DNA of 64,000 nt from the NCBI GenBank assembly GCA_946183415.1, contig CAMHAM010000006.1, positions 42,339 to 106,338 of the forward strand. Reading direction: 5' to 3'. The notes beneath the pieces were generated by a model. The model saw only the letters and a program-made list of their open reading frames with translations, was not told the origin of the DNA and ran no database searches. Source of the DNA: an uncultured Prevotella sp. (GTDB lineage Bacteria > Bacteroidota > Bacteroidia > Bacteroidales > Bacteroidaceae). Positions 1-64,000 of the stretch are shown here, in pieces. A program made the position numbers and the translations under genes. Within the stretch, counting starts at the first letter, position 1. Each line of letters starts with the position of its first letter.

Positions 1-696
1 GAAGCTATTACCAAACTCACGCCAGTCATATTGGGGATAAGCCACATGATGGGCATTAAAGTTACCCGTAGCCCCTCCGAACTTCGCTGTCACTGGCGTC
101 TCCTTCAGTGAACGCAACTGTTCTTCCAGACGATATACATACACCATCACCTCCTTACCCAGACGAGTGGGTGAAGCAGGCTGTCCATGTGTCTTTGCCA
201 GCATCGGGATATTCTTCCATTGCTCGGCATAATCATTCAGTTGCTCTATCAGCTCTTCGAGGAGCGGATAATACACCTGCTCAAGTGCCTCTTTAATGGA
301 AAGGGGCACACTGGTGTTGTTGATGTCCTGTGAAGTCAGACCGAAATGGATAAACTCCTTATAACCTTCGAAGCCTCCCATTTCATCGAGTTTCTCCTTG
401 ATAAAATACTCCACGGCCTTGACATCGTGATTAGTAACCTTCTCAATGTCTTTTACCCGCTGGGCATCAGCGGGAGTAAATGCGCGGTAAATGTCACGGA
501 GTTGGTCGAACAGTGAATGGTTGATCTGTTGTAGTTGAGGCAATGGCAACTCGCACAATGTGATGAAATACTCAATTTCCACACGTACTCTATACCTGAT
601 CAATGCATATTCAGAGAAATACTCTGCTAACGGCTCTGTCTTACTCCTGTAACGGCCATCAATAGGCGAGATGGCTGTCAACATACTTAAATCCAT
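1..696 (-). CDS. purB: Adenylosuccinate lyase, 3' end truncated by window edge
   Basis: Reverse-strand translation MDLSMLTAISPIDGRYRSKTEPLAEYFSEYALIRYRVRVEIEYF...LAKTHGQPASPTRLGKE...FGGATGNFNAHH is typical of PurB. Start ATG at 694-696; ORF runs off position 1. Confidence 0.93.
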   Translation of the reverse strand, partial: MDLSMLTAISPIDGRYRSKTEPLAEYFSEYALIRYRVRVEIEYFITLCELPLPQLQQINHSLFDQLRDIYRAFTPADAQRVKDIEKVTNHDVKAVEYFIKEKLDEMGGFEGYKEFIHFGLTSQDINNTSVPLSIKEALEQVYYPLLEELIEQLNDYAEQWKNIPMLAKTHGQPASPTRLGKEVMVYVYRLEEQLRSLKETPVTAKFGGATGNFNAHHVAYPQYDWREFGNSF

Positions 697-800
697 GTCT
701 TAAAATAAATAGTCCTAATATAGATAATTATCTTCTTTCCTAAATCTCTTCTAACCCAAAACCGCAACCTCAACGGCTGCGGAAGGGTTCTTTTGTGTTG

Positions 801-875
801 TGGGCGCTGAGGGATTCGAACCCCCGACCCTCTGCTTGTAAGGCAGATGCTCTAAACCAGCTGAGCTAAGCGCCC
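801..875 (-). tRNA. tRNA-Val (anticodon TAC)
   Basis: Reverse strand GGGCGCTTAGCTCAGCTGGTTTAGAGCATCTGCCTTACAAGCAGAGGGTCGGGGGTTCGAATCCCTCAGCGCCCA folds as a cloverleaf with anticodon loop CTTACAA. Confidence 0.95.
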
Positions 876-889
876 CTTCATTTGCGTCT

Positions 890-920
890 GCAAAGGTAAG
901 ATAAAAAAATGAAACTGCAA
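890..920 (-). promoter_or_regulatory. Bacteroidetes-type promoter for tRNA-Val copy 1
   Basis: Reverse-strand TTGC, 18-nt spacer, TACCTTTGC just upstream of the tRNA 5' end. Confidence 0.55.
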
Positions 921-955
921 AATTTCAACGCAGAAATTTTGCAGTTTCTATCAAA

Positions 956-1381
956 TTAAAGCTGATAAAGCTCGTTATCCGACATCAATTCAACCTTTTT
1001 CTCTGCTAAGATCTTCTCACAAGCATCGAGATCCGACGGACGGATGATGACATGAGCCACATCTCCATTTGCAAAAGAGTACATATACTCGATGAAAACG
1101 CCGTTGTCAGATAGATGTCTCAGCACCACTGCCAGTGAACCACTCGTATTGGGGCACACAAAACCAATCACGTCAGTAATCTTCACGGCGAAGTGAGCCT
1201 CCTTCAACACCTGATATGCCTTATCAGGATCAGAAACGATACAACGCAGGATGCCGAAGTCACTGTTGTCGGCAATACTCATTGCGGAAAGGTTGATACC
1301 TGCTGCTCCAAGGGCATCAGTAACCTCTGTCAGTCTTCCAGACTTGTTCTCAAGGAAAATGGATAGCTGTTTTGTTTTCAT
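956..1381 (-). CDS. ACT domain-containing protein (amino-acid binding regulator)
   Basis: 141 aa, MKTKQLSIFLENKSGRLTEVTDALGAAGINLSAMSIADNSDFGILRCIV: two ACT repeats; adjacent to paaK as often seen. Confidence 0.85.
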   Translation of the reverse strand: MKTKQLSIFLENKSGRLTEVTDALGAAGINLSAMSIADNSDFGILRCIVSDPDKAYQVLKEAHFAVKITDVIGFVCPNTSGSLAVVLRHLSDNGVFIEYMYSFANGDVAHVIIRPSDLDACEKILAEKKVELMSDNELYQL

Positions 1382-1410
1382 ATGCTTATAGTTTTTATCA
1401 CCTTATTATA

Positions 1411-2709
1411 TTATAAATTACGTTTGTCAATCACGCGCTTGGCTTTGCCTTCAGAGCGCTCAATACCCTTAGGCTCTACAAGCTTCACCTTGAAGCCCAG
1501 ACCAATGACACTGCGCAGTTCTGCCTCGAGCTTTCTCTGCAGGCCTACCATCGTCGACATGTCGTCCGTGAAGTACTCTTCCTTCACCTCAACCTTCAAC
1601 TCACTGGTATCGGTATTGTTCACGCGGTCTACCGTCAACAGGAAGTGAGGCTCGTACTCAGGCAGCTTCAGGATCACATCCTCAATCTGTGATGGGAAGA
1701 CATTCACACCACGGATAATCAGCATATCATCGCAACGACCCAGAATACGATCCATACGTACCAACGTACGTCCGCAGGCACACTTATCGTAATGAAGAGC
1801 CGTGAGGTCATGGGTACGATAACGTAACAATGGCATACCCTCTTTCGTCAGATGCGTGAAAGTCAGTTCTCCGAATGAACCCTCAGGCAACGGCTCGCCT
1901 GTATTCGGATCCAGAATCTCGGGATAGAAATAGTCCTCATTGAGGTGTGTTCCGTTCTGACACTCACACTCATAACCTACACCAGGACCCGCAATCTCAC
2001 TCAGTCCATAGATATCATAAGCCTTGATGCCAAGTGACTCTTCCAGTTTCACACGCATCTTCTCGGTCCAAGGCTCTGCACCAAAAGCACCGACTCTCAG
2101 TTTGAACTCGCTACGCGGCCACTCACACTCCTTCATGGCCTCGCCCAGGAACATGGCATACGACGGGGTACAGCAGAGAATCGTTGTTCCGAAGTCATGC
2201 ATCAGCGTCATCTGCTTCTGGGTATTTCCTGAAGAGATAGGAATCACTGAGGCACCGATATTCGTAGCACCATCATGAGCTCCAAGACCTCCAGTAAACA
2301 GTCCGTAGCCATAAGCCACCTGGAAGATGTCCTCCTTGGTAGCACCATAGGCAGTGAATGCACGGGAGATAGCCTCCGACCACATGGCCAGGTCCTTACG
2401 GGTATAGAGCACCACCACAGGTTTGCCCGTCGTACCACTGGATGCGTGGATGCGTACAATCTGACTCATGGGCACTGCTGCCAGTCCAAATGGATAGTTA
2501 TCACGAAGGTCCAACTTGTTAGTAAACGGCAACTTCACGATATCATCGATACTCTTGATATCGCCTGGTTCCAATCCCATTTCCTGGAACTTCGCCCTGT
2601 AGAAGGGGGTGTTGTAATACACATAATGCGCCATCTTCACGAGACGCTGGCTCTGAATCTCACGAAGCTGCTCGCGGTCCATGCACTCGATGCTTTGATT
2701 CCAAATCAT
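1411..2709 (-). CDS. paaK: Phenylacetate-CoA ligase
   Basis: 432 aa with AMP-binding motif HASSGTTGKPVVVLYT and DIYGLSEIAGPGVGYEC. Confidence 0.9.
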   Translation of the reverse strand: MIWNQSIECMDREQLREIQSQRLVKMAHYVYYNTPFYRAKFQEMGLEPGDIKSIDDIVKLPFTNKLDLRDNYPFGLAAVPMSQIVRIHASSGTTGKPVVVLYTRKDLAMWSEAISRAFTAYGATKEDIFQVAYGYGLFTGGLGAHDGATNIGASVIPISSGNTQKQMTLMHDFGTTILCCTPSYAMFLGEAMKECEWPRSEFKLRVGAFGAEPWTEKMRVKLEESLGIKAYDIYGLSEIAGPGVGYECECQNGTHLNEDYFYPEILDPNTGEPLPEGSFGELTFTHLTKEGMPLLRYRTHDLTALHYDKCACGRTLVRMDRILGRCDDMLIIRGVNVFPSQIEDVILKLPEYEPHFLLTVDRVNNTDTSELKVEVKEEYFTDDMSTMVGLQRKLEAELRSVIGLGFKVKLVEPKGIERSEGKAKRVIDKRNL

Positions 2710-2835
2710 TGTCTTTATATTTAGTTGTTTTGTTGATATTCAACATTTCAGCGTACAAAGGTAAACAAAAAAAAATGATTATCCAACAGAAAAGGCAAAA
2801 AAAATAGGATGTGAATCTTCACATCCTTATTGTTG

Positions 2836-2910
2836 TGGGCGCTGAGGGATTCGAACCCCCGACCCTCTGCTTGTAAGGCAGATGCTCTAAACCAGCTGAG
2901 CTAAGCGCCC
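2836..2910 (-). tRNA. tRNA-Val (anticodon TAC), second copy
   Basis: Same 75-nt sequence as 801-875; a -7-like TACCTTTGC lies upstream at about 2930-2938 (reverse strand). Confidence 0.95.
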
Positions 2911-3005
2911 TTAGTTTTTCTAAGCGGGTGCAAAGGTACAGCTTTCTGACGACATAAGAAAATATTCTGGCAAAAAACTTTCCAATAATAACACTTTTTA
3001 ACCTT

Positions 3006-4850
3006 TTAACCCAATAATTGTTCAATATCCCCTTGTGGCAAGATACAGAGAATGGCTTTTCCATCAGGGGTATAATTGACGTTTGAACAAGAGAACAGTT
3101 CATTGATAATGCTCTCCATCTCCTCATTATTCAGAATCTGTCCATAAGGGATGGCTGCACTGCGAGCCAGACTCAATGCTATCTGAGAGTTCAGCGACTC
3201 GATGGGATTCTGGGCATCAGTGACCATCTGACGGATCAACTGTACAGGATCAAGACCTTCGATACCCGCTGGTACACCATTGATGGCAAAGGTGTGTCCA
3301 CCAAGGTCACTCAGGTCGAATCCGATATCAGCCATATCTGTCATCACCTGTTCTAAGACCACGGCATCAGAGGGTGAAAAGGTGACAGTCTCAGGGAACA
3401 AAAGTTTCTGGGTGTTGGCCGTATGATTATTCAGATCCTTGATATAACGCTCATAACGGATACGGATATCCGCACGATGCTGATCGATGATCATCAGTCC
3501 CGACTTCACGGCAGTCATCAGGTATCTGCCTTTATACTGATAGTGAGCTGGCGATTTCTCTGAGAGTATCTCCGTAGGCGACTGTGGCTGTAGCGTCGTC
3601 TGCTCTTCCTCGAAAAACGACTGCTGCGTGGCCTCACGCTGGGGTGTCAGTCCCTCGTAAAGCGATTCCCAGGCTGGATCCGGGGTATTGGAAACCTTCG
3701 AATTCTTCGAGAATGCTGAACTTCCTGAGGTTCCTGCATTCTTAAAGGGATTATAATCTGGATTATATTGTACGCGGGGAGCCGCGATATCATCATGACT
3801 GGGATCGAATACAGGGATCTCAGGGCGCCCCTGAGTATCGAACTCGATGGTGGGAACCTCGCAGAATTTCCCAATGGCATCACGCACCGAGGCTGAGAGA
3901 ATCTGCCAGATAGCTTGCTCGTTCTCAAACTTGATCTCGGTCTTCGTAGGATGGATATTCACATCAATCTCCGAAGGCTCCACTTCGAAATAGAGAAAAT
4001 ACGGAATCTGCATGCCCTCAGGAATCAGCCTGTCATAGGCTGACATCACTGCTTTATGGAAATAGGGATGCTTCATAAAGCGCCCATTCACAAAGAAATA
4101 GTCTTGTCCGCTCTTTTTCCTGGCTGCCTCAGGCTTACTCACGAAACCCTTAATCGTACACATGGCTGTCTGCACCTCTACTGGCAACAGATCCTGATGA
4201 TACTGTTTGCCAAAAACATCGGCAATACGCTGGCGCAGTGTTCCTGGGCGCAGATTCATCAGTTCCGTACCATTATGATGCAAGGTAAAATGGATATCGG
4301 GATAGACCAGCACAATCCTTTCGTAGGCTGTCAGGATATTGCTCAACTCTGTGACATTCGTCTTCAGGAATTTCCTTCGTGCAGGAACGTTGAAGAACAA
4401 GTTCTCCACTTTGAAGTTACTGCCCACAGGACATGATACAGGCTCCTGAGAGAGCACCTTCGATCCTGCAATCATCAGTTGCGTACCTATCTCATCTTCC
4501 TCACGGCGGGTCTGCAACTCCACCTGCGACACGGCTGCAATAGAAGCCAGCGCCTCACCTCGGAAACCCATCGTGTGGAGGGCAAAGAGATCAGCGGCCT
4601 CCTTGATCTTCGAGGTGGCATGACGCTCGAAAGAGAGGCGGGCATCTGTCTCAGACATGCCTTTACCATCGTCAATCACCTGGATAGAGGTCCTACCAGC
4701 ATCTACCACCAGCACATGAATGGTCTTGGCACCAGCATCCACAGAATTTTCCACCAGCTCTTTGATAACAGAGGCTGGACGTTGTATCACCTCTCCAGCA
4801 GCTATCTGGTTGGCGACACTATCAGGAAGAAGGCGGATCAGGTCACTCAT
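3006..4850 (-). CDS. mutL: DNA mismatch repair protein MutL
   Basis: [41 protein letters not shown]...[13 protein letters not shown] at 4848-4850 overlaps the end of the upstream gene. Confidence 0.95.
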
Positions 4851-6435
4851 CAACTAAGACTTTTTTCTTCGGACGCCAGTTGAAAATATCATAACGGTCC
4901 AATGGTCTCACATAGTCATACCACACGAAACCTGGCAGACGCTTACGGTCTTGGGGTATCTGGTTCAGAGGATACATCGTACCAGTGGTCTTCGGCGTCC
5001 ACACCTTCTCCAGTTTACGATCTTTCAGAAACATGCGGAGCTCACTCGTCTCCTGATAATTATAGATAATGGGCACGGTATCACCCTCTTCGAAGTAATA
5101 ACCTATCAGCACATTGTCTTTTGCCCGGGTCTCATGGATATTCCCATCCACAAAATAGGCAAACATCTGTTTCGACACCACTTGGTTGAAGCAGGCAGTA
5201 TCACTACGCAACTGCTGGATAGAGACACAGTTGTCGATAATATGGGCGTGATCTATCAGGGAGTCTTTCATAAACACTTCGATACGATCACCTACCAACT
5301 GTTGGTTATTGTTCCAGACGATGGGATCATGATACATCGTCATACAGGAGTCGAGCGAGTTATATACCAGAGAGTCGCATACGGCCTGTACATCGGTACG
5401 ATACGCGCGAACCTTATTATACGCGTGGATCTTACGATACATGGAGTCGGTATCGATATTGAAGGTGACAATCTTGAAGGTGTCTGCATGCATGAAGAGC
5501 GAGTCTCCCTGTGAGAAATCGATAGCCACCGCACTGTCTGTCGTCATGGCATAACCCGTATGCTCATAATACTCTCCGTAGTTTCCCGTAAGTTTGTTCT
5601 TGTTCAGGGAATCTACATACACCACATTTCGGAAAGCCTGACTGAATCCCTGCTGACTGTCGTAATAGACGCTGTCACCAACTATCATCTTACCACCGTT
5701 ATAGAGTACCGAACGATTCATCAGTCTGGCACGGTCATTCTTCGTATCATAGTAGCCCTGCTCTGAGTAGATCTTGCTCTTTCCCGAAGTGATATGCGAC
5801 GGACCCACGATATGAGCCATCGACAGACGGGTGTCATAATAGAGGGTATCAGTAGTAAGGAAGAACTTCGGACTCTTCATCTTCACGTCGTAGTTGAAGA
5901 CCGACATCTTCGTCTTCGTATTGTATTCACCCCAGTCAGAGGTCAGTTCCGTATTGCCATCGACCATCTTACCGCCTTCAAAGAAATAGGCATTGTCGTA
6001 GAGACGGTCAAAGTCGAGACTGTCTGTATAGAGGGTGGTCTTCTTATGTTTGAGTACGACATTGTAACGGGCACGGGCAATCTGCTCATTACCGTCGTAG
6101 TAGGCATAGTCGCTCGTGAGCGACATCGTATCGCCCTGGAACATCCTCACATGTCCGAAAGCCTCAAACGAGTTGCTGGCCTCATAGAAATAGGCACTGT
6201 CGCAATAGAGCCGTGCCCCCTGATGGGTGAAGTGCACCTTACCATTGAGGATCGTGGCATCAGGATTCTCATACTGGTCAAAATGCAGCACATCGGCATG
6301 TACGAGATACACGCGGGTATCCTCTACTCTGGCCTTCTTGCGCACAGGTCGTTTCTTCTGCTTCTGTGCAAAAGCAGAGGCCACACCTATCAGGAGGACC
6401 GTCACCATCAGATAAGAAAACGACTTACGCAACAT
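4843..6435 (-). CDS. OstA/LptA-like organic solvent tolerance family protein
   Basis: 530 aa, signal peptide, then OstA-like repeats ([44 protein letters not shown]). Confidence 0.8.
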
Positions 6436-6438
6436 CTG

Positions 6439-7821
6439 TTATTTGTTCCAACCCTCGTATTCAAACTGGCAGTTAGCAAATTCGCTGTTCAGTCGAGTGT
6501 ATACATTCTTAATCTTATCAACGACCCACTGATGGACACGTTCTTCACGACGCTTGTTTAGCACGACATCCTTCAATGTCTGGAAGTCCTCTGTCACCGT
6601 GGCCTTATGACCATCGATGCGGTTCTTCAGTTTCGCAATCAGGCAGACGGTCTTTCCACGCTGGTTGATCATCGTGAATGCCTGTGAGATCTGTCCCACC
6701 TTCATGGTGTCCACCACCTTCGCAATCTCGGGTGGAAGGTCCTGCATACGGAACTTCGAAGAGGTATGGCCTGTCTGCATCATATTCGTCGACATCAGTC
6801 CCTTGCTGTTCCTGGTGTCTTTATCATCAGAGATGATAGGGGCAGCCTCCTCGAAGGTGTATTTCCCAGCTCGGAGATCATTGGCGATGGAGTCCAGGCG
6901 TCCCAGACTCTTCTCGATAGCCTCGTCAGAGACGACGGGCTTACGAAGGATATGACGCACATTCACCTTCTCTCCACGTTTCTCAATCAGCTGAATGATA
7001 TGGAAGCCAAACTCCGACTCCACGATCTTCGATACTTTCTTCGGATCGGTGAGGTTAAAGGCTACGGTGGCAAATGCAGGGTCGAGAGTGCCACGTCCTG
7101 TCAGACCTAACTCACCACCACGACGTGCTGTTCCCGGGTCTTCTGAGTAAAGGCGTGCCAACGTCGAGAACGAGGCTTCACCTTTATTGATACGATCAGT
7201 ATACTCACGCAACTCACCCTTGATACGGTCGAGCTCCTCTGTCTCGATACGTGGGGTCTTCTGGATAATCTGCACTTCTACCTCCGTAGGAACGAAGGGG
7301 ATGCTGTCAGATGGCATGTCCTTGAAATAGCGGCGCACCTCAGCAGGTGTCACAGAGATATCCTGAACGAGTTTGTTCTTCATCTTCTGCACCATCTGGC
7401 GATCTTTCATCTCCTCGCGCAGCTCATTCCTAATCTGTGAGATAGTCTGGTGCTTATATTCCTCCAGACGCTCGCGGGAGCCATCCACCATCTCGAGCCA
7501 GTAGTTAATCTGCTGCTCCACTTCCTGAGCCACATCAGCATCAGTCACTTCGATACTGTCTATCAGAGCTTGGTGCTTGAAAAGTTTCTGAACGGCTATC
7601 TGCTCAGGAATCGTGCAGTCGGGATCACCACTCCACTTCATACCTTCCATAGACGACTGTATGCGCAACTGCTCTACATCTGATCTGAGAATAGCCTCAT
7701 CACCTACCACCCACACGACCTCATCAATCACGGTTCCGATGGAGTCTTTGGGTGTTGCAGCCATCCCCATAAGGGGGATTGTCATCAGCACGGCGGGAAT
7801 AATCTTCTTTAAAAATCTCAT
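6439..7821 (-). CDS. SurA-like periplasmic peptidylprolyl isomerase
   Basis: 460 aa with parvulin domain (FSTLARLYSEDPGTARRGGELGLTGRGTLDPAFATVAFNL). Confidence 0.88.
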   Translation of the reverse strand: MRFLKKIIPAVLMTIPLMGMAATPKDSIGTVIDEVVWVVGDEAILRSDVEQLRIQSSMEGMKWSGDPDCTIPEQIAVQKLFKHQALIDSIEVTDADVAQEVEQQINYWLEMVDGSRERLEEYKHQTISQIRNELREEMKDRQMVQKMKNKLVQDISVTPAEVRRYFKDMPSDSIPFVPTEVEVQIIQKTPRIETEELDRIKGELREYTDRINKGEASFSTLARLYSEDPGTARRGGELGLTGRGTLDPAFATVAFNLTDPKKVSKIVESEFGFHIIQLIEKRGEKVNVRHILRKPVVSDEAIEKSLGRLDSIANDLRAGKYTFEEAAPIISDDKDTRNSKGLMSTNMMQTGHTSSKFRMQDLPPEIAKVVDTMKVGQISQAFTMINQRGKTVCLIAKLKNRIDGHKATVTEDFQTLKDVVLNKRREERVHQWVVDKIKNVYTRLNSEFANCQFEYEGWNK

Positions 7822-9254
7822 GGGTGTTGGTTTATTGTTTTCAATACGGATTCATCGATGGTTACGGGATAACGCTGGCGAAGGGTGGCCACCCACTCTT
7901 TCTCCAACTGATCCTGATAGTCTTCTACCACCTGATTACGCACATCGGTATAATCATCGGGGTATTTCTTCAGCTTCTTGCCATAGACAGCATCGATGGG
8001 ATAGTCTTTATTGGCTTCATCGGCCTTGGCAGCATTGCTCACCTTGAAGATCATACGATCTACCGTCGCATTGTCACCAGCCTTGAAGATGCCTTTCTCC
8101 ACACGGATGCGGATAATAGAATCTGGGTTGAAGGTGGTGCGTAACGCCTCTGTCCACTGATTGAAGGGCAGTTTCTTCACGCAGTTCTTCACCGCCTTCA
8201 CGTCTTTCTTGTCCTTCACGTGATAGGCGATACCCTTAAATCTGGGCTGATCCCAGGCATAGTCTTTCCTATGGGCCTCGAAGTAACGGCTCAAGGCACC
8301 CTCATCGGCAGTGGCCTTATCCCACACCTCACGGCTGCTGATCTCATAGAGCAACAAACCGTCGTGGTACTCCTTGAACAAGTATTTCATATCGCTGTCG
8401 ACCGCAGCCAGGGAGTCTGAGCGCATACGCATGATCTCATCAGCCGTCAACTGCCCGTCAGAGGCATTGACCATGTGCTTGATACGCGACGAGGCGATGG
8501 CCTCACGGATACCCTGACGCTCCAGTGTGTTCACGAAATCAACTTTCAGCGAGTCGAAGGGCTCCAGTTGCTTACGGTCTTTCATCAGCACGACGTGATA
8601 ACCTACGGGTGAGAGGAACGGACGACTCATCTGTCCCTTCTCGAGGGAGTAGGCCACATCCTCAAACTCTTTGAAAGTCTGATTCGGAGCTATCCACGGC
8701 AGCAGACCGCCGTTCTCCCCTGAGGCTACATCGTCAGACAATTTCTTGGCCATTTCCTCGAAGCTGGCACCTGCCATCAGTGCCTGATACACAGAGTCGA
8801 TCCTAGTCTTTACCTGCTGCTGTTCGTCAGGCGTAGCCTGAGTCGACAACTTCAGTAGGATATGGGCAGGTCGCACGAGTCCTCGTGGTCCGATATTATC
8901 CTTGAGGCGCTGATAGAGGCGCCTGGCGTCTGCTTCGACATCAGCATCCGTGACGAGTGTAGGGCGCACTTGCTGGTCACGATACATCTCATATTCCTGC
9001 TTGAATGAGCTCAGGGTATCGAGCTTCGCATCGAGTGCCGCAGCCACCTTCAACTTGTAGTTCACGAACAGGTCGACATATTCCTCCACACTTTTCTTGT
9101 CGACGACACCTTCGCCGTTGTTCTTGTTAAAGGAATACTCAAACTCAGAGCGAGGTACTGCCACCCCATTGATGGTCATCACCACAGGGTCGTTCTGTGC
9201 CCAGAGGCTCGCAACAGCCAGCAACATGCCTGCAAGCAGCTGAATCCTTTTCAT
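7818..9254 (-). CDS. Peptidylprolyl isomerase (PpiC/parvulin type)
   Basis: MKRIQLLAGMLLAVASLWAQ signal; parvulin core RPAHILLKLSTQATPDEQ...FEEMAKKLSDDVASGENGGLLPWI. Start moved to 9254 from the longer track ORF. Confidence 0.85.
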   Translation of the reverse strand: MKRIQLLAGMLLAVASLWAQNDPVVMTINGVAVPRSEFEYSFNKNNGEGVVDKKSVEEYVDLFVNYKLKVAAALDAKLDTLSSFKQEYEMYRDQQVRPTLVTDADVEADARRLYQRLKDNIGPRGLVRPAHILLKLSTQATPDEQQQVKTRIDSVYQALMAGASFEEMAKKLSDDVASGENGGLLPWIAPNQTFKEFEDVAYSLEKGQMSRPFLSPVGYHVVLMKDRKQLEPFDSLKVDFVNTLERQGIREAIASSRIKHMVNASDGQLTADEIMRMRSDSLAAVDSDMKYLFKEYHDGLLLYEISSREVWDKATADEGALSRYFEAHRKDYAWDQPRFKGIAYHVKDKKDVKAVKNCVKKLPFNQWTEALRTTFNPDSIIRIRVEKGIFKAGDNATVDRMIFKVSNAAKADEANKDYPIDAVYGKKLKKYPDDYTDVRNQVVEDYQDQLEKEWVATLRQRYPVTIDESVLKTINQHP

Positions 9255-9255
9255 T

Positions 9256-12958
<3,703 letters not shown>

Positions 12959-12971
12959 AAAGATTTAGTTC

Positions 12972-14204
12972 TTAGGCTTCTAACTTCTGTAAATGGGTTT
13001 TATCGAGTTGTTCGCAGACATACTTGTCTGTGACTTCGAATTTCTTCATTCTCTTGGAGGGCACATCAAACATTGCGTCCATCATCACACTCTCCACAAT
13101 CGAGCGCAGTCCACGGGCGCCGAGCTTATACTCCACTGCCTTGTCGACGAGCGTATCCAGCGCCTCCTTCGTGAACGTCAGATCCACACCGTCCATCTCG
13201 AAGAGTTTCTTGTACTGACGGATGATGGAGTTCTTCGGCTCCGTGAGGATTCTCTTCAGCGCCTCACGGTCGAGCGGATTCAGATAGGTGAGCACTGGCA
13301 GACGGCCAATGATCTCAGGGATGAGTCCGAATGACTTCAAGTCCTGTGGCACTATGTAGCGCATCAGGTCGTTCTTGTCGATCTTACGCACGTTCTGCAC
13401 GGAGTTATAGCCCACCACGTGGGTGTTCATTCTTTGTGCGATCTTACGTTCGATACCATCGAAGGCACCGCCACAGATAAAGAGGATATTGCGCGTGTCC
13501 ACGTGGATATAGTCCTGATCGGGATGTTTGCGCCCGCCCTTGGGAGGCACGTTCACCATCGTTCCCTCGAGCAACTTCAGCAGTCCCTGCTGCACACCCT
13601 CGCCACTCACGTCGCGCGTGATGCTCGGGTTGTCGCTCTTGCGGGCTATCTTGTCGATCTCGTCGATGAAGACGATACCGCGCTGGGCGGCCTCCACGTT
13701 ATAGTCTGCCACCTGCAACAGACGTGTGAGGATGCTCTCCACGTCCTCGCCCACATAGCCGGCTTCGGTGAACACCGTAGCATCGACGATGGTGAAGGGC
13801 ACGTCGAGCAGTTTCGCGATGGTACGCGCCAGCAAGGTCTTACCTGTACCAGTGGATCCCACCATGATGATATTGCTCTTCTCTATCTCCACACCGTCCT
13901 TGTCCTCAGGCTGCTGCAGGCGCTTGTAGTGGTTGTAGACAGCCACCGAGAGATAGCGCTTGGCCTCGTCCTGTCCGATGACGTACTGGTCGAGATATTC
14001 CTTGATTTCCTTGGGCTTGGGTATCTTCTTGAGCTTGAAGCTGCCGTTATCCTTGGGCTGATCTTTGTCTGCGAGATTATCCTTCACGATGAGATAGGCC
14101 TGCTGCACACAGTCCTCACAGATATAGCCGTTGATGCCCGTAATCAGCAACCTGACCTCATTCTCGTTTCTTCCACAGAAATTACAAACTTTCTTAGCTG
14201 CCAT
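12972..14204 (-). CDS. clpX: ATP-dependent Clp protease ATP-binding subunit ClpX
   Basis: N-terminal zinc finger [11 protein letters not shown]...[22 protein letters not shown]. Confidence 0.96.
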
Positions 14205-14878
14205 TACTTCTTACGGATAAGCACCTCGTCGATCATACCATAGGCTTTCGCCTCCTCTGCCGTCATCCAGTAGTTACGGTCTGAATCGGCATAGACCTTG
14301 TCATAGGGGGTATGTGAGTGGTCAGAGATGATGGTATACAACTCTTTCTTGAACTTCAGGATCTCCTTGGCCTCGATCTCGATGTCCGAAGCCTGACCCT
14401 GCACGCCACCAAGGGGCTGGTGGATCATCACACGACTGTGGGGCAGTGCTGAGCGCTTGCCCTCTGTGCCTGCCACGAGCAGCACGGCTCCCATCGAGGC
14501 AGCCATACCTGTACAGATCGTAGCCACGTCGGAGGAGATAAACTGCATGGTGTCGTAGATACCGAGACCTGCCGTCACGCTGCCACCAGGCGAGTTGATA
14601 TAGATAGAGATATCCTTGCCTGAGTCCACGGAGTCGAGATAGAGCAACTGTGCCTGCAACGTATTGGCGGTATAGTCGTCAATCTGTGTGCCGAGGAAGA
14701 TGATACGGTCCATCATCAGTCGTGAGAACACGTCCATCTGCGTCACGTTCAACTGGCGCTCCTCGAGGATATAAGGGTTCAAATACTGTGCCTGAGCCTT
14801 CATCACGTCGTCGAGCGTCAAGCCATCCATGCCTAAATGCTGAGTAGCATATTTCCTAAAATCGTTTCTATTGTTCAT
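14204..14878 (-). CDS. clpP: ATP-dependent Clp protease proteolytic subunit ClpP
   Basis: 224 aa; [38 protein letters not shown]; 1-nt overlap with clpX. Confidence 0.96.
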
Positions 14879-14892
14879 TTTTACTTCTTACT

Positions 14893-14920
14893 TTTTCACT
14901 TTTCATTTTTCACTTTTCAC
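14893..14920. repeat. 7-bp-period array (TTTTCAC/TTTTCAT x4) upstream of clpP
   Basis: ttttcac ttttcat ttttcac ttttcac read directly. Confidence 0.85.
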
Positions 14921-15028
14921 TACCGAAAGAGAGGCTATCGACCTTCTGATTCTCGTGTTTGGGACACAAAGATAATCAAAAAAGTCGATAACCTCTCTAA
15001 AATAGGGGTTATTTTTTCCTAAAAAAAC

Positions 15029-16390
15029 TTATTTTTCTGACATAAGCTTATTAAACTCCTCTAAAGTGACCTCTTTTTGATTCAATTTGACCACATTTTT
15101 GAGAGTTTCTGTCAGTTTCAGATCAACGGCGCGGTCAACGAAGTTGTCGATATTCTCACGCTTCTTCAACTGCTCGGCAGCATAGTTCTCGAGCACGTCG
15201 TCAGGCACATTGCTCATGCCATACTGTGCGAACTGTGCACGGATGGCCTCCTTGGCAACGGTCTTCAGGTCATCCTCCTCCACCTTAATATTATTGGCGG
15301 CTACCAGCTGCTCCTTGATCAGATGCCAAGCCAGCTCTTTGATGCTTCCCTCGAAGTTCTTCTCCACGTAGTCTGCACCCTTATCCTTGTTGTTCTGCAG
15401 CATCACGCGCTTCAGCAGTGCCTCGGGGAACTCAAGCTTGCCCACCTTCTCCTCCAAGTACTTGCGCACGTCGAGCAGGAACTTATAGTCGCTGTTCTGC
15501 TGCAGCTGTGGAGCGATGGTCTCGGCAATCTTCTCACGGAAGGCCTTCTCGTCTGTCACGGTACCCTCACCGAACACACGGTCGAAGAGTTTCTGGTCTA
15601 CTGCTGCAGGCTGGAAGTGACGGATCTCAGTGATCTGATAGCTGAAGTCGGCAGTCAGGTCCTTCACGTCTTCCTTCTGAACCTTGAGCAGGGCAGCAAC
15701 CTCTGCATCGTTATCAGGGTAAGCCTTCTTGGGGTTGAAGGTGATGATGTCACCAGGCTTGGCACCGTCGAAGAGTTTCTTCTGATCCTCGTCCTTGATA
15801 TAGGCGGGCATCACCATACCACTCTCTGTCACGATACCACCTTCCTTGGTGTTACCGCTTTCGTCGAGCTCACGCAGGTCACCAGTGATGGTGTCGTTGC
15901 CACTGAACACGTCAGCCTTCACGAACTCACCAGCCTGTGAGGCATACATCTGTACCTGATCGTCGATGAGCTTATCCTCCACCTTGATGGTGTAGAAGTC
16001 GATCTTGTCCTTACTGCTGAGCTCAGCCTTGAACTCGGGAGCCACAGCGATGTCGAACACGAAGGTCAGCTCGTCGTCCTTCTCGAAGTCCTGGGGCACC
16101 TGCTTCTCCTGATTGGGGAGGGGCTCGCCCAGCATCTTGATCTTGTTGTCCTGAATGTATCCGTACAGTTTCTCGCCGAGGATTCTGTTCACCTCCTCAA
16201 CCTTCACTGCCGTGCCATACTGCTTTTTAATCATGCCCATAGGAACCATGCCTGGACGGAATCCGGGCACCTGTGCCTTCTTACGATAATTCTTCAGGGT
16301 CTTCTCTACCGCTTCCTGGTAGTCTGCCGGCTCAATGGTCATCGTCAGCAGACCATTGATCTTGTCGGCGCAATCAAATGAAATTTTCAT
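15029..16390 (-). CDS. tig: Trigger factor
   Basis: 453 aa; VEKTLKNYRKKAQVPGFRPGMVPMGMIKKQYGTAVKVEEVNRI. Confidence 0.92.
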   Translation of the reverse strand: MKISFDCADKINGLLTMTIEPADYQEAVEKTLKNYRKKAQVPGFRPGMVPMGMIKKQYGTAVKVEEVNRILGEKLYGYIQDNKIKMLGEPLPNQEKQVPQDFEKDDELTFVFDIAVAPEFKAELSSKDKIDFYTIKVEDKLIDDQVQMYASQAGEFVKADVFSGNDTITGDLRELDESGNTKEGGIVTESGMVMPAYIKDEDQKKLFDGAKPGDIITFNPKKAYPDNDAEVAALLKVQKEDVKDLTADFSYQITEIRHFQPAAVDQKLFDRVFGEGTVTDEKAFREKIAETIAPQLQQNSDYKFLLDVRKYLEEKVGKLEFPEALLKRVMLQNNKDKGADYVEKNFEGSIKELAWHLIKEQLVAANNIKVEEDDLKTVAKEAIRAQFAQYGMSNVPDDVLENYAAEQLKKRENIDNFVDRAVDLKLTETLKNVVKLNQKEVTLEEFNKLMSEK

Positions 16391-16458
16391 CTTTTAATTC
16401 TATTATTTACCTTATTACTTTTTTACCTTTAGAAATTGGGGTGCAAAGGTAGTAAAAA

Positions 16459-16564
16459 GAAGTGAAATGTGAGAAGTGAAGAGTGAAAAGTTGCAGTGCC
16501 TTTTGCTTTTTTAACTTTTCACTCCCCACTTTTCACTATTAACTATGAACTCTTAACTCTTAGC
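16459..16564. repeat. 7-bp-period arrays in inverted orientation between tig and lptB
   Basis: Left arm gaagtga aatgtga gaagtga agagtga aaagttg; right arm ttttcac tccccac ttttcac tattaac tatgaac tcttaac tcttagc. Perfect 12-bp inverted pair 16481-16492 / 16513-16524. Confidence 0.8.
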
Positions 16565-17332
16565 TTCCCTCTCCTCCGCCAGCTTCTGGAAATCCTTCTT
16601 GCGAAGCTCAAACGACTCTGTGAGGTATTTCTCACGCACAATCTTATTGGCTGCCAGCTCCTCAGGCGTACCCTGGAAGAGGATACGGCCCTCAAACAAC
16701 AGGTAGGCACGATCGGTGATGGCCAGTGTCTCGTCAACGTTATGGTCAGTGATCAGGATACCGATATTCAGATACTTCAGCTTGTAGACGATCTGCTGGA
16801 TATCCTCTACGGCGATGGGGTCTACACCTGCGAAAGGCTCGTCGAGCATGATGAACTTCGGTTCGATGGCGAGACAACGGGCAATCTCCGTTCTACGACG
16901 CTCACCGCCTGAAAGACGGTCTCCCGTGTTCTTGCGCACCTTCTCCAGACGGAACTCGGCTATCAGCTCCTCCAGCTTATTCAACTGGTAGTCGCGGGGC
17001 TTACCCGTCATCTCCAGCACTGAGAGGATATTGTCCTCGACCGTCATCTTACGGAACACCGAGGCCTCCTGTGCCAGATAGCCGATACCAGCACGGGCAC
17101 GCTTGTAGACAGGGTATTTCGTCACCTCCTCGTCGCCCAGGTAGATATGTCCGCCATTGGGCACCACCAGACCCGTCGTCATGTAGAACGAGGTGGTCTT
17201 TCCGGCACCGTTAGGTCCCAGCAGTCCCACGATCTCACCCTGCTTCACGTCGAAGCTCACATCATTGACCACCGTGCGCTTTCCGTAGCGCTTCACGAGG
17301 CCTTCTGTGCGTAAAACTATCTTTTCTTCCAT
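16553..17332 (-). CDS. lptB: LPS export ABC transporter ATP-binding protein
   Basis: [51 protein letters not shown]...[16 protein letters not shown]. Confidence 0.93.
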
Positions 17333-17369
17333 AAATCGACTGCAAAGGTAGTTATTTTTTGGCACGGAA

Positions 17370-17436
17370 GGCACGGATTAGACGGATTTTTTTAGAAATT
17401 TATTATTAATCTGTGTTAATCTGTGTAATCCGTGCC
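17370..17436. repeat. Inverted repeat with about 10-bp tandem units (ggcacggatta ... aatctgtgtt aatctgtgta atccgtgcc)
   Basis: Perfect 11-bp inverted pair ggcacggatta (17370-17380) / taatccgtgcc (17426-17436) in the divergent lptB/mlaE intergenic region. Confidence 0.75.
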
Positions 17437-17476
17437 TATTTTTTCGTACTTTTGCAGCGAAATTCAAGACTTGAGC

Positions 17477-18223
17477 ATGCAAATAATGAACTGGCTGACC
17501 ACCTTCGGTCGTTACCTGATGCTGATGGGGCGCACCTTTTCGCGCCCTGAGCGCATGAGGATGTTCCTGAAGCAGTACGTCAAGGAAATGGCGCAGCTCG
17601 GTGTCAACTCCATTGGCATCGTCCTGCTCATCTCGTTCTTCATTGGCGCCGTCATCTGCATTCAGATGAAACTCAATATCCAGAGCCCATGGATGCCCCG
17701 CTGGGTATCAGGCTACACCACCCGCGAGATCATGCTCCTCGAGTTCTCAAGCTCCATCATGTGTCTCATCCTGGCGGGAAAGGTGGGGTCAAACATCGCC
17801 TCGGAGATTGGTACGATGCGCGTCACCCAGCAGATCGACGCCCTCGAGATTATGGGAGTCAACTCTGCCAGCTACCTCATTCTGCCAAAGATAGCCGGCA
17901 TGATTTCCATCATGCCCTTCCTCGTGATCTTCTCCTCAGCTATGGGTATCGTAGGTGCCTATGCTACAGCGTATATCGGCCACATTATGCCCCCTGACGA
18001 CTTGACCTTGGGACTACAGCATTCGTTTAACCCATGGTTCGTGTGGATGAGTATCATCAAGAGCCTCTTCTTCGCCTTCATCATCTCCAGCGTACCAGCC
18101 TTCTTCGGCTATACCGTTGAGGGCGGCAGCGTCAATGTGGGCAAGGCCTCTACCGATGCCGTTGTGAGTTCTAGCGCCCTCATCCTCTTTAGCGACGTCT
18201 TCCTAACACAACTCCTGTCATGA
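17477..18223 (+). CDS. mlaE: MlaE-family ABC transporter permease
   Basis: MQIMNWLTTFGRYLMLMGRTFSRPE...EIGTMRVTQQIDALEIMGVNSASYLILPK. Confidence 0.88.
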   Translation: MQIMNWLTTFGRYLMLMGRTFSRPERMRMFLKQYVKEMAQLGVNSIGIVLLISFFIGAVICIQMKLNIQSPWMPRWVSGYTTREIMLLEFSSSIMCLILAGKVGSNIASEIGTMRVTQQIDALEIMGVNSASYLILPKIAGMISIMPFLVIFSSAMGIVGAYATAYIGHIMPPDDLTLGLQHSFNPWFVWMSIIKSLFFAFIISSVPAFFGYTVEGGSVNVGKASTDAVVSSSALILFSDVFLTQLLS

Positions 18224-18993
18224 TTGAAGTAAAGCACCTATACAAGAGTTTCGAGGACAAGGACGTCCTCAAGGATATCAACACCGTCTTCGAGGACGGC
18301 AAGACGAATCTGATCATCGGACAGAGCGGATCAGGCAAGACCGTACTAATGAAAAATCTTGTCGGACTACTCACTCCTACCAAGGGTCAGGTGCTTTACG
18401 ACGGGCGTGACTTCGTCCAGCTGTCGAAGCACGAGAAAGTGATGATGCGCCGCGAGATGGGTATGATTTTCCAGAGTGCCGCCCTCTTCGACTCGCTCAC
18501 CGTTCTTGAGAATGTCATGTTTCCCCTCGACATGTTCTCCACGATGACGCTGCGCGAGCGCATCCACAGGGCAAAAGAGTGCCTGGAACGCGTAAACCTG
18601 AAGGATGCCGACGAGAAATTCCCTGGTGAGATCTCTGGTGGTATGCAGAAGCGCGTGGCCATCGCACGTGCCATCGCGCTCAACCCCAAGTACCTCTTCT
18701 GCGACGAGCCAAACTCAGGTCTCGACCCCAAGACGTCGCTCGTCATCGACGACCTGCTCCACTCCATCACCCAGGAGTACAACATGACCACCATCATCAA
18801 CACCCACGATATGAACTCGGTGATGGGTATCGGAGAGAACATCATATTTATTTACGAAGGCGAGAAGGCATGGCAGGGCGAAAGCAGCATGATCATGGGC
18901 TCAGACAACCAAAAGCTCACCGACTTCATCTTCGCCAGCGATCTGCTGAAAAATATGCGCCAGATAGTCATCGAGAACGGCCTACATTTATAA
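18220..18993 (+). CDS. mlaF: MlaF-family ABC transporter ATP-binding protein
   Basis: MIEVKHLYKSFEDKDVLKDINTVFEDGKTNLIIGQSGSGKTVLMKNLVGLL...ISGGMQKRVAIARAIA; 4-nt overlap with the permease. Confidence 0.9.
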   Translation: MIEVKHLYKSFEDKDVLKDINTVFEDGKTNLIIGQSGSGKTVLMKNLVGLLTPTKGQVLYDGRDFVQLSKHEKVMMRREMGMIFQSAALFDSLTVLENVMFPLDMFSTMTLRERIHRAKECLERVNLKDADEKFPGEISGGMQKRVAIARAIALNPKYLFCDEPNSGLDPKTSLVIDDLLHSITQEYNMTTIINTHDMNSVMGIGENIIFIYEGEKAWQGESSMIMGSDNQKLTDFIFASDLLKNMRQIVIENGLHL

Positions 18994-19039
18994 ATCAGGT
19001 GGAATTTTAGCAAGTTTTTTGAAAAAAAAGAGATAAAAC

Positions 19040-19070
19040 TTGGCTAATTCGGATTCTTTTCGTATTTTTG
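19040..19070 (+). promoter_or_regulatory. Putative Bacteroidetes promoter (-33 TTGG, 19-nt spacer, -7 TATTTTTG)
   Basis: ttggctaattcggattcttttcgTATTTTTGCA upstream of 19087. Confidence 0.6.
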
Positions 19071-19086
19071 CACCAATTTAGTATTA

Positions 19087-21246
19087 ATGTGTAGAAATAT
19101 GAACCTCAACCGCTGGCTGACGATACTGCTCATGAGCATCTTTTCCACGGTCGCGCTCTTTGCCGACCAGACGGAGGATTTGCGTAAAAAACTGGCCCAA
19201 GCCAAAGGGACTGAACGCATCAACATCATGCAGAAGCTCTACGACCTCAGCCTTGAGTCCGATGACATCGACTACCAGTTGCGCTGCATCAACCAGCTCA
19301 TCAGCGAGTGCCAGCAACAGGACAACAAGGAGGAGGAAGGCGATGCCAGGGTGCAGAAGATCATACTCTTCTACAACAACGACCTCAACGACTCTATCTA
19401 CGAACAGACACCAACTACCCTCGAATTCCTGGCTACCATACAGAACTGGAAGAACTACTACGAGACATGGACCGTACTCGTGGAGACCTTCAACTTCGCA
19501 GGACAGACCAACACGGGTATGAAGGAGGTAAACGCCATGTACGAGGACGCCAAGATGCGCAACGACCGCTACGGCATGGGTATGGCCTACTACGCCATGG
19601 GTAATGTCTACGCCAACATGTACAACCACGAGGAGGCTGCCGACTCTTACCAGAAGAGTATCGACCTGCTCATGAAGATAGATCCGCACCCCCTGCAACT
19701 TTCCGACATCTTCGCCTATTACGTCGACGTGCTCGAACAGCAGCACAAATACGAGAAGATCAACGAAGTGACTGACACCTGGGGGAAATTCCTCAGCGAC
19801 TACTACACCGAAGAAACCAGCGAGGCAGAGAACCGCCGCGCCTACTACTATCTGGGCTGTGCCCAGGGCGCACTCGGACTCAACGACCTCAAGCGCGCCT
19901 CGAAGATGCTCGACGAGGTGAGGAAGCGCTGCACCAGCGAGGAAGGCTGGCTCAATCAGAGATGGCTCTACTACCGTGGCGAGCTCTGTAAGAAACAGGG
20001 CTTCTTCGAGGAGGCACTCGCCCTCAACGACCGCCGCATGCGACTCTTGGAAGATACCAGCGACAAGTCGGAGCTCATCCGCGTCAGGAAACAGCGCGCA
20101 GAGATCTTTGAGGGACTGGGGCGCTTCAAGGAAGCTGCTCACATGTACAATGAGATGTATATCATCAACGACTCGATCAATGCCCACGACACGAAGCGAC
20201 AGCTGACGGAGATGAACACCCTCTTCCACGTCGACGAACTGAAGATGCAGCAGGCAGAGGAGAAAGCACGCCTCCAGATGGAGCAGGCACGCCAACAGCT
20301 GATCAGCTTCATCATCATCGCCTCGATCATCGTTATCGCCCTCGTCATCTTCATCTACATCCGCATGCGCTCTGCCAAGCGACTGAAGATCGCACACGAG
20401 AAACTCGAGGATGCCCATGAGAAACTGGAAGAGACGCACAGTAAACTGGAGACAACCCACCAGGAACTGCTGACGGCCTACGACCAGCTCGAAGAGACCA
20501 CCATCGCCAAGGAGCGTATCGAGAGCGACCTCCGTATCGCCCGCGACATCCAAAGCTCGATGGTGCCACACACCTTCCCCGATCGCGAAGACCTCGACCT
20601 CTACGCCTCGATGACCCCCGCCAAGGAAGTGGGCGGCGACCTCTATGGCTACCACCTCATCGACGACCAGCTCTACTTCTGTCTCGGCGACGTATCAGGC
20701 AAGGGTGTGCCTGCCTCACTCTTCATGGCGCAGGCCACACGACTCTTCCGCACACTGGCTGCCCAAAAGATGATGCCTGCAGAGATTGCCACACGCATCA
20801 ACGATGCCCTCTCTGGTGAGGACAACGAGCTGATGATGTTCGTCACGATGTTCCTCGGACTCGTCGACCTCAAGACGGGCCACCTCTTCTTCTGCAACGC
20901 AGGACATAACCCGCCCGTATTCGGCTCCGAGTTCATCGACATGCTGCCCAATGCCCCCATCGGCATGTGGCCAGGACTGGAGTACGAGGGCGAGGAGATA
21001 GCAGATATTTCCAACAAACCATTCTTCGTCTACACCGACGGTCTCAACGAGGCGGAGAACCGCCAGCAGGAGCAGTTCACTGATGAGCGCCTGCTCGAGA
21101 TCATGGCCAACACCCCCTTCGAGAGCTCCGAGAAGACTGTGGAGATGCTCAAGGCCGAGGTGGAGAAGCATCGCGACGGCGCAGAGCCTAACGACGACCT
21201 CACCATGCTCTGCCTGATGGTGAAGAAAAAAGAAAATATCCAATAA
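19087..21246 (+). CDS. TPR-containing SpoIIE/PP2C-family serine phosphatase
   Basis: 719 aa: signal, TPR-like helices, TM (LISFIIIASIIVIALVIFIYI), coiled coil, SpoIIE core SDLRIARDIQSSMVPHTFP...GGDLYGYHLIDDQLYFCLGDVSGKGVPASLFMA...NDDLTMLCL. Confidence 0.88.
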   Translation: MCRNMNLNRWLTILLMSIFSTVALFADQTEDLRKKLAQAKGTERINIMQKLYDLSLESDDIDYQLRCINQLISECQQQDNKEEEGDARVQKIILFYNNDLNDSIYEQTPTTLEFLATIQNWKNYYETWTVLVETFNFAGQTNTGMKEVNAMYEDAKMRNDRYGMGMAYYAMGNVYANMYNHEEAADSYQKSIDLLMKIDPHPLQLSDIFAYYVDVLEQQHKYEKINEVTDTWGKFLSDYYTEETSEAENRRAYYYLGCAQGALGLNDLKRASKMLDEVRKRCTSEEGWLNQRWLYYRGELCKKQGFFEEALALNDRRMRLLEDTSDKSELIRVRKQRAEIFEGLGRFKEAAHMYNEMYIINDSINAHDTKRQLTEMNTLFHVDELKMQQAEEKARLQMEQARQQLISFIIIASIIVIALVIFIYIRMRSAKRLKIAHEKLEDAHEKLEETHSKLETTHQELLTAYDQLEETTIAKERIESDLRIARDIQSSMVPHTFPDREDLDLYASMTPAKEVGGDLYGYHLIDDQLYFCLGDVSGKGVPASLFMAQATRLFRTLAAQKMMPAEIATRINDALSGEDNELMMFVTMFLGLVDLKTGHLFFCNAGHNPPVFGSEFIDMLPNAPIGMWPGLEYEGEEIADISNKPFFVYTDGLNEAENRQQEQFTDERLLEIMANTPFESSEKTVEMLKAEVEKHRDGAEPNDDLTMLCLMVKKKENIQ

Positions 21247-21257
21247 CAAAACAGCTT

Positions 21258-21665
21258 ATGAAAAAGGAGATTAAAATCAAAAACGAGGTAGGAGAGCTGG
21301 AACGCGTCAACCAGTTCGTCGAGGAAATCGGCGCAGAACTGGGCCTCGACATGGAACTCCAGATGAATCTGAACCTGGTGATGGAGGAGATGGTCTCAAA
21401 CGTCATCTTCTACGCCTATCCCGAAGGGAAGCATGAGGAAATCGAGCTCGTGGCCGAGAGCGATGGAAAAGAGCTGACCTTCGTATTGAGCGACAAGGGC
21501 AAGGAATTCGACCCCACGATGAAGGAGGATGCCGACCCCAACATCAACCCCATGGATCGCGACATCGGCGGCATGGGCATCTACATCGTCAAGAACATCA
21601 TGAACAAGGTGACCTACCAGCGACTTGAGGGTAAGAACCTGCTGACGATGAAAAAGGAAATCTGA
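21258..21665 (+). CDS. RsbW-like anti-sigma factor / HATPase_c serine kinase
   Basis: 135 aa; NLVMEEMVSNVIFYAYPEGKHEEIELV...DKGKEFDPT...GGMGIYIVKNIMN. Confidence 0.85.
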   Translation: MKKEIKIKNEVGELERVNQFVEEIGAELGLDMELQMNLNLVMEEMVSNVIFYAYPEGKHEEIELVAESDGKELTFVLSDKGKEFDPTMKEDADPNINPMDRDIGGMGIYIVKNIMNKVTYQRLEGKNLLTMKKEI

Positions 21666-21723
21666 AAGATTAAAAAATTAAATATTCAATTTTAGATATT
21701 AAACATTAAAAAATTATACGATT

Positions 21724-22035
21724 ATGACACAGATTATTAAAGAAGGTGGTAAGACCATCATTAAGACAGGAGCACGCATCGACACTATGAACGCAAACCA
21801 GTTTGAGGCTGACATCCAGCCTGCACTCAAAGACGGCGGTGTAGACCTCGAAATGGACTGCACAGACCTCGTCTACATGGCCAGCTCTGGCCTCCGCATC
21901 ATCCAGAAGACCATGCGCACAGTAATGCAGCTGAAAGGTCAGTTCAAGATCACCAACGTCAGCCCAGAAATCTATAAGGTATTAGCCATGACAGGCTTTA
22001 CGAAATTCATGAAGGTAGAACAGAAAAAAGACTAA
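21724..22035 (+). CDS. STAS-domain anti-anti-sigma factor
   Basis: 103 aa; DLEMDCTDLVYMASSGLRIIQKTMRTV resembles SpoIIAA/RsbV. Confidence 0.85.
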   Translation: MTQIIKEGGKTIIKTGARIDTMNANQFEADIQPALKDGGVDLEMDCTDLVYMASSGLRIIQKTMRTVMQLKGQFKITNVSPEIYKVLAMTGFTKFMKVEQKKD

Positions 22036-22041
22036 TCGACT

Positions 22042-22962
22042 ATGATCATCCTGGTAATTATCCTCGTCCTCTTCATCGTAGGACTCGGCATCGCCCTCTA
22101 CATGCAGTTGAAGGCCGCCAAGAGTCACCAAGAAGAGGAAGATCAGCTGCTGAAAGACTACCAGAAGCGCGTCGACGAGCTCGAGAAGCTCCTCAAGGAC
22201 TACCGCGACCTGGAGCAGAACTTCGACAGCGTAGGACAGGGCTACGAGCAGGCCCTCCTCGCCTTCGACAAGATGGAAGAGGAGCGCCAGACCATGGCCA
22301 ACGTGAAAGAGAAGCTTGAGGCACAAGTCAACGACCTCATGGGCGCCAAGTCGCGCCTTGAACAGGCCATGATGCAGAAGAAAGACCTCATCCAGCAGGC
22401 TGGCGATGCCATCAAGGGCAAGCTCGACTACGCCATGCCTGGTGCACAGCAGATTGCACAGCAGGTGAACAACATCCTCAACATCAACGATGTAGAGATG
22501 GAGACCGCCATCGAGGCCGACGACAACTGTCAGGTCAGTGAGATCATCTCACAGGCCATCCGCGAGACTGGCATCGACAAGGTGGACTATTTCCAGTTCA
22601 AGAACCAGATCTCTGAGGAGGCACAGTACATGATGCTCTTCACCAACAAGGCCATGGCCACTCGCGTACTCGTCAACCTGCTCGACAACGCGATGAAGTT
22701 CACCACCAGCGGAACCGTCAACCTGATCACCAAGAGCGACGGCAACACCGTGGAGTTCACCGTCGAAGACATGGGTACAGGCATCCCTGCTGAAGATGCA
22801 GAGAAGATCTTCGAGCCGTTCACGAAGCTCAACAGCTACTTCGACGGCGCAGGCTGCGGACTCACCGTAGCACGCTCGATAGCCCGCCGCCTCAACGGTG
22901 ACGTGAAGCTCGACACGCTCTGCGCCCTTGGCTCACGCTTCATCTTCACCCTCCCCGTCTGA
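22042..22962 (+). CDS. Membrane-anchored histidine-kinase-like ATPase without an evident phospho-acceptor H-box
   Basis: N-terminal TM, coiled coil, C-terminal HATPase (LVNLLDNAMKFTTSG, VEDMGTGIPAEDAEKIFEPF, GCGLTVARSIARRLNGDVKLD). Confidence 0.75.
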   Translation: MIILVIILVLFIVGLGIALYMQLKAAKSHQEEEDQLLKDYQKRVDELEKLLKDYRDLEQNFDSVGQGYEQALLAFDKMEEERQTMANVKEKLEAQVNDLMGAKSRLEQAMMQKKDLIQQAGDAIKGKLDYAMPGAQQIAQQVNNILNINDVEMETAIEADDNCQVSEIISQAIRETGIDKVDYFQFKNQISEEAQYMMLFTNKAMATRVLVNLLDNAMKFTTSGTVNLITKSDGNTVEFTVEDMGTGIPAEDAEKIFEPFTKLNSYFDGAGCGLTVARSIARRLNGDVKLDTLCALGSRFIFTLPV

Positions 22963-23010
22963 CCTCACACGAGGCTCTTCCCAAAAATCAAGAGCCTCTT
23001 ATCCGCCTAT

Positions 23011-23050
23011 AAGAGCCATTTGCCACCCCGCAAATGGCTCTTATTTTTTC
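23011..23050 (+). terminator. Rho-independent-like terminator
   Basis: Perfect 13-bp stem aagagccatttgc/gcaaatggctctt followed by attttttc. Confidence 0.85.
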
Positions 23051-23065
23051 GTCCAGAAAAACCTT

Positions 23066-23096
23066 GCTCCAACGCTCCAACGCTCCAACGCTCCAT
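23066..23096. repeat. 8-bp-period array GCTCCAAC x4, left arm of inverted repeat
   Basis: gctccaac gctccaac gctccaac gctccat; 23074-23096 is the perfect reverse complement of 23228-23250. Confidence 0.9.
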
Positions 23097-23227
23097 TTGG
23101 TGTTTTACTATATTCGCGCTTCATGTTGAAGTAATATGTCTATATATAAATAATTTATATATATTATAATATATATAAATTTAATAATATACTATATAGT
23201 CTCACGATGCTGTTTCGGGATTTGCAG

Positions 23228-23258
23228 ATGGAGCGTTGGAGCGTTGGAGCGTGGAGCG
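23228..23258. repeat. 8-bp-period array (GTTGGAGC units), right arm of inverted repeat
   Basis: atggagcgttggagcgttggagcgtggagcg. Confidence 0.9.
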
Positions 23259-23269
23259 TGCTGCGGATC

Positions 23270-23313
23270 GGCAGTCGTTGGGAAGCGGATTGGCGGTCGT
23301 TGGGAAGCGGATC
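23270..23313. repeat. 22-bp tandem duplication
   Basis: ggcagtcgttgggaagcggatt / ggcggtcgttgggaagcggatc (2 mismatches). Confidence 0.85.
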
Positions 23314-23357
23314 GGGCATCGTAGCTGCGCCGCCATGTCGCCAAATCAAGGAAACAA

Positions 23358-23381
23358 ATTGTCGCATTGTCGCAATGTCGC
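23358..23381. repeat. 8-bp-period array (ATTGTCGC x3)
   Basis: attgtcgc attgtcgc aatgtcgc. Confidence 0.75.
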
Positions 23382-23530
23382 AACATGAAAAATCCATGTC
23401 TTGTTTTGTTGTTTTGTTGCCCAAACACTACTATAGGGAGAAACAGTAGTGACGGTCCCATATTCAGCACTACCTTTGTCCCCGATAATACGAAAAAAGC
23501 ACCAATTTGGTTAAATTTTCTTTGGATTAT

Positions 23531-23562
23531 TTGGATAATTACCAAAAGGATATTATCTTTGC
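23531..23562 (+). promoter_or_regulatory. Putative Bacteroidetes promoter (-33 TTGG, 19 nt, -7 TATCTTTGC)
   Basis: ttggataattaccaaaaggatatTATCTTTGC upstream of the small ORF at 23596. Confidence 0.65.
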
Positions 23563-23595
23563 GGTGCAAATGTCTAATCTTAAAGAGCAATAGCT

Positions 23596-23766
23596 ATGAC
23601 AGACCAAGAATTTGCAAAAGAACAGTACGAGCGACTCAGGCGATATGCAGAGTATGTTTGGCAACATGTCCCTGATAGCCCCGAGAAGGACAGTATCATT
23701 GAAGAAATCCTAATCGGGATGAGTGAGGCGAAACGAAGGTATAACGAATTAAAAGACAAACGATGA
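23596..23766 (+). CDS. Small hypothetical protein (56 aa), translationally coupled to the next gene
   Basis: MTDQEFAKEQYERLRRYAEYVWQHVPDSPEKDSIIEEILIGMSEAKRRYNELKDKR; stop overlaps next start (ATGA). Below the track size cutoff. Confidence 0.65.
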   Translation: MTDQEFAKEQYERLRRYAEYVWQHVPDSPEKDSIIEEILIGMSEAKRRYNELKDKR

Positions 23767-24206
23767 AACAGGTAAACGAGTTGATTCAAGATCCTCGGAT
23801 TCGAGAGGAGTTCGAAAGATTCTATAGCGCAAAAACGAAAGAAGAGCGTCAGGCAATCACGGAAGAGTACAAACGCTGGTTCAACAGCCTATCAGAGGAA
23901 GAGCAAAAGGCAGAAACAGCACGTCAGATAGAGAACGTGAAAGTCGTACTTGAGGGTGTCAAGGCCAACAATGAGGAATTGGATGCGCGAAGAATAAGGG
24001 AAAAGTTAGGCACAGTGCCAGAAGCCATTTCCATGAGCTACATCGCCAAGAACTATTTTGGCAAAACGAAGACATGGCTCTACCAACGTCTTAACGGGAA
24101 CAAGGTCAATGGCAAGGAAGCCCGCTTCACAGAAGAAGAGGCCCGCCAGCTCCAAGCAGCCCTTCACGACTTAGGCCAACGCCTGTCCTCCATTATCCTT
24201 ATCTGA
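23763..24206 (+). CDS. DUF5053-like domain protein
   Basis: 147 aa; C-terminal SMSYIAKNYFGKTKTWLYQRLNGNKVNGKEARFTEEEARQLQAALHDLGQRL resembles Bacteroidetes DUF5053 proteins. Confidence 0.7.
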   Translation: MKQVNELIQDPRIREEFERFYSAKTKEERQAITEEYKRWFNSLSEEEQKAETARQIENVKVVLEGVKANNEELDARRIREKLGTVPEAISMSYIAKNYFGKTKTWLYQRLNGNKVNGKEARFTEEEARQLQAALHDLGQRLSSIILI

Positions 24207-24322
24207 AGCACGACCCTTAATCCCTCACCCATATACCGCATTGCTCCACCACGGCAATGCGGTTTTTTATGGCCTTTTGCCCCACTGCCCAAAATAATAT
24301 TATTATTTTGTATCAAATACAC

Positions 24323-24354
24323 TTGCTATTTCAAAAAATAATTTGTAACTTTGC
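24323..24354 (+). promoter_or_regulatory. Putative Bacteroidetes promoter (-33 TTGC, 19 nt, -7 TAACTTTGC)
   Basis: ttgctatttcaaaaaataatttgTAACTTTGC; ATG of MNT gene at 24377. Confidence 0.65.
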
Positions 24355-24376
24355 GGCGGAAACAAAAAAGAAGGAT

Positions 24377-24700
24377 ATGCAACATCAGCAAGTTATCGAC
24401 AACATCAAGCAAGTGGCGGCACGAGTACTTCCCAAAGGCTCGACGGTCTACTTGTATGGTTCTCGTGCAAGAGGCGATTGGAACGAGAACAGCGACTGGG
24501 ACTTGCTGATTCTGCTCGATAAACCAATGCGCGACAAGAAGGACTGGGAGAATTACGCATGGCCATTCACTGAAATGGGATGGGACGTCAACGAGGACAT
24601 CAGCGCCCGCACTTTCACGAAGAACGACTGGTTCAACGGTCCCCACACCATGTTCTTTTTTAACGTAGAAGAAGATAAGGAGATACTATATGAGTCTTAA
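24377..24700 (+). CDS. Minimal nucleotidyltransferase (MNT) domain protein, putative antitoxin
   Basis: MQHQQVIDNIKQVAARVLPKGSTVYLYGSRARGDWNENSDWDLLILLDKP: GSxxRG...DxD motif. Track ORF start moved downstream because a promoter lies between. Confidence 0.85.
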   Translation: MQHQQVIDNIKQVAARVLPKGSTVYLYGSRARGDWNENSDWDLLILLDKPMRDKKDWENYAWPFTEMGWDVNEDISARTFTKNDWFNGPHTMFFFNVEEDKEILYES

Positions 24701-25094
24701 AGAAGCAGATCGCCGCGTCATGGTGACGCTGGAGTTGGAGAAGTCCGCCAAGACCTTGGCACAGATGGAGCTCCAACTCGAGAATGAAGTTTGGGAGTTG
24801 GTGGCCAACCGCCTCTACTACGCCCTATTCCATGCAGTGAGCGCCTTGCTCATCAACGACCGCCACGAGGTGGGCACGCATAGGGGAGCCGTCGGTGCAT
24901 TCTCGCTGTACTACGTGAAGACTGGTATCTTCACCCCCGCCGAGGGCCGCATGTACTCGCAGCTGCAACATCTGCGCGAGGATGGCGAATACAACTGCGC
25001 CATCGATGTAGTAAAGGAGGACGTGGAAGAGTTCATTGCCCCCACCCGTCAGCTAATCGAGAAAATCAAGCAGTACATTGCAGACTGTAATTAA
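24690..25094 (+). CDS. HEPN domain protein, putative RNase toxin partner of the MNT protein
   Basis: 134 aa; NRLYYALFHAVSALL carries the R-X6-H HEPN motif; overlaps MNT gene by 11 nt. Confidence 0.85.
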   Translation: MSLKEADRRVMVTLELEKSAKTLAQMELQLENEVWELVANRLYYALFHAVSALLINDRHEVGTHRGAVGAFSLYYVKTGIFTPAEGRMYSQLQHLREDGEYNCAIDVVKEDVEEFIAPTRQLIEKIKQYIADCN

Positions 25095-25151
25095 GAAAGA
25101 TTGTAGCATTTTAAAATCACCCGATAACAACAACAAAAAAAAGATAGTCTT

Positions 25152-28100
25152 ATGAAACATTATTTACTCAACCACCAACCACAGAAGGGACTCCAGGCTG
25201 CCTGCGCACAGCAGGGCCAAGCCCCAGCGTGCAACGCAAGAGGGAAAGGCCGCACATCCGCCTCCCCCAAGACCTTAACCAAAATCATTTTGGTTCTCTT
25301 AACGACGATCCTCCTGCCCAGCGCGGCGTGGGGACAGGCATCTATAACTGTAGCTAATAACGAGCCTACAGGAGGGACAATTACAGGCTCTGGCATCACT
25401 GGATCTGTCGCCTACGACGATGATAGCAACAAGTTAATACTAGAAGATGCTAAAATTACGGGGGCAATCCAATGGAATAAGGATGCGAAACTTACTATTA
25501 TCCTTAGGGGCGATAATACTCTTGGTGATGGAACTAATTATGCAATAAATTCTGCAAATGCGGTTGATCTTGAATTCAAGAGAGGATCTGCTGATGGTGG
25601 TACTACTCTCAAAATAATCTCTGGTACTACTGGTACCATTTCCGGATTCAATTCCAATTTTATAAATTCGGAAATGTACACAATAGGTAGTAATACTGCT
25701 GGTTATGTTATTACTACTAAGGCATACGAATTGGTTGTAGGAGATACTCGTGTTCAATACTACGACAGTGAAGCTCCAGGATATTATAGTGATGTTTGGG
25801 GTGATGGAAAAGTATCTTTCACAGCTGCAAGTGGGACAAATCCAGCTATACTGACGCTGAAGAATGCCACTTTAGGCTCTTATGAAAGCAACTGCCAGAT
25901 TATCAGTTACCTTGATAATTTGACAATCAATCTCGAAGGAACCAATACCATTCATGGTGGCATATCTTTAGTTGAGAATGCAGAAGGAACATTAAATTTC
26001 ACTGGTTCAAGTGGCAGTTCGCTAACAATAAACAATGTCCGAAATGGAGGTTATTCCGGAACTGCCATCAACCGTTTCACTAGTGTAGACTTCGGCAGTT
26101 TCAATCTTTCATCAAGTTCTGCTCCTGGGGTTTATTACAAGACAGATAAGGATGATCCTAATTCTTATCAGCTATGGACTAACCATATTGGAGGAGGGGG
26201 GTATTCCGTGTCAAATGTAACTCTTACTACCCAAACATTATACAATCTTTGGGTCGGTAATAGAAAAGAAGGGACATCAACTCAAATCTATACCCAGGTA
26301 ACAGCAGACAACAAGTCGGACATTCTTGGTGACAGCAAAATTAGCTTTGATGGTAGTCAGACATTGACACTTAGCGGAGCAGAACTTACAGGAAGCATCA
26401 TTAGTGGATTAAATGCGCTCACCATTATTGTGGATGAAGTAAACACAATCAACACTTCCTATGATTCCCTCACCTGTATCAGAAATATTGCACCAGGAGC
26501 GAGTCTAACCCTTCAAAAATCAACTAATGGGACACCGTCCTTATCACTGACAGGTGGTAATGTTATTGGGAATTTCAGCACTATCAATTATGCTGAAGGC
26601 GGTCTATACTTACATGCATATTCCGGGAGCGATCCTGCCCCAGATGCATATTTTTCTTATGAAGGACTTGTGGGAGGAGCTACAAAAGCAGAATTCACGA
26701 CGGAAAGTTTGGACTACATATTAAAAATTGGAGATACATCAATAAACAAATCTGTCACTATTAACAGTGAAGACTACGAGAATGATGCCATTATTGCTGG
26801 TTCCATAACATTTTCCATTGATGAGAACAACAACGGAATCCTAACATTGGACAACGTAATGCTATCAAATGATGTAAATGATGTAAACAAAAAAACACAT
26901 AAAATACTTAGTTACCTGCCAAATCTAACTATAAACATCAAAGGTACTTGCGAAATAGGGAAAGTAATTAGTACGTATTCAAATGCTACGCTAACTCTTG
27001 GGTTAGCAGAAGGCGCAGATGATTATTCCAAACTGACGACCCAAATAGGAAACAAAAAACCATTCTGGGAAGGATTTGCTGGTACTCCGACTTTTAATGA
27101 CAATCTATGTTTTTTGCCCAATGATGATGGCGAGCATGTTGAGAAGTTGCCTGCTCCGCAACTTAGAATTGATGACGATGAATTGAAGATCAATCTAACT
27201 GGTTCCAATTTGGATCAAATGCACGTATTCTATAGTGTTGACTTTGTAGAAGGCAACGATGTAGAATTAAAGGAGTACAATAGTGTTAGTCCCGAGACCA
27301 TTGACAAGCCCTGCACAGTTACTGCATATACAGAGTTTGAAGATGTGTTTGGTGTTAAGAGGCAAAGTGAAACCGTTACAGGAAAATACTTTGGTATAGC
27401 AGACAAAACAATCATCCTCAACAATGACACCAAAGGTTCTGAGTTAAAAATAGACGATCTGGAAATTATTCCTGCTGTCGCAGAAGGTGACGGTGTCACA
27501 TTCAATATCGCCGGGAGTGAAAATACAGATGTTATCCAACTGTCCGGAACGAATTATCAGGTTAAAGGTTTGGGAACGACGACGATGAGTGTCAATCTTT
27601 TAATTAATGACGCACCATTTAAGATACTGAACGAAGTTGCTACTGGCAACGTTACAGTGGTGCCGCCTGCTCCTACTATCGTTAAGGACACAGAAAAAGA
27701 CTACCTAACCACTGATCGCATCACGATTACACAAGAAGCTATTGACGGTTTTGAGACAACTATATCATACACATGGGATGAGGCGACAGCTGAATCACCT
27801 GTTTGGAATACTTATCCTGAAGGCGGAGTTCCTGCTCAAACTGGAACTTTAAGGGCAAGAGTGGAATACACGACTGGCAAGGTTGAGAGCGCAGAGGCTA
27901 CAGAGAACTTCGCGGTGAAAATTGACCTTGCAACTGCCTTCGTTGCTGGCCTCGAGAACGAATCGTATACAGGCTCTGCTATTGTTCCAACATTCACACT
28001 GAAGGAATCAGAAAACGCCACGACAGAGATTGGTAGTGCAAACTATGATCTCAGTTATGAGAAGAAGGATGAAACGTCTGGCGATTTTTCCACAATTGAA

Positions 28101-29516
28101 TCCATTATTGAAGTAGGCACTTACAAGATTACGGCTACCGGCAAGGGAGACACTTATGGCGGTAGTCTTATCATCTCAGATGAATTTAAAGTCATTCAGG
28201 CTGAAAACGCTATTACCAAAGAACCTGTTTCTGTTGAGTATCCTAAGTACACAGGCGAATTGATGGATCTGATAGTAGCAGGTGAAGCAACTTTCGGAGA
28301 CATCGAATACAAGATTGGCGAAGACGGCACATACAGCACAGACATTCCTCAGGCATCTGCAGTTGGGAACTATACCATATACTATAAGGTAGAGGGAACA
28401 GAGAACTATTCGGGATGCGAGGAGCAATCACTAACAGTGAGCATTGACAAGGGAAGTTTTGTGGATGATCTGAAGATTACCATTGAAGGATGGACATACG
28501 GTAACGAACCTAACGAACCTGTATTAACAGGCAAATTAGGCGAAGGAGCAGTAACTTGGACATACAAGTACCCCAATTCAGAGAACTTTGTTGAGGAAGC
28601 ACCTACTGCTACAAGCCCTGCTGGGAACTATGCGGTTCAGGCTATCGTAGCAGAGACTGATAATTACTATGCAGGATCAACAGAGGCAGAATTCACCATC
28701 GAGCAGGCCACGATTGACGGCATCACTTTGGAGCAGACGGAGCTGACCTTCAATGGAAGCGAACAGACAGTAACGGTCACCAAGGTAATGGCTGGGACGA
28801 TCGAGGTAGCGGCTGACTATTACGAGATTAGCGGCAATACGGGCACAGAGGCTGGAAACTATACGCTCACCGTTACGGCAAAGTTGAAGAATAGCGATGG
28901 CAGCAACTTCAAGAACAACTTCAAGGGCAGTGCAGAAAAAGCATGGAAGATCAACCACCGCACTATTCCCGCAGAGGTGATTGCAGAGAAGTTTACGAGC
29001 GAGGGGCAGACTTATGCCACATTCTATTATGCATCGGAGAGTTTCTTGGCTCCACAGGGCATCGTGGCATACATCATCACAGGAGTCAGCGGGAACTCTG
29101 TTACCGTCAAGGCTGTCAGCTATATCAAAGCTGGCACACCAGTCTTGCTGCAAAAGACTTCTACCAGCACGGAGACAGAAGAGACAACTGATGGCATCTT
29201 TGCAACGAACATCCTGAAATATGCAGAGCGTGATCTGACGGCAGACGGGGGGCAGTACGTGCTCTATAAGAATGAGTTCGTGAAGGCCACAGGAAGCATC
29301 ACATCGGGCAAGTGCTATCTCGAACCGACGGGCACTTTCTTTGCCGGCACTCGCGGATTCTCCATCGCCGGAGGAGCAGAAGGGACTACAGCCATCTCCG
29401 ACGCTGTAGTCGACAGCGACCACAGCGAATGGTTCGATCTGCAAGGCCGCAAGATAGAGAAGCCCTCGAAGAAGGGGCTCTACATCAGAGACGGGAAAAA
29501 GATTGTTGTTAAATAA
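25152..29516 (+). CDS. Large secreted adhesin-like protein with repeat modules and C-terminal sorting-like tail
   Basis: 1454 aa; hydrophobic leader KIILVLLTTILLPSAAWGQ; repeated 'LxVGdtxv...DILGDSKISFDGSQTLTLSGA...LTIIVDEVNTI' units; MBG/Ig-like segments (YTGSAIVPTFTLKESEN, YTGELMDLIVAGEA); tail WFDLQGRKIEKPSKKGLYIRDGKKIVVK. Confidence 0.75.
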   Translation: MKHYLLNHQPQKGLQAACAQQGQAPACNARGKGRTSASPKTLTKIILVLLTTILLPSAAWGQASITVANNEPTGGTITGSGITGSVAYDDDSNKLILEDAKITGAIQWNKDAKLTIILRGDNTLGDGTNYAINSANAVDLEFKRGSADGGTTLKIISGTTGTISGFNSNFINSEMYTIGSNTAGYVITTKAYELVVGDTRVQYYDSEAPGYYSDVWGDGKVSFTAASGTNPAILTLKNATLGSYESNCQIISYLDNLTINLEGTNTIHGGISLVENAEGTLNFTGSSGSSLTINNVRNGGYSGTAINRFTSVDFGSFNLSSSSAPGVYYKTDKDDPNSYQLWTNHIGGGGYSVSNVTLTTQTLYNLWVGNRKEGTSTQIYTQVTADNKSDILGDSKISFDGSQTLTLSGAELTGSIISGLNALTIIVDEVNTINTSYDSLTCIRNIAPGASLTLQKSTNGTPSLSLTGGNVIGNFSTINYAEGGLYLHAYSGSDPAPDAYFSYEGLVGGATKAEFTTESLDYILKIGDTSINKSVTINSEDYENDAIIAGSITFSIDENNNGILTLDNVMLSNDVNDVNKKTHKILSYLPNLTINIKGTCEIGKVISTYSNATLTLGLAEGADDYSKLTTQIGNKKPFWEGFAGTPTFNDNLCFLPNDDGEHVEKLPAPQLRIDDDELKINLTGSNLDQMHVFYSVDFVEGNDVELKEYNSVSPETIDKPCTVTAYTEFEDVFGVKRQSETVTGKYFGIADKTIILNNDTKGSELKIDDLEIIPAVAEGDGVTFNIAGSENTDVIQLSGTNYQVKGLGTTTMSVNLLINDAPFKILNEVATGNVTVVPPAPTIVKDTEKDYLTTDRITITQEAIDGFETTISYTWDEATAESPVWNTYPEGGVPAQTGTLRARVEYTTGKVESAEATENFAVKIDLATAFVAGLENESYTGSAIVPTFTLKESENATTEIGSANYDLSYEKKDETSGDFSTIESIIEVGTYKITATGKGDTYGGSLIISDEFKVIQAENAITKEPVSVEYPKYTGELMDLIVAGEATFGDIEYKIGEDGTYSTDIPQASAVGNYTIYYKVEGTENYSGCEEQSLTVSIDKGSFVDDLKITIEGWTYGNEPNEPVLTGKLGEGAVTWTYKYPNSENFVEEAPTATSPAGNYAVQAIVAETDNYYAGSTEAEFTIEQATIDGITLEQTELTFNGSEQTVTVTKVMAGTIEVAADYYEISGNTGTEAGNYTLTVTAKLKNSDGSNFKNNFKGSAEKAWKINHRTIPAEVIAEKFTSEGQTYATFYYASESFLAPQGIVAYIITGVSGNSVTVKAVSYIKAGTPVLLQKTSTSTETEETTDGIFATNILKYAERDLTADGGQYVLYKNEFVKATGSITSGKCYLEPTGTFFAGTRGFSIAGGAEGTTAISDAVVDSDHSEWFDLQGRKIEKPSKKGLYIRDGKKIVVK

Positions 29517-29536
29517 CTAATAAAGGAATACAAGAT

Positions 29537-32500
29537 ATGAAACAGATAACCAGATATTCAATAGCCATCGCAACCCTGCTCCTGATGTCAATGGGAGCAT
29601 GGGCAGCCGGAGGATTCACCGTCAACTACCAGCTCGACGGAGAGAGCACAACAGCCACCGTAGGTGAAGTGACATATAGCAACGGCACTATCACCGTGAC
29701 GCCTGCCGACGGCTATTACCTGACAGCAGAAGACTTGAAGGTGATCAAGACCATCGACGGACAATACGGGCAGACTCGAACTGACCCCAGCATTGATGCC
29801 ACCGTAGCCATCACAGCAACGGACGCCAATGCTGATCCCAGCGGTGTGACGACTTACACTTTTACCGTCACCGACGAAAAATACGACTACGAGATTACGG
29901 CGAACTTCCATTCGAGGAAGGATGTGGCAGAGGCCTTGATAGCTCTGCCTGAGGATGCAGTTTTCGTGTATTCGGGTGAAGCCATTAAGCCGGCTGTCTC
30001 CGTGACCTATGCAGGAGAAGCCATGACTGCCGACAAGGACTACACCGTAGAATATGCCAACAACATCAATGTAGGCTCTGGGGATATCACAATTACTGGT
30101 ATCGGCATATATACGGGCACGAAGACTGTGAACTTCGACATCAATCAGGCAAGCGTCGCCATCAGGTTTGAAAGTGCTGATGGTAGCGAAGCCAAAGAAC
30201 TGTCCTCTGTCTACGGCACTGCGTTTACGGAGCCTATACTGAAGCTAGACCCAGCAGGTGCCATCGAGGTGAAGTACTCAGTGGATAATGAGGAAATAGC
30301 AACCGTCGATGCCGCAACAGGAAAACTGACCATCCTGAAGACGGGAACTGTAGTGATAACAGCTGCAGCTAAAGAAGACTATACGAATAAGGAAGGATCG
30401 AACTATAATGCTAATCCTACTAATACGAAAGCATCGTACAGTCTGACCATCACTACGGCTACGCCCACGCTGAAGTTCTCAGCAGAGACAGCCACAGCCA
30501 CAATGGGAACAACATTCGTGGCTCCAACACTGACTGTTACACCTGAGGGACTGGCGCCCATCGAGTATGAGTCAACGAATACTGAAGTTGCCACTGTGGA
30601 CAAGAACACGGGAGTTGTTACGTTAGTAGGAAAAGGTGAAGCCACAATTAAGGCAGTATTCCCTGGCAACGAGAATTACGAGACCGCTTTGGCTAGCTAT
30701 ATCCTCACCGTCAGCAAGGCTACTGCCACACTGAAGTTCTCAGCAGAGACGGCTACGGCCATAATGGGTGCCGAGTTCGCGGCTCCGACACTGACTGTTA
30801 CACCTGAAGGATTGCAGGACGTGAAGTATTCATCCTCGAACACCAACGTGGCAACTGTCAATGAGACCACAGGTGCCGTGACACTCGTGGGCGCTGGTGA
30901 GGCCGTCATCAAGGCTTCATTCGCTGGTACTACAGTCTATGAGGCTGCTGAAGCCAGCTATAAGCTCACCGTCAGCAACGCCACGATGAATGTCACAGCT
31001 ACAGGATATGAGGGGAACTACGACGGGAAGGCACACGGCATCACCGTAAAGGCTCCGGAGGGGGCTACCGTGAAGTACGGCACCGAGGAGGGAAAGTACG
31101 ACCTCACGGAGAGTCCGGCATACACAGACGCAGGCACATATACCGTCTACTATCAGGTGACGAAGGAAAACACTGAGACCGTTACAGGAAGTGCAAAGGT
31201 AACCATTACCAAGGGTTCTGCCACGCTGAAGTTCTCAGCAGAGACAGCCACAGCCACAATGGGAACAACATTCGTGGCTCCAACACTGACTGTTACACCT
31301 GAAGGATTGCAGGACGTGAAGTATTCATCTTCGAACACCAACGTGGCAACTGTCAATGAGACTACAGGCGCCGTGACACTCGTGGGCGCTGGTGAGGCCG
31401 TCATCAAGGCTTCATTCGCTGGTACTACAGTCTATGAGGCTGCTGAAGCCAGCTACGTGCTCACCGTAAGCAAGGCCAAGACGGAGCTAAAGTTCTCATC
31501 AGCAACGGCTACGGCTACGATGAATGCAGAGTTTGAGGCACCGATATTGACGAAATCGCCTGAGAATCTGGAGGGCGTGGAGTTCACTTCGTCGAACGAG
31601 GCTGCTGCCACCGTGGATAAGACCACGGGAGCAGTGACCCTCGTGGGCGCTGGCGAGACCACCATCAAGGCTGCGTTTACAGGATCAACTGTCTACGAGG
31701 CTTCTGAAGCCAGCTATACCCTCACCGTAAACCGCGCTGCGGGCGAGGGCTATCTGCTCTGGGTGAATGACACTCAGGTGACATCGGATAATGCAGAGGA
31801 CGTACTCGGACATAAAACTGACTCCAGCAAACCGTACTATATTTATAATAAGGACAAGAAACAGCTCTATATGGACAACGACCAGACGAGGACCACTGTC
31901 ATTGAGAGCCGTATGCCAGAACTGACTGTATACATAAAGGATGCAAACAAGATCAAGCGAATCTTCTTCAACAACACCGGCGATGCCTCTAACAAAGGCA
32001 ATCTGACATTCACCACGAACGGAAACTTCCCAGGCAAACTTATCATAGCCAACCCGACAAAGGGCCATAGTGCCATTAAAGGATTCTCGAATATCAGCTA
32101 TAACTGGGATCTGACGGCCATTGAACCTGATGGGTCATACTACGACACGACGACTCTCGAGATGAAATATAAGAAAGAGACGGATGCCATTGTCATTGCC
32201 GACACAATAACCATCGGCGAGGCGATTGTACCAATTACAGAAAAGAGAGCCATCACCTTCGAGGAAAGTCAACTCGTTGAGAAAGATGAGGACGGTAAAG
32301 TGAAGAAAGATGAAAGCGGTAATCCCATAAAAGCAAACCTGTCGAACTACAGCTACGCCCCATCGTCGACAACAGGAGAACCGGAAAAGAACGTGATTCA
32401 TATTAGCTTGAATTCTGCAAATATTGGTAATGACGCTGGCGGTTTCGATATTGAAAACGGCGTTGGCGGTATTTATATTGAAGACACCATGACCGATGAA

Positions 32501-33103
32501 AAGGCTGGTCAAGTGGCCCAAGATGTAAATGATAATAAGATGGTACCTGGTGGTACTTTATACGCCGAGAGTTACGACGGTTTCACCTTCAAGCTAATCG
32601 CAGGTTCGGGTACCATTGAGATTGACGAAATTGTGGAAAACGACCATGAGTTCCACCTGATCATCGGTACAAACAAGCCCATCACGCTCAATGGAAATAA
32701 TTCAATAATCCGGCCATACGATGGCAAAAGTGTACGCGTACAGGCAGAAATCGCATTCAATGTGGGAGCACCTACTTACTGTTTCCTCTATATGGTGAAG
32801 AAGACTGCCAGCACACGTCTGGGTAAGCGCGACAAGGCTCATGGCAAGTTGGTCTCTGTACAAGTGAGATCGACAACTGTCATTCCTACCGAACCACCTT
32901 CTGAGGCTACGGGCGGCGTCATCCCCAAATCTGATGATCCCGAGCCTGAAACTGACCCAACACCTCCTACTGGCATCACCTTCGTCAACAGTGACAAGAT
33001 GGCTGTGAAGAGCGGATGGTATACGATCGATGGCCAGAAGATTGCAGAGCCGACACAGAGAGGTCTCTACATCAAGGATGGAAAGAAGGTGGTCATTAAG
33101 TAG
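29537..33103 (+). CDS. Large secreted protein with Big_2-like Ig repeats and C-terminal sorting-like tail
   Basis: 1188 aa; signal peptide; four copies of 'xTLKFSAETATATM...TLTVTPEGL...SSSNxxVATV...TGAVTLVGAGEAVIKAxFxGxxxYEAAEASYxLTVSKA'; tail WYTIDGQKIAEPTQRGLYIKDGKKVVIK. Confidence 0.8.
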   Translation: MKQITRYSIAIATLLLMSMGAWAAGGFTVNYQLDGESTTATVGEVTYSNGTITVTPADGYYLTAEDLKVIKTIDGQYGQTRTDPSIDATVAITATDANADPSGVTTYTFTVTDEKYDYEITANFHSRKDVAEALIALPEDAVFVYSGEAIKPAVSVTYAGEAMTADKDYTVEYANNINVGSGDITITGIGIYTGTKTVNFDINQASVAIRFESADGSEAKELSSVYGTAFTEPILKLDPAGAIEVKYSVDNEEIATVDAATGKLTILKTGTVVITAAAKEDYTNKEGSNYNANPTNTKASYSLTITTATPTLKFSAETATATMGTTFVAPTLTVTPEGLAPIEYESTNTEVATVDKNTGVVTLVGKGEATIKAVFPGNENYETALASYILTVSKATATLKFSAETATAIMGAEFAAPTLTVTPEGLQDVKYSSSNTNVATVNETTGAVTLVGAGEAVIKASFAGTTVYEAAEASYKLTVSNATMNVTATGYEGNYDGKAHGITVKAPEGATVKYGTEEGKYDLTESPAYTDAGTYTVYYQVTKENTETVTGSAKVTITKGSATLKFSAETATATMGTTFVAPTLTVTPEGLQDVKYSSSNTNVATVNETTGAVTLVGAGEAVIKASFAGTTVYEAAEASYVLTVSKAKTELKFSSATATATMNAEFEAPILTKSPENLEGVEFTSSNEAAATVDKTTGAVTLVGAGETTIKAAFTGSTVYEASEASYTLTVNRAAGEGYLLWVNDTQVTSDNAEDVLGHKTDSSKPYYIYNKDKKQLYMDNDQTRTTVIESRMPELTVYIKDANKIKRIFFNNTGDASNKGNLTFTTNGNFPGKLIIANPTKGHSAIKGFSNISYNWDLTAIEPDGSYYDTTTLEMKYKKETDAIVIADTITIGEAIVPITEKRAITFEESQLVEKDEDGKVKKDESGNPIKANLSNYSYAPSSTTGEPEKNVIHISLNSANIGNDAGGFDIENGVGGIYIEDTMTDEKAGQVAQDVNDNKMVPGGTLYAESYDGFTFKLIAGSGTIEIDEIVENDHEFHLIIGTNKPITLNGNNSIIRPYDGKSVRVQAEIAFNVGAPTYCFLYMVKKTASTRLGKRDKAHGKLVSVQVRSTTVIPTEPPSEATGGVIPKSDDPEPETDPTPPTGITFVNSDKMAVKSGWYTIDGQKIAEPTQRGLYIKDGKKVVIK
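30465..31737 (+). repeat. Four tandem-like Big_2 module repeats within the CDS at 29537-33103
   Basis: Modules at about 30465-30719, 30720-30981, 31216-31476 and 31477-31737; a different MBG-like module lies at about 30982-31215. Confidence 0.85.
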
Positions 33104-33130
33104 TTTAGAGTTTAAAGTTTAGAGTTTAAA
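33103..33130. repeat. 7-bp-period array GTTTAGA/GTTTAAA x4 starting at the stop codon
   Basis: gtttaga gtttaaa gtttaga gtttaaa; first G is the last base of the TAG stop. Confidence 0.85.
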
Positions 33131-33132
33131 GA

Positions 33133-33163
33133 TAAAAAATGGCTCCCGTGGGAGCCATTTTTT
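33133..33163. terminator. Bidirectional terminator between convergent genes
   Basis: taaaaaatggctcccgtgggagccatttttta: stem with A-tract on one side and T-tract on the other. Confidence 0.85.
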
Positions 33164-33167
33164 ATTT

Positions 33168-33902
33168 CTAAAAGTTCCACTTAAATGCCACAGTCGGATT
33201 GATGAAGAACGACTTGTCGTTGTAAGTGTGATAGATGAAGTTGTTGCTAATCTCGACCTCGCTACCGAAGCTGATGTTCTTAGTGACATTATACCAGAAC
33301 TGAGGCTCGGTAAGGATGACGAGCATGCCGTGACCCTCGTGGCCAGCACGCCAGTTCTCACCGCGCCAGAAGTCGATAAAGCCAGAGAAGGTGCACTTCC
33401 CGCCAGCGAAGTTCAGCCCCCATACGCCAGTGAGCTGGAAGCTGTGATAGGCGCGTGTGTAGTCGTAGCTCTTGAAGTAGCGCTTGTACATCAGCTGTAC
33501 GGACCACGTCTTCGAGAAGTCGGCATTGTGACCGTTGTAGGCAGCACCCAGAAGGGCTGCATGCTGGAAACTGCCAATCTGATCGCGCCCCAGTCCGCCG
33601 TCGTACTCAATATGGGCGGCGAAGGGCGACTCCTTGCCAAACTTGAACTCACGCGAAATCTCAGTGTAAGCGCTGCGGAAGAACTTGCTGCTGAGGTCGA
33701 GGTCGACGAAATAGTACCAAGATCCCAGTTTGTCGGCCTTGAACTGTTCGACGGTGACAGTCACCTTCTGGCGTCCGTCTTCCTCGTTGGGGTAGATGTT
33801 ACGTCCGAAGTCGTAGTGTAGCTGGATGTCTTGTGCCTGCACAGTGATGACGGCTGCCGCCACCAGTGCCAATGTAATCAATCTTTTCATTTTTTCTTTC
33901 AT
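33168..33902 (-). CDS. DUF5020-like outer-membrane (Tsx-like) protein
   Basis: MKRLITLALVAAAVITVQAQDIQLHYDFGRNIYPNEEDGRQKVTVTVEQFKADKLGSWYYFVDLDL resembles Bacteroidetes DUF5020 proteins. Confidence 0.7.
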   Translation of the reverse strand: MKEKMKRLITLALVAAAVITVQAQDIQLHYDFGRNIYPNEEDGRQKVTVTVEQFKADKLGSWYYFVDLDLSSKFFRSAYTEISREFKFGKESPFAAHIEYDGGLGRDQIGSFQHAALLGAAYNGHNADFSKTWSVQLMYKRYFKSYDYTRAYHSFQLTGVWGLNFAGGKCTFSGFIDFWRGENWRAGHEGHGMLVILTEPQFWYNVTKNISFGSEVEISNNFIYHTYNDKSFFINPTVAFKWNF

Positions 33903-35104
33903 TATTTTATTCGTTCTGTTAGTTTTTCAATGATGATCCTCGCGGCGGTTTCAGGGGCTTTCTGACTGCCCAGGCGGCGAGCCACCTCGGCATAGCCCTC
34001 GAGCATCCGCTCACGCGCCTCGCCATCGAGGATCTGCAGAAGTTCGTGGCGAATATTCTCCACGGAGAAGGTCTCAGCCAGGAGTTCCTTGACCACTTCG
34101 CGATCAGCGATGAGGTTCACGAGCGAGATATACTTCACCTTCAGCAGGTGGCGGCGCAGGTAACCCAAGATCTTGGGCAGCGGCACTTTGTAGCATACCA
34201 CCTGAGGCACCCCGAAGAGACAAGTCTCGAGTGTAGCCGTACCGCTGGTGACGAGGGCGGCATGCGCCTGTGCCAGCAGGGGGTAGGTCTCGTTGTAGAC
34301 GATTTCCACATCGCGCCCGCGCGTGAACATATTATAATATGTAGGTTCGATGGCTGGGGCACCAGCGATGACAATGCGGTAATCCTTCTGAAGTCCCTCC
34401 ACGGCATCGAGCATCGCGGGGAGATTATCCTTGATCTCCTGTTTCCGCGAGCCTGCGAGGAGGGCGAGGAGCTTTTTCGAGGAGGGAGGAGTGTGGAGTG
34501 TGGAGTGAGATATGTCTGTGGCTTCACTCCTCACTCCACACTCCTCACTCCTCAAATATTCACGAACTTCATCGGCAGTGGGGTTGCCTACGTAATGGAT
34601 GGGATAATGGTGCTTCTTCTCGAAGAAATCCACCTCGAAAGGGAGGATGGAGAGAAGTTCATCGACATCGCGACGGATGTTCTTGATGCGGTACTCCTTC
34701 CACGCCCAGATCTTCGGAGAAATGTAGTAAAAAATCCGAGGAACATGACCATTAGCGAACTTTTCACTTTTCACTTTTCGCTTTTCATTTCCTATGTATT
34801 TGGCAATCTTCAGATTGAAGCCAGGATAATCGACGAGGATGACGCAATCTGGCTGCCAGTCAGTGATGTCCTGCTTGCACATCTTCATATTCTTCAGGAT
34901 AGTTGGGAGATGCAACAACACGGGTATAAAGCCCATATAAGCCAGTTCCTTATAGTGGCGCACGCGGGTGCCGCCAACGGCTGTCATCAGGTCGCCGCCA
35001 AAGAAGCGGAACTCTGCCTTAGCGTCAATATCTTTCAATGCCCGCATCAGGTGTGATGCATGGAGGTCGCCTGAGGCTTCACCAACTATCAGATAGTATT
35101 TCAT
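33902..35104 (-). CDS. lpxB: Lipid-A-disaccharide synthase, with two in-frame repeat-derived insertions
   Basis: MKYYLIVGEASGDLHASHLMRALK...YISPKIWAWKEYRIKNI...LALLAGSRKQEIKDNLP...ALVTSGTATLET. Confidence 0.93.
   Translation of the reverse strand: MKYYLIVGEASGDLHASHLMRALKDIDAKAEFRFFGGDLMTAVGGTRVRHYKELAYMGFIPVLLHLPTILKNMKMCKQDITDWQPDCVILVDYPGFNLKIAKYIGNEKRKVKSEKFANGHVPRIFYYISPKIWAWKEYRIKNIRRDVDELLSILPFEVDFFEKKHHYPIHYVGNPTADEVREYLRSEECGVRSEATDISHSTLHTPPSSKKLLALLAGSRKQEIKDNLPAMLDAVEGLQKDYRIVIAGAPAIEPTYYNMFTRGRDVEIVYNETYPLLAQAHAALVTSGTATLETCLFGVPQVVCYKVPLPKILGYLRRHLLKVKYISLVNLIADREVVKELLAETFSVENIRHELLQILDGEARERMLEGYAEVARRLGSQKAPETAARIIIEKLTERIK
34479..34553. repeat. Inverted heptamer arrays forming a 75-bp hairpin inside lpxB
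   Basis: gaggagg gaggagt gtggagt gtggagt / 19-nt loop / actcctc actccac actcctc actcctc; 26 of 28 positions complementary. Confidence 0.9.
34761..34788. repeat. 7-bp-period array TTTTCAC x4 inside lpxB
   Basis: ttttcac ttttcac ttttcgc ttttcat, encoding part of NEKRKVKSEKFANG on the reverse strand. Confidence 0.85.
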
Positions 35105-35188
35105 GTGGAGTGAGGAGTGTGGAGTGTGGAGTGAGGAGTGAGGAGTGAGGAGTGTGGAGTGAGGAGTGTGGAGTGAGGAGTGTGGAAT
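35105..35188. repeat. Twelve-unit 7-bp array (GTGGAGT/GAGGAGT) filling the surE-lpxB gap
   Basis: Twelve consecutive heptamers from the base after the lpxB start codon to the surE stop codon. Confidence 0.95.
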
Positions 35189-35970
35189 TACAAGTGCCAG
35201 TCGCTGATCAAGCTGATGGCGGAGTAGGCTGTGACATCAGACTGGGTGGGGGTGATGGCCACGTAGCCGTGGGTCAGGGCCCAGTTGTCAGTATCCTCAG
35301 CCTCAGGCTCATCATTCTGGTAGTGACCCACCATCCACCAGTAGTCGTAGCCACGTGGATGACGGTACTTCGACACCTCACTGCCCCACGTGCCTTTCGC
35401 CATGCGGCAGACACGGACACCAGCAAAGGCATCCACCACGGGGAAGTTCACATTCAGACAGACCCCCAGAGGCAGTCCATCAGCCAGCACCCGTTGCGTG
35501 ATCTCACGGACATAGGGGCGCAAGGGCTCGAAATCGGCATCGTCGCGATGATCGCAGAGCGAGAACGCCACAGAGGGGATATACTTCATACAGCCCTCCA
35601 TCACGACACCCATCGTACCGCTATAGTGGGTGTTCACCGAGGCATTATCACCGTGGTTGATACCACCAATGACCATATCTGGTTTGCGGGGACAGAGTTC
35701 GGATAGTGCCATCTTCACGCAATCGACGGGGGTACCGTTGCACGACCATATCTCCACATGGGCACCAGATGGTGCCACGAACTGCTCTTGACAGGTGAGT
35801 GTGAGCGGGGTCGTCACGGAGAAAGCACAGGCGAAGCCACTGCGCCCAGAATCGGGGGCACAGACGAGGACATCGCCAAAGTCGGAGACCATTTCCACCA
35901 GCTGACGGATACCCTTTGCCTGATAGCCATCATCATTGGAAATAAGTAATAAAGGTCGTTTAATTTCCAT
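35188..35970 (-). CDS. surE: 5'/3'-nucleotidase SurE
   Basis: MEIKRPLLLISNDDGYQAKGIRQLVEMVSDFGDVLVCAPDSGRSG; start at 35968-35970. Confidence 0.93.
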   Translation of the reverse strand: MEIKRPLLLISNDDGYQAKGIRQLVEMVSDFGDVLVCAPDSGRSGFACAFSVTTPLTLTCQEQFVAPSGAHVEIWSCNGTPVDCVKMALSELCPRKPDMVIGGINHGDNASVNTHYSGTMGVVMEGCMKYIPSVAFSLCDHRDDADFEPLRPYVREITQRVLADGLPLGVCLNVNFPVVDAFAGVRVCRMAKGTWGSEVSKYRHPRGYDYWWMVGHYQNDEPEAEDTDNWALTHGYVAITPTQSDVTAYSAISLISDWHL

Positions 35971-36090
35971 AAAATAACAATGATTTGCGTGCAAAAGTAC
36001 GAAAAAAGGTTTAAATAGACCGATTTCTCGCCCGAAATGTGTAACTTTGTGCCCAAATTTCTTGTTTTTATCAAGTTTAGAAGTGAACAA

Positions 36091-36855
36091 ATGGGAAAGA
36101 TTATTGCATTAGCAAACCAAAAAGGCGGTGTGGGAAAGACCACAACCACCATCAACCTGGCAGCATCGCTGGCCACCCTGGAGAAAACGGTACTCGTGGT
36201 CGATGCCGACCCTCAGGCCAATGCCTCCAGCGGACTCGGAGTCAACATCGCAGAAGTGGAATGTTCATTATATGAGTGCATCATCAACAAGACCGACGTG
36301 CGCGATGCCATCTATACCACAGACATCGACGGCCTCGACGTGATTCCAAGTCACATTGACCTCGTGGGAGCAGAGATCGAGATGCTGAACCTCAGCGACC
36401 GCGAGAAGGTCATCGGCAAGATTCTCGAGCCTATCCGCAGCGAGTATGACTATATCCTCATCGACTGTTCGCCCTCACTGGGCCTCATCACCGTGAACTC
36501 ACTCACAGCTGCCGACTCGGTGATCATCCCCGTGCAGTGCGAGTACTTCGCCCTCGAGGGTATCTCGAAACTGCTGAACACCATCCGCATCATCAAGCAC
36601 AAGCTGAACCCGAGGCTTGAGATCGAGGGATTCCTGCTGACGATGTACGACAGCCGTCTGCGACTGGCCAACCAAATCTACGACGAGGTGAAGCGCCACT
36701 TCCAGGAACTCGTGTTCAAGACCGTCATCCAGCGCAACGTAAAACTCTCAGAGGCACCGAGCCACGGACTGCCCGTGATCCTCTACGATGCAGAGTCGAC
36801 AGGTGCGAAGAACCACCTGGCACTGGCCAATGAAATCATCAACAAAAACAAATAA
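36091..36855 (+). CDS. parA: ParA/Soj chromosome partitioning ATPase
   Basis: [50 protein letters not shown]. Confidence 0.94.
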
Positions 36856-36861
36856 TAGACC

Positions 36862-37791
36862 ATGGCTGTTAGAAAGAAATACAACTCAAGTGCACTTGGG
36901 CGCGGCCTCGACAATATCAGTAGCGGCAGAGGACTTGGCCTGGACGCGCTGATCGATACCAGCGACATCGAGACCAAAGGTACATCAAACCTCAACGAGA
37001 TTGCCATCGCCCAGATAGAGCCCAATCCGAATCAGCCCCGTCATGAATTCGACGAGCAGGCCCTTAAGGAGCTCGCCATGAGCATCCGTGAGATAGGTAT
37101 CATCACCCCTATCACCGTGCGCCAGACAGAGAGCGGCACCTATCAGATCATCGCTGGTGAGCGCCGTTGGAGAGCCGCACAGATAGCAGGACTGAGCGCC
37201 CTGCCCGCCTACATCAAGACCGCCAAGGACGACGATGTGATGGAGATGGCCCTTGTAGAGAATATCCAGCGTGAAGACCTCAACGCCATAGAGATAGCAC
37301 TGGCCTACCAGCGCCTCGCAGAGACAACGGGTCTGACACAGGAGAAGATATCGGAGCGCGTGGGCAAGAGCCGTACCTCGATCACGAACTATATGCGACT
37401 GCTGAAGTTGCCCGCCCCCATACAGATGGCACTGAAGAACAAGGAGATGGACATGGGCCACGCCCGTGCGCTGCTCTCTATCGACAGTCCCTCGGCACAG
37501 ATCAAGCTCTTCAACGACGTGAAGCGTAACGGCTACTCCGTGCGCAAGGTGGAGGAACTCGTGCAGGCCATGAAGAAGGGCGACTCGCTGCAGGAGGCCA
37601 AGAAGGCCGTGGCCCCAAGGCAACTGCCACTGGAGTACAGTATTTTGAGAGACCGTCTGTCACAACTCTTTGGAGTCCGTGTGCAGATGACCTGCTCGCC
37701 GCAGAGTAAGGGGCGCATCAGCATCCCCTTTGAGAGCGAGGACGAGCTGGAGAATATCATGAATGTCTTCGATAAGGTAAAGAATGCATAG
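36862..37791 (+). CDS. parB: ParB/Spo0J chromosome partitioning protein
   Basis: IEPNPNQPRHEFDEQALKELAMSIREIGIITPITVR...YQIIAGERRWRAAQIAG. Confidence 0.94.
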   Translation: MAVRKKYNSSALGRGLDNISSGRGLGLDALIDTSDIETKGTSNLNEIAIAQIEPNPNQPRHEFDEQALKELAMSIREIGIITPITVRQTESGTYQIIAGERRWRAAQIAGLSALPAYIKTAKDDDVMEMALVENIQREDLNAIEIALAYQRLAETTGLTQEKISERVGKSRTSITNYMRLLKLPAPIQMALKNKEMDMGHARALLSIDSPSAQIKLFNDVKRNGYSVRKVEELVQAMKKGDSLQEAKKAVAPRQLPLEYSILRDRLSQLFGVRVQMTCSPQSKGRISIPFESEDELENIMNVFDKVKNA

Positions 37792-38509
37792 GCAACTGAT
37801 AGTCATCGGTATCTTCCTGTTGGCAGGCACCCTCTGGAGCAGTGCCCAGGAGGTCAAGGAGCTGGATGCGATAGACAGCATGCTCGTGGCTATCGAAGAC
37901 TCGCTGGCAAAAGACACCGTCATCCCGAAGGTGGAGGCCGTGGAGCCTTCGATCGTTGTGAACACCCCTCCAGAGGAGGTGAAGCCCGCCAAGGACAGGG
38001 CGACTTGGATGCCCAGCCCCAAGAAGGCGATGTGGCTGGCGCTCGTCATCCCCGGTGGCGGCCAGATCTACAACCGCAAGTACTGGAAACTGCCCATCGT
38101 CTATGGCGGAATCATAGGCTGTCTGTATGCGATGAACTGGAACAACAACATGTATAAGGACTACTCGCAGGCCTATCTCGACCTGATTGATAAGGATCCG
38201 GGCACGCAGAGCTATAACATGTTCCTGCACCTCGGAACGCAGATCGACGACAAGAATAAGGATCACTATAAGGACATCTTCAAGAAGCGTAAGGACAAGT
38301 TCCGCCGCTGGCGCGACCTGAGTTTCTTTGTCTTGTTGGGTGTCTATGCCCTCTCGGTGATCGACGCCTACGTGGATGCAGAGCTCTCGAACTTCGACAT
38401 CTCGAAGGATTTGAGTTTGAAGGTGGAGCCTACCATCCTGAACAACCGTTCGTCGAGCAATCCACTCGATAGTTCATCACTGGGCTTGCAGTGCAGCCTG
38501 AATTTTTAA
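37784..38509 (+). CDS. DUF5683 domain-containing protein
   Basis: PSPKKAMWLALVIPGGGQIYNRKYWKLPIVYGGIIGCLYAMNWNN; follows parAB. Confidence 0.8.
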   Translation: MHRQLIVIGIFLLAGTLWSSAQEVKELDAIDSMLVAIEDSLAKDTVIPKVEAVEPSIVVNTPPEEVKPAKDRATWMPSPKKAMWLALVIPGGGQIYNRKYWKLPIVYGGIIGCLYAMNWNNNMYKDYSQAYLDLIDKDPGTQSYNMFLHLGTQIDDKNKDHYKDIFKKRKDKFRRWRDLSFFVLLGVYALSVIDAYVDAELSNFDISKDLSLKVEPTILNNRSSSNPLDSSSLGLQCSLNF

Positions 38510-38547
38510 AATGTAAAAAAGTAAAGAGTAAAGTAAAAGAATAATAT

Positions 38548-40059
38548 ATGACTAAAATTTGGATAATAGGAGTTTGCCTCTTAGCCTTTTTACCTTCATC
38601 AATGCAGGCTCAGGTCAACAACACCAAGGTAGAGAACCAAGAGGAAGAAGTAGAAGTAATAGACGAAGAAGAAGGTGAGGAAGATGAAGACGATGAGGAT
38701 GCCTCAAAGGATTTTACCGTCCCCGTGGAGGACGAGCTGACAGTCACCGATAAGGAGGGTAACGAGGAACTGATTGAATTCCCCGAGGCCATGACCTACG
38801 ACCTGGACAGTCTGCTCAACCTCTATATGTCGAAGACCTATCTCGGCACTCCTGGCGACTGCGAGATGAAGAACGAGAACCCCACCTATCCCAAGGAGGT
38901 CTACATCGAGCGATTGCAGCGACTGCCAACTGTGATGGAGATGGCCTACAATGACATTGTGCAGCGGTTTATCGACCGTTACTGCGGACGGCTGCGCTAC
39001 TCGGTGAGTTACATGCTGGGGGCGTTTAACTTCTACGTGCCTATCTTCGAAGAGGCCCTCGAAGCCTATCAGGTGCCTCTGGAGCTGAAATATCTGCCCA
39101 TCATCGAGTCGGCCCTCAACCCGAAGGCTGTATCGCGCGTGGGAGCTGCTGGCCTCTGGCAGTTTATGCCAGCTACTGGTAGGCAGTATGGTCTGGAGAT
39201 CAACTCGCTCGTTGATGAGCGTCGCGACCCTGTGAAGTCATCGTTTGCCGCAGCCCGTCTGCTGCGCGACCTCTACCGTATCTTCGGAGACTGGAACCTC
39301 GTGATTGCAGCCTACAACTGCGGTCCTGAGAACATCAACAAGGCGATTCGCCGCCATCGCGCTGCGAAGGGACGCACCGAGGACGATGCTATCACTCAGG
39401 AGGATAAGGACTACTGGGCCATCTATCCCTACCTGCCAAGAGAGACACGTGGCTATGTGCCGGCCTTCATTGCCGCCAACTATGCCATGACTTACTACTG
39501 CGAACATAACATCTGTCCGATGAACACCCGTCTGCCAGCACAGACTGACACCGTGGTAGTCAACAAGAACGTACATCTGGAGCAGATCGCGGGTGTGGTT
39601 GGTACCGATATCGACATGCTGCGCTCGCTGAACCCTGAGTATCGCCGCGATGTCGTACCCGGACAGACGAAGCCCTCTGCCATCCGCATGCCGCTGGCAG
39701 ACGCAGGCAAGTTCATCGATCTGGAGGACTCTGTATACAACTATCGCACAACAGAATTCCTGACCAAGCGCGCTGTTGTAGACGTGGCTGATGACCTGCC
39801 CACCTATTCGCGCAGAGGCAGAGCTTATTACGGCCGTAAGAGCGGGCGCTACAGCCGCCGCAGCGCCAGAAACAGCCGCCGTGCCTCAGCCAGAAGCGGC
39901 AGAGGCGGCAGAGGTGGTGGAAGTTCTATTACCATCAAGCGTGGTCAGACACTGTCGGAGATTGCGAAGCGCAATGGTACCACCGTCCAGAAACTCCGCA
40001 AGCTGAACGGTCTCAAAGGCAACAATATCGTTGCTGGCAAAAAACTTAGAGTGAAATAA
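38548..40059 (+). CDS. Lytic transglycosylase with C-terminal LysM (MltD-like)
   Basis: ESALNPKAVSRVGAAGLWQFMPATGRQYGLEINSLVDERRDP; LysM ITIKRGQTLSEIAKRNGTTVQKLRKLNGLKGNNIVAGKKLRV. Confidence 0.9.
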   Translation: MTKIWIIGVCLLAFLPSSMQAQVNNTKVENQEEEVEVIDEEEGEEDEDDEDASKDFTVPVEDELTVTDKEGNEELIEFPEAMTYDLDSLLNLYMSKTYLGTPGDCEMKNENPTYPKEVYIERLQRLPTVMEMAYNDIVQRFIDRYCGRLRYSVSYMLGAFNFYVPIFEEALEAYQVPLELKYLPIIESALNPKAVSRVGAAGLWQFMPATGRQYGLEINSLVDERRDPVKSSFAAARLLRDLYRIFGDWNLVIAAYNCGPENINKAIRRHRAAKGRTEDDAITQEDKDYWAIYPYLPRETRGYVPAFIAANYAMTYYCEHNICPMNTRLPAQTDTVVVNKNVHLEQIAGVVGTDIDMLRSLNPEYRRDVVPGQTKPSAIRMPLADAGKFIDLEDSVYNYRTTEFLTKRAVVDVADDLPTYSRRGRAYYGRKSGRYSRRSARNSRRASARSGRGGRGGGSSITIKRGQTLSEIAKRNGTTVQKLRKLNGLKGNNIVAGKKLRVK

Positions 40060-40063
40060 TCAT

Positions 40064-42334
40064 ATGGCAGAAGATGAGCTCTTACAACAGGAAGAGGCTG
40101 ATGACAAGTTGATTAACGCCGCTTTTGAGAAGCTACTCAACGACTATCAGAACTCACGCCACCGCAAGAAGGTGGACCTTATCACGAAGGCCTTTAACTT
40201 CGCGCGACAGGCACACAAAGGCGTGCGCCGACTCTCGGGCGAACCTTATATCATGCACCCCATCGCCGTGGCACAGATTGCATGTGCCGAGATTGGCCTG
40301 GGCTCTACGAGTATCTGTGCAGCCCTGTTGCACGACGTGGTGGAGGATACCGACTACACGGTGGAGGACATCGAGAACATCTTTGGCTCAAAAATCGCAC
40401 AGATTGTCGACGGGCTGACGAAGATCTCTGGTGGCATTTTCGGTGAACAGGCCTCAGCACAGGCGGAGAACTTCAAGAAGCTGCTGCTCACGATGAGCGA
40501 CGATATCCGCGTGATCCTCATCAAGATCTGCGACCGCCTGCACAATATGCGGACACTCGATTCGCAGCCTGCCAACAAACAGTATAAGATTGCGGGAGAG
40601 ACGCTCTATATCTACGCACCACTGGCAAACCGCCTGGGACTGAACAAGGTGAAGTCGGAACTTGAGAACCTCAGTTTCAAGTTCGAGCATCCCACGGAGT
40701 ATGCCGCCATCGAGGACAAGCTGAAATCGACACGTGTCTCGCGTGATGAGCTCTTCAATCAGTTTACGGGTCCCATCGAGGATGCCCTGAAGGAGATGGG
40801 CATCAAGTATGAAATCAAGGAACGCGTGAAGAGCCCCTACTCCATCTGGAACAAGATGCAGAACAAGCACGTGTCGTTTGAAGAGATCTACGACATCCTC
40901 GCTGTGCGCATCATCTTCACGCCCAAGAACCGTGCAGATGAGGTCAACGAGTGCTTCCAGATCTATGTTGCCATCTCGAAGATCTACAAATCCCATCCAG
41001 ACCGTCTGCGCGACTGGCTCTCACAGCCAAAGGCCAACGGCTATCAGGCACTGCACGTGACACTGATGTCGAAGCAGGGTCGCTGGATAGAGGTACAGAT
41101 ACGCTCAGACCGTATGGACGAGGTGGCAGAGCAGGGCTTCGCCGCACACTGGAAATACAAGGACGGACTGGAGGAAGAGGAATACACTGAGGACGAGGCT
41201 GAACTCAACGAGTGGCTCCGCACCATCAAGGAGATCCTCGACGACCCGCAGCCCGATGCCATGGACTTCCTCGATACCATCAAGTTGAACCTCTTCGCCT
41301 CGGAGATCTTCGTCTTCACGCCTAAAGGTGAGATCAAGACGATGCCTGCGGGATGTACCGCCCTCGACTTCGCCTTCTCTATCCACACCTTCCTCGGCAG
41401 CCATTGTATCGGAGCGAAGGTGAACCACAAGCTTGTGCCCCTGAGCCATAAGTTGCAGAGCGGTGATCAGGTGGAAATCCTCACATCCAAGTCGCAGCAC
41501 GTCAGTCCGGCATGGATCAATTTCGTCTCTACAGCAAAGGCCAAAGCCAAGATCCAGGCCATCCTGCGCCGCGACAACCGCGAGACACAGCGCACTGGCG
41601 AGGAGCTGTTGGATGAGTTCCTAAAGAAGAACAACATTGAACCAACGATGGCCATCACCGACCAGCTCTCGGAGTTCCACGGCTATGCGAAACGTGGCGA
41701 GTTCCTTCTGGCACTGGGCGAGAAGATGGTACTGCTGGGCGAGAAGGACCTCGACGAGCTTTCGGGCAAGAACAAGGAAGAGAACGAGTCGGGCTGGCGC
41801 AAGTACGTGCCCTTCGTAGGAAAGAAGAAGAAGGAAGAAGGGGCCACAAAACAGGAACTCTTCGTCGTACCAGAGAAGTTCAACCGCAAGAAGCCTGTCT
41901 TTATCTCTGAGGATAACATCAACCAGTATAAGTTTGTGGGCTGCTGTCACCCCATCCCTGGCGACGATGCCCTTGGCTATATCAACAACAAGAATCAGAT
42001 AGAGATCCACAAGCGCACGTGTCCTGTGGCTGCGAAGCTGAAATCGAGCTACGGCAACCGTATCCTCGACATCAAATGGGACATGCACAAGAAACTCTTC
42101 TTCGACGCCACTATCCGCATTGGCGGTATCGACCGCTTGGGTATGCTCAACGAGATCACACAGGTGATATCCTCACAGATGAACGTGAACATCCACAAGG
42201 TGATCATCACCTGCGAGGAAGGCATCTTCGACGGCAGCATCGAGATCCGTGTTCACGACCGCGATGATGTGAAGGCCATCTGTGATAACCTCAAGGGCAT
42301 TCCCGACCTCAAGGAGATATCACAAATCATGTAA
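40064..42334 (+). CDS. RelA/SpoT-family (p)ppGpp synthetase/hydrolase
   Basis: HD domain (ALLHDVVEDTDYT), synthetase domain, TGS (AGCTALDFAFSIHTFLGSHCIGAKVN), C-terminal ACT. Confidence 0.94.
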   Translation: MAEDELLQQEEADDKLINAAFEKLLNDYQNSRHRKKVDLITKAFNFARQAHKGVRRLSGEPYIMHPIAVAQIACAEIGLGSTSICAALLHDVVEDTDYTVEDIENIFGSKIAQIVDGLTKISGGIFGEQASAQAENFKKLLLTMSDDIRVILIKICDRLHNMRTLDSQPANKQYKIAGETLYIYAPLANRLGLNKVKSELENLSFKFEHPTEYAAIEDKLKSTRVSRDELFNQFTGPIEDALKEMGIKYEIKERVKSPYSIWNKMQNKHVSFEEIYDILAVRIIFTPKNRADEVNECFQIYVAISKIYKSHPDRLRDWLSQPKANGYQALHVTLMSKQGRWIEVQIRSDRMDEVAEQGFAAHWKYKDGLEEEEYTEDEAELNEWLRTIKEILDDPQPDAMDFLDTIKLNLFASEIFVFTPKGEIKTMPAGCTALDFAFSIHTFLGSHCIGAKVNHKLVPLSHKLQSGDQVEILTSKSQHVSPAWINFVSTAKAKAKIQAILRRDNRETQRTGEELLDEFLKKNNIEPTMAITDQLSEFHGYAKRGEFLLALGEKMVLLGEKDLDELSGKNKEENESGWRKYVPFVGKKKKEEGATKQELFVVPEKFNRKKPVFISEDNINQYKFVGCCHPIPGDDALGYINNKNQIEIHKRTCPVAAKLKSSYGNRILDIKWDMHKKLFFDATIRIGGIDRLGMLNEITQVISSQMNVNIHKVIITCEEGIFDGSIEIRVHDRDDVKAICDNLKGIPDLKEISQIM

Positions 42335-42346
42335 TTTAGCTTCCAC

Positions 42347-43360
42347 ATGTCAATCAAAATGAAACAAGCAATCTTATGGAGCAGGATCCTGCCCTTACTA
42401 TTCACTGTTCAGTGTTCTCTATTCACTGCTTCTGCCGCAGGCAAGTACGACAACCCCGATACCATCGTGGTGGCACGCGACGGAACAGGGGAGTTCCGTA
42501 CCGTGGATGAAGCCATCGAGGTGTGCCGCGCCTTCATGGACTATCACAAGGTGATCTTCGTGAAGAACGGTACCTATAAAGAGAAACTAATCATCCCGCA
42601 GTGGTTGCAGAACATCGAGATCTGCGGTGAGAGTGTCGAGAATACCATCATCACCTACGATGACCATGCCAATGTGAAGGTGTTTTTAGGAACAGCTGCC
42701 CCGCGCCTGCAACCTATGGGCACCTTCCGCACCTATACACTGAAAATCGAGGGTAACGACATCACACTGAAGAATATCACTATCGAGAATAATTCCGCAC
42801 GACTGGGACAGGCTGTGGCTCTGCATACTGAGGGAGACCGTTTGGTATTCATCAATTGCCGCTTCATAGGGCATCAGGACACGGTGTATACAGGCATGGC
42901 TAACACCCGTCTCTTCTTCAAGGACTGCTACATCTGCGGCACCACCGACTTTATCTTTGGACCCTCCACGGCATGGTTAGAGAACTGCACCATCGAGAGT
43001 CTTGTGAACTCATACGTCACGGCTGCCTCCACTCCGAAGGATCAGGCTTACGGTTACGTGTTCAACAACTGCCGCCTTATTGCCAAGCCCGAGGCCACAC
43101 AGGTATATCTGGGGCGTCCTTGGCGCGACTACGGCTACACCTTATTTATGAACTGTGAACTGGGAGGCCATATCCGTCCTGCAGGCTGGCACCATTGGGA
43201 GCAGCACCGTGAACAGACGGCGCGCTATATGGAATATAATAACCACGGTGAGGGGGCGAAGACTTCAGAGCGCGTCGCCTGGAGCCGTCAGCTCACGAAG
43301 AAGGAAGCGGAGAAAATCACCCTTGCCACCGTCATGGGTGGCTGGATGCCCGAACAATAA
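42347..43360 (+). CDS. Pectinesterase (pectin methylesterase), secreted
   Basis: VVARDGTGEFRTVDEAIEVCRAF...GQAVALHTEGDRLVFINCRFIGHQDTVYTG...TTDFIFGPSTAWLENC...LGRPWRDYGYTLFMNC. Confidence 0.92.
   Translation: MSIKMKQAILWSRILPLLFTVQCSLFTASAAGKYDNPDTIVVARDGTGEFRTVDEAIEVCRAFMDYHKVIFVKNGTYKEKLIIPQWLQNIEICGESVENTIITYDDHANVKVFLGTAAPRLQPMGTFRTYTLKIEGNDITLKNITIENNSARLGQAVALHTEGDRLVFINCRFIGHQDTVYTGMANTRLFFKDCYICGTTDFIFGPSTAWLENCTIESLVNSYVTAASTPKDQAYGYVFNNCRLIAKPEATQVYLGRPWRDYGYTLFMNCELGGHIRPAGWHHWEQHREQTARYMEYNNHGEGAKTSERVAWSRQLTKKEAEKITLATVMGGWMPEQ
42399..42426. repeat. 7-bp-period array in the pectinesterase signal-peptide coding region
   Basis: tattcac tgttcag tgttctc tattcac, encoding LLFTVQCSLFTA. 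Confidence 0.7.
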
Positions 43361-43401
43361 ACAAAAATTCCCGCCTCATGAAGAGCGCGGGAATTTTTAT
43401 T

Positions 43402-43752
43402 TTATTGCAGATAATCCAATTGTTTCTTGAGAGCCTGCAATTCCGTGCGGATGTCAATCAGCCACCCGAGGACATCAGCCTTTCTGTCGGCACCTTTCTT
43501 ATTCTGAGTAAGAATCTTACGCGCAGATGCGATCTTGAAGCCTCGCACCTTCACGAGGTTATGGATAAGGCGTATCTGTTCGATATCCTTTTCCTGATAC
43601 TGGCGGATCTTCGCTGTCCCCGAAGTCTTCGGTTTCAGCGATGGAAACTCCTGCTCCCAATAACGGAGCGTACTCTCATTGAGATCAAACATCTCTGCCA
43701 CCTCCTTGATGGAGTAGTAGAGCTTCAGGTTCTTGTTCAGATTTAGTGCCAT
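43402..43752 (-). CDS. MerR-family transcriptional regulator
   Basis: KLYYSIKEVAEMFDLNESTLRYWEQEFPSLKPKTSGTAKIRQYQEKDIEQI. Confidence 0.9.
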   Translation of the reverse strand: MALNLNKNLKLYYSIKEVAEMFDLNESTLRYWEQEFPSLKPKTSGTAKIRQYQEKDIEQIRLIHNLVKVRGFKIASARKILTQNKKGADRKADVLGWLIDIRTELQALKKQLDYLQ

Positions 43753-43779
43753 AACTATTCATTTTTTCACTCTTCACTC

Positions 43780-46476
43780 CTAAAGTTTGCACAACTCTAC
43801 GACCTTGTCGATGGCAGCGGTGAGCCCGTCGGGGTTCTTGCCGCCTGCCGAGGCGAAGTGGGGTTGTCCGCCGCCACCGCCCTGCATCAGCTTGGCGGCC
43901 TCGCGCACGAGCTGGCCTGCATTCAGACCATGATCCTTCACCATGTCATCGCTGAGCATCACATTCAGCATGGGCTTGCCGTCGTAAGTGGTACCTACGA
44001 CGCAGAGCAGCGCCTCAGGGCAGAGCTCACGAACCTTAAACACCAGGTCCTTGGCAGCTGCGGGTGCCAGCTCAAGCTGTGTAGAGACAACCGTCACACC
44101 GTTTACCAGACGAGCCTTGCTTACAAGACTTTGGGCAAACTGCTGCACCTTCTGGGCCTGGAACTGCTCGATATCCTTCTTCATAGAGTCGTGCTCCTCG
44201 ATGTATTTCGCAATCACGCCCTGCAGATCCTTCGCATTATTGAAGAATCCCTTGATAGCCTTCAGGATATCCTCTGTCTGATACAACAGCTCCTCACACT
44301 CCTTACCAGTCTTGGCCTCGATACGGCGGATACCTGCGGCAACACTGCTCTCGGCAATGATCTTGAAGAAACCGATCTTACCTGTAGCCTTGGCGTGGAT
44401 ACCACCGCAGAACTCACACGACGGTCCAAAACGAACCACGCGCACCTTGTCGCCATACTTCTCACCAAAGAGGGCGATGGCACCAAGCTTCTTGGCCTCG
44501 TCGAAGGGCACTTCGCGGTGCTCATCCAGAGGGATATCCTCACGGATCATCTCATTCACCATACGCTCTACCTGACGGATTTCCTCATCTGTCACCTTCT
44601 GGAAGTGAGAGAAGTCGAAGCGCAGGGTGTCAGGGCTGACGAACGAGCCCTTCTGCTCCACATGGTCGCCAAGCACCTGCTTCAGCGCATAGTCGAGCAG
44701 GTGGGTAGCAGTATGGTTAGCGGCTGAAGCATCGCGCTTATCGGTATCCACACAAGCCATGAACTGCGCTGTGGGATCCTTTGGCAACTGTTTCACGATA
44801 TGTACACTCTGGTTGTTCTCGCGCTTGGTATCGATAATCTCAATGGTCTCTGCCTCATTGCAGATGACACCACAATCACCTACCTGACCACCCATCTCGC
44901 CATAGAAAGGCGTATGATCGAACACGAGTTCATAGAACTCATTCTTCTTCTGTGTCACCTTGCGGTAGCGCAGGATATGACACTCATATTCCGTATAGTC
45001 GTAGCCCACGAACTGCTGCTCGCCCTGAGCGAGTTCCACCCAGTCGCTGTTCTCCACAGCTGCAGCATTACGCGCGCGCTCCTTCTGCTTCTGCATCTCC
45101 ACGTCGAACTGCTTCTCATCCACCGTGAAGCCCTGTTCGCGGCAGATAAGCTCCGTCAGGTCGAGCGGGAAGCCGTAGGTATCGAAGAGACGGAAGGCCT
45201 GCACGCCGTCGAGCTCCGTCTTGTGCTCTGCCTTCAACTGTGCCATTGCGTCGCTGAGCATGCCGATACCCTTATCCAGTGTGCGGAGGAACGAGTCTTC
45301 CTCTTCCTTCATCACCTTCGAGATTAACTGCTGCTGAGCCTTCAACTCGGGGAAGGCACCACCCATCTCCTCAACGATTGTGGGCACGAGCTTATAGAGG
45401 AAACTCTCTTTCTGACCTAAGAAGGTATAGGCATAACGCACGGCACGGCGCAGGATACGACGGATCACGTAACCAGCCTTCGCATTAGAAGGCAGCTGGC
45501 CGTCTGCGATGGAGAAGCTCACGGCTCTCAGATGGTCAGCGCAGACGCGCATGGCCACGTTGATACTAGCCTGGCTAGGATTACTAGTATTACTAGTCTG
45601 GCTAGTCGGACTAGTCGGACTAGAGCTACTAGCCTCCTCCTCGAAGGTCGTGTACTTCAGCCCCGTAATCTGCTCCTCAGCCTTGATGATTGGCTGGAAG
45701 ATGTCAGTGTCGTAGTTGGAGTGCTTGCCCTGCAGCATGCGCACGAGGCGCTCGAAGCCCATACCAGTATCGATTACGTTCATCGAGAGCTTCTCGAGCG
45801 AGCCATCTGCCTTACGGTTGAACTGCATGAACACCAGGTTCCAGATCTCGATCACCTGAGGATCATCCTGATTCACCAGGTCGCGACCACTGATACCTGA
45901 GGCTTTGCGCTGCTCGGGAGTACGGCTGTCCACGTGAATCTCAGAACAGGGACCGCAGGGACCTGTATCGCCCATCTCCCAGAAGTTGTCGTGCTTATTG
46001 CCGTTGATGATATGATCCTCGGGCACATGCTTTGACCAGTATTTGGCAGCCTCGTCATCGCGGGGGATATTCTCCTCGGGCGAACCCTCGAACACCGTCA
46101 CGTAGAGGTCCTCGGGATTCAGTTTCAGCACGTCTACCAGGTATTCCCAGGCCATATCGATGGCGCCCTCCTTGAAATAGTCGCCAAAGCTCCAGTTGCC
46201 AAGCATCTCGAACATCGTGTGGTGGTAGGTGTCGTGGCCTACTTCCTCCAGGTCGTTATGCTTACCACTGACGCGCAGGCACTTCTGGGTGTCTGCACGG
46301 CGGCGCGGCTCAGGGTCGCGGGTTCCTAATATGATATCCTTCCACTGGTTCATACCAGCGTTAGTAAACATCAGTGTGGGGTCGTCTTTAATCACCATCG
46401 GTGCAGAAGGCACGATGGCATGCTGCTTCGACTCAAAGAATTTCTTGAAAGAGTCACGAATCTCGTTTGCTGTCAT
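43780..46476 (-). CDS. alaS: Alanyl-tRNA synthetase, with low-complexity in-frame insertion
   Basis: [48 protein letters not shown]...[12 protein letters not shown]; insertion [26 protein letters not shown] before [17 protein letters not shown]. Confidence 0.95.
45566..45632. repeat. 9-bp-period CTAG array inside alaS (8 CTAG)
   Basis: CTAG at 45566, 45575, 45584, 45593, 45602, 45611, 45620, 45629. Confidence 0.95.
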
Positions 46477-46568
46477 TTTCTTATATATTATTCCTTATAT
46501 CTATTCGAACAAAAACGCTGCAAAGTTACAACATTTCAACGAATTCACCAAAAATTTAAAGGAAACAT

Positions 46569-46600
46569 TTGGCTATTCACAAAAATCTATGTACCTTTGC
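46569..46600 (+). promoter_or_regulatory. Putative Bacteroidetes promoter (-33 TTGG, 19 nt, -7 TACCTTTGC)
   Basis: ttggctattcacaaaaatctatgTACCTTTGC upstream of 46630. Confidence 0.65.
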
Positions 46601-46629
46601 CACGGTTAACTATCTAAAAGTTCAACACT

Positions 46630-47280
46630 ATGAAAGATTTCAGTACATCAAACGTCCTTCGCCCTCAGGCAAATTGGGAGGCACTCCACTTCTATCAGAA
46701 GTCAAAGGTTCTGTATCAGATCACCTTCACATTCTCGAAACGGTATCTCATCAGGGGAGACCGCACCATCGATCAGATGGTACAGGCAGCACGTTCAGGT
46801 AAACAGAACATCGTTGAAGGCTCTGCCGACGGTGTCACATCGACCCAGATGGAGATCAACCTCATCAACGTGGCTCGTTCCAGCATCAAGGAGCTACGCG
46901 AAGACTACGAGGATTACCTCATATCCAGAGGACTTACTATCTGGACAAAGACACACCAGCGCTTTGGGCCAATGGTCAGTTTCTGCAGATCACGCAACCG
47001 CCTGGAAGACTATCAGCCGTTTATCCCACGATGGAACGATGAGGAATTAGCCAACGTCGCGCTCTCCCTCTGCCACTTTATCGACAGGATGATGGTATCC
47101 TACGAGAAGTATTTGGAGCAAGTATTCATCACCGAAGGAGGCATCAAGGAGCGCATGACGGCCGCCCGTCTTGGCTACCGCACAAACCAGCGCGAAGAAC
47201 TGGCCCGCCTCCACAAGGAACTCGCTGCCACCCAGGCCCAACTATCCGGCGCCCTAGAGAAACTCGCAGGAAAGCCCTAG
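46630..47280 (+). CDS. Four-helix-bundle (23S rRNA-IVP-like) protein with suffix domain
   Basis: FSKRYLIRGDRTIDQMVQAARSGKQNIVEGSADGVTSTQMEINLINVARSSIKELREDYEDYL. Confidence 0.8.
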   Translation: MKDFSTSNVLRPQANWEALHFYQKSKVLYQITFTFSKRYLIRGDRTIDQMVQAARSGKQNIVEGSADGVTSTQMEINLINVARSSIKELREDYEDYLISRGLTIWTKTHQRFGPMVSFCRSRNRLEDYQPFIPRWNDEELANVALSLCHFIDRMMVSYEKYLEQVFITEGGIKERMTAARLGYRTNQREELARLHKELAATQAQLSGALEKLAGKP

Positions 47281-47343
47281 TCCCCCTAGTCCAACTAGTC
47301 CGACTAGTCCTACTAGAACGACTAGAACGACTAGGGCTGCTAG
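47277..47343. repeat. 9-bp-period CTAG array upstream of parC (8 CTAG)
   Basis: CTAG at 47277, 47286, 47295, 47304, 47313, 47322, 47331, 47340; first CTAG contains the upstream stop codon. Confidence 0.95.
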
Positions 47344-47420
47344 AAAAAAATCCCCCCAATTCCTCGTTTTTCTCGCCAGAAATGCTTACCTTTGCAGGCA
47401 GAAACACTAAAGACCGTTTT

Positions 47421-50108
47421 ATGGACGACGAAACAAAAGACGAGATTTTGGAAACACAGGAGTCGGAAGGGACGCAGGAAGGCCACTCCGACTATAAACC
47501 CGTGAACCGCTTCGACGCGGCAGCAGTACACCACCTCAGCGGCATGTACCAGAACTGGTTCCTGGATTATGCCTCCTACGTAATCCTCGAGCGTGCCGTG
47601 CCCCACCTGGGCGACGGCCTGAAACCTGTGCAGCGCCGCATCCTGCACTCGATGAAGCGCATGGACGACGGCCGCTATAACAAGGTGGCGAACATCGTGG
47701 GACACACCATGCAGTTCCACCCTCACGGTGATGCCTCTATCGGTGACGCCCTCGTACAGATGGGACAGAAAGACCTGCTCATTGACACACAGGGAAACTG
47801 GGGAAACATCCTCACAGGATCCTCTGCCGCTGCACCGCGATACATCGAGGCCCGTCTCTCGAAGTTTGCCCTCGACACCGTCTTCAATCCCAAGACCACA
47901 GAGTGGAAGATGTCATACGACGGTCGCAACAAGGAACCTATCACCCTGCCCGTGAAGTTCCCCTTGCTGCTGGCACAAGGGGCTGAGGGTATCGCCGTCG
48001 GACTATCGTCGAAAATCCTGCCCCATAACTTCTGCGAGATCTGCGATGCAGCCATCGCCTACCTCCACGAGCAGCCCTTCCAGCTCTTCCCCGATTTCCC
48101 CACAGCGGGCAGCATCGATGTGTCGAAATACAATGACGGACAGCGCGGAGGCGTACTCAAGGTACGTGCGAAAATCGAGAAGATAGACCAGAAGACGCTC
48201 GTCATCCGCGAGATTCCATTCTCGAAGACCTCCGAGACGCTGCAGGACTCGATTGTGAAAGCCATTGAGAAAGGCAAGATCAAGGCCCGTAAGGTGGAAG
48301 ACCTGACGGCAGCAAGCGTCGAGATTCAGGTGCATCTGGCACCTGGTGTCTCTTCCGATAAGACCATCGACGCCCTCTACGCCTTCACCGACTGCGAGAT
48401 CAACATCTCACCCAACTGTTGCGTGATCGAGGACAACAAGCCACAGTTCCTCACCATCAGCGACGTGCTGCGCCACAGCGTGGACCGCACGAAAGACCTC
48501 ATCCGCCAGGAGCTTGAGATCCGCCGGAACGAACTCCTCGAGCAGCTGCACTTCCAGTCGCTGGAGAAGATCTTCATCGAGGAGCGTATCTATAAGGACA
48601 AGAAATTCGAAGAGGCGCCCAATGTCGATAAGGTCTGCGAGCATATCGACGAGCGACTGACGCCCTACTACCCCACGCTGGTGCGCGAGGTGACGAAAGA
48701 TGACATCCTGCGCCTGCTCGAAATCAAGATGCAGCGCATCCTGAAGTTCAATAAGGACAAGGCCGATGAACTCATGGCGCGCCTGAAGGCTGAGATCGAG
48801 GAGATCGACCGCGACCTGGCAAACCTCGTGGAGGTCACAGCCAACTGGTTCCAGTTCCTCAAGGACAAGTACGGCAAGGACCATCCGCGCCTGACGGAGA
48901 TCCGCAACTTTGACACCATCGACTCCGCGAAGGTGGCAGAGGCCAACCAGAAGCTCTACATCAACCGCACGGACGGCTTCATCGGCACTGGCCTGAAGAA
49001 GGACGAGTTCGTGTGCAACTGCTCCGACCTCGATGATATCATCATCTTCTACAAGGACGGCAAATACAAGGTCATCCGCGTGGCCGACAAGATCTTCGTG
49101 GGCAAGAACGTGCTCTACCTCAACGTGTTCAAGAAGAACGACTCGCGCACCATCTACAATGCCGTCTATCGCGACGGCAAGAAAGGCTGGTACTTCATCA
49201 AGCGCTTCAACGTGACATCGATGACGCGCGACAAGGAGTACGACCTGACAATGGGGACACCAGGCTCGAAGGTGATGTACTTCACAGCCAATCCCAATGG
49301 TGAGGCGGAGGTTATCAAGGTCACCCTCGACCCAGATCCCAAGATCAAGAAGATCTTCATCGAGAAGGATTTCTCGGAGGTGATGATCAAGGGCCGCGCC
49401 TCGAAGGGTAACCTGCTGACGAAGTACGCCGTGCACCGCATCGGACTGAAGAGTCACGGCCACTCTACCCTCGGAGGCCGCAAGGTGTGGTACGACCCCG
49501 ACGTGAACCGTCTGAACTACGACGAGCACGGACGCCTGCTGGGTGAGTTCTACGACGAAGACCAGATACTCATCGTCCTAAAGAGCGGCGAGTGCTATCT
49601 CTCGAACTTCGATCTGAACAACCACTACGAAGAGAATATCCTGCGCATCGAGAAATACGAGGCTGATAAAGTTTGGACAGCCATCCTCTATGATGCCGAT
49701 AATCAAGGCTACCCCTATCTGAAGCGTTTCCAGATGGACGCCACGAAGAAGAAGCAGAACTGGCTCTCGGAGAATCCCACCTCGCAGCTCATCCTGCTCA
49801 CCGATACCGTCTACCCCCGTATCCTGCTCACTTACGGCGGGGCTGATGCCTTCCGAGGACAGGAGGAGATCGATGCCGAGCAGTTCATCGCCGTCAAGGG
49901 CTATAAGGCCAAGGGCAAGCGCCTCACCACCTATGCCCTCGAGAGTGTCGTAGAGTTGGAACCCACGCGATTCCCAGAGCCTCCGGAAGAGGAGCCCGAG
50001 ACGGAGGAGCCCGAAGAAAACCTCGACCCTGATGCCGGCAAGAGCGAGCAGCAGGTGCGCGACGAACTCACAGGACAATTGAGACTATTCGATGACGACA
50101 ATCTTTAA
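47421..50108 (+). CDS. parC: DNA topoisomerase IV/gyrase subunit A
   Basis: YASYVILERAVPHLGDGLKPVQRRILHSMKRMDDGRYNKVANIVGHTMQFHPHGDASIGDALVQMGQ...GNILTGSSAAAPRYIEARLS. Confidence 0.92.
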   Translation: MDDETKDEILETQESEGTQEGHSDYKPVNRFDAAAVHHLSGMYQNWFLDYASYVILERAVPHLGDGLKPVQRRILHSMKRMDDGRYNKVANIVGHTMQFHPHGDASIGDALVQMGQKDLLIDTQGNWGNILTGSSAAAPRYIEARLSKFALDTVFNPKTTEWKMSYDGRNKEPITLPVKFPLLLAQGAEGIAVGLSSKILPHNFCEICDAAIAYLHEQPFQLFPDFPTAGSIDVSKYNDGQRGGVLKVRAKIEKIDQKTLVIREIPFSKTSETLQDSIVKAIEKGKIKARKVEDLTAASVEIQVHLAPGVSSDKTIDALYAFTDCEINISPNCCVIEDNKPQFLTISDVLRHSVDRTKDLIRQELEIRRNELLEQLHFQSLEKIFIEERIYKDKKFEEAPNVDKVCEHIDERLTPYYPTLVREVTKDDILRLLEIKMQRILKFNKDKADELMARLKAEIEEIDRDLANLVEVTANWFQFLKDKYGKDHPRLTEIRNFDTIDSAKVAEANQKLYINRTDGFIGTGLKKDEFVCNCSDLDDIIIFYKDGKYKVIRVADKIFVGKNVLYLNVFKKNDSRTIYNAVYRDGKKGWYFIKRFNVTSMTRDKEYDLTMGTPGSKVMYFTANPNGEAEVIKVTLDPDPKIKKIFIEKDFSEVMIKGRASKGNLLTKYAVHRIGLKSHGHSTLGGRKVWYDPDVNRLNYDEHGRLLGEFYDEDQILIVLKSGECYLSNFDLNNHYEENILRIEKYEADKVWTAILYDADNQGYPYLKRFQMDATKKKQNWLSENPTSQLILLTDTVYPRILLTYGGADAFRGQEEIDAEQFIAVKGYKAKGKRLTTYALESVVELEPTRFPEPPEEEPETEEPEENLDPDAGKSEQQVRDELTGQLRLFDDDNL

Positions 50109-50874
50109 GAACCTGATGCCGGCGCTGTTTTGTCTGCTGGTGCTCCCAGCAGCTGCCCAGACGCATTTGTTTGGCGTAGGTCCCTCGAATCTGCTCGACA
50201 CCTATCTCTCACAAGAGACATTCAGGGGTACCGGCTTCACCTATTTAAATATACGCGAGCCACAGATCAAGAAGGGCAAACATTGGCATAACATCATCCA
50301 GCACGAGATAGACCTCTCGAAGGCCAACGACCGCAGCCACAGCATCAGCATGCTCGAAGGCGACTACAACCTCTACTGGGGGCGCTATCGACGATTCACC
50401 CTGCTCGGCAACGAGAGCACGGACTTGCGCCTTCACCTCGATGCCGGCGGACTGGTGAATGCCAATCTCGGATTCATCTACGCCATGCTCAACACCAACA
50501 ACCCCGCACAGATGCGCCTCGGCATGAACCTCATGCCCTCAGCCATTGCCACTTTCGGATTTCCCCTCTTCCGCCAGCGCTTCTCACTGCGCTACGAGGT
50601 AGAGGCACAACTGTTGGGACTGGTGTTCAGCCCAAATTACGGACAGTCGTACTACGAGATCTTCTCGCGCGGCAACTACGACCACAACATCGTACCCACG
50701 ACCACCATCAGTGCCCCGAACCTGCGACAGATGCTCACCCTCGAGTGGCAGACGGGCAGGAAGTGGAACCTCCGTATCGGTTACCTGGGCAACTACCAGC
50801 AAGCCGCAGTGAACAACCTCAAGCAGCATGTCTATACGCATCGTTTCGTAATAGGCATCGCCCGCAGCCTCTAA
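50092..50874 (+). CDS. Secreted protein, possibly DUF3316 family
   Basis: MTTIFKNLMPALFCLLVLPAAAQTHLFGVGPSNLLDTYLSQETFRGTGFTYLN; starts within the 3' end of parC. Confidence 0.6.
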   Translation: MTTIFKNLMPALFCLLVLPAAAQTHLFGVGPSNLLDTYLSQETFRGTGFTYLNIREPQIKKGKHWHNIIQHEIDLSKANDRSHSISMLEGDYNLYWGRYRRFTLLGNESTDLRLHLDAGGLVNANLGFIYAMLNTNNPAQMRLGMNLMPSAIATFGFPLFRQRFSLRYEVEAQLLGLVFSPNYGQSYYEIFSRGNYDHNIVPTTTISAPNLRQMLTLEWQTGRKWNLRIGYLGNYQQAAVNNLKQHVYTHRFVIGIARSL

Positions 50875-50886
50875 AATTTTGTTCTT

Positions 50887-51930
50887 ATGTTCTTCTGTCT
50901 AAAAAAATACGCCAACCTGCTCTTCCGCCTAAAAATAGTTAGTTTGTTACTATGCCTTTTAGCCCTCACTTCCTGTGTCAACGAAGTCGAGCACGACGAC
51001 ACCCCGCAGGGCAACTTCAAGGCCCTCTGGAAAATCATCGACGAGCACTATTGCTTCTTCGACTACAAGCAGCATGAGTATGGACTCGACTGGCAGAAGG
51101 TCTACAATATATATAAGGTACGCGCGAACAACATGATCAGCGAGCAACAGCTCTTCGAGGTGCTCACCGATATGCTCTCCGAACTGCGCGACGGCCACGT
51201 GAACCTCTTCACGACTTTCGACTACGGCCGCTACTGGAAGTGGCACGAAGACTACCCCACGAACTTCAGCGACACCCTGCAGCGCCGCTACCTCGGCACC
51301 GACTATCGTATCGCTGGCGGCATGAAGTACCGCATCCTCGACGATAACATTGGCTATATCCACTACGGCAGCTTCAGCAGCGGCATTGGCGAGAGCAGTC
51401 TCAACGACATCATCGAGTACTTCCTGTTCTGCAACGGACTGATCATCGACATCCGGGGCAATGGCGGCGGCGACCTCACCAATGCCGAGAGACTGGCAGC
51501 ACGCTTCTGCAACGAGAAGACACTCGTGGGCTACCAGCAGCACAAGACGGGCAAGGGCCACGACGACTTCTCGGAGATGGAGCCTCAGTATATCGAACCC
51601 TCAGGCAATCTGAGATGGCACAAGAACGTGGTGGTACTCACCAACCGCGAGGTGTACAGCGCTGCCAACGAGTTCGTGAAATACATGAAGTGTATGCCAC
51701 AAGCGAAGATTGTGGGCGACCATACAGGCGGCGGCGCTGGCATGCCTTTCACCTCTACCCTCCCCAATGGCTGGACGGTACGCTTCTCGGCATGTCCCAT
51801 GTACGACCGCGATCACCAGCAGACAGAATTCGGCATCGACCCCGACTATGAGGTTGCGCTCACAGATGACGACTTTATCAAGGGAAAAGATTCTCTGATA
51901 GAATTTGCCCGTAAACTCTTGGTGGAATAA
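50887..51930 (+). CDS. S41-family peptidase, lipoprotein-like
   Basis: LLALTSC lipobox; NGLIIDIRGNGGGDLTNAERLA; NREVYSAANEFVKYMK; GGGAGMPFTSTLPNGW. Confidence 0.87.
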   Translation: MFFCLKKYANLLFRLKIVSLLLCLLALTSCVNEVEHDDTPQGNFKALWKIIDEHYCFFDYKQHEYGLDWQKVYNIYKVRANNMISEQQLFEVLTDMLSELRDGHVNLFTTFDYGRYWKWHEDYPTNFSDTLQRRYLGTDYRIAGGMKYRILDDNIGYIHYGSFSSGIGESSLNDIIEYFLFCNGLIIDIRGNGGGDLTNAERLAARFCNEKTLVGYQQHKTGKGHDDFSEMEPQYIEPSGNLRWHKNVVVLTNREVYSAANEFVKYMKCMPQAKIVGDHTGGGAGMPFTSTLPNGWTVRFSACPMYDRDHQQTEFGIDPDYEVALTDDDFIKGKDSLIEFARKLLVE

Positions 51931-51950
51931 AAAAAAGTTCGTACCTTTGC
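51919..51950 (+). promoter_or_regulatory. Putative tRNA-Leu promoter overlapping the 3' end of the S41 peptidase gene
   Basis: TTGG (51919-51922), 19-nt spacer, TACCTTTGC (51942-51950). Confidence 0.65.
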
Positions 51951-51979
51951 ACCCGCAAGTAAGAAAAGAAAGCAAGAAA

Positions 51980-52061
51980 GCGCCTGTGGCGGAATTGGTA
52001 GACGCGTCAGACTTAGGATCTGGTGTCTCACGACGTGCAGGTTCGAGTCCTGTCAGGCGCA
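51980..52061 (+). tRNA. tRNA-Leu (anticodon TAG)
   Basis: GCGCCTGTGGCGGAATTGGTAGACGCGTCAGACTTAGGATCTGGTGTCTCACGACGTGCAGGTTCGAGTCCTGTCAGGCGCA; long variable arm; anticodon loop CTTAGGA. Confidence 0.95.
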
Positions 52062-52165
52062 CAACGGAGAAGGCAACCAGAAATGTTAAAATCGCAAAAA
52101 GGAAGCCGAATTTGTGGGAAAAAGACAAAAAAATGCAGATTTTTTAAAAAAAAATTAAAAATTTC

Positions 52166-52198
52166 TTGCATAATACAAAATAATTGTCTACTTTTGTC
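52166..52198 (+). promoter_or_regulatory. Putative Bacteroidetes promoter (-33 TTGC, 19 nt, -7 TACTTTTGTC)
   Basis: ttgcataatacaaaataattgtcTACTTTTGTC upstream of 52268. Confidence 0.6.
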
Positions 52199-52267
52199 AC
52201 CGATTTATATAAATTAATGCATAGATATATCATATTTTAATTGTTTAATTATAATTTTTAAGTTCAA

Positions 52268-54316
52268 ATGAAAAAGAAAATTATTAATGGTATCTTGATG
52301 TCTGCACTTTTGTTGGCAGGCACAACATCATTTGTTTCTTGTAAGGACAATGTGGATGATGTAGAAAGAAACATCCGCGTTGACATGGGTACAATGGACA
52401 AGCAGATTGACGAGTTGGAGACTCGTATTGCCGTTCTCGAGGCTCAGGACATGGGCGTTGAGCAGCTGAAGAAGGACCTTCAGGCTCTGAAGGACGAGGT
52501 TGCAAAACTGAAGACCGACAAGGCTGACAAGACCTATGTAGACGATGAGATCAAGAAGCTTCAGGATCAGATCAAAGCTTTGGACGAGAAGATTGGCAAG
52601 GCCAGCTCTACGATGGTAACTGGCGTTGTTCTCCAGGAGACTCTCGACTGCGTAGTAGGTACAATCAACCTGCCTGGTTTCAATCCTGCTTTCCTCGCTG
52701 CTTATGTTGGTGAGAACAAGACTGGTATGCCTGAGTTCCCAATCTCTGGTAAGGACTACAACGTTGATCCCGATGGTAACTACCTGCTGGCTTCTGAGCT
52801 TCCTCAGGACCTCAATGGTAACTGGGATGAGGACGCTATCATTGGTAACAGCGGCAAGAACGCTTACCTGGTCAACGGTACAGGCAACGCTGGTACACTC
52901 TACTTCACCATTAACCCCCGCAAGGTTGATCCTTCTCTGCTCAGCGTAGACCTGATCAACTCACGTGGTGAGGAGACTGGTATCAAACTGAGCGACATCA
53001 AGAAGTCTGATCACTTAATCACATGGGCTATTGGTAAGCATGGCAATGGTCTGACTCGTGCTGACGGCGATGCAACAGACAGCCTTCTGATTGCTCCTGC
53101 TCCTACAAACGTAGAGAACGAGAAGACCTACCTCTATGAAGCTAAGGCTACTGTAGCTCTCGACGCTATCGAGAAGATGCACTTCGACTACACCAAGTTC
53201 GGTTATAACAACTTGTGGGATGCTGGTTCTGCTCTTCTGGGTGTAAATCAGGGTCCTGATGCAGAGGCTCAGAACGTGTTCGGTCGTTTCCAGTACTTGG
53301 CAAACGAGCTGAAGCAGAGACATTTCAGAAACGCTCTCAAGAGTTCACTCAAGATTATTCAGGATTTCTACAATGGTGTTTACCAGCAGCGTGAGAAACT
53401 GCAGAAGTCAGCTGTTCGCGTTTCTTGGGACGATGGTGAGAACGACGTTATCTCAGGTTTCGACATCACAACCGTTACCATCAATCCTCTGAACTACAAG
53501 CAGATGATCCTCGCTGACCAGCTCCTTTCTGGTGCTTCTTGGAATCTTACGCCAGTTAACGCTATCGTAGCTAAGCTCGTTGGTGCTATCCAGGCTCGCA
53601 TGCCGAATGCTCCAACATTGTCTATGTCATTTAATGTAAACACATCAAGTATTAGTGTTCCTAATGGAACAAACTTTGTAGTTACAAATGGTACAGGTGA
53701 TCAGTGGATATGGAATGCAGGAACCAATGCATGGACATCCACAAATGCAGCTACAGGCGACGTTCTTGCAACACAGGATATTAACAATTTCCTCACACAG
53801 TTAGCTAACGCTATTAAGGCTGGTGGAGACAATATGGCAAATCAGATTAACTCACAGATTAATCCATTCCTTAGCAAGTACACTGCTTTGAAGAACGCTT
53901 CTACAGCAGGTGTGATGACACGTGTTAACAACTACCTGAACAAAGTTACAGAAAAGTTCATTGGTCTCTTCGACTACCAGCCTTGCTGGAATCTCACCCA
54001 GCCTACACTGTTGTTCGAGAGCCGTGAGGGTATCAACCGCATGTATCCATTCGGAGATGCTGATGGTTCTATGAGGTTTGCAGCTGGTAAATACACATTC
54101 ATCATGACCTCACTGACAGAGGAGTACATCGTTCCTGTATACAGAAAGTACATCGCCCTGATTTACGGTGGTAAGGTTAAGCAGTACTACAGCCTCCCTG
54201 GCAACGAGAAGATCGTTCAGTTGGATATTCCTAACGAGGCTTGCGAGATTGTTTACCAAACCTCTGACTACTACGGAAACGTAGTTACCAAGAGATATCC
54301 TATCAACCGCAAGTAA
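52268..54316 (+). CDS. Surface lipoprotein of unknown function with N-terminal coiled coil
   Basis: MKKKIINGILMSALLLAGTTSFVSCKDNVDD lipobox; heptad-rich segment IDELETRIAVLEAQDMGVEQLKKDLQALKDEVAKLKTDKADK; 682 aa. Confidence 0.75.
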   Translation: MKKKIINGILMSALLLAGTTSFVSCKDNVDDVERNIRVDMGTMDKQIDELETRIAVLEAQDMGVEQLKKDLQALKDEVAKLKTDKADKTYVDDEIKKLQDQIKALDEKIGKASSTMVTGVVLQETLDCVVGTINLPGFNPAFLAAYVGENKTGMPEFPISGKDYNVDPDGNYLLASELPQDLNGNWDEDAIIGNSGKNAYLVNGTGNAGTLYFTINPRKVDPSLLSVDLINSRGEETGIKLSDIKKSDHLITWAIGKHGNGLTRADGDATDSLLIAPAPTNVENEKTYLYEAKATVALDAIEKMHFDYTKFGYNNLWDAGSALLGVNQGPDAEAQNVFGRFQYLANELKQRHFRNALKSSLKIIQDFYNGVYQQREKLQKSAVRVSWDDGENDVISGFDITTVTINPLNYKQMILADQLLSGASWNLTPVNAIVAKLVGAIQARMPNAPTLSMSFNVNTSSISVPNGTNFVVTNGTGDQWIWNAGTNAWTSTNAATGDVLATQDINNFLTQLANAIKAGGDNMANQINSQINPFLSKYTALKNASTAGVMTRVNNYLNKVTEKFIGLFDYQPCWNLTQPTLLFESREGINRMYPFGDADGSMRFAAGKYTFIMTSLTEEYIVPVYRKYIALIYGGKVKQYYSLPGNEKIVQLDIPNEACEIVYQTSDYYGNVVTKRYPINRK

Positions 54317-54371
54317 TCGGGATACAGAGACTAAGTAACATTGTGAATCAAAAAAAGTTAAGTACAAGAAT

Positions 54372-55523
54372 ATGAAAATGAAGAAACTGATATTGTCTGC
54401 CCTCATGCTGACCGCCACAATGGCTGGTTACGCACAGGAGACAGCTGCTCAGGACGAGCAGAAGGGTACGACAGAATACGTCTTCGCGCCTCACTGGTTC
54501 CTGCAGCTGCAGGCTGGTGGTCAGTACACCACTGGTGAGACAAGCTTTGGTAAGTTGCTTTCTCCAAACGTACAGATTGGCATTGGTCGTCAGTTCACTC
54601 CAGTTATTGGCGCTCGCCTCGCTGTGAAGGCTTGGCAGGGCAAGATGGGATACGAGGAGTCTATCAAAACTCCAAAGGAGAGCTATAAGTTCACTTATTT
54701 CAATCCCAGCTTGGACTTGATGATTAACTTCGCTGGTTTCAACTACAATCCTAATCACATTGTAGACTACGGAATCATCGCAGGTATCGGTGCTAACTTC
54801 CGCTCTAAGATGAACGAGGATGACTACAATGGTCTGAACACCTATCTGACCAGCAATGCTTACAACCCCAATGGCAACTATGTTCCCCTCTATGAGAACA
54901 AGAGTGCTACTCTGGTGAACGGTAAGTTTGGTGCTTTCCTTGATTTCAAGGTTAGCAACGCTGTTAAGCTCGGTCTCGAGGCTACTTACAACCTCACTGG
55001 TTCTAAGTACAACTTCAAGAACGAAGGTGGCAAGGATGGTAGCGGTAGCGACTCTTACGTAAACCTCGTTATCGGTGCAAAGATTGCTCTTGGCAAGACT
55101 TACACAACACGTTTCATCCCCGCTCCAAAGCCCGAGATTGTATACGTAGACAAGATTGTTGAGAAGGTTGTAGAGGTAGAGAAGCCCGCTCCAGTTGTTG
55201 AGCCTCTCCGTCGTGATATCTTCTTCGAGATCAACAAGACCGTCATCCGTGACTCTGAGGCTCAGAAGGTTAAGGATATCGCTGACTACCTGAACGCTCA
55301 TCCTACAGCAAAGGTGATGATTACTGGTTATGCTGACGCTGGTACAGGTAACGATCGCATCAACGATCGCCTGGCTAAGGGTCGTGCTGACGTAGTAGTG
55401 AAGGCCCTGAAGGAGAAGTACGGTATCGCTGAGAGCCGCATCAGCTTCGACAGCAAGGGTTCACGCGTACAGCCGTTCGCTGACAACGACAGCAACCGTG
55501 TATCTATCTGTATCGCAGAGTAA
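54372..55523 (+). CDS. OmpA-family outer membrane protein
   Basis: N-terminal barrel; C-terminal OmpA domain RRDIFFEINKTVIRDSEAQKVKDIADYLNAHPTAKVMITGYADAGTGNDRINDRLAKGRADVVVKAL. Confidence 0.88.
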   Translation: MKMKKLILSALMLTATMAGYAQETAAQDEQKGTTEYVFAPHWFLQLQAGGQYTTGETSFGKLLSPNVQIGIGRQFTPVIGARLAVKAWQGKMGYEESIKTPKESYKFTYFNPSLDLMINFAGFNYNPNHIVDYGIIAGIGANFRSKMNEDDYNGLNTYLTSNAYNPNGNYVPLYENKSATLVNGKFGAFLDFKVSNAVKLGLEATYNLTGSKYNFKNEGGKDGSGSDSYVNLVIGAKIALGKTYTTRFIPAPKPEIVYVDKIVEKVVEVEKPAPVVEPLRRDIFFEINKTVIRDSEAQKVKDIADYLNAHPTAKVMITGYADAGTGNDRINDRLAKGRADVVVKALKEKYGIAESRISFDSKGSRVQPFADNDSNRVSICIAE

Positions 55524-55559
55524 TTAAAGCCACTCTAGTGAAACAATAAAAAGACTTGA

Positions 55560-55592
55560 AAGCCCGGTCCCAATAGGGGCTGGGCTTTTTCT
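55560..55592 (+). terminator. Rho-independent-like terminator
   Basis: agcccggtcccaataggggctgggctttttctt. Confidence 0.75.
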
Positions 55593-55615
55593 TAAAACCA
55601 CAAAAAAGTAAGATT

Positions 55616-56728
55616 ATGAAGAAAATTTTTACGCTTGCATGTATGACAGCCTTCGCCCTCGGTGCAATGGCACAGTCAAATGGCTTCTATCATATACAGA
55701 ACACACTGACAAAGCGCTACATGGTATTGGTTGACAATCAGGGTTCAGCAGACACATCCGGTAATGTGGATATGGAAGCCTGCAAAACCTGTATGGATCT
55801 CGACCAAGTCAGCGTTCATCCAGGATCAGTATTCTATATTGAGAACATCAGTGGTTCTGCCTACAACGTTAAAGCTCAGGGTGCAAGCCTTGCTGCTTTG
55901 TCAGGTAACAAGCTTCAGGTTCAGATCACCGCTGGTGGTGATGGCTACGAGCTGTGGGGAAGCTATAGCGGTGTTACCGTGTTCATCGGTGATGCAGAAA
56001 AGAAGAAGCAACGTTCAGAGGAATACGAGACATGGTCGTACATCAAGGAAGCTGGAACGGAAAACAGATACTGGAAGTTGCACGCTATCGACAACAGCAC
56101 ACACTATATCGGCATCGAGCCCGACTGTGAGGCTGCAGGTGCTTACTGGGGAACCATGAAAGCAGGCTTCGCATTCAAACTGCACTCATCAGGCATGGAG
56201 GCATATTACGTAGACGCTGTTGACAATAGCAGCTTCAGCCTGAAGAAGTGGGACAAGGACGTCATTCCTGAGTCCATGCCTGTAATCATCAAGTGCTCGT
56301 CTAACAATCCCGCCAAGAACATCATCAAGCCTGTGACAGACAGTGCTTCAGAGCCCAGCGACAACTGCCTGAGCGGACGCTTCTTCGATATTGACGAACC
56401 CAATCACAGGAACTACAAGACTTACGATGCCAGCAGCATGCGTACAATCGGTGAAGAGGGTGGCAAGCTCGTGTTCAAAAAGGCTTCAAGCAGTGATCTA
56501 ACAGACGGTAAGTACTGTGTACACAACAAGTGCTATCTGATGGATCTGCCCTCTTCATGCGCTGATGTACTGTATGAGGGTACAGGTACAGGTATCCAGA
56601 GCGTCATGAAGAGCAGCAAGGTGGCTGACGACGCTATCTACACGCTGAGCGGTGTAAGACTCCAGAAGGGTGTTACCCCACGTCCTGGTGTTTACGTTCA
56701 GAACGGTAAGAAGATCGTGATTAAGTAA
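55616..56728 (+). CDS. Secreted protein of unknown function with C-terminal sorting-like tail
   Basis: MKKIFTLACMTAFALGAMAQSNGFYHIQNTLTKRYMVLVDNQ; tail IYTLSGVRLQKGVTPRPGVYVQNGKKIVIK. Confidence 0.75.
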   Translation: MKKIFTLACMTAFALGAMAQSNGFYHIQNTLTKRYMVLVDNQGSADTSGNVDMEACKTCMDLDQVSVHPGSVFYIENISGSAYNVKAQGASLAALSGNKLQVQITAGGDGYELWGSYSGVTVFIGDAEKKKQRSEEYETWSYIKEAGTENRYWKLHAIDNSTHYIGIEPDCEAAGAYWGTMKAGFAFKLHSSGMEAYYVDAVDNSSFSLKKWDKDVIPESMPVIIKCSSNNPAKNIIKPVTDSASEPSDNCLSGRFFDIDEPNHRNYKTYDASSMRTIGEEGGKLVFKKASSSDLTDGKYCVHNKCYLMDLPSSCADVLYEGTGTGIQSVMKSSKVADDAIYTLSGVRLQKGVTPRPGVYVQNGKKIVIK

Positions 56729-56768
56729 ATATACGGCCACTCTCAATAAGTGGCGGTTATGATACAAT

Positions 56769-56800
56769 AAGGGGCCCTTATCAAGCGATAAGGGCCCCTT
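56769..56800. terminator. Bidirectional hairpin terminator
   Basis: aaggggcccttatc aagc gataagggcccctt between convergent genes. Confidence 0.75.
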
Positions 56801-56822
56801 AATTAATGATAAGCAAGGGTTA

Positions 56823-57965
56823 TCAGAAAATACGCTTCGTAATCCTGAGATTCAGCACAGGATAAACCTTAAAGGCCTTAAACGTCTTAACGTAATCACC
56901 TACCTGACCACCGATATTCTCCACATCACTAATCAGGTCAATACCATCGTGCGTATAGACTTTAGGACTGCCACCCCAGATCCATACACCGGCATCGAAA
57001 GAGATCTTCCAGTCATCACGCCCCTTCACCATGTTGCCGCCATATCCAAAGCCTAAATAGGGCTTAAACGAATTAGACTTCGCCTTCACATGAATCATAC
57101 CGTCAGTACCTGGCTCCATGTTATATCGCTCGCCAGCCTTACGCTCTACCCCATTATCATCGGTGAAATCATGGGTAAACGTACCTAAAGTGAAGCCCAG
57201 GCGACCGTAATCGAGAATCTGGGCATAGAGATCACTGGGAATAACGTTCAGATGATACTTGTCAATGATTTCTTCAGAAATGCCCATGTCCTCCCAGTCC
57301 ATGATAGGATAACGCTTCTCTGCACGTTCATACATGCGGTTGTAGATACCCACAGCCAACAGCGAGGTCATCGCCTCTGTGGTATTATCAGCCTTGGCAA
57401 ACTGCGACGGTCCCCAATAGAAACCAGCAGTGAAGTGCCAGTGCTTGTTATTCTTAAAGGGGAAGATATCAAGCAGCAGCTTGAAATTGTTCATCGTGGG
57501 TTTGCCCACCATATCCACATGATCTTCGACATCGAAGCCTGAGAAGCCCCTCATCATCTTCTGCATCTTATCGAAAGAACTCTCCACGGGGTTGCCTTGC
57601 GCATCATACTGATGAGCAGGCTTGCCGCCAATAGTCACATCGAACTTCATCTTCGCGGTAAAACGCGGCATAAAGTTATAGCCAGCACGCAACTGGAAAT
57701 ACTCACCGATGGGCGAAGAAGCCTCGATGCCGATACCCGTAGTTCCTGCAGTCACAGAGAGATCCAGATGCTGGAAGATGTTATGCTCCTTCCAGTACTG
57801 AAACACGGGTATATACTCAGAGTGGAACTCCTGCTGCTCTGTAGTCTGCGTCTCCTGCGCAGAAGCGAGTAGAGAGAACTGAAAAGTGAAAAGTATCATC
57901 AACACCCTCACTCCCCAATTCAACTCACCAAATTTGACCTTCATAATAAACATATTCTTCTTCAT
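56823..57965 (-). CDS. Outer-membrane beta-barrel-like protein of unknown function
   Basis: 380 aa with signal peptide, alternating beta segments and terminal aromatic (LRITKRIF). Confidence 0.6.
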   Translation of the reverse strand: MKKNMFIMKVKFGELNWGVRVLMILFTFQFSLLASAQETQTTEQQEFHSEYIPVFQYWKEHNIFQHLDLSVTAGTTGIGIEASSPIGEYFQLRAGYNFMPRFTAKMKFDVTIGGKPAHQYDAQGNPVESSFDKMQKMMRGFSGFDVEDHVDMVGKPTMNNFKLLLDIFPFKNNKHWHFTAGFYWGPSQFAKADNTTEAMTSLLAVGIYNRMYERAEKRYPIMDWEDMGISEEIIDKYHLNVIPSDLYAQILDYGRLGFTLGTFTHDFTDDNGVERKAGERYNMEPGTDGMIHVKAKSNSFKPYLGFGYGGNMVKGRDDWKISFDAGVWIWGGSPKVYTHDGIDLISDVENIGGQVGDYVKTFKAFKVYPVLNLRITKRIF

Positions 57966-57990
57966 ATATATAAACCTAGTCTATTTTTAC

Positions 57991-58032
57991 ACTCCACACT
58001 CCTCACTACTCGCCCCTCACTCCACACTCCTC
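57991..58032. repeat. 7-bp-period array (ACTCCAC/ACTCCTC, 6 units)
   Basis: actccac actcctc actactc gcccctc actccac actcctc, abutting the stop codon of the CDS at 58031. Confidence 0.85.
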
Positions 58033-58531
58033 ACTTCATCTTCCACCGGCCTTGACGCTCCACCATGGGGACAACAATCTCCTCGTTGACGGAATCACCG
58101 AAACAGAGCACCAGGAAGACATTCGTGACCTTCAGCGTGGTGTCAGTCCGGGCATTGGAGATACGCACCTCGCGGATACCATGATGCACTTCCTCCTGCT
58201 GCGCCATAAACTGGCGGAGATTCACCTCGTGCTCCTCCATACGGTCGATGGTGCCGATAGTATCCAGCGGCTGGAATTCCTTTCCCTCAAGGAACTCGCG
58301 ATATTCGCCCCGCATCAAGTGCTCATAATAGCCCTTCGCTGCCAGCGAGGCCATCTCCTCAGGCGTAGGGCCGCCGCAGGCGCCCACTAGAAAGGCTAGT
58401 ATAACTAGTCGGACTAGTCGGACTAGACGGACTAGACGAACTAGATGGACTAGACGAACTAGATGGACTAGACGAACTAGATGGACTAGGAATCCTGGCG
58501 CCTCTGGCCTGCCAACACTGCCCTTCCTCAT
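58031..58531 (-). CDS. Small lipoprotein whose signal peptide is encoded by a 9-bp CTAG array
   Basis: [73 protein letters not shown]; lipobox LVGAC; ATGA overlap with der. Confidence 0.7.
58387..58489. repeat. 9-bp-period CTAG array (12 CTAG) within the lipoprotein signal sequence
   Basis: CTAG at 58387, 58396, 58405, 58414, 58423, 58432, 58441, 58450, 58459, 58468, 58477, 58486. Confidence 0.95.
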
Positions 58532-59841
58532 TTCTGCCTGATGAAGACATTGATGGGCGAGCCGGTAAGCGTCCAGTTCTCGCGGATCTTATTCTCGAGG
58601 AAGCGCTTATAAGGCTCCTTGACATACTGCGGCAGATTGGCATAGAACACGAAGGTGGGAATCTGTGTATCAGGCACCTGTGCCACATATTTGATCTTGA
58701 TATACTTGCCCTTCACCGAGGGAGGCGGGAAAGCCTCTATCAGGGGCAGCATCACCTCGTTGAGCTTCGAAGTACCAATCTTAGCCTTACGGTTCAGATA
58801 TACTTCCTTCGCCGTCTCGAGCACCTTGAAAATGCGCTGCTTCGTGAGGGCAGAGGCAAAGATGATGGGGAAATCCACGAATGGCGCCATGCGCTGACGG
58901 ATGGCATTGATAAAGGTATCGATAGCGGCCTGTGATTTATCCTCCACAAGATCCCATTTATTCACAACTACCACCAGCGACTTGTTGTTCTTCTGAATCA
59001 GCTGGAAGATGTTCATATCCTGCGCCTCGATACCACGGGTGGCATCGATCATGAGGATGCAGACATCGCTGTTCTCGATGGCACGGATAGAGCGCATCAC
59101 AGAATAGAACTCGAGGTCTTCAGTCACCTTGTTCTTACGACGGATACCAGCGGTATCCACCAGGTAGAAGTCGAATCCGAACTTATCATAGCGGGTATAG
59201 ATACTGTCGCGCGTGGTGCCGGCAATCTCAGTCACGATGTTACGGTCTTCACCGATAAAGGCATTGATGATACTCGATTTGCCTGCATTAGGACGACCCA
59301 CGACGGCAAAGCGGGGAATACCCTCCTCAAGGTCATCCTTAGCCTTCTCAGGCAGGATCTCAAGCACCTTGTCGAGCAAATCGCCAGTGCCACTGCCAGT
59401 GGCAGCACTAATGGGCCAGGGATCACCGAGCCCGAGCTTATAGAATTCATACTGATCGTAGAGGTCCTTGCCATCATCAGCCTTATTAGCCACCAGGAGG
59501 ACAGGGAGCTTGGCACGGCGCAGGATCTGCGCCACGTCCATATCCCAGCCCGTCACACCATTATTGATATCGCAAAGAAAAAGCACCAGGTCGGCTTCCT
59601 CCGTGGCGATAATCACCTGCTTACGGATTTCCTCTTCGAACACATCATCGGAATTAACCACCCAGCCGCCAGTATCGACGACAGAGAACTCGCGCCCATT
59701 CCATTCGCACTTGCCGTACTGACGGTCGCGCGTCGTACCTGCCTCGTTGCTCACAATCGCCTGGCGTGACTTTGTCAAGCGATTGAAAAGCGTAGATTTT
59801 CCCACATTCGGGCGCCCAACTATTGCTACTAAATTTCCCAT
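58528..59841 (-). CDS. der: Ribosome biogenesis GTPase Der (EngA)
   Basis: Two GTPase domains: [22 protein letters not shown] and [26 protein letters not shown]. Confidence 0.95.
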
Positions 59842-59850
59842 ATTCTTCTC

Positions 59851-59890
59851 TTTTTCTAGGATTGCCTAGGATCGCCTAGGATTGCCTAGG
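59851..59890. repeat. 10-bp-period CCTAGG array between der and era
   Basis: tttttctagg attgcctagg atcgcctagg attgcctagg; CTAG at 59856, 59866, 59876, 59886. Confidence 0.9.
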
Positions 59891-59893
59891 CCC

Positions 59894-60787
59894 TCAATCC
59901 AAATTATACCCAAAATGCTCCAGTTCCCGCTCGGAAGAACGCCAGTCCTTATCCACCTTGACGAAGATCTCGAGATAGATGGCCTTGCCAAAGAACTTCT
60001 CCAGCGACTTGCGAGCCTCGGTAGATACCTTCTTCAGCGCCACGCCCTGATGACCGATGATGATGCCCTTCTGCGAGTCGCGCTCTACGTAGATCACAGC
60101 ATTGATGTGGATGTGTTTGTCGTCCTCCTTGAAACGCTCCACTGCAACCTCTACCGAATACGGGATCTCCTTATCGTAATAGAGCAGGATCTTCTCGCGG
60201 ATAATCTCCGACACGAAGAAGCGCGCGGGCTTATCTGTCAGCTGGTCTTTATCGAAGTAGGCAGGACTCTCGGGGAGCAGTTCCTGAATGCGCTTCAACA
60301 GCATGTCGATGCCAAACTTGTTCTTTGCGGAAATCGGCAGGATCTCAGCATTGGGCAGTAAGGAATGCCAGTGCTCCACAATCGCCGCCAGGCTGGATTG
60401 TGCAGTGGGCGCATCCAGCGAGTCAATCTTATTGACAAGCAGGATGACGGGTATCGACATCTTCTGCACCTTCTCCAGGAAGTCCATGTTCTTCTCTGGA
60501 TTCTCCACCACATCCGTCACATAGAGCAGGACATCAGCATCCTGCAGAGCCGACTCCAAGAAGGCGAGCATCGACTCCTGAAGCTTGTAATTAGGCTTTA
60601 ATACGCCTGGTGTGTCGGAGAAGACAATCTGCATCTCGGGGGTATTCACAATGCCCATGATGCGATGGCGCGTGGTCTGGGCCTTAAAGGTTGCAATCGA
60701 AATACGCTCACCAACCAATTGGTTCATGAGCGTACTTTTACCTACGTTGGGATTTCCAACGATATTGACGAATCCTGCTTTGTGCAT
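59894..60787 (-). CDS. era: GTPase Era
   Basis: [48 protein letters not shown]-domain C-terminus. Start set to 60787; the track's MKSEKL extension comes from the adjacent heptamer array. Confidence 0.94.
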   Translation of the reverse strand: MHKAGFVNIVGNPNVGKSTLMNQLVGERISIATFKAQTTRHRIMGIVNTPEMQIVFSDTPGVLKPNYKLQESMLAFLESALQDADVLLYVTDVVENPEKNMDFLEKVQKMSIPVILLVNKIDSLDAPTAQSSLAAIVEHWHSLLPNAEILPISAKNKFGIDMLLKRIQELLPESPAYFDKDQLTDKPARFFVSEIIREKILLYYDKEIPYSVEVAVERFKEDDKHIHINAVIYVERDSQKGIIIGHQGVALKKVSTEARKSLEKFFGKAIYLEIFVKVDKDWRSSERELEHFGYNLD

Positions 60788-60791
60788 CAAC

Positions 60792-60826
60792 TTTTCACTT
60801 TTCACTCCTCACTTTTCATTTCTCAC
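60792..60826. repeat. 7-bp-period array between era and fabH, extending into the fabH 3' end
   Basis: ttttcac ttttcac tcctcac ttttcat ttctcac. Confidence 0.85.
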
Positions 60827-61823
60827 TTCCGTTGTATGCCCACTTTAAGTAGGATGCTCCATGTACAAATCCTGCACCAAACGCGGTGAGTATCATGTTA
60901 TCGCCCTTCTGGAGACGATTTTCGTAGTCCCATAGGGCGAGCGGTATCGTGGCAGCACTCGTGTTACCGTAGTGCTCAATGTTCACCATCACCTGTTCCA
61001 TTGGGAGTTCCAGACGCTTGGCTACTGCCTCGATGATACGCATATTGGCCTGATGAGGAACGACCCACTGGATGTTATCCTTGTTCAGGCCGTTACGCTC
61101 AGCTATCAGCGCACAGTCGTTGCTCATGTTCGTCACTGCATAGCGGAACACCGTGCGCCCCTCTTGATAGAGATAGTGCAGACGATGATCTACCGTGAAG
61201 TGCGACGGCGGGCAGACGGAACCTCCTGCCTTCATATGCAGGAACGGGAGTCCCTTGCCATCTGTGCGGAAGTAGGAATCCATCACACCGATATTCTGCT
61301 CTTCTGTGGCCTCAAGAAGGACTGCTGCAGCACCGTCACCAAAGAGGGGACATGTCTGGCGGTCCTTATAGTCTGTCACCGACGACATCTTATCGGCTCC
61401 GATGATGATAATCTTCTTATAGCGTCCGCTCTGGATCATCGTCGCAGCCACGTCGAGTGTATAGAGGAATCCGCAACAGGCGCCCCAGAAGTCGAAGGCG
61501 AAAGCATTCTTCAGTCCCAACTTTCCTACAACGATACTGGCCGTCGAGGGGAACTTATAGTCAGCCGTAGAAGTGGCTACAATCACTGCGTCGATGGAAT
61601 CAGGGTCTGCACCAGTCTTCTGCATCAGCTGCTTGGCAGCCTTACGTGCCATATAACTGGTGCCGAGACCTTCCTCCGTCAGGATGCGGCGCTCTTTGAT
61701 ACCCACACGCGTCATAATCCACTCATCGTTGGTGTCAACCATCCTCGACAGTTCATCATTGGTAAGAACATAATCGGGAACGTAGCCACCTACGCCAGTG
61801 ATGATCGCGTTGATTTTATCCAT
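60816..61823 (-). CDS. fabH: 3-oxoacyl-ACP synthase III
   Basis: [48 protein letters not shown]...[17 protein letters not shown]...[20 protein letters not shown]. Confidence 0.94.
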
Positions 61824-62014
61824 TACTCAGCTACTTCTTCCTCAATCTTGATAGCTACCTTACCACGATAGTAACCACAGGTGGGGCATACAGTGTGATA
61901 AACATAATATGCGCCACAGTTAGGGCATACTGCCAGTGTGGGAGCTACTGCCTTGTCGTGAGTACGACGCTTGAGTGTACGAGTCTTTGACTGTCTTCTT
62001 TTAGGATGTGCCAT
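61823..62014 (-). CDS. rpmF: 50S ribosomal protein L32
   Basis: [52 protein letters not shown]. Confidence 0.95.
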
Positions 62015-62059
62015 AATTCTATAATTCTTTAATTGTTACATTTTTACTTTTCTACCATT

Positions 62060-62581
62060 TTACTCTTTCAATTTCAAGAGTTTCTCCCAGCGGGGGTCTA
62101 TCGCCTGGCTGGACTCCTCATCGCTGCTTCGGTCAGCTGACAGCTCTTCCAGAGCTTGCGTCATGACAGGGTTGCACTTGCCGGGTGCATGCACATGCCT
62201 GATGGGTATGGCCAGAACTATAAACTCATAGATGATCCACGACATGTCGAGTATTCCTTCGTTCTCGTCCACGACGATCATATCATCCTCCTCTGAGGCC
62301 TCGCTTCCGAGCTTGACAATGAGACGATTATCGGTTTCCACCGGCTGCTCCATATCGTCGAGACAACGGTCACAAGGGATAATCACTGTGCCTGCCGTAT
62401 GGAAGTTGAACTCGAAAAAGCCAGTAGCCTTGCGTATAGACACTGACACGTGCAATGAGCCTCGCCTCGTCTCGGCACCGTCCAGAGCCTCGAAGTAACG
62501 GTCATCCAGATCGAAATCCAAGGAAGTTTCCTCTTTCTTCAAACCCTTCAGATCTATCTTCAACAACTCCAAACAACACAT
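62060..62581 (-). CDS. YceD/DUF177 family protein
   Basis: FNFHTAGTVIIPCDRCLDDMEQPVETDNRLIVKLG; directly upstream of rpmF on the same strand. Confidence 0.8.
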   Translation of the reverse strand: MCCLELLKIDLKGLKKEETSLDFDLDDRYFEALDGAETRRGSLHVSVSIRKATGFFEFNFHTAGTVIIPCDRCLDDMEQPVETDNRLIVKLGSEASEEDDMIVVDENEGILDMSWIIYEFIVLAIPIRHVHAPGKCNPVMTQALEELSADRSSDEESSQAIDPRWEKLLKLKE

Positions 62582-62727
62582 AATAATCCAATTTGGGTTG
62601 CAAAGTTACAAACTTTTTTTCAATTAAGGAGCGGTTATTTGGTTTTTTTATCATTTTAAGGCAAATTCTTTAGTTATCAAGGGTTTATATTACACAAACC
62701 ACCCCGTATTTGTGCAGTTTTCAATGC

Positions 62728-63894
62728 TCATCGAGGAAGTTCCACACGGAATGTCGTACCTTTACCCAGCTCCGACGATTTTACAAAAATGCGGCCTTTA
62801 TGATACTCCTCAACAATCCGTTTTGCCAAAGAAAGTCCAAGTCCCCATCCTCGTTGTTTCGTAGTAAAGCCTGGGGTAAACACATTCTTGATATCCTTCT
62901 TACGAATACCTTTACCGGTATCTTTCACTTCAAGGATCACCTTGCTGCCCTCTTCGGATAATGACAGGTCAATTCTGCCATTTCCTTCCATGGCATCGAC
63001 TGCATTCTTACATAAGTTCTCTACCACCCACTCAAACAGGGAAGTATTCATTCTGACAATCACATCCTGCTCTGGAACATGGCAAACCATCTCGACTTTG
63101 TTGGACGTGCGACGGCTCATATAGTCAATGACATGATTCAACACTTCATTCATCGAGCCTTCTTTCGGTTCAGGCAAGGAACCAATCTTTGAGAAGCGCT
63201 CTGCAATACGTTCCAAGCGCTTTACATCCTTATCCAACTCCGGGATGAGTTCATCATCGGGATGATTCTCTTTTAGGATTTCCACCCACGCCATCAGACT
63301 GGAAATCGGTGTACCCAATTGATGGGCAGTTTCCTTCGACAGCCCCACCCATACCTTATTCTGTTCTGCTTTCTTGGATGAAAGGAGCGCGAATATGGCT
63401 ACTACCGCAAATATCATCACAATACCCAGTTGCCAGTAAGGATACTGCGAAAGCCGCTTCAGAAGCAACGACTCGTCATAGCACACCAATTGATAGTCCC
63501 GGGTCCTCGTCGAGTCGCCCAGATAGATCTTGATATACCTGTCTCTTTCGAAGAGTTTCCTCCCATACTGTTCCACGTAGGATTCAGAGTCGGCAGCCGT
63601 CTTCTCATCCATCTCGATGTTCCGGTAGTCGCTCACCCGCCCTGCGGAGTCGAGTATGACCACGGGGATGGTGTTGTTGCCCTGAATAACGTCCAAGACA
63701 AGAGTCAAGTCCGTGTTTTCGTCCGCATGATTGAGGGCACGGAGAGCCTGGGCCCATACCTCCATCTTCTGGCGCTCCTCGTTGGAGAGGTCCTTTACCA
63801 GATAGTGGGAAACGAGTAGTGAGCTGATGGCAATAGCCACAGCTGCTATTACCAAGAGGATCTTCATCTGTCGGATTCGGTCTGTCCACTGCAT
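62728..63894 (-). CDS. Sensor histidine kinase
   Basis: GLSKETAHQLGTPISSLMAWVEILKENHPDDEL H-box; HATPase LCKNAVDAMEGNGRIDLSL, GKGIRKKDIKNVFTPGFTTKQRGWGLGLSLAKRIVEEYH. Confidence 0.9.
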   Translation of the reverse strand: MQWTDRIRQMKILLVIAAVAIAISSLLVSHYLVKDLSNEERQKMEVWAQALRALNHADENTDLTLVLDVIQGNNTIPVVILDSAGRVSDYRNIEMDEKTAADSESYVEQYGRKLFERDRYIKIYLGDSTRTRDYQLVCYDESLLLKRLSQYPYWQLGIVMIFAVVAIFALLSSKKAEQNKVWVGLSKETAHQLGTPISSLMAWVEILKENHPDDELIPELDKDVKRLERIAERFSKIGSLPEPKEGSMNEVLNHVIDYMSRRTSNKVEMVCHVPEQDVIVRMNTSLFEWVVENLCKNAVDAMEGNGRIDLSLSEEGSKVILEVKDTGKGIRKKDIKNVFTPGFTTKQRGWGLGLSLAKRIVEEYHKGRIFVKSSELGKGTTFRVELPR

Positions 63895-63950
63895 ACAATA
63901 GAATAACGCTCAAAAGATGGATTTATTGTGTCCTGGGAGGAAGGGATATA

Positions 63951-63987
63951 CAAAAAGAGCCCCGGGTCATTGCTGACTCGGGGCTCA
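63951..63987 (-). terminator. Rho-independent-like terminator for a minus-strand gene outside the window
   Basis: gagccccgggtca ttgc tgactcggggctc with aaaaa on its left, i.e. a T-tract on the minus strand. Confidence 0.65.
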
Positions 63988-64000
63988 CTGATGAAAGATG

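Follow-up and report, generated by a model that had tools for sequence, protein, structure and literature searches.

A hairpin of inverted heptamers inside lpxB of an uncultured Prevotella is one copy of a dispersed palindromic family

The window, the whole 64,000-nt stretch of DNA analysed here, carries on its reverse strand the gene lpxB (33902-35104), which encodes a lipid-A-disaccharide synthase of 400 aa (TIGR00215, 210.9 bits against a cut-off of 190.25). An earlier note, made from the sequence alone, described a hairpin of inverted heptamers within this gene, and the structure is real. The coordinates were right, 26 of the 28 positions were complementary, and the folding energy of the RNA was -55.8 kcal/mol, compared with -23.8 (sd 3.3) for shuffled sequences (z -9.6; 0 of 200 shuffles). 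The forward strand reads GAGGAGG GAGGAGT GTGGAGT GTGGAGT at 34479-34506, then 19 nt, and then ACTCCTC ACTCCAC ACTCCTC ACTCCTC at 34526-34553. The array of four heptamers is thus present as described, except that the first unit is GAGGAGG and not GAGGAGT. An inverted-repeat search gave arms of 33 nt each (34476-34508 and 34524-34556) with 91% complementarity.

In the coding sense, the 5' arm (34524-34555, reverse strand) is GAGGAGT GAGGAGT GTGGAGT GAGGAGT and encodes approximately RSEECGVRSE, the loop occupies 34509-34523, and the 3' arm (34477-34508) is ACTCCAC ACTCCAC ACTCCTC CCTCCTCGA, encoding approximately SHSTLHTPPSSK. The hairpin stretch reads RSEECGVRSEATDISHSTLHTPPSSKK, which matches the peptide quoted in the note, and the frame is kept in the 400-aa protein. 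A pure GAGGAGT array would give TGA in any frame every 21 nt, at the junction GTGA; the in-frame heptamer junction of the lpxB copy is TGT (Cys), not TGA. In an AF2 model of LpxB (mean pLDDT 85), the hairpin-encoded residues 191-210 formed a low-confidence coil with a block pLDDT of 52-64; helix 175-188 precedes it and strand 211-216 follows it, which places it between the two domains of the enzyme. The gene contains a second repeat insert, a GAAAAGT-type heptamer array that encodes KRKVKSEK (34759-34787, reverse strand). This site was also variable, with up to about 26 extra residues derived from other repeats in relatives, while many relatives, and E. coli LpxB, have only a short insert or none. 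The E. coli enzyme has shorter segments at both insert places.

The surE-lpxB spacer was found, as claimed, to be built of the same heptamers: about 11 copies of GWGGAGT in a single orientation (35105-35186, forward strand) fill it up to the lpxB ATG. Tandem GWRRAGT pairs numbered 25 in the window, against 0.03 expected, and most of the standalone heptamer arrays near the loci were single-orientation. Heptamer-like arrays were also seen in the surE-lpxB spacer of a sister genome (L031:2437-2502) and upstream of lpxB in L032-L034. The spacer unit differed by relative (ACTCCTC, ACATTCC, AACTCTA or AT-rich), so these arrays turn over fast.

The earlier note set the hairpin apart from an ordinary conserved loop and proposed that LpxB orthologues be aligned and genomes lacking the element sought. 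When 110 LpxB loci from Prevotella were compared by tblastn, most were without the hairpin, which was present in six (our genome, L031, L034, L035, L053 and L095), and the distinction therefore holds. The stretch from GNPTADEV to LALLAGSRKQE was hypervariable, 45-60 nt in many genomes and up to 138 nt elsewhere; it measures 96 nt in our genome and 51 nt in a near relative without the hairpin (L033), a difference of 45 nt. The arms at this site differed between loci (GAGGAGT in our genome, GGAATGT in L031, GAGGGTG in L035, GGTGCGG in L053 and GAGGTAC in L095), and the loops were recognisably one sequence, GAGAATACTCCTGCCGCAGA...ATCTC. Some other LpxB loci had a single arm only, and CCCCTCC/GGAGGGG motifs, mostly unrelated palindromes, occurred in sixteen. 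When the variable columns were left out of the LpxB tree, 4 changes were required for the hairpin and 12 for the CCCCTCC/GGAGGGG-type motif, which indicates that the linker was repeatedly hit or cleared. Relatives thus have other in-frame repeats in this hypervariable lpxB linker.

The in-frame inverted array of the earlier note stands, but it is not specific to lpxB: it is one copy of a dispersed, multi-copy family of palindromes with members in many genes and many genomes. A loop pattern, searched with at most 2 mismatches, matched 34 of 200 genomes of the genus Prevotella, with 19 copies in one of them (G136), and the reversed pattern, used as a control, gave 3 matches. Loop-pattern matches without arms (L219-L223, L226, L231, L232 and L234) were judged to be chance coding matches and were left out. 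A covariance model, R1, was built from 16 copies, mainly in-gene ones. It had matches in 29 of 251 genomes of the bacterial family, representing 11 of 30 genera, and in 249 genomes across the phylum there were isolated matches in only four outside that family. Each locus was usually matched on both strands. Among the matches listed, there were at least about 45 loci in G136 (87 matches, both strands), at least 15 in G018, at least 14 in G067 and at least 10 in G119, and positive genomes ranged from a few copies to about 45. Our own genome has further in-frame copies. The loop search found two, one in mfd (C8:76711-76738) and one in a gene for a RecD/Pif1-like helicase (C34:21078-21173); R1 matched both of these as well as the lpxB copy, and added copies in genes for an RsmF-like protein (C48) and an isochorismate synthase (C4).

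The family pattern consists of two complementary arms of about four heptamers and a loop descended from GAGAATACTCCTGCNGCAGA...ATCTC. With paired arms, the element was mostly 79-162 bp and the loop typically 28-42 nt. Copies had a recurrent outer end, TCGAGG...CCTCGA, or otherwise plain heptamer ends. The lpxB copy is a shortened member; comparison with the sister locus L031 and with the family copies showed that its loop is about 9 nt shorter than the family loop GAGAATACTCCTGCNGCAGACAAATCTC. It was matched by R1 at G000:C6:76815-76893 (E 6.8e-12), which corresponds to 79 bp in the window (34477-34555, reverse strand), in the register TTGAGG...CCTCGA, within the linker between the two LpxB domains. 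The '75 bp, exactly 25 codons' of the earlier note is consequently a choice of ends. A search of Rfam with the element gave no match. Most of the genomes compared were metagenome assemblies; an assembly artefact is argued against because independent assemblies share the element at identical sites, both L196 and L227 and, in lpxB, our genome and L031.

Seventy-one of 75 distinct Prevotella copies were in ORFs of 200 aa or more. Stops numbered 169 and 78 in the two forward frames not used and zero in the used frame, a zero that follows by construction since the frame was chosen for being open. One codon phase was common to 50 of the 62 copies with a recognisable loop start. In a set of 20 further copies, 15 of them from other genera (G059 is of the same genus), only 4 were in ORFs of at least 200 aa, a difference (Fisher p 3e-11) that is sample-dependent, R1 having been trained mostly on in-gene copies. 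This training and the selection of open frames inflate the in-gene fraction to an unknown degree. The host genes included lpxB, mfd, dnaG, hflX, era, metH (two different sites), feoAB, uvrA, tamB, an rsmF-like gene, a ketoacyl synthase gene and U32 peptidase genes. Copies were often located at domain linkers of these core proteins. The element began at or just past the end of a domain match in MetH, FeoAB, RsmF and the ketoacyl synthase, at the FeoA|FeoB_N junction, in two MetH linkers and after the RsmF and KAS domains, and the Mfd copy was near the end of the RecG-like part.

Arm sequence varied between copies and hosts while complementarity was kept. Seventeen of 34 pairs had changed on both sides, a value reached in none of 500 shuffles, and the covariation collapsed when the structure was slid by 1-3 columns. 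The W position of the heptamer showed no covariation and was mispaired in about 40% of the copies; because of this mispairing, exact hairpin copying (quasi-palindrome correction) is disfavoured as the sole source of arm complementarity. The sister locus L031 is instructive, as its flanks are 90% and 87% identical to those of our lpxB hairpin and its loop is shared, with arms of GGAATGT. Our genome has 112 GWGGART triplet matches, 110 of them GGAGT-only; the L031 genome has 219, many of them GGAAT, and its surE-lpxB spacer also has GGAAT-type units. The GGAGT and GGAAT arms match the arrays of their respective genomes, which argues that each of the two arms was rewritten to match the heptamers resident there. 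The likeliest route would be recombination or slippage with the resident arrays.

Empty sites were seen at Era, where 18 of 20 fetched probable empties were read. In 14 of the 20 genomes, 54 nt in all lay between NKID and the conserved W, as in NKIDESDQKTLGDIVEKW; three others had 63-75 nt, and L343 had a different long insert. Era with the hairpin, which was present in two genomes (G067 and G162), was 84 nt longer than the empty site NKIDESDQKTLGDIVEKW. One-arm copies in L300 and L315 still end in GAGAATA and for this reason look like deletion remnants. The Mfd linker contained the same mixture of repeats as Era, and in relatives these linkers are occupied by other families of in-frame repeats. 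The element boundaries in LpxB and Mfd are blurred because the linkers there already varied in length.

In the flanks of 75 copies, neither a target-site duplication nor a sharp recurring insertion motif was seen, empty sites being available for Era only, where the linker had changed too. No Y1 transposase (PF01797) was found in our genome, which is 87% complete; there was one in G136, with about 45 hairpins, and three in G016, with no loop-pattern match, so that the counts bore no relation to copy number. Searches of plasmid, phage and viral-contig sequences found no carrier of the element; the one weak plasmid match, to the beginning of an Isosphaera plasmid record, was to heptamer-like sequence and not to a carrier. 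As in MITEs, there are terminal inverted repeats, here the whole arms. The arms also consist of 7-nt units placed head to tail, like heptanucleotide tandem repeats, and have in addition the inverted pairing and the conserved loop. A GTAG tag at the ends and an association with a Y1 transposase, both expected of REP/RAYT systems, were looked for and were absent.

The best-known protein-coding palindromes are those of Rickettsia and Wolbachia. The palindromic elements of these bacteria resemble the Prevotella family in being about 80-160 bp long, multi-copy and in frame in conserved genes. These elements (RPE in Rickettsia) are tolerated in place, with several families at the same loci (PMC2229807, PMC3767692), and an RPE insert in Rickettsia gmk is reported to be translated in an enzyme that is still active (PMC2229807). 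However, the Prevotella family occurs in Bacteroidota, its arms are tandem heptamers that vary with the host's own repeats, and it ends in TCGA rather than the CGTC tag reported of RPE-4 and RPE-6 (PMC3733652); it is set apart by these descriptions, its loop and arms being defined from Bacteroidota copies only. RPE are thus the closest known kind, and by analogy the Prevotella family would work like them with a different build and different ends. REP elements, mobilised by RAYT, are likewise short palindromes in many copies, some inside genes, but they are 20-40 bp with a GTAG tag (PMC3733652), whereas the Prevotella family is about 80-160 bp, without GTAG and without a Y1 link. The TAACTGA heptamer direct repeats of Beggiatoaceae, Cyanobacteria and Bacteroidetes, for which polymerase slippage has been discussed, are also dispersed tandem heptamer arrays, but they are mostly intergenic, in a single orientation, without a conserved loop, have forward-frame stops and are not described as in-frame hairpins (PMC4679880). 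Coding DNA with dyad symmetry is shared with PARCELs, 25-residue tandem protein domains (PMC2996958), and with nematomorph mitochondrial palindromes, for which concerted arm evolution by template switching has been proposed (PMC6649704). The latter are perfect repeats, and conserved amino acids of the host protein are encoded in their arms (PMC6649704), while the Prevotella element, in contrast to both, adds extra linker peptide and has imperfect arms. In the literature of one open-access library, no report of Prevotella heptamer or palindromic in-gene repeats was found.

Several explanations of the lpxB hairpin were weighed. Slippage of tandem repeats might have placed an array in the lpxB linker that came to lie near an opposite-strand array by chance or local inversion, with no mobile element involved. 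In its favour, single-orientation arrays are abundant (the genome has 110 GWGGAGT triplet matches), the W position is free to vary and some copies have one arm. However, this reading is unlikely and largely refuted by the finding that the same loop joins arms at dozens of unrelated loci in many species; the recurrent outer end and the GAGAATA retained by the one-armed Era copies, as if by deletion, also speak against it. Alternatively, the pairing of the RNA itself may be selected, either to slow the ribosome at domain boundaries for co-translational folding or as an RNase III or regulatory site, as the strong pairing, the compensatory changes across copies and the many copies at or between domain matches could suggest. 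Most orthologues do without the element, the same linkers contain one-arm remnants and unrelated repeats, mispairing persists at the W position, the copies in other genera sampled are mostly outside open frames, Rfam has no match, and linkers simply tolerate insertions, all of which makes a functional mRNA hairpin highly improbable. As the element is palindromic and lies within conserved genes, it might be bypassed in translation or otherwise removed to leave a mature protein without the insert, like the byps of Magnusiomyces mitochondria (mentioned in PMC6649704), but this is scarcely credible: the copies are in an open frame though the other two forward frames are stop-rich, and an open frame would not be needed for a skipped segment.

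Very probably, the hairpin belongs to a miniature palindromic repeat of Prevotella and its relatives that is, or once was, mobile, and this copy of it is translated. Most likely it is a tolerated, translated and selfish palindrome, for which we infer translation, neutrality and mobility from sequence comparisons. Copies would persist in genes where the frame is open and the site is a flexible linker. The ribosome would read the element as a hydrophilic, disordered segment that the enzyme tolerates, in LpxB between the N- and C-terminal GT-B domains, and both arms would be rewritten over time to the dominant heptamer family of the genome, with the loop of common descent kept. A broader proposal is put forward tentatively, with rather less than even confidence: the family may represent a class of Bacteroidota mobile elements that spreads inside protein genes, in which the loop carries the identity, the stem is rebuilt in each genome from resident heptamers, and host arrays and arms evolve in concert, being frame-compatible in Prevotella, where the linkers of many housekeeping proteins would have been colonised. 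If the selfish palindrome reading is correct, free-living rumen and gut bacteria have a larger, more modular version of protein-coding palindromes. It would also open to experiment the questions of how short repeats come to lie in essential proteins without destroying them, how linkers gain length and how the two arms of a hairpin are rewritten jointly. For annotators, strings such as RSEECGVRSENTPAADS..NLTPHSTLHTPR in Prevotella proteins would be repeat-derived.

Other repeats were observed in the same linkers and elsewhere in the window. A second family of in-frame palindromes, CCCCTCCC...GGGAGGGG, which encodes peptides such as PTPNPSPREG...SPLPWGGEGGG, is found in these linkers of LpxB, Era and Mfd too (L064, L072, L081, L093, L304, L309, L312, L401 and L414), with 12 changes on the LpxB tree. 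In other genomes the Era loop held these CCCCTCCC palindromes, 9-mer CTAG arrays, which fill the linker in L308, L313, L318 and L321, or 9-mer ACTCAGAAT-type arrays, a further repeat family whose ACTCAGAAT/CAGAGTAGT units are in frame in L299, L301, L314 and L320. Within the window, CTAG-based period-9 arrays (ACTAGTCGG-like) were located at 45564-45623, 47277-47345 and 58404-58489, the first two in frame in long ORFs, and the array at 59856-59890 had period 10. Further heptamer arrays, with units of the TTCACTT, AAGTGAA, AGTTTAG and CACTCCT types, were found at 14874-14921, 16460-16566, 33102-33131, 57990-58035 and 60790-60828; they look intergenic because none is in a long ORF of a recognised gene.
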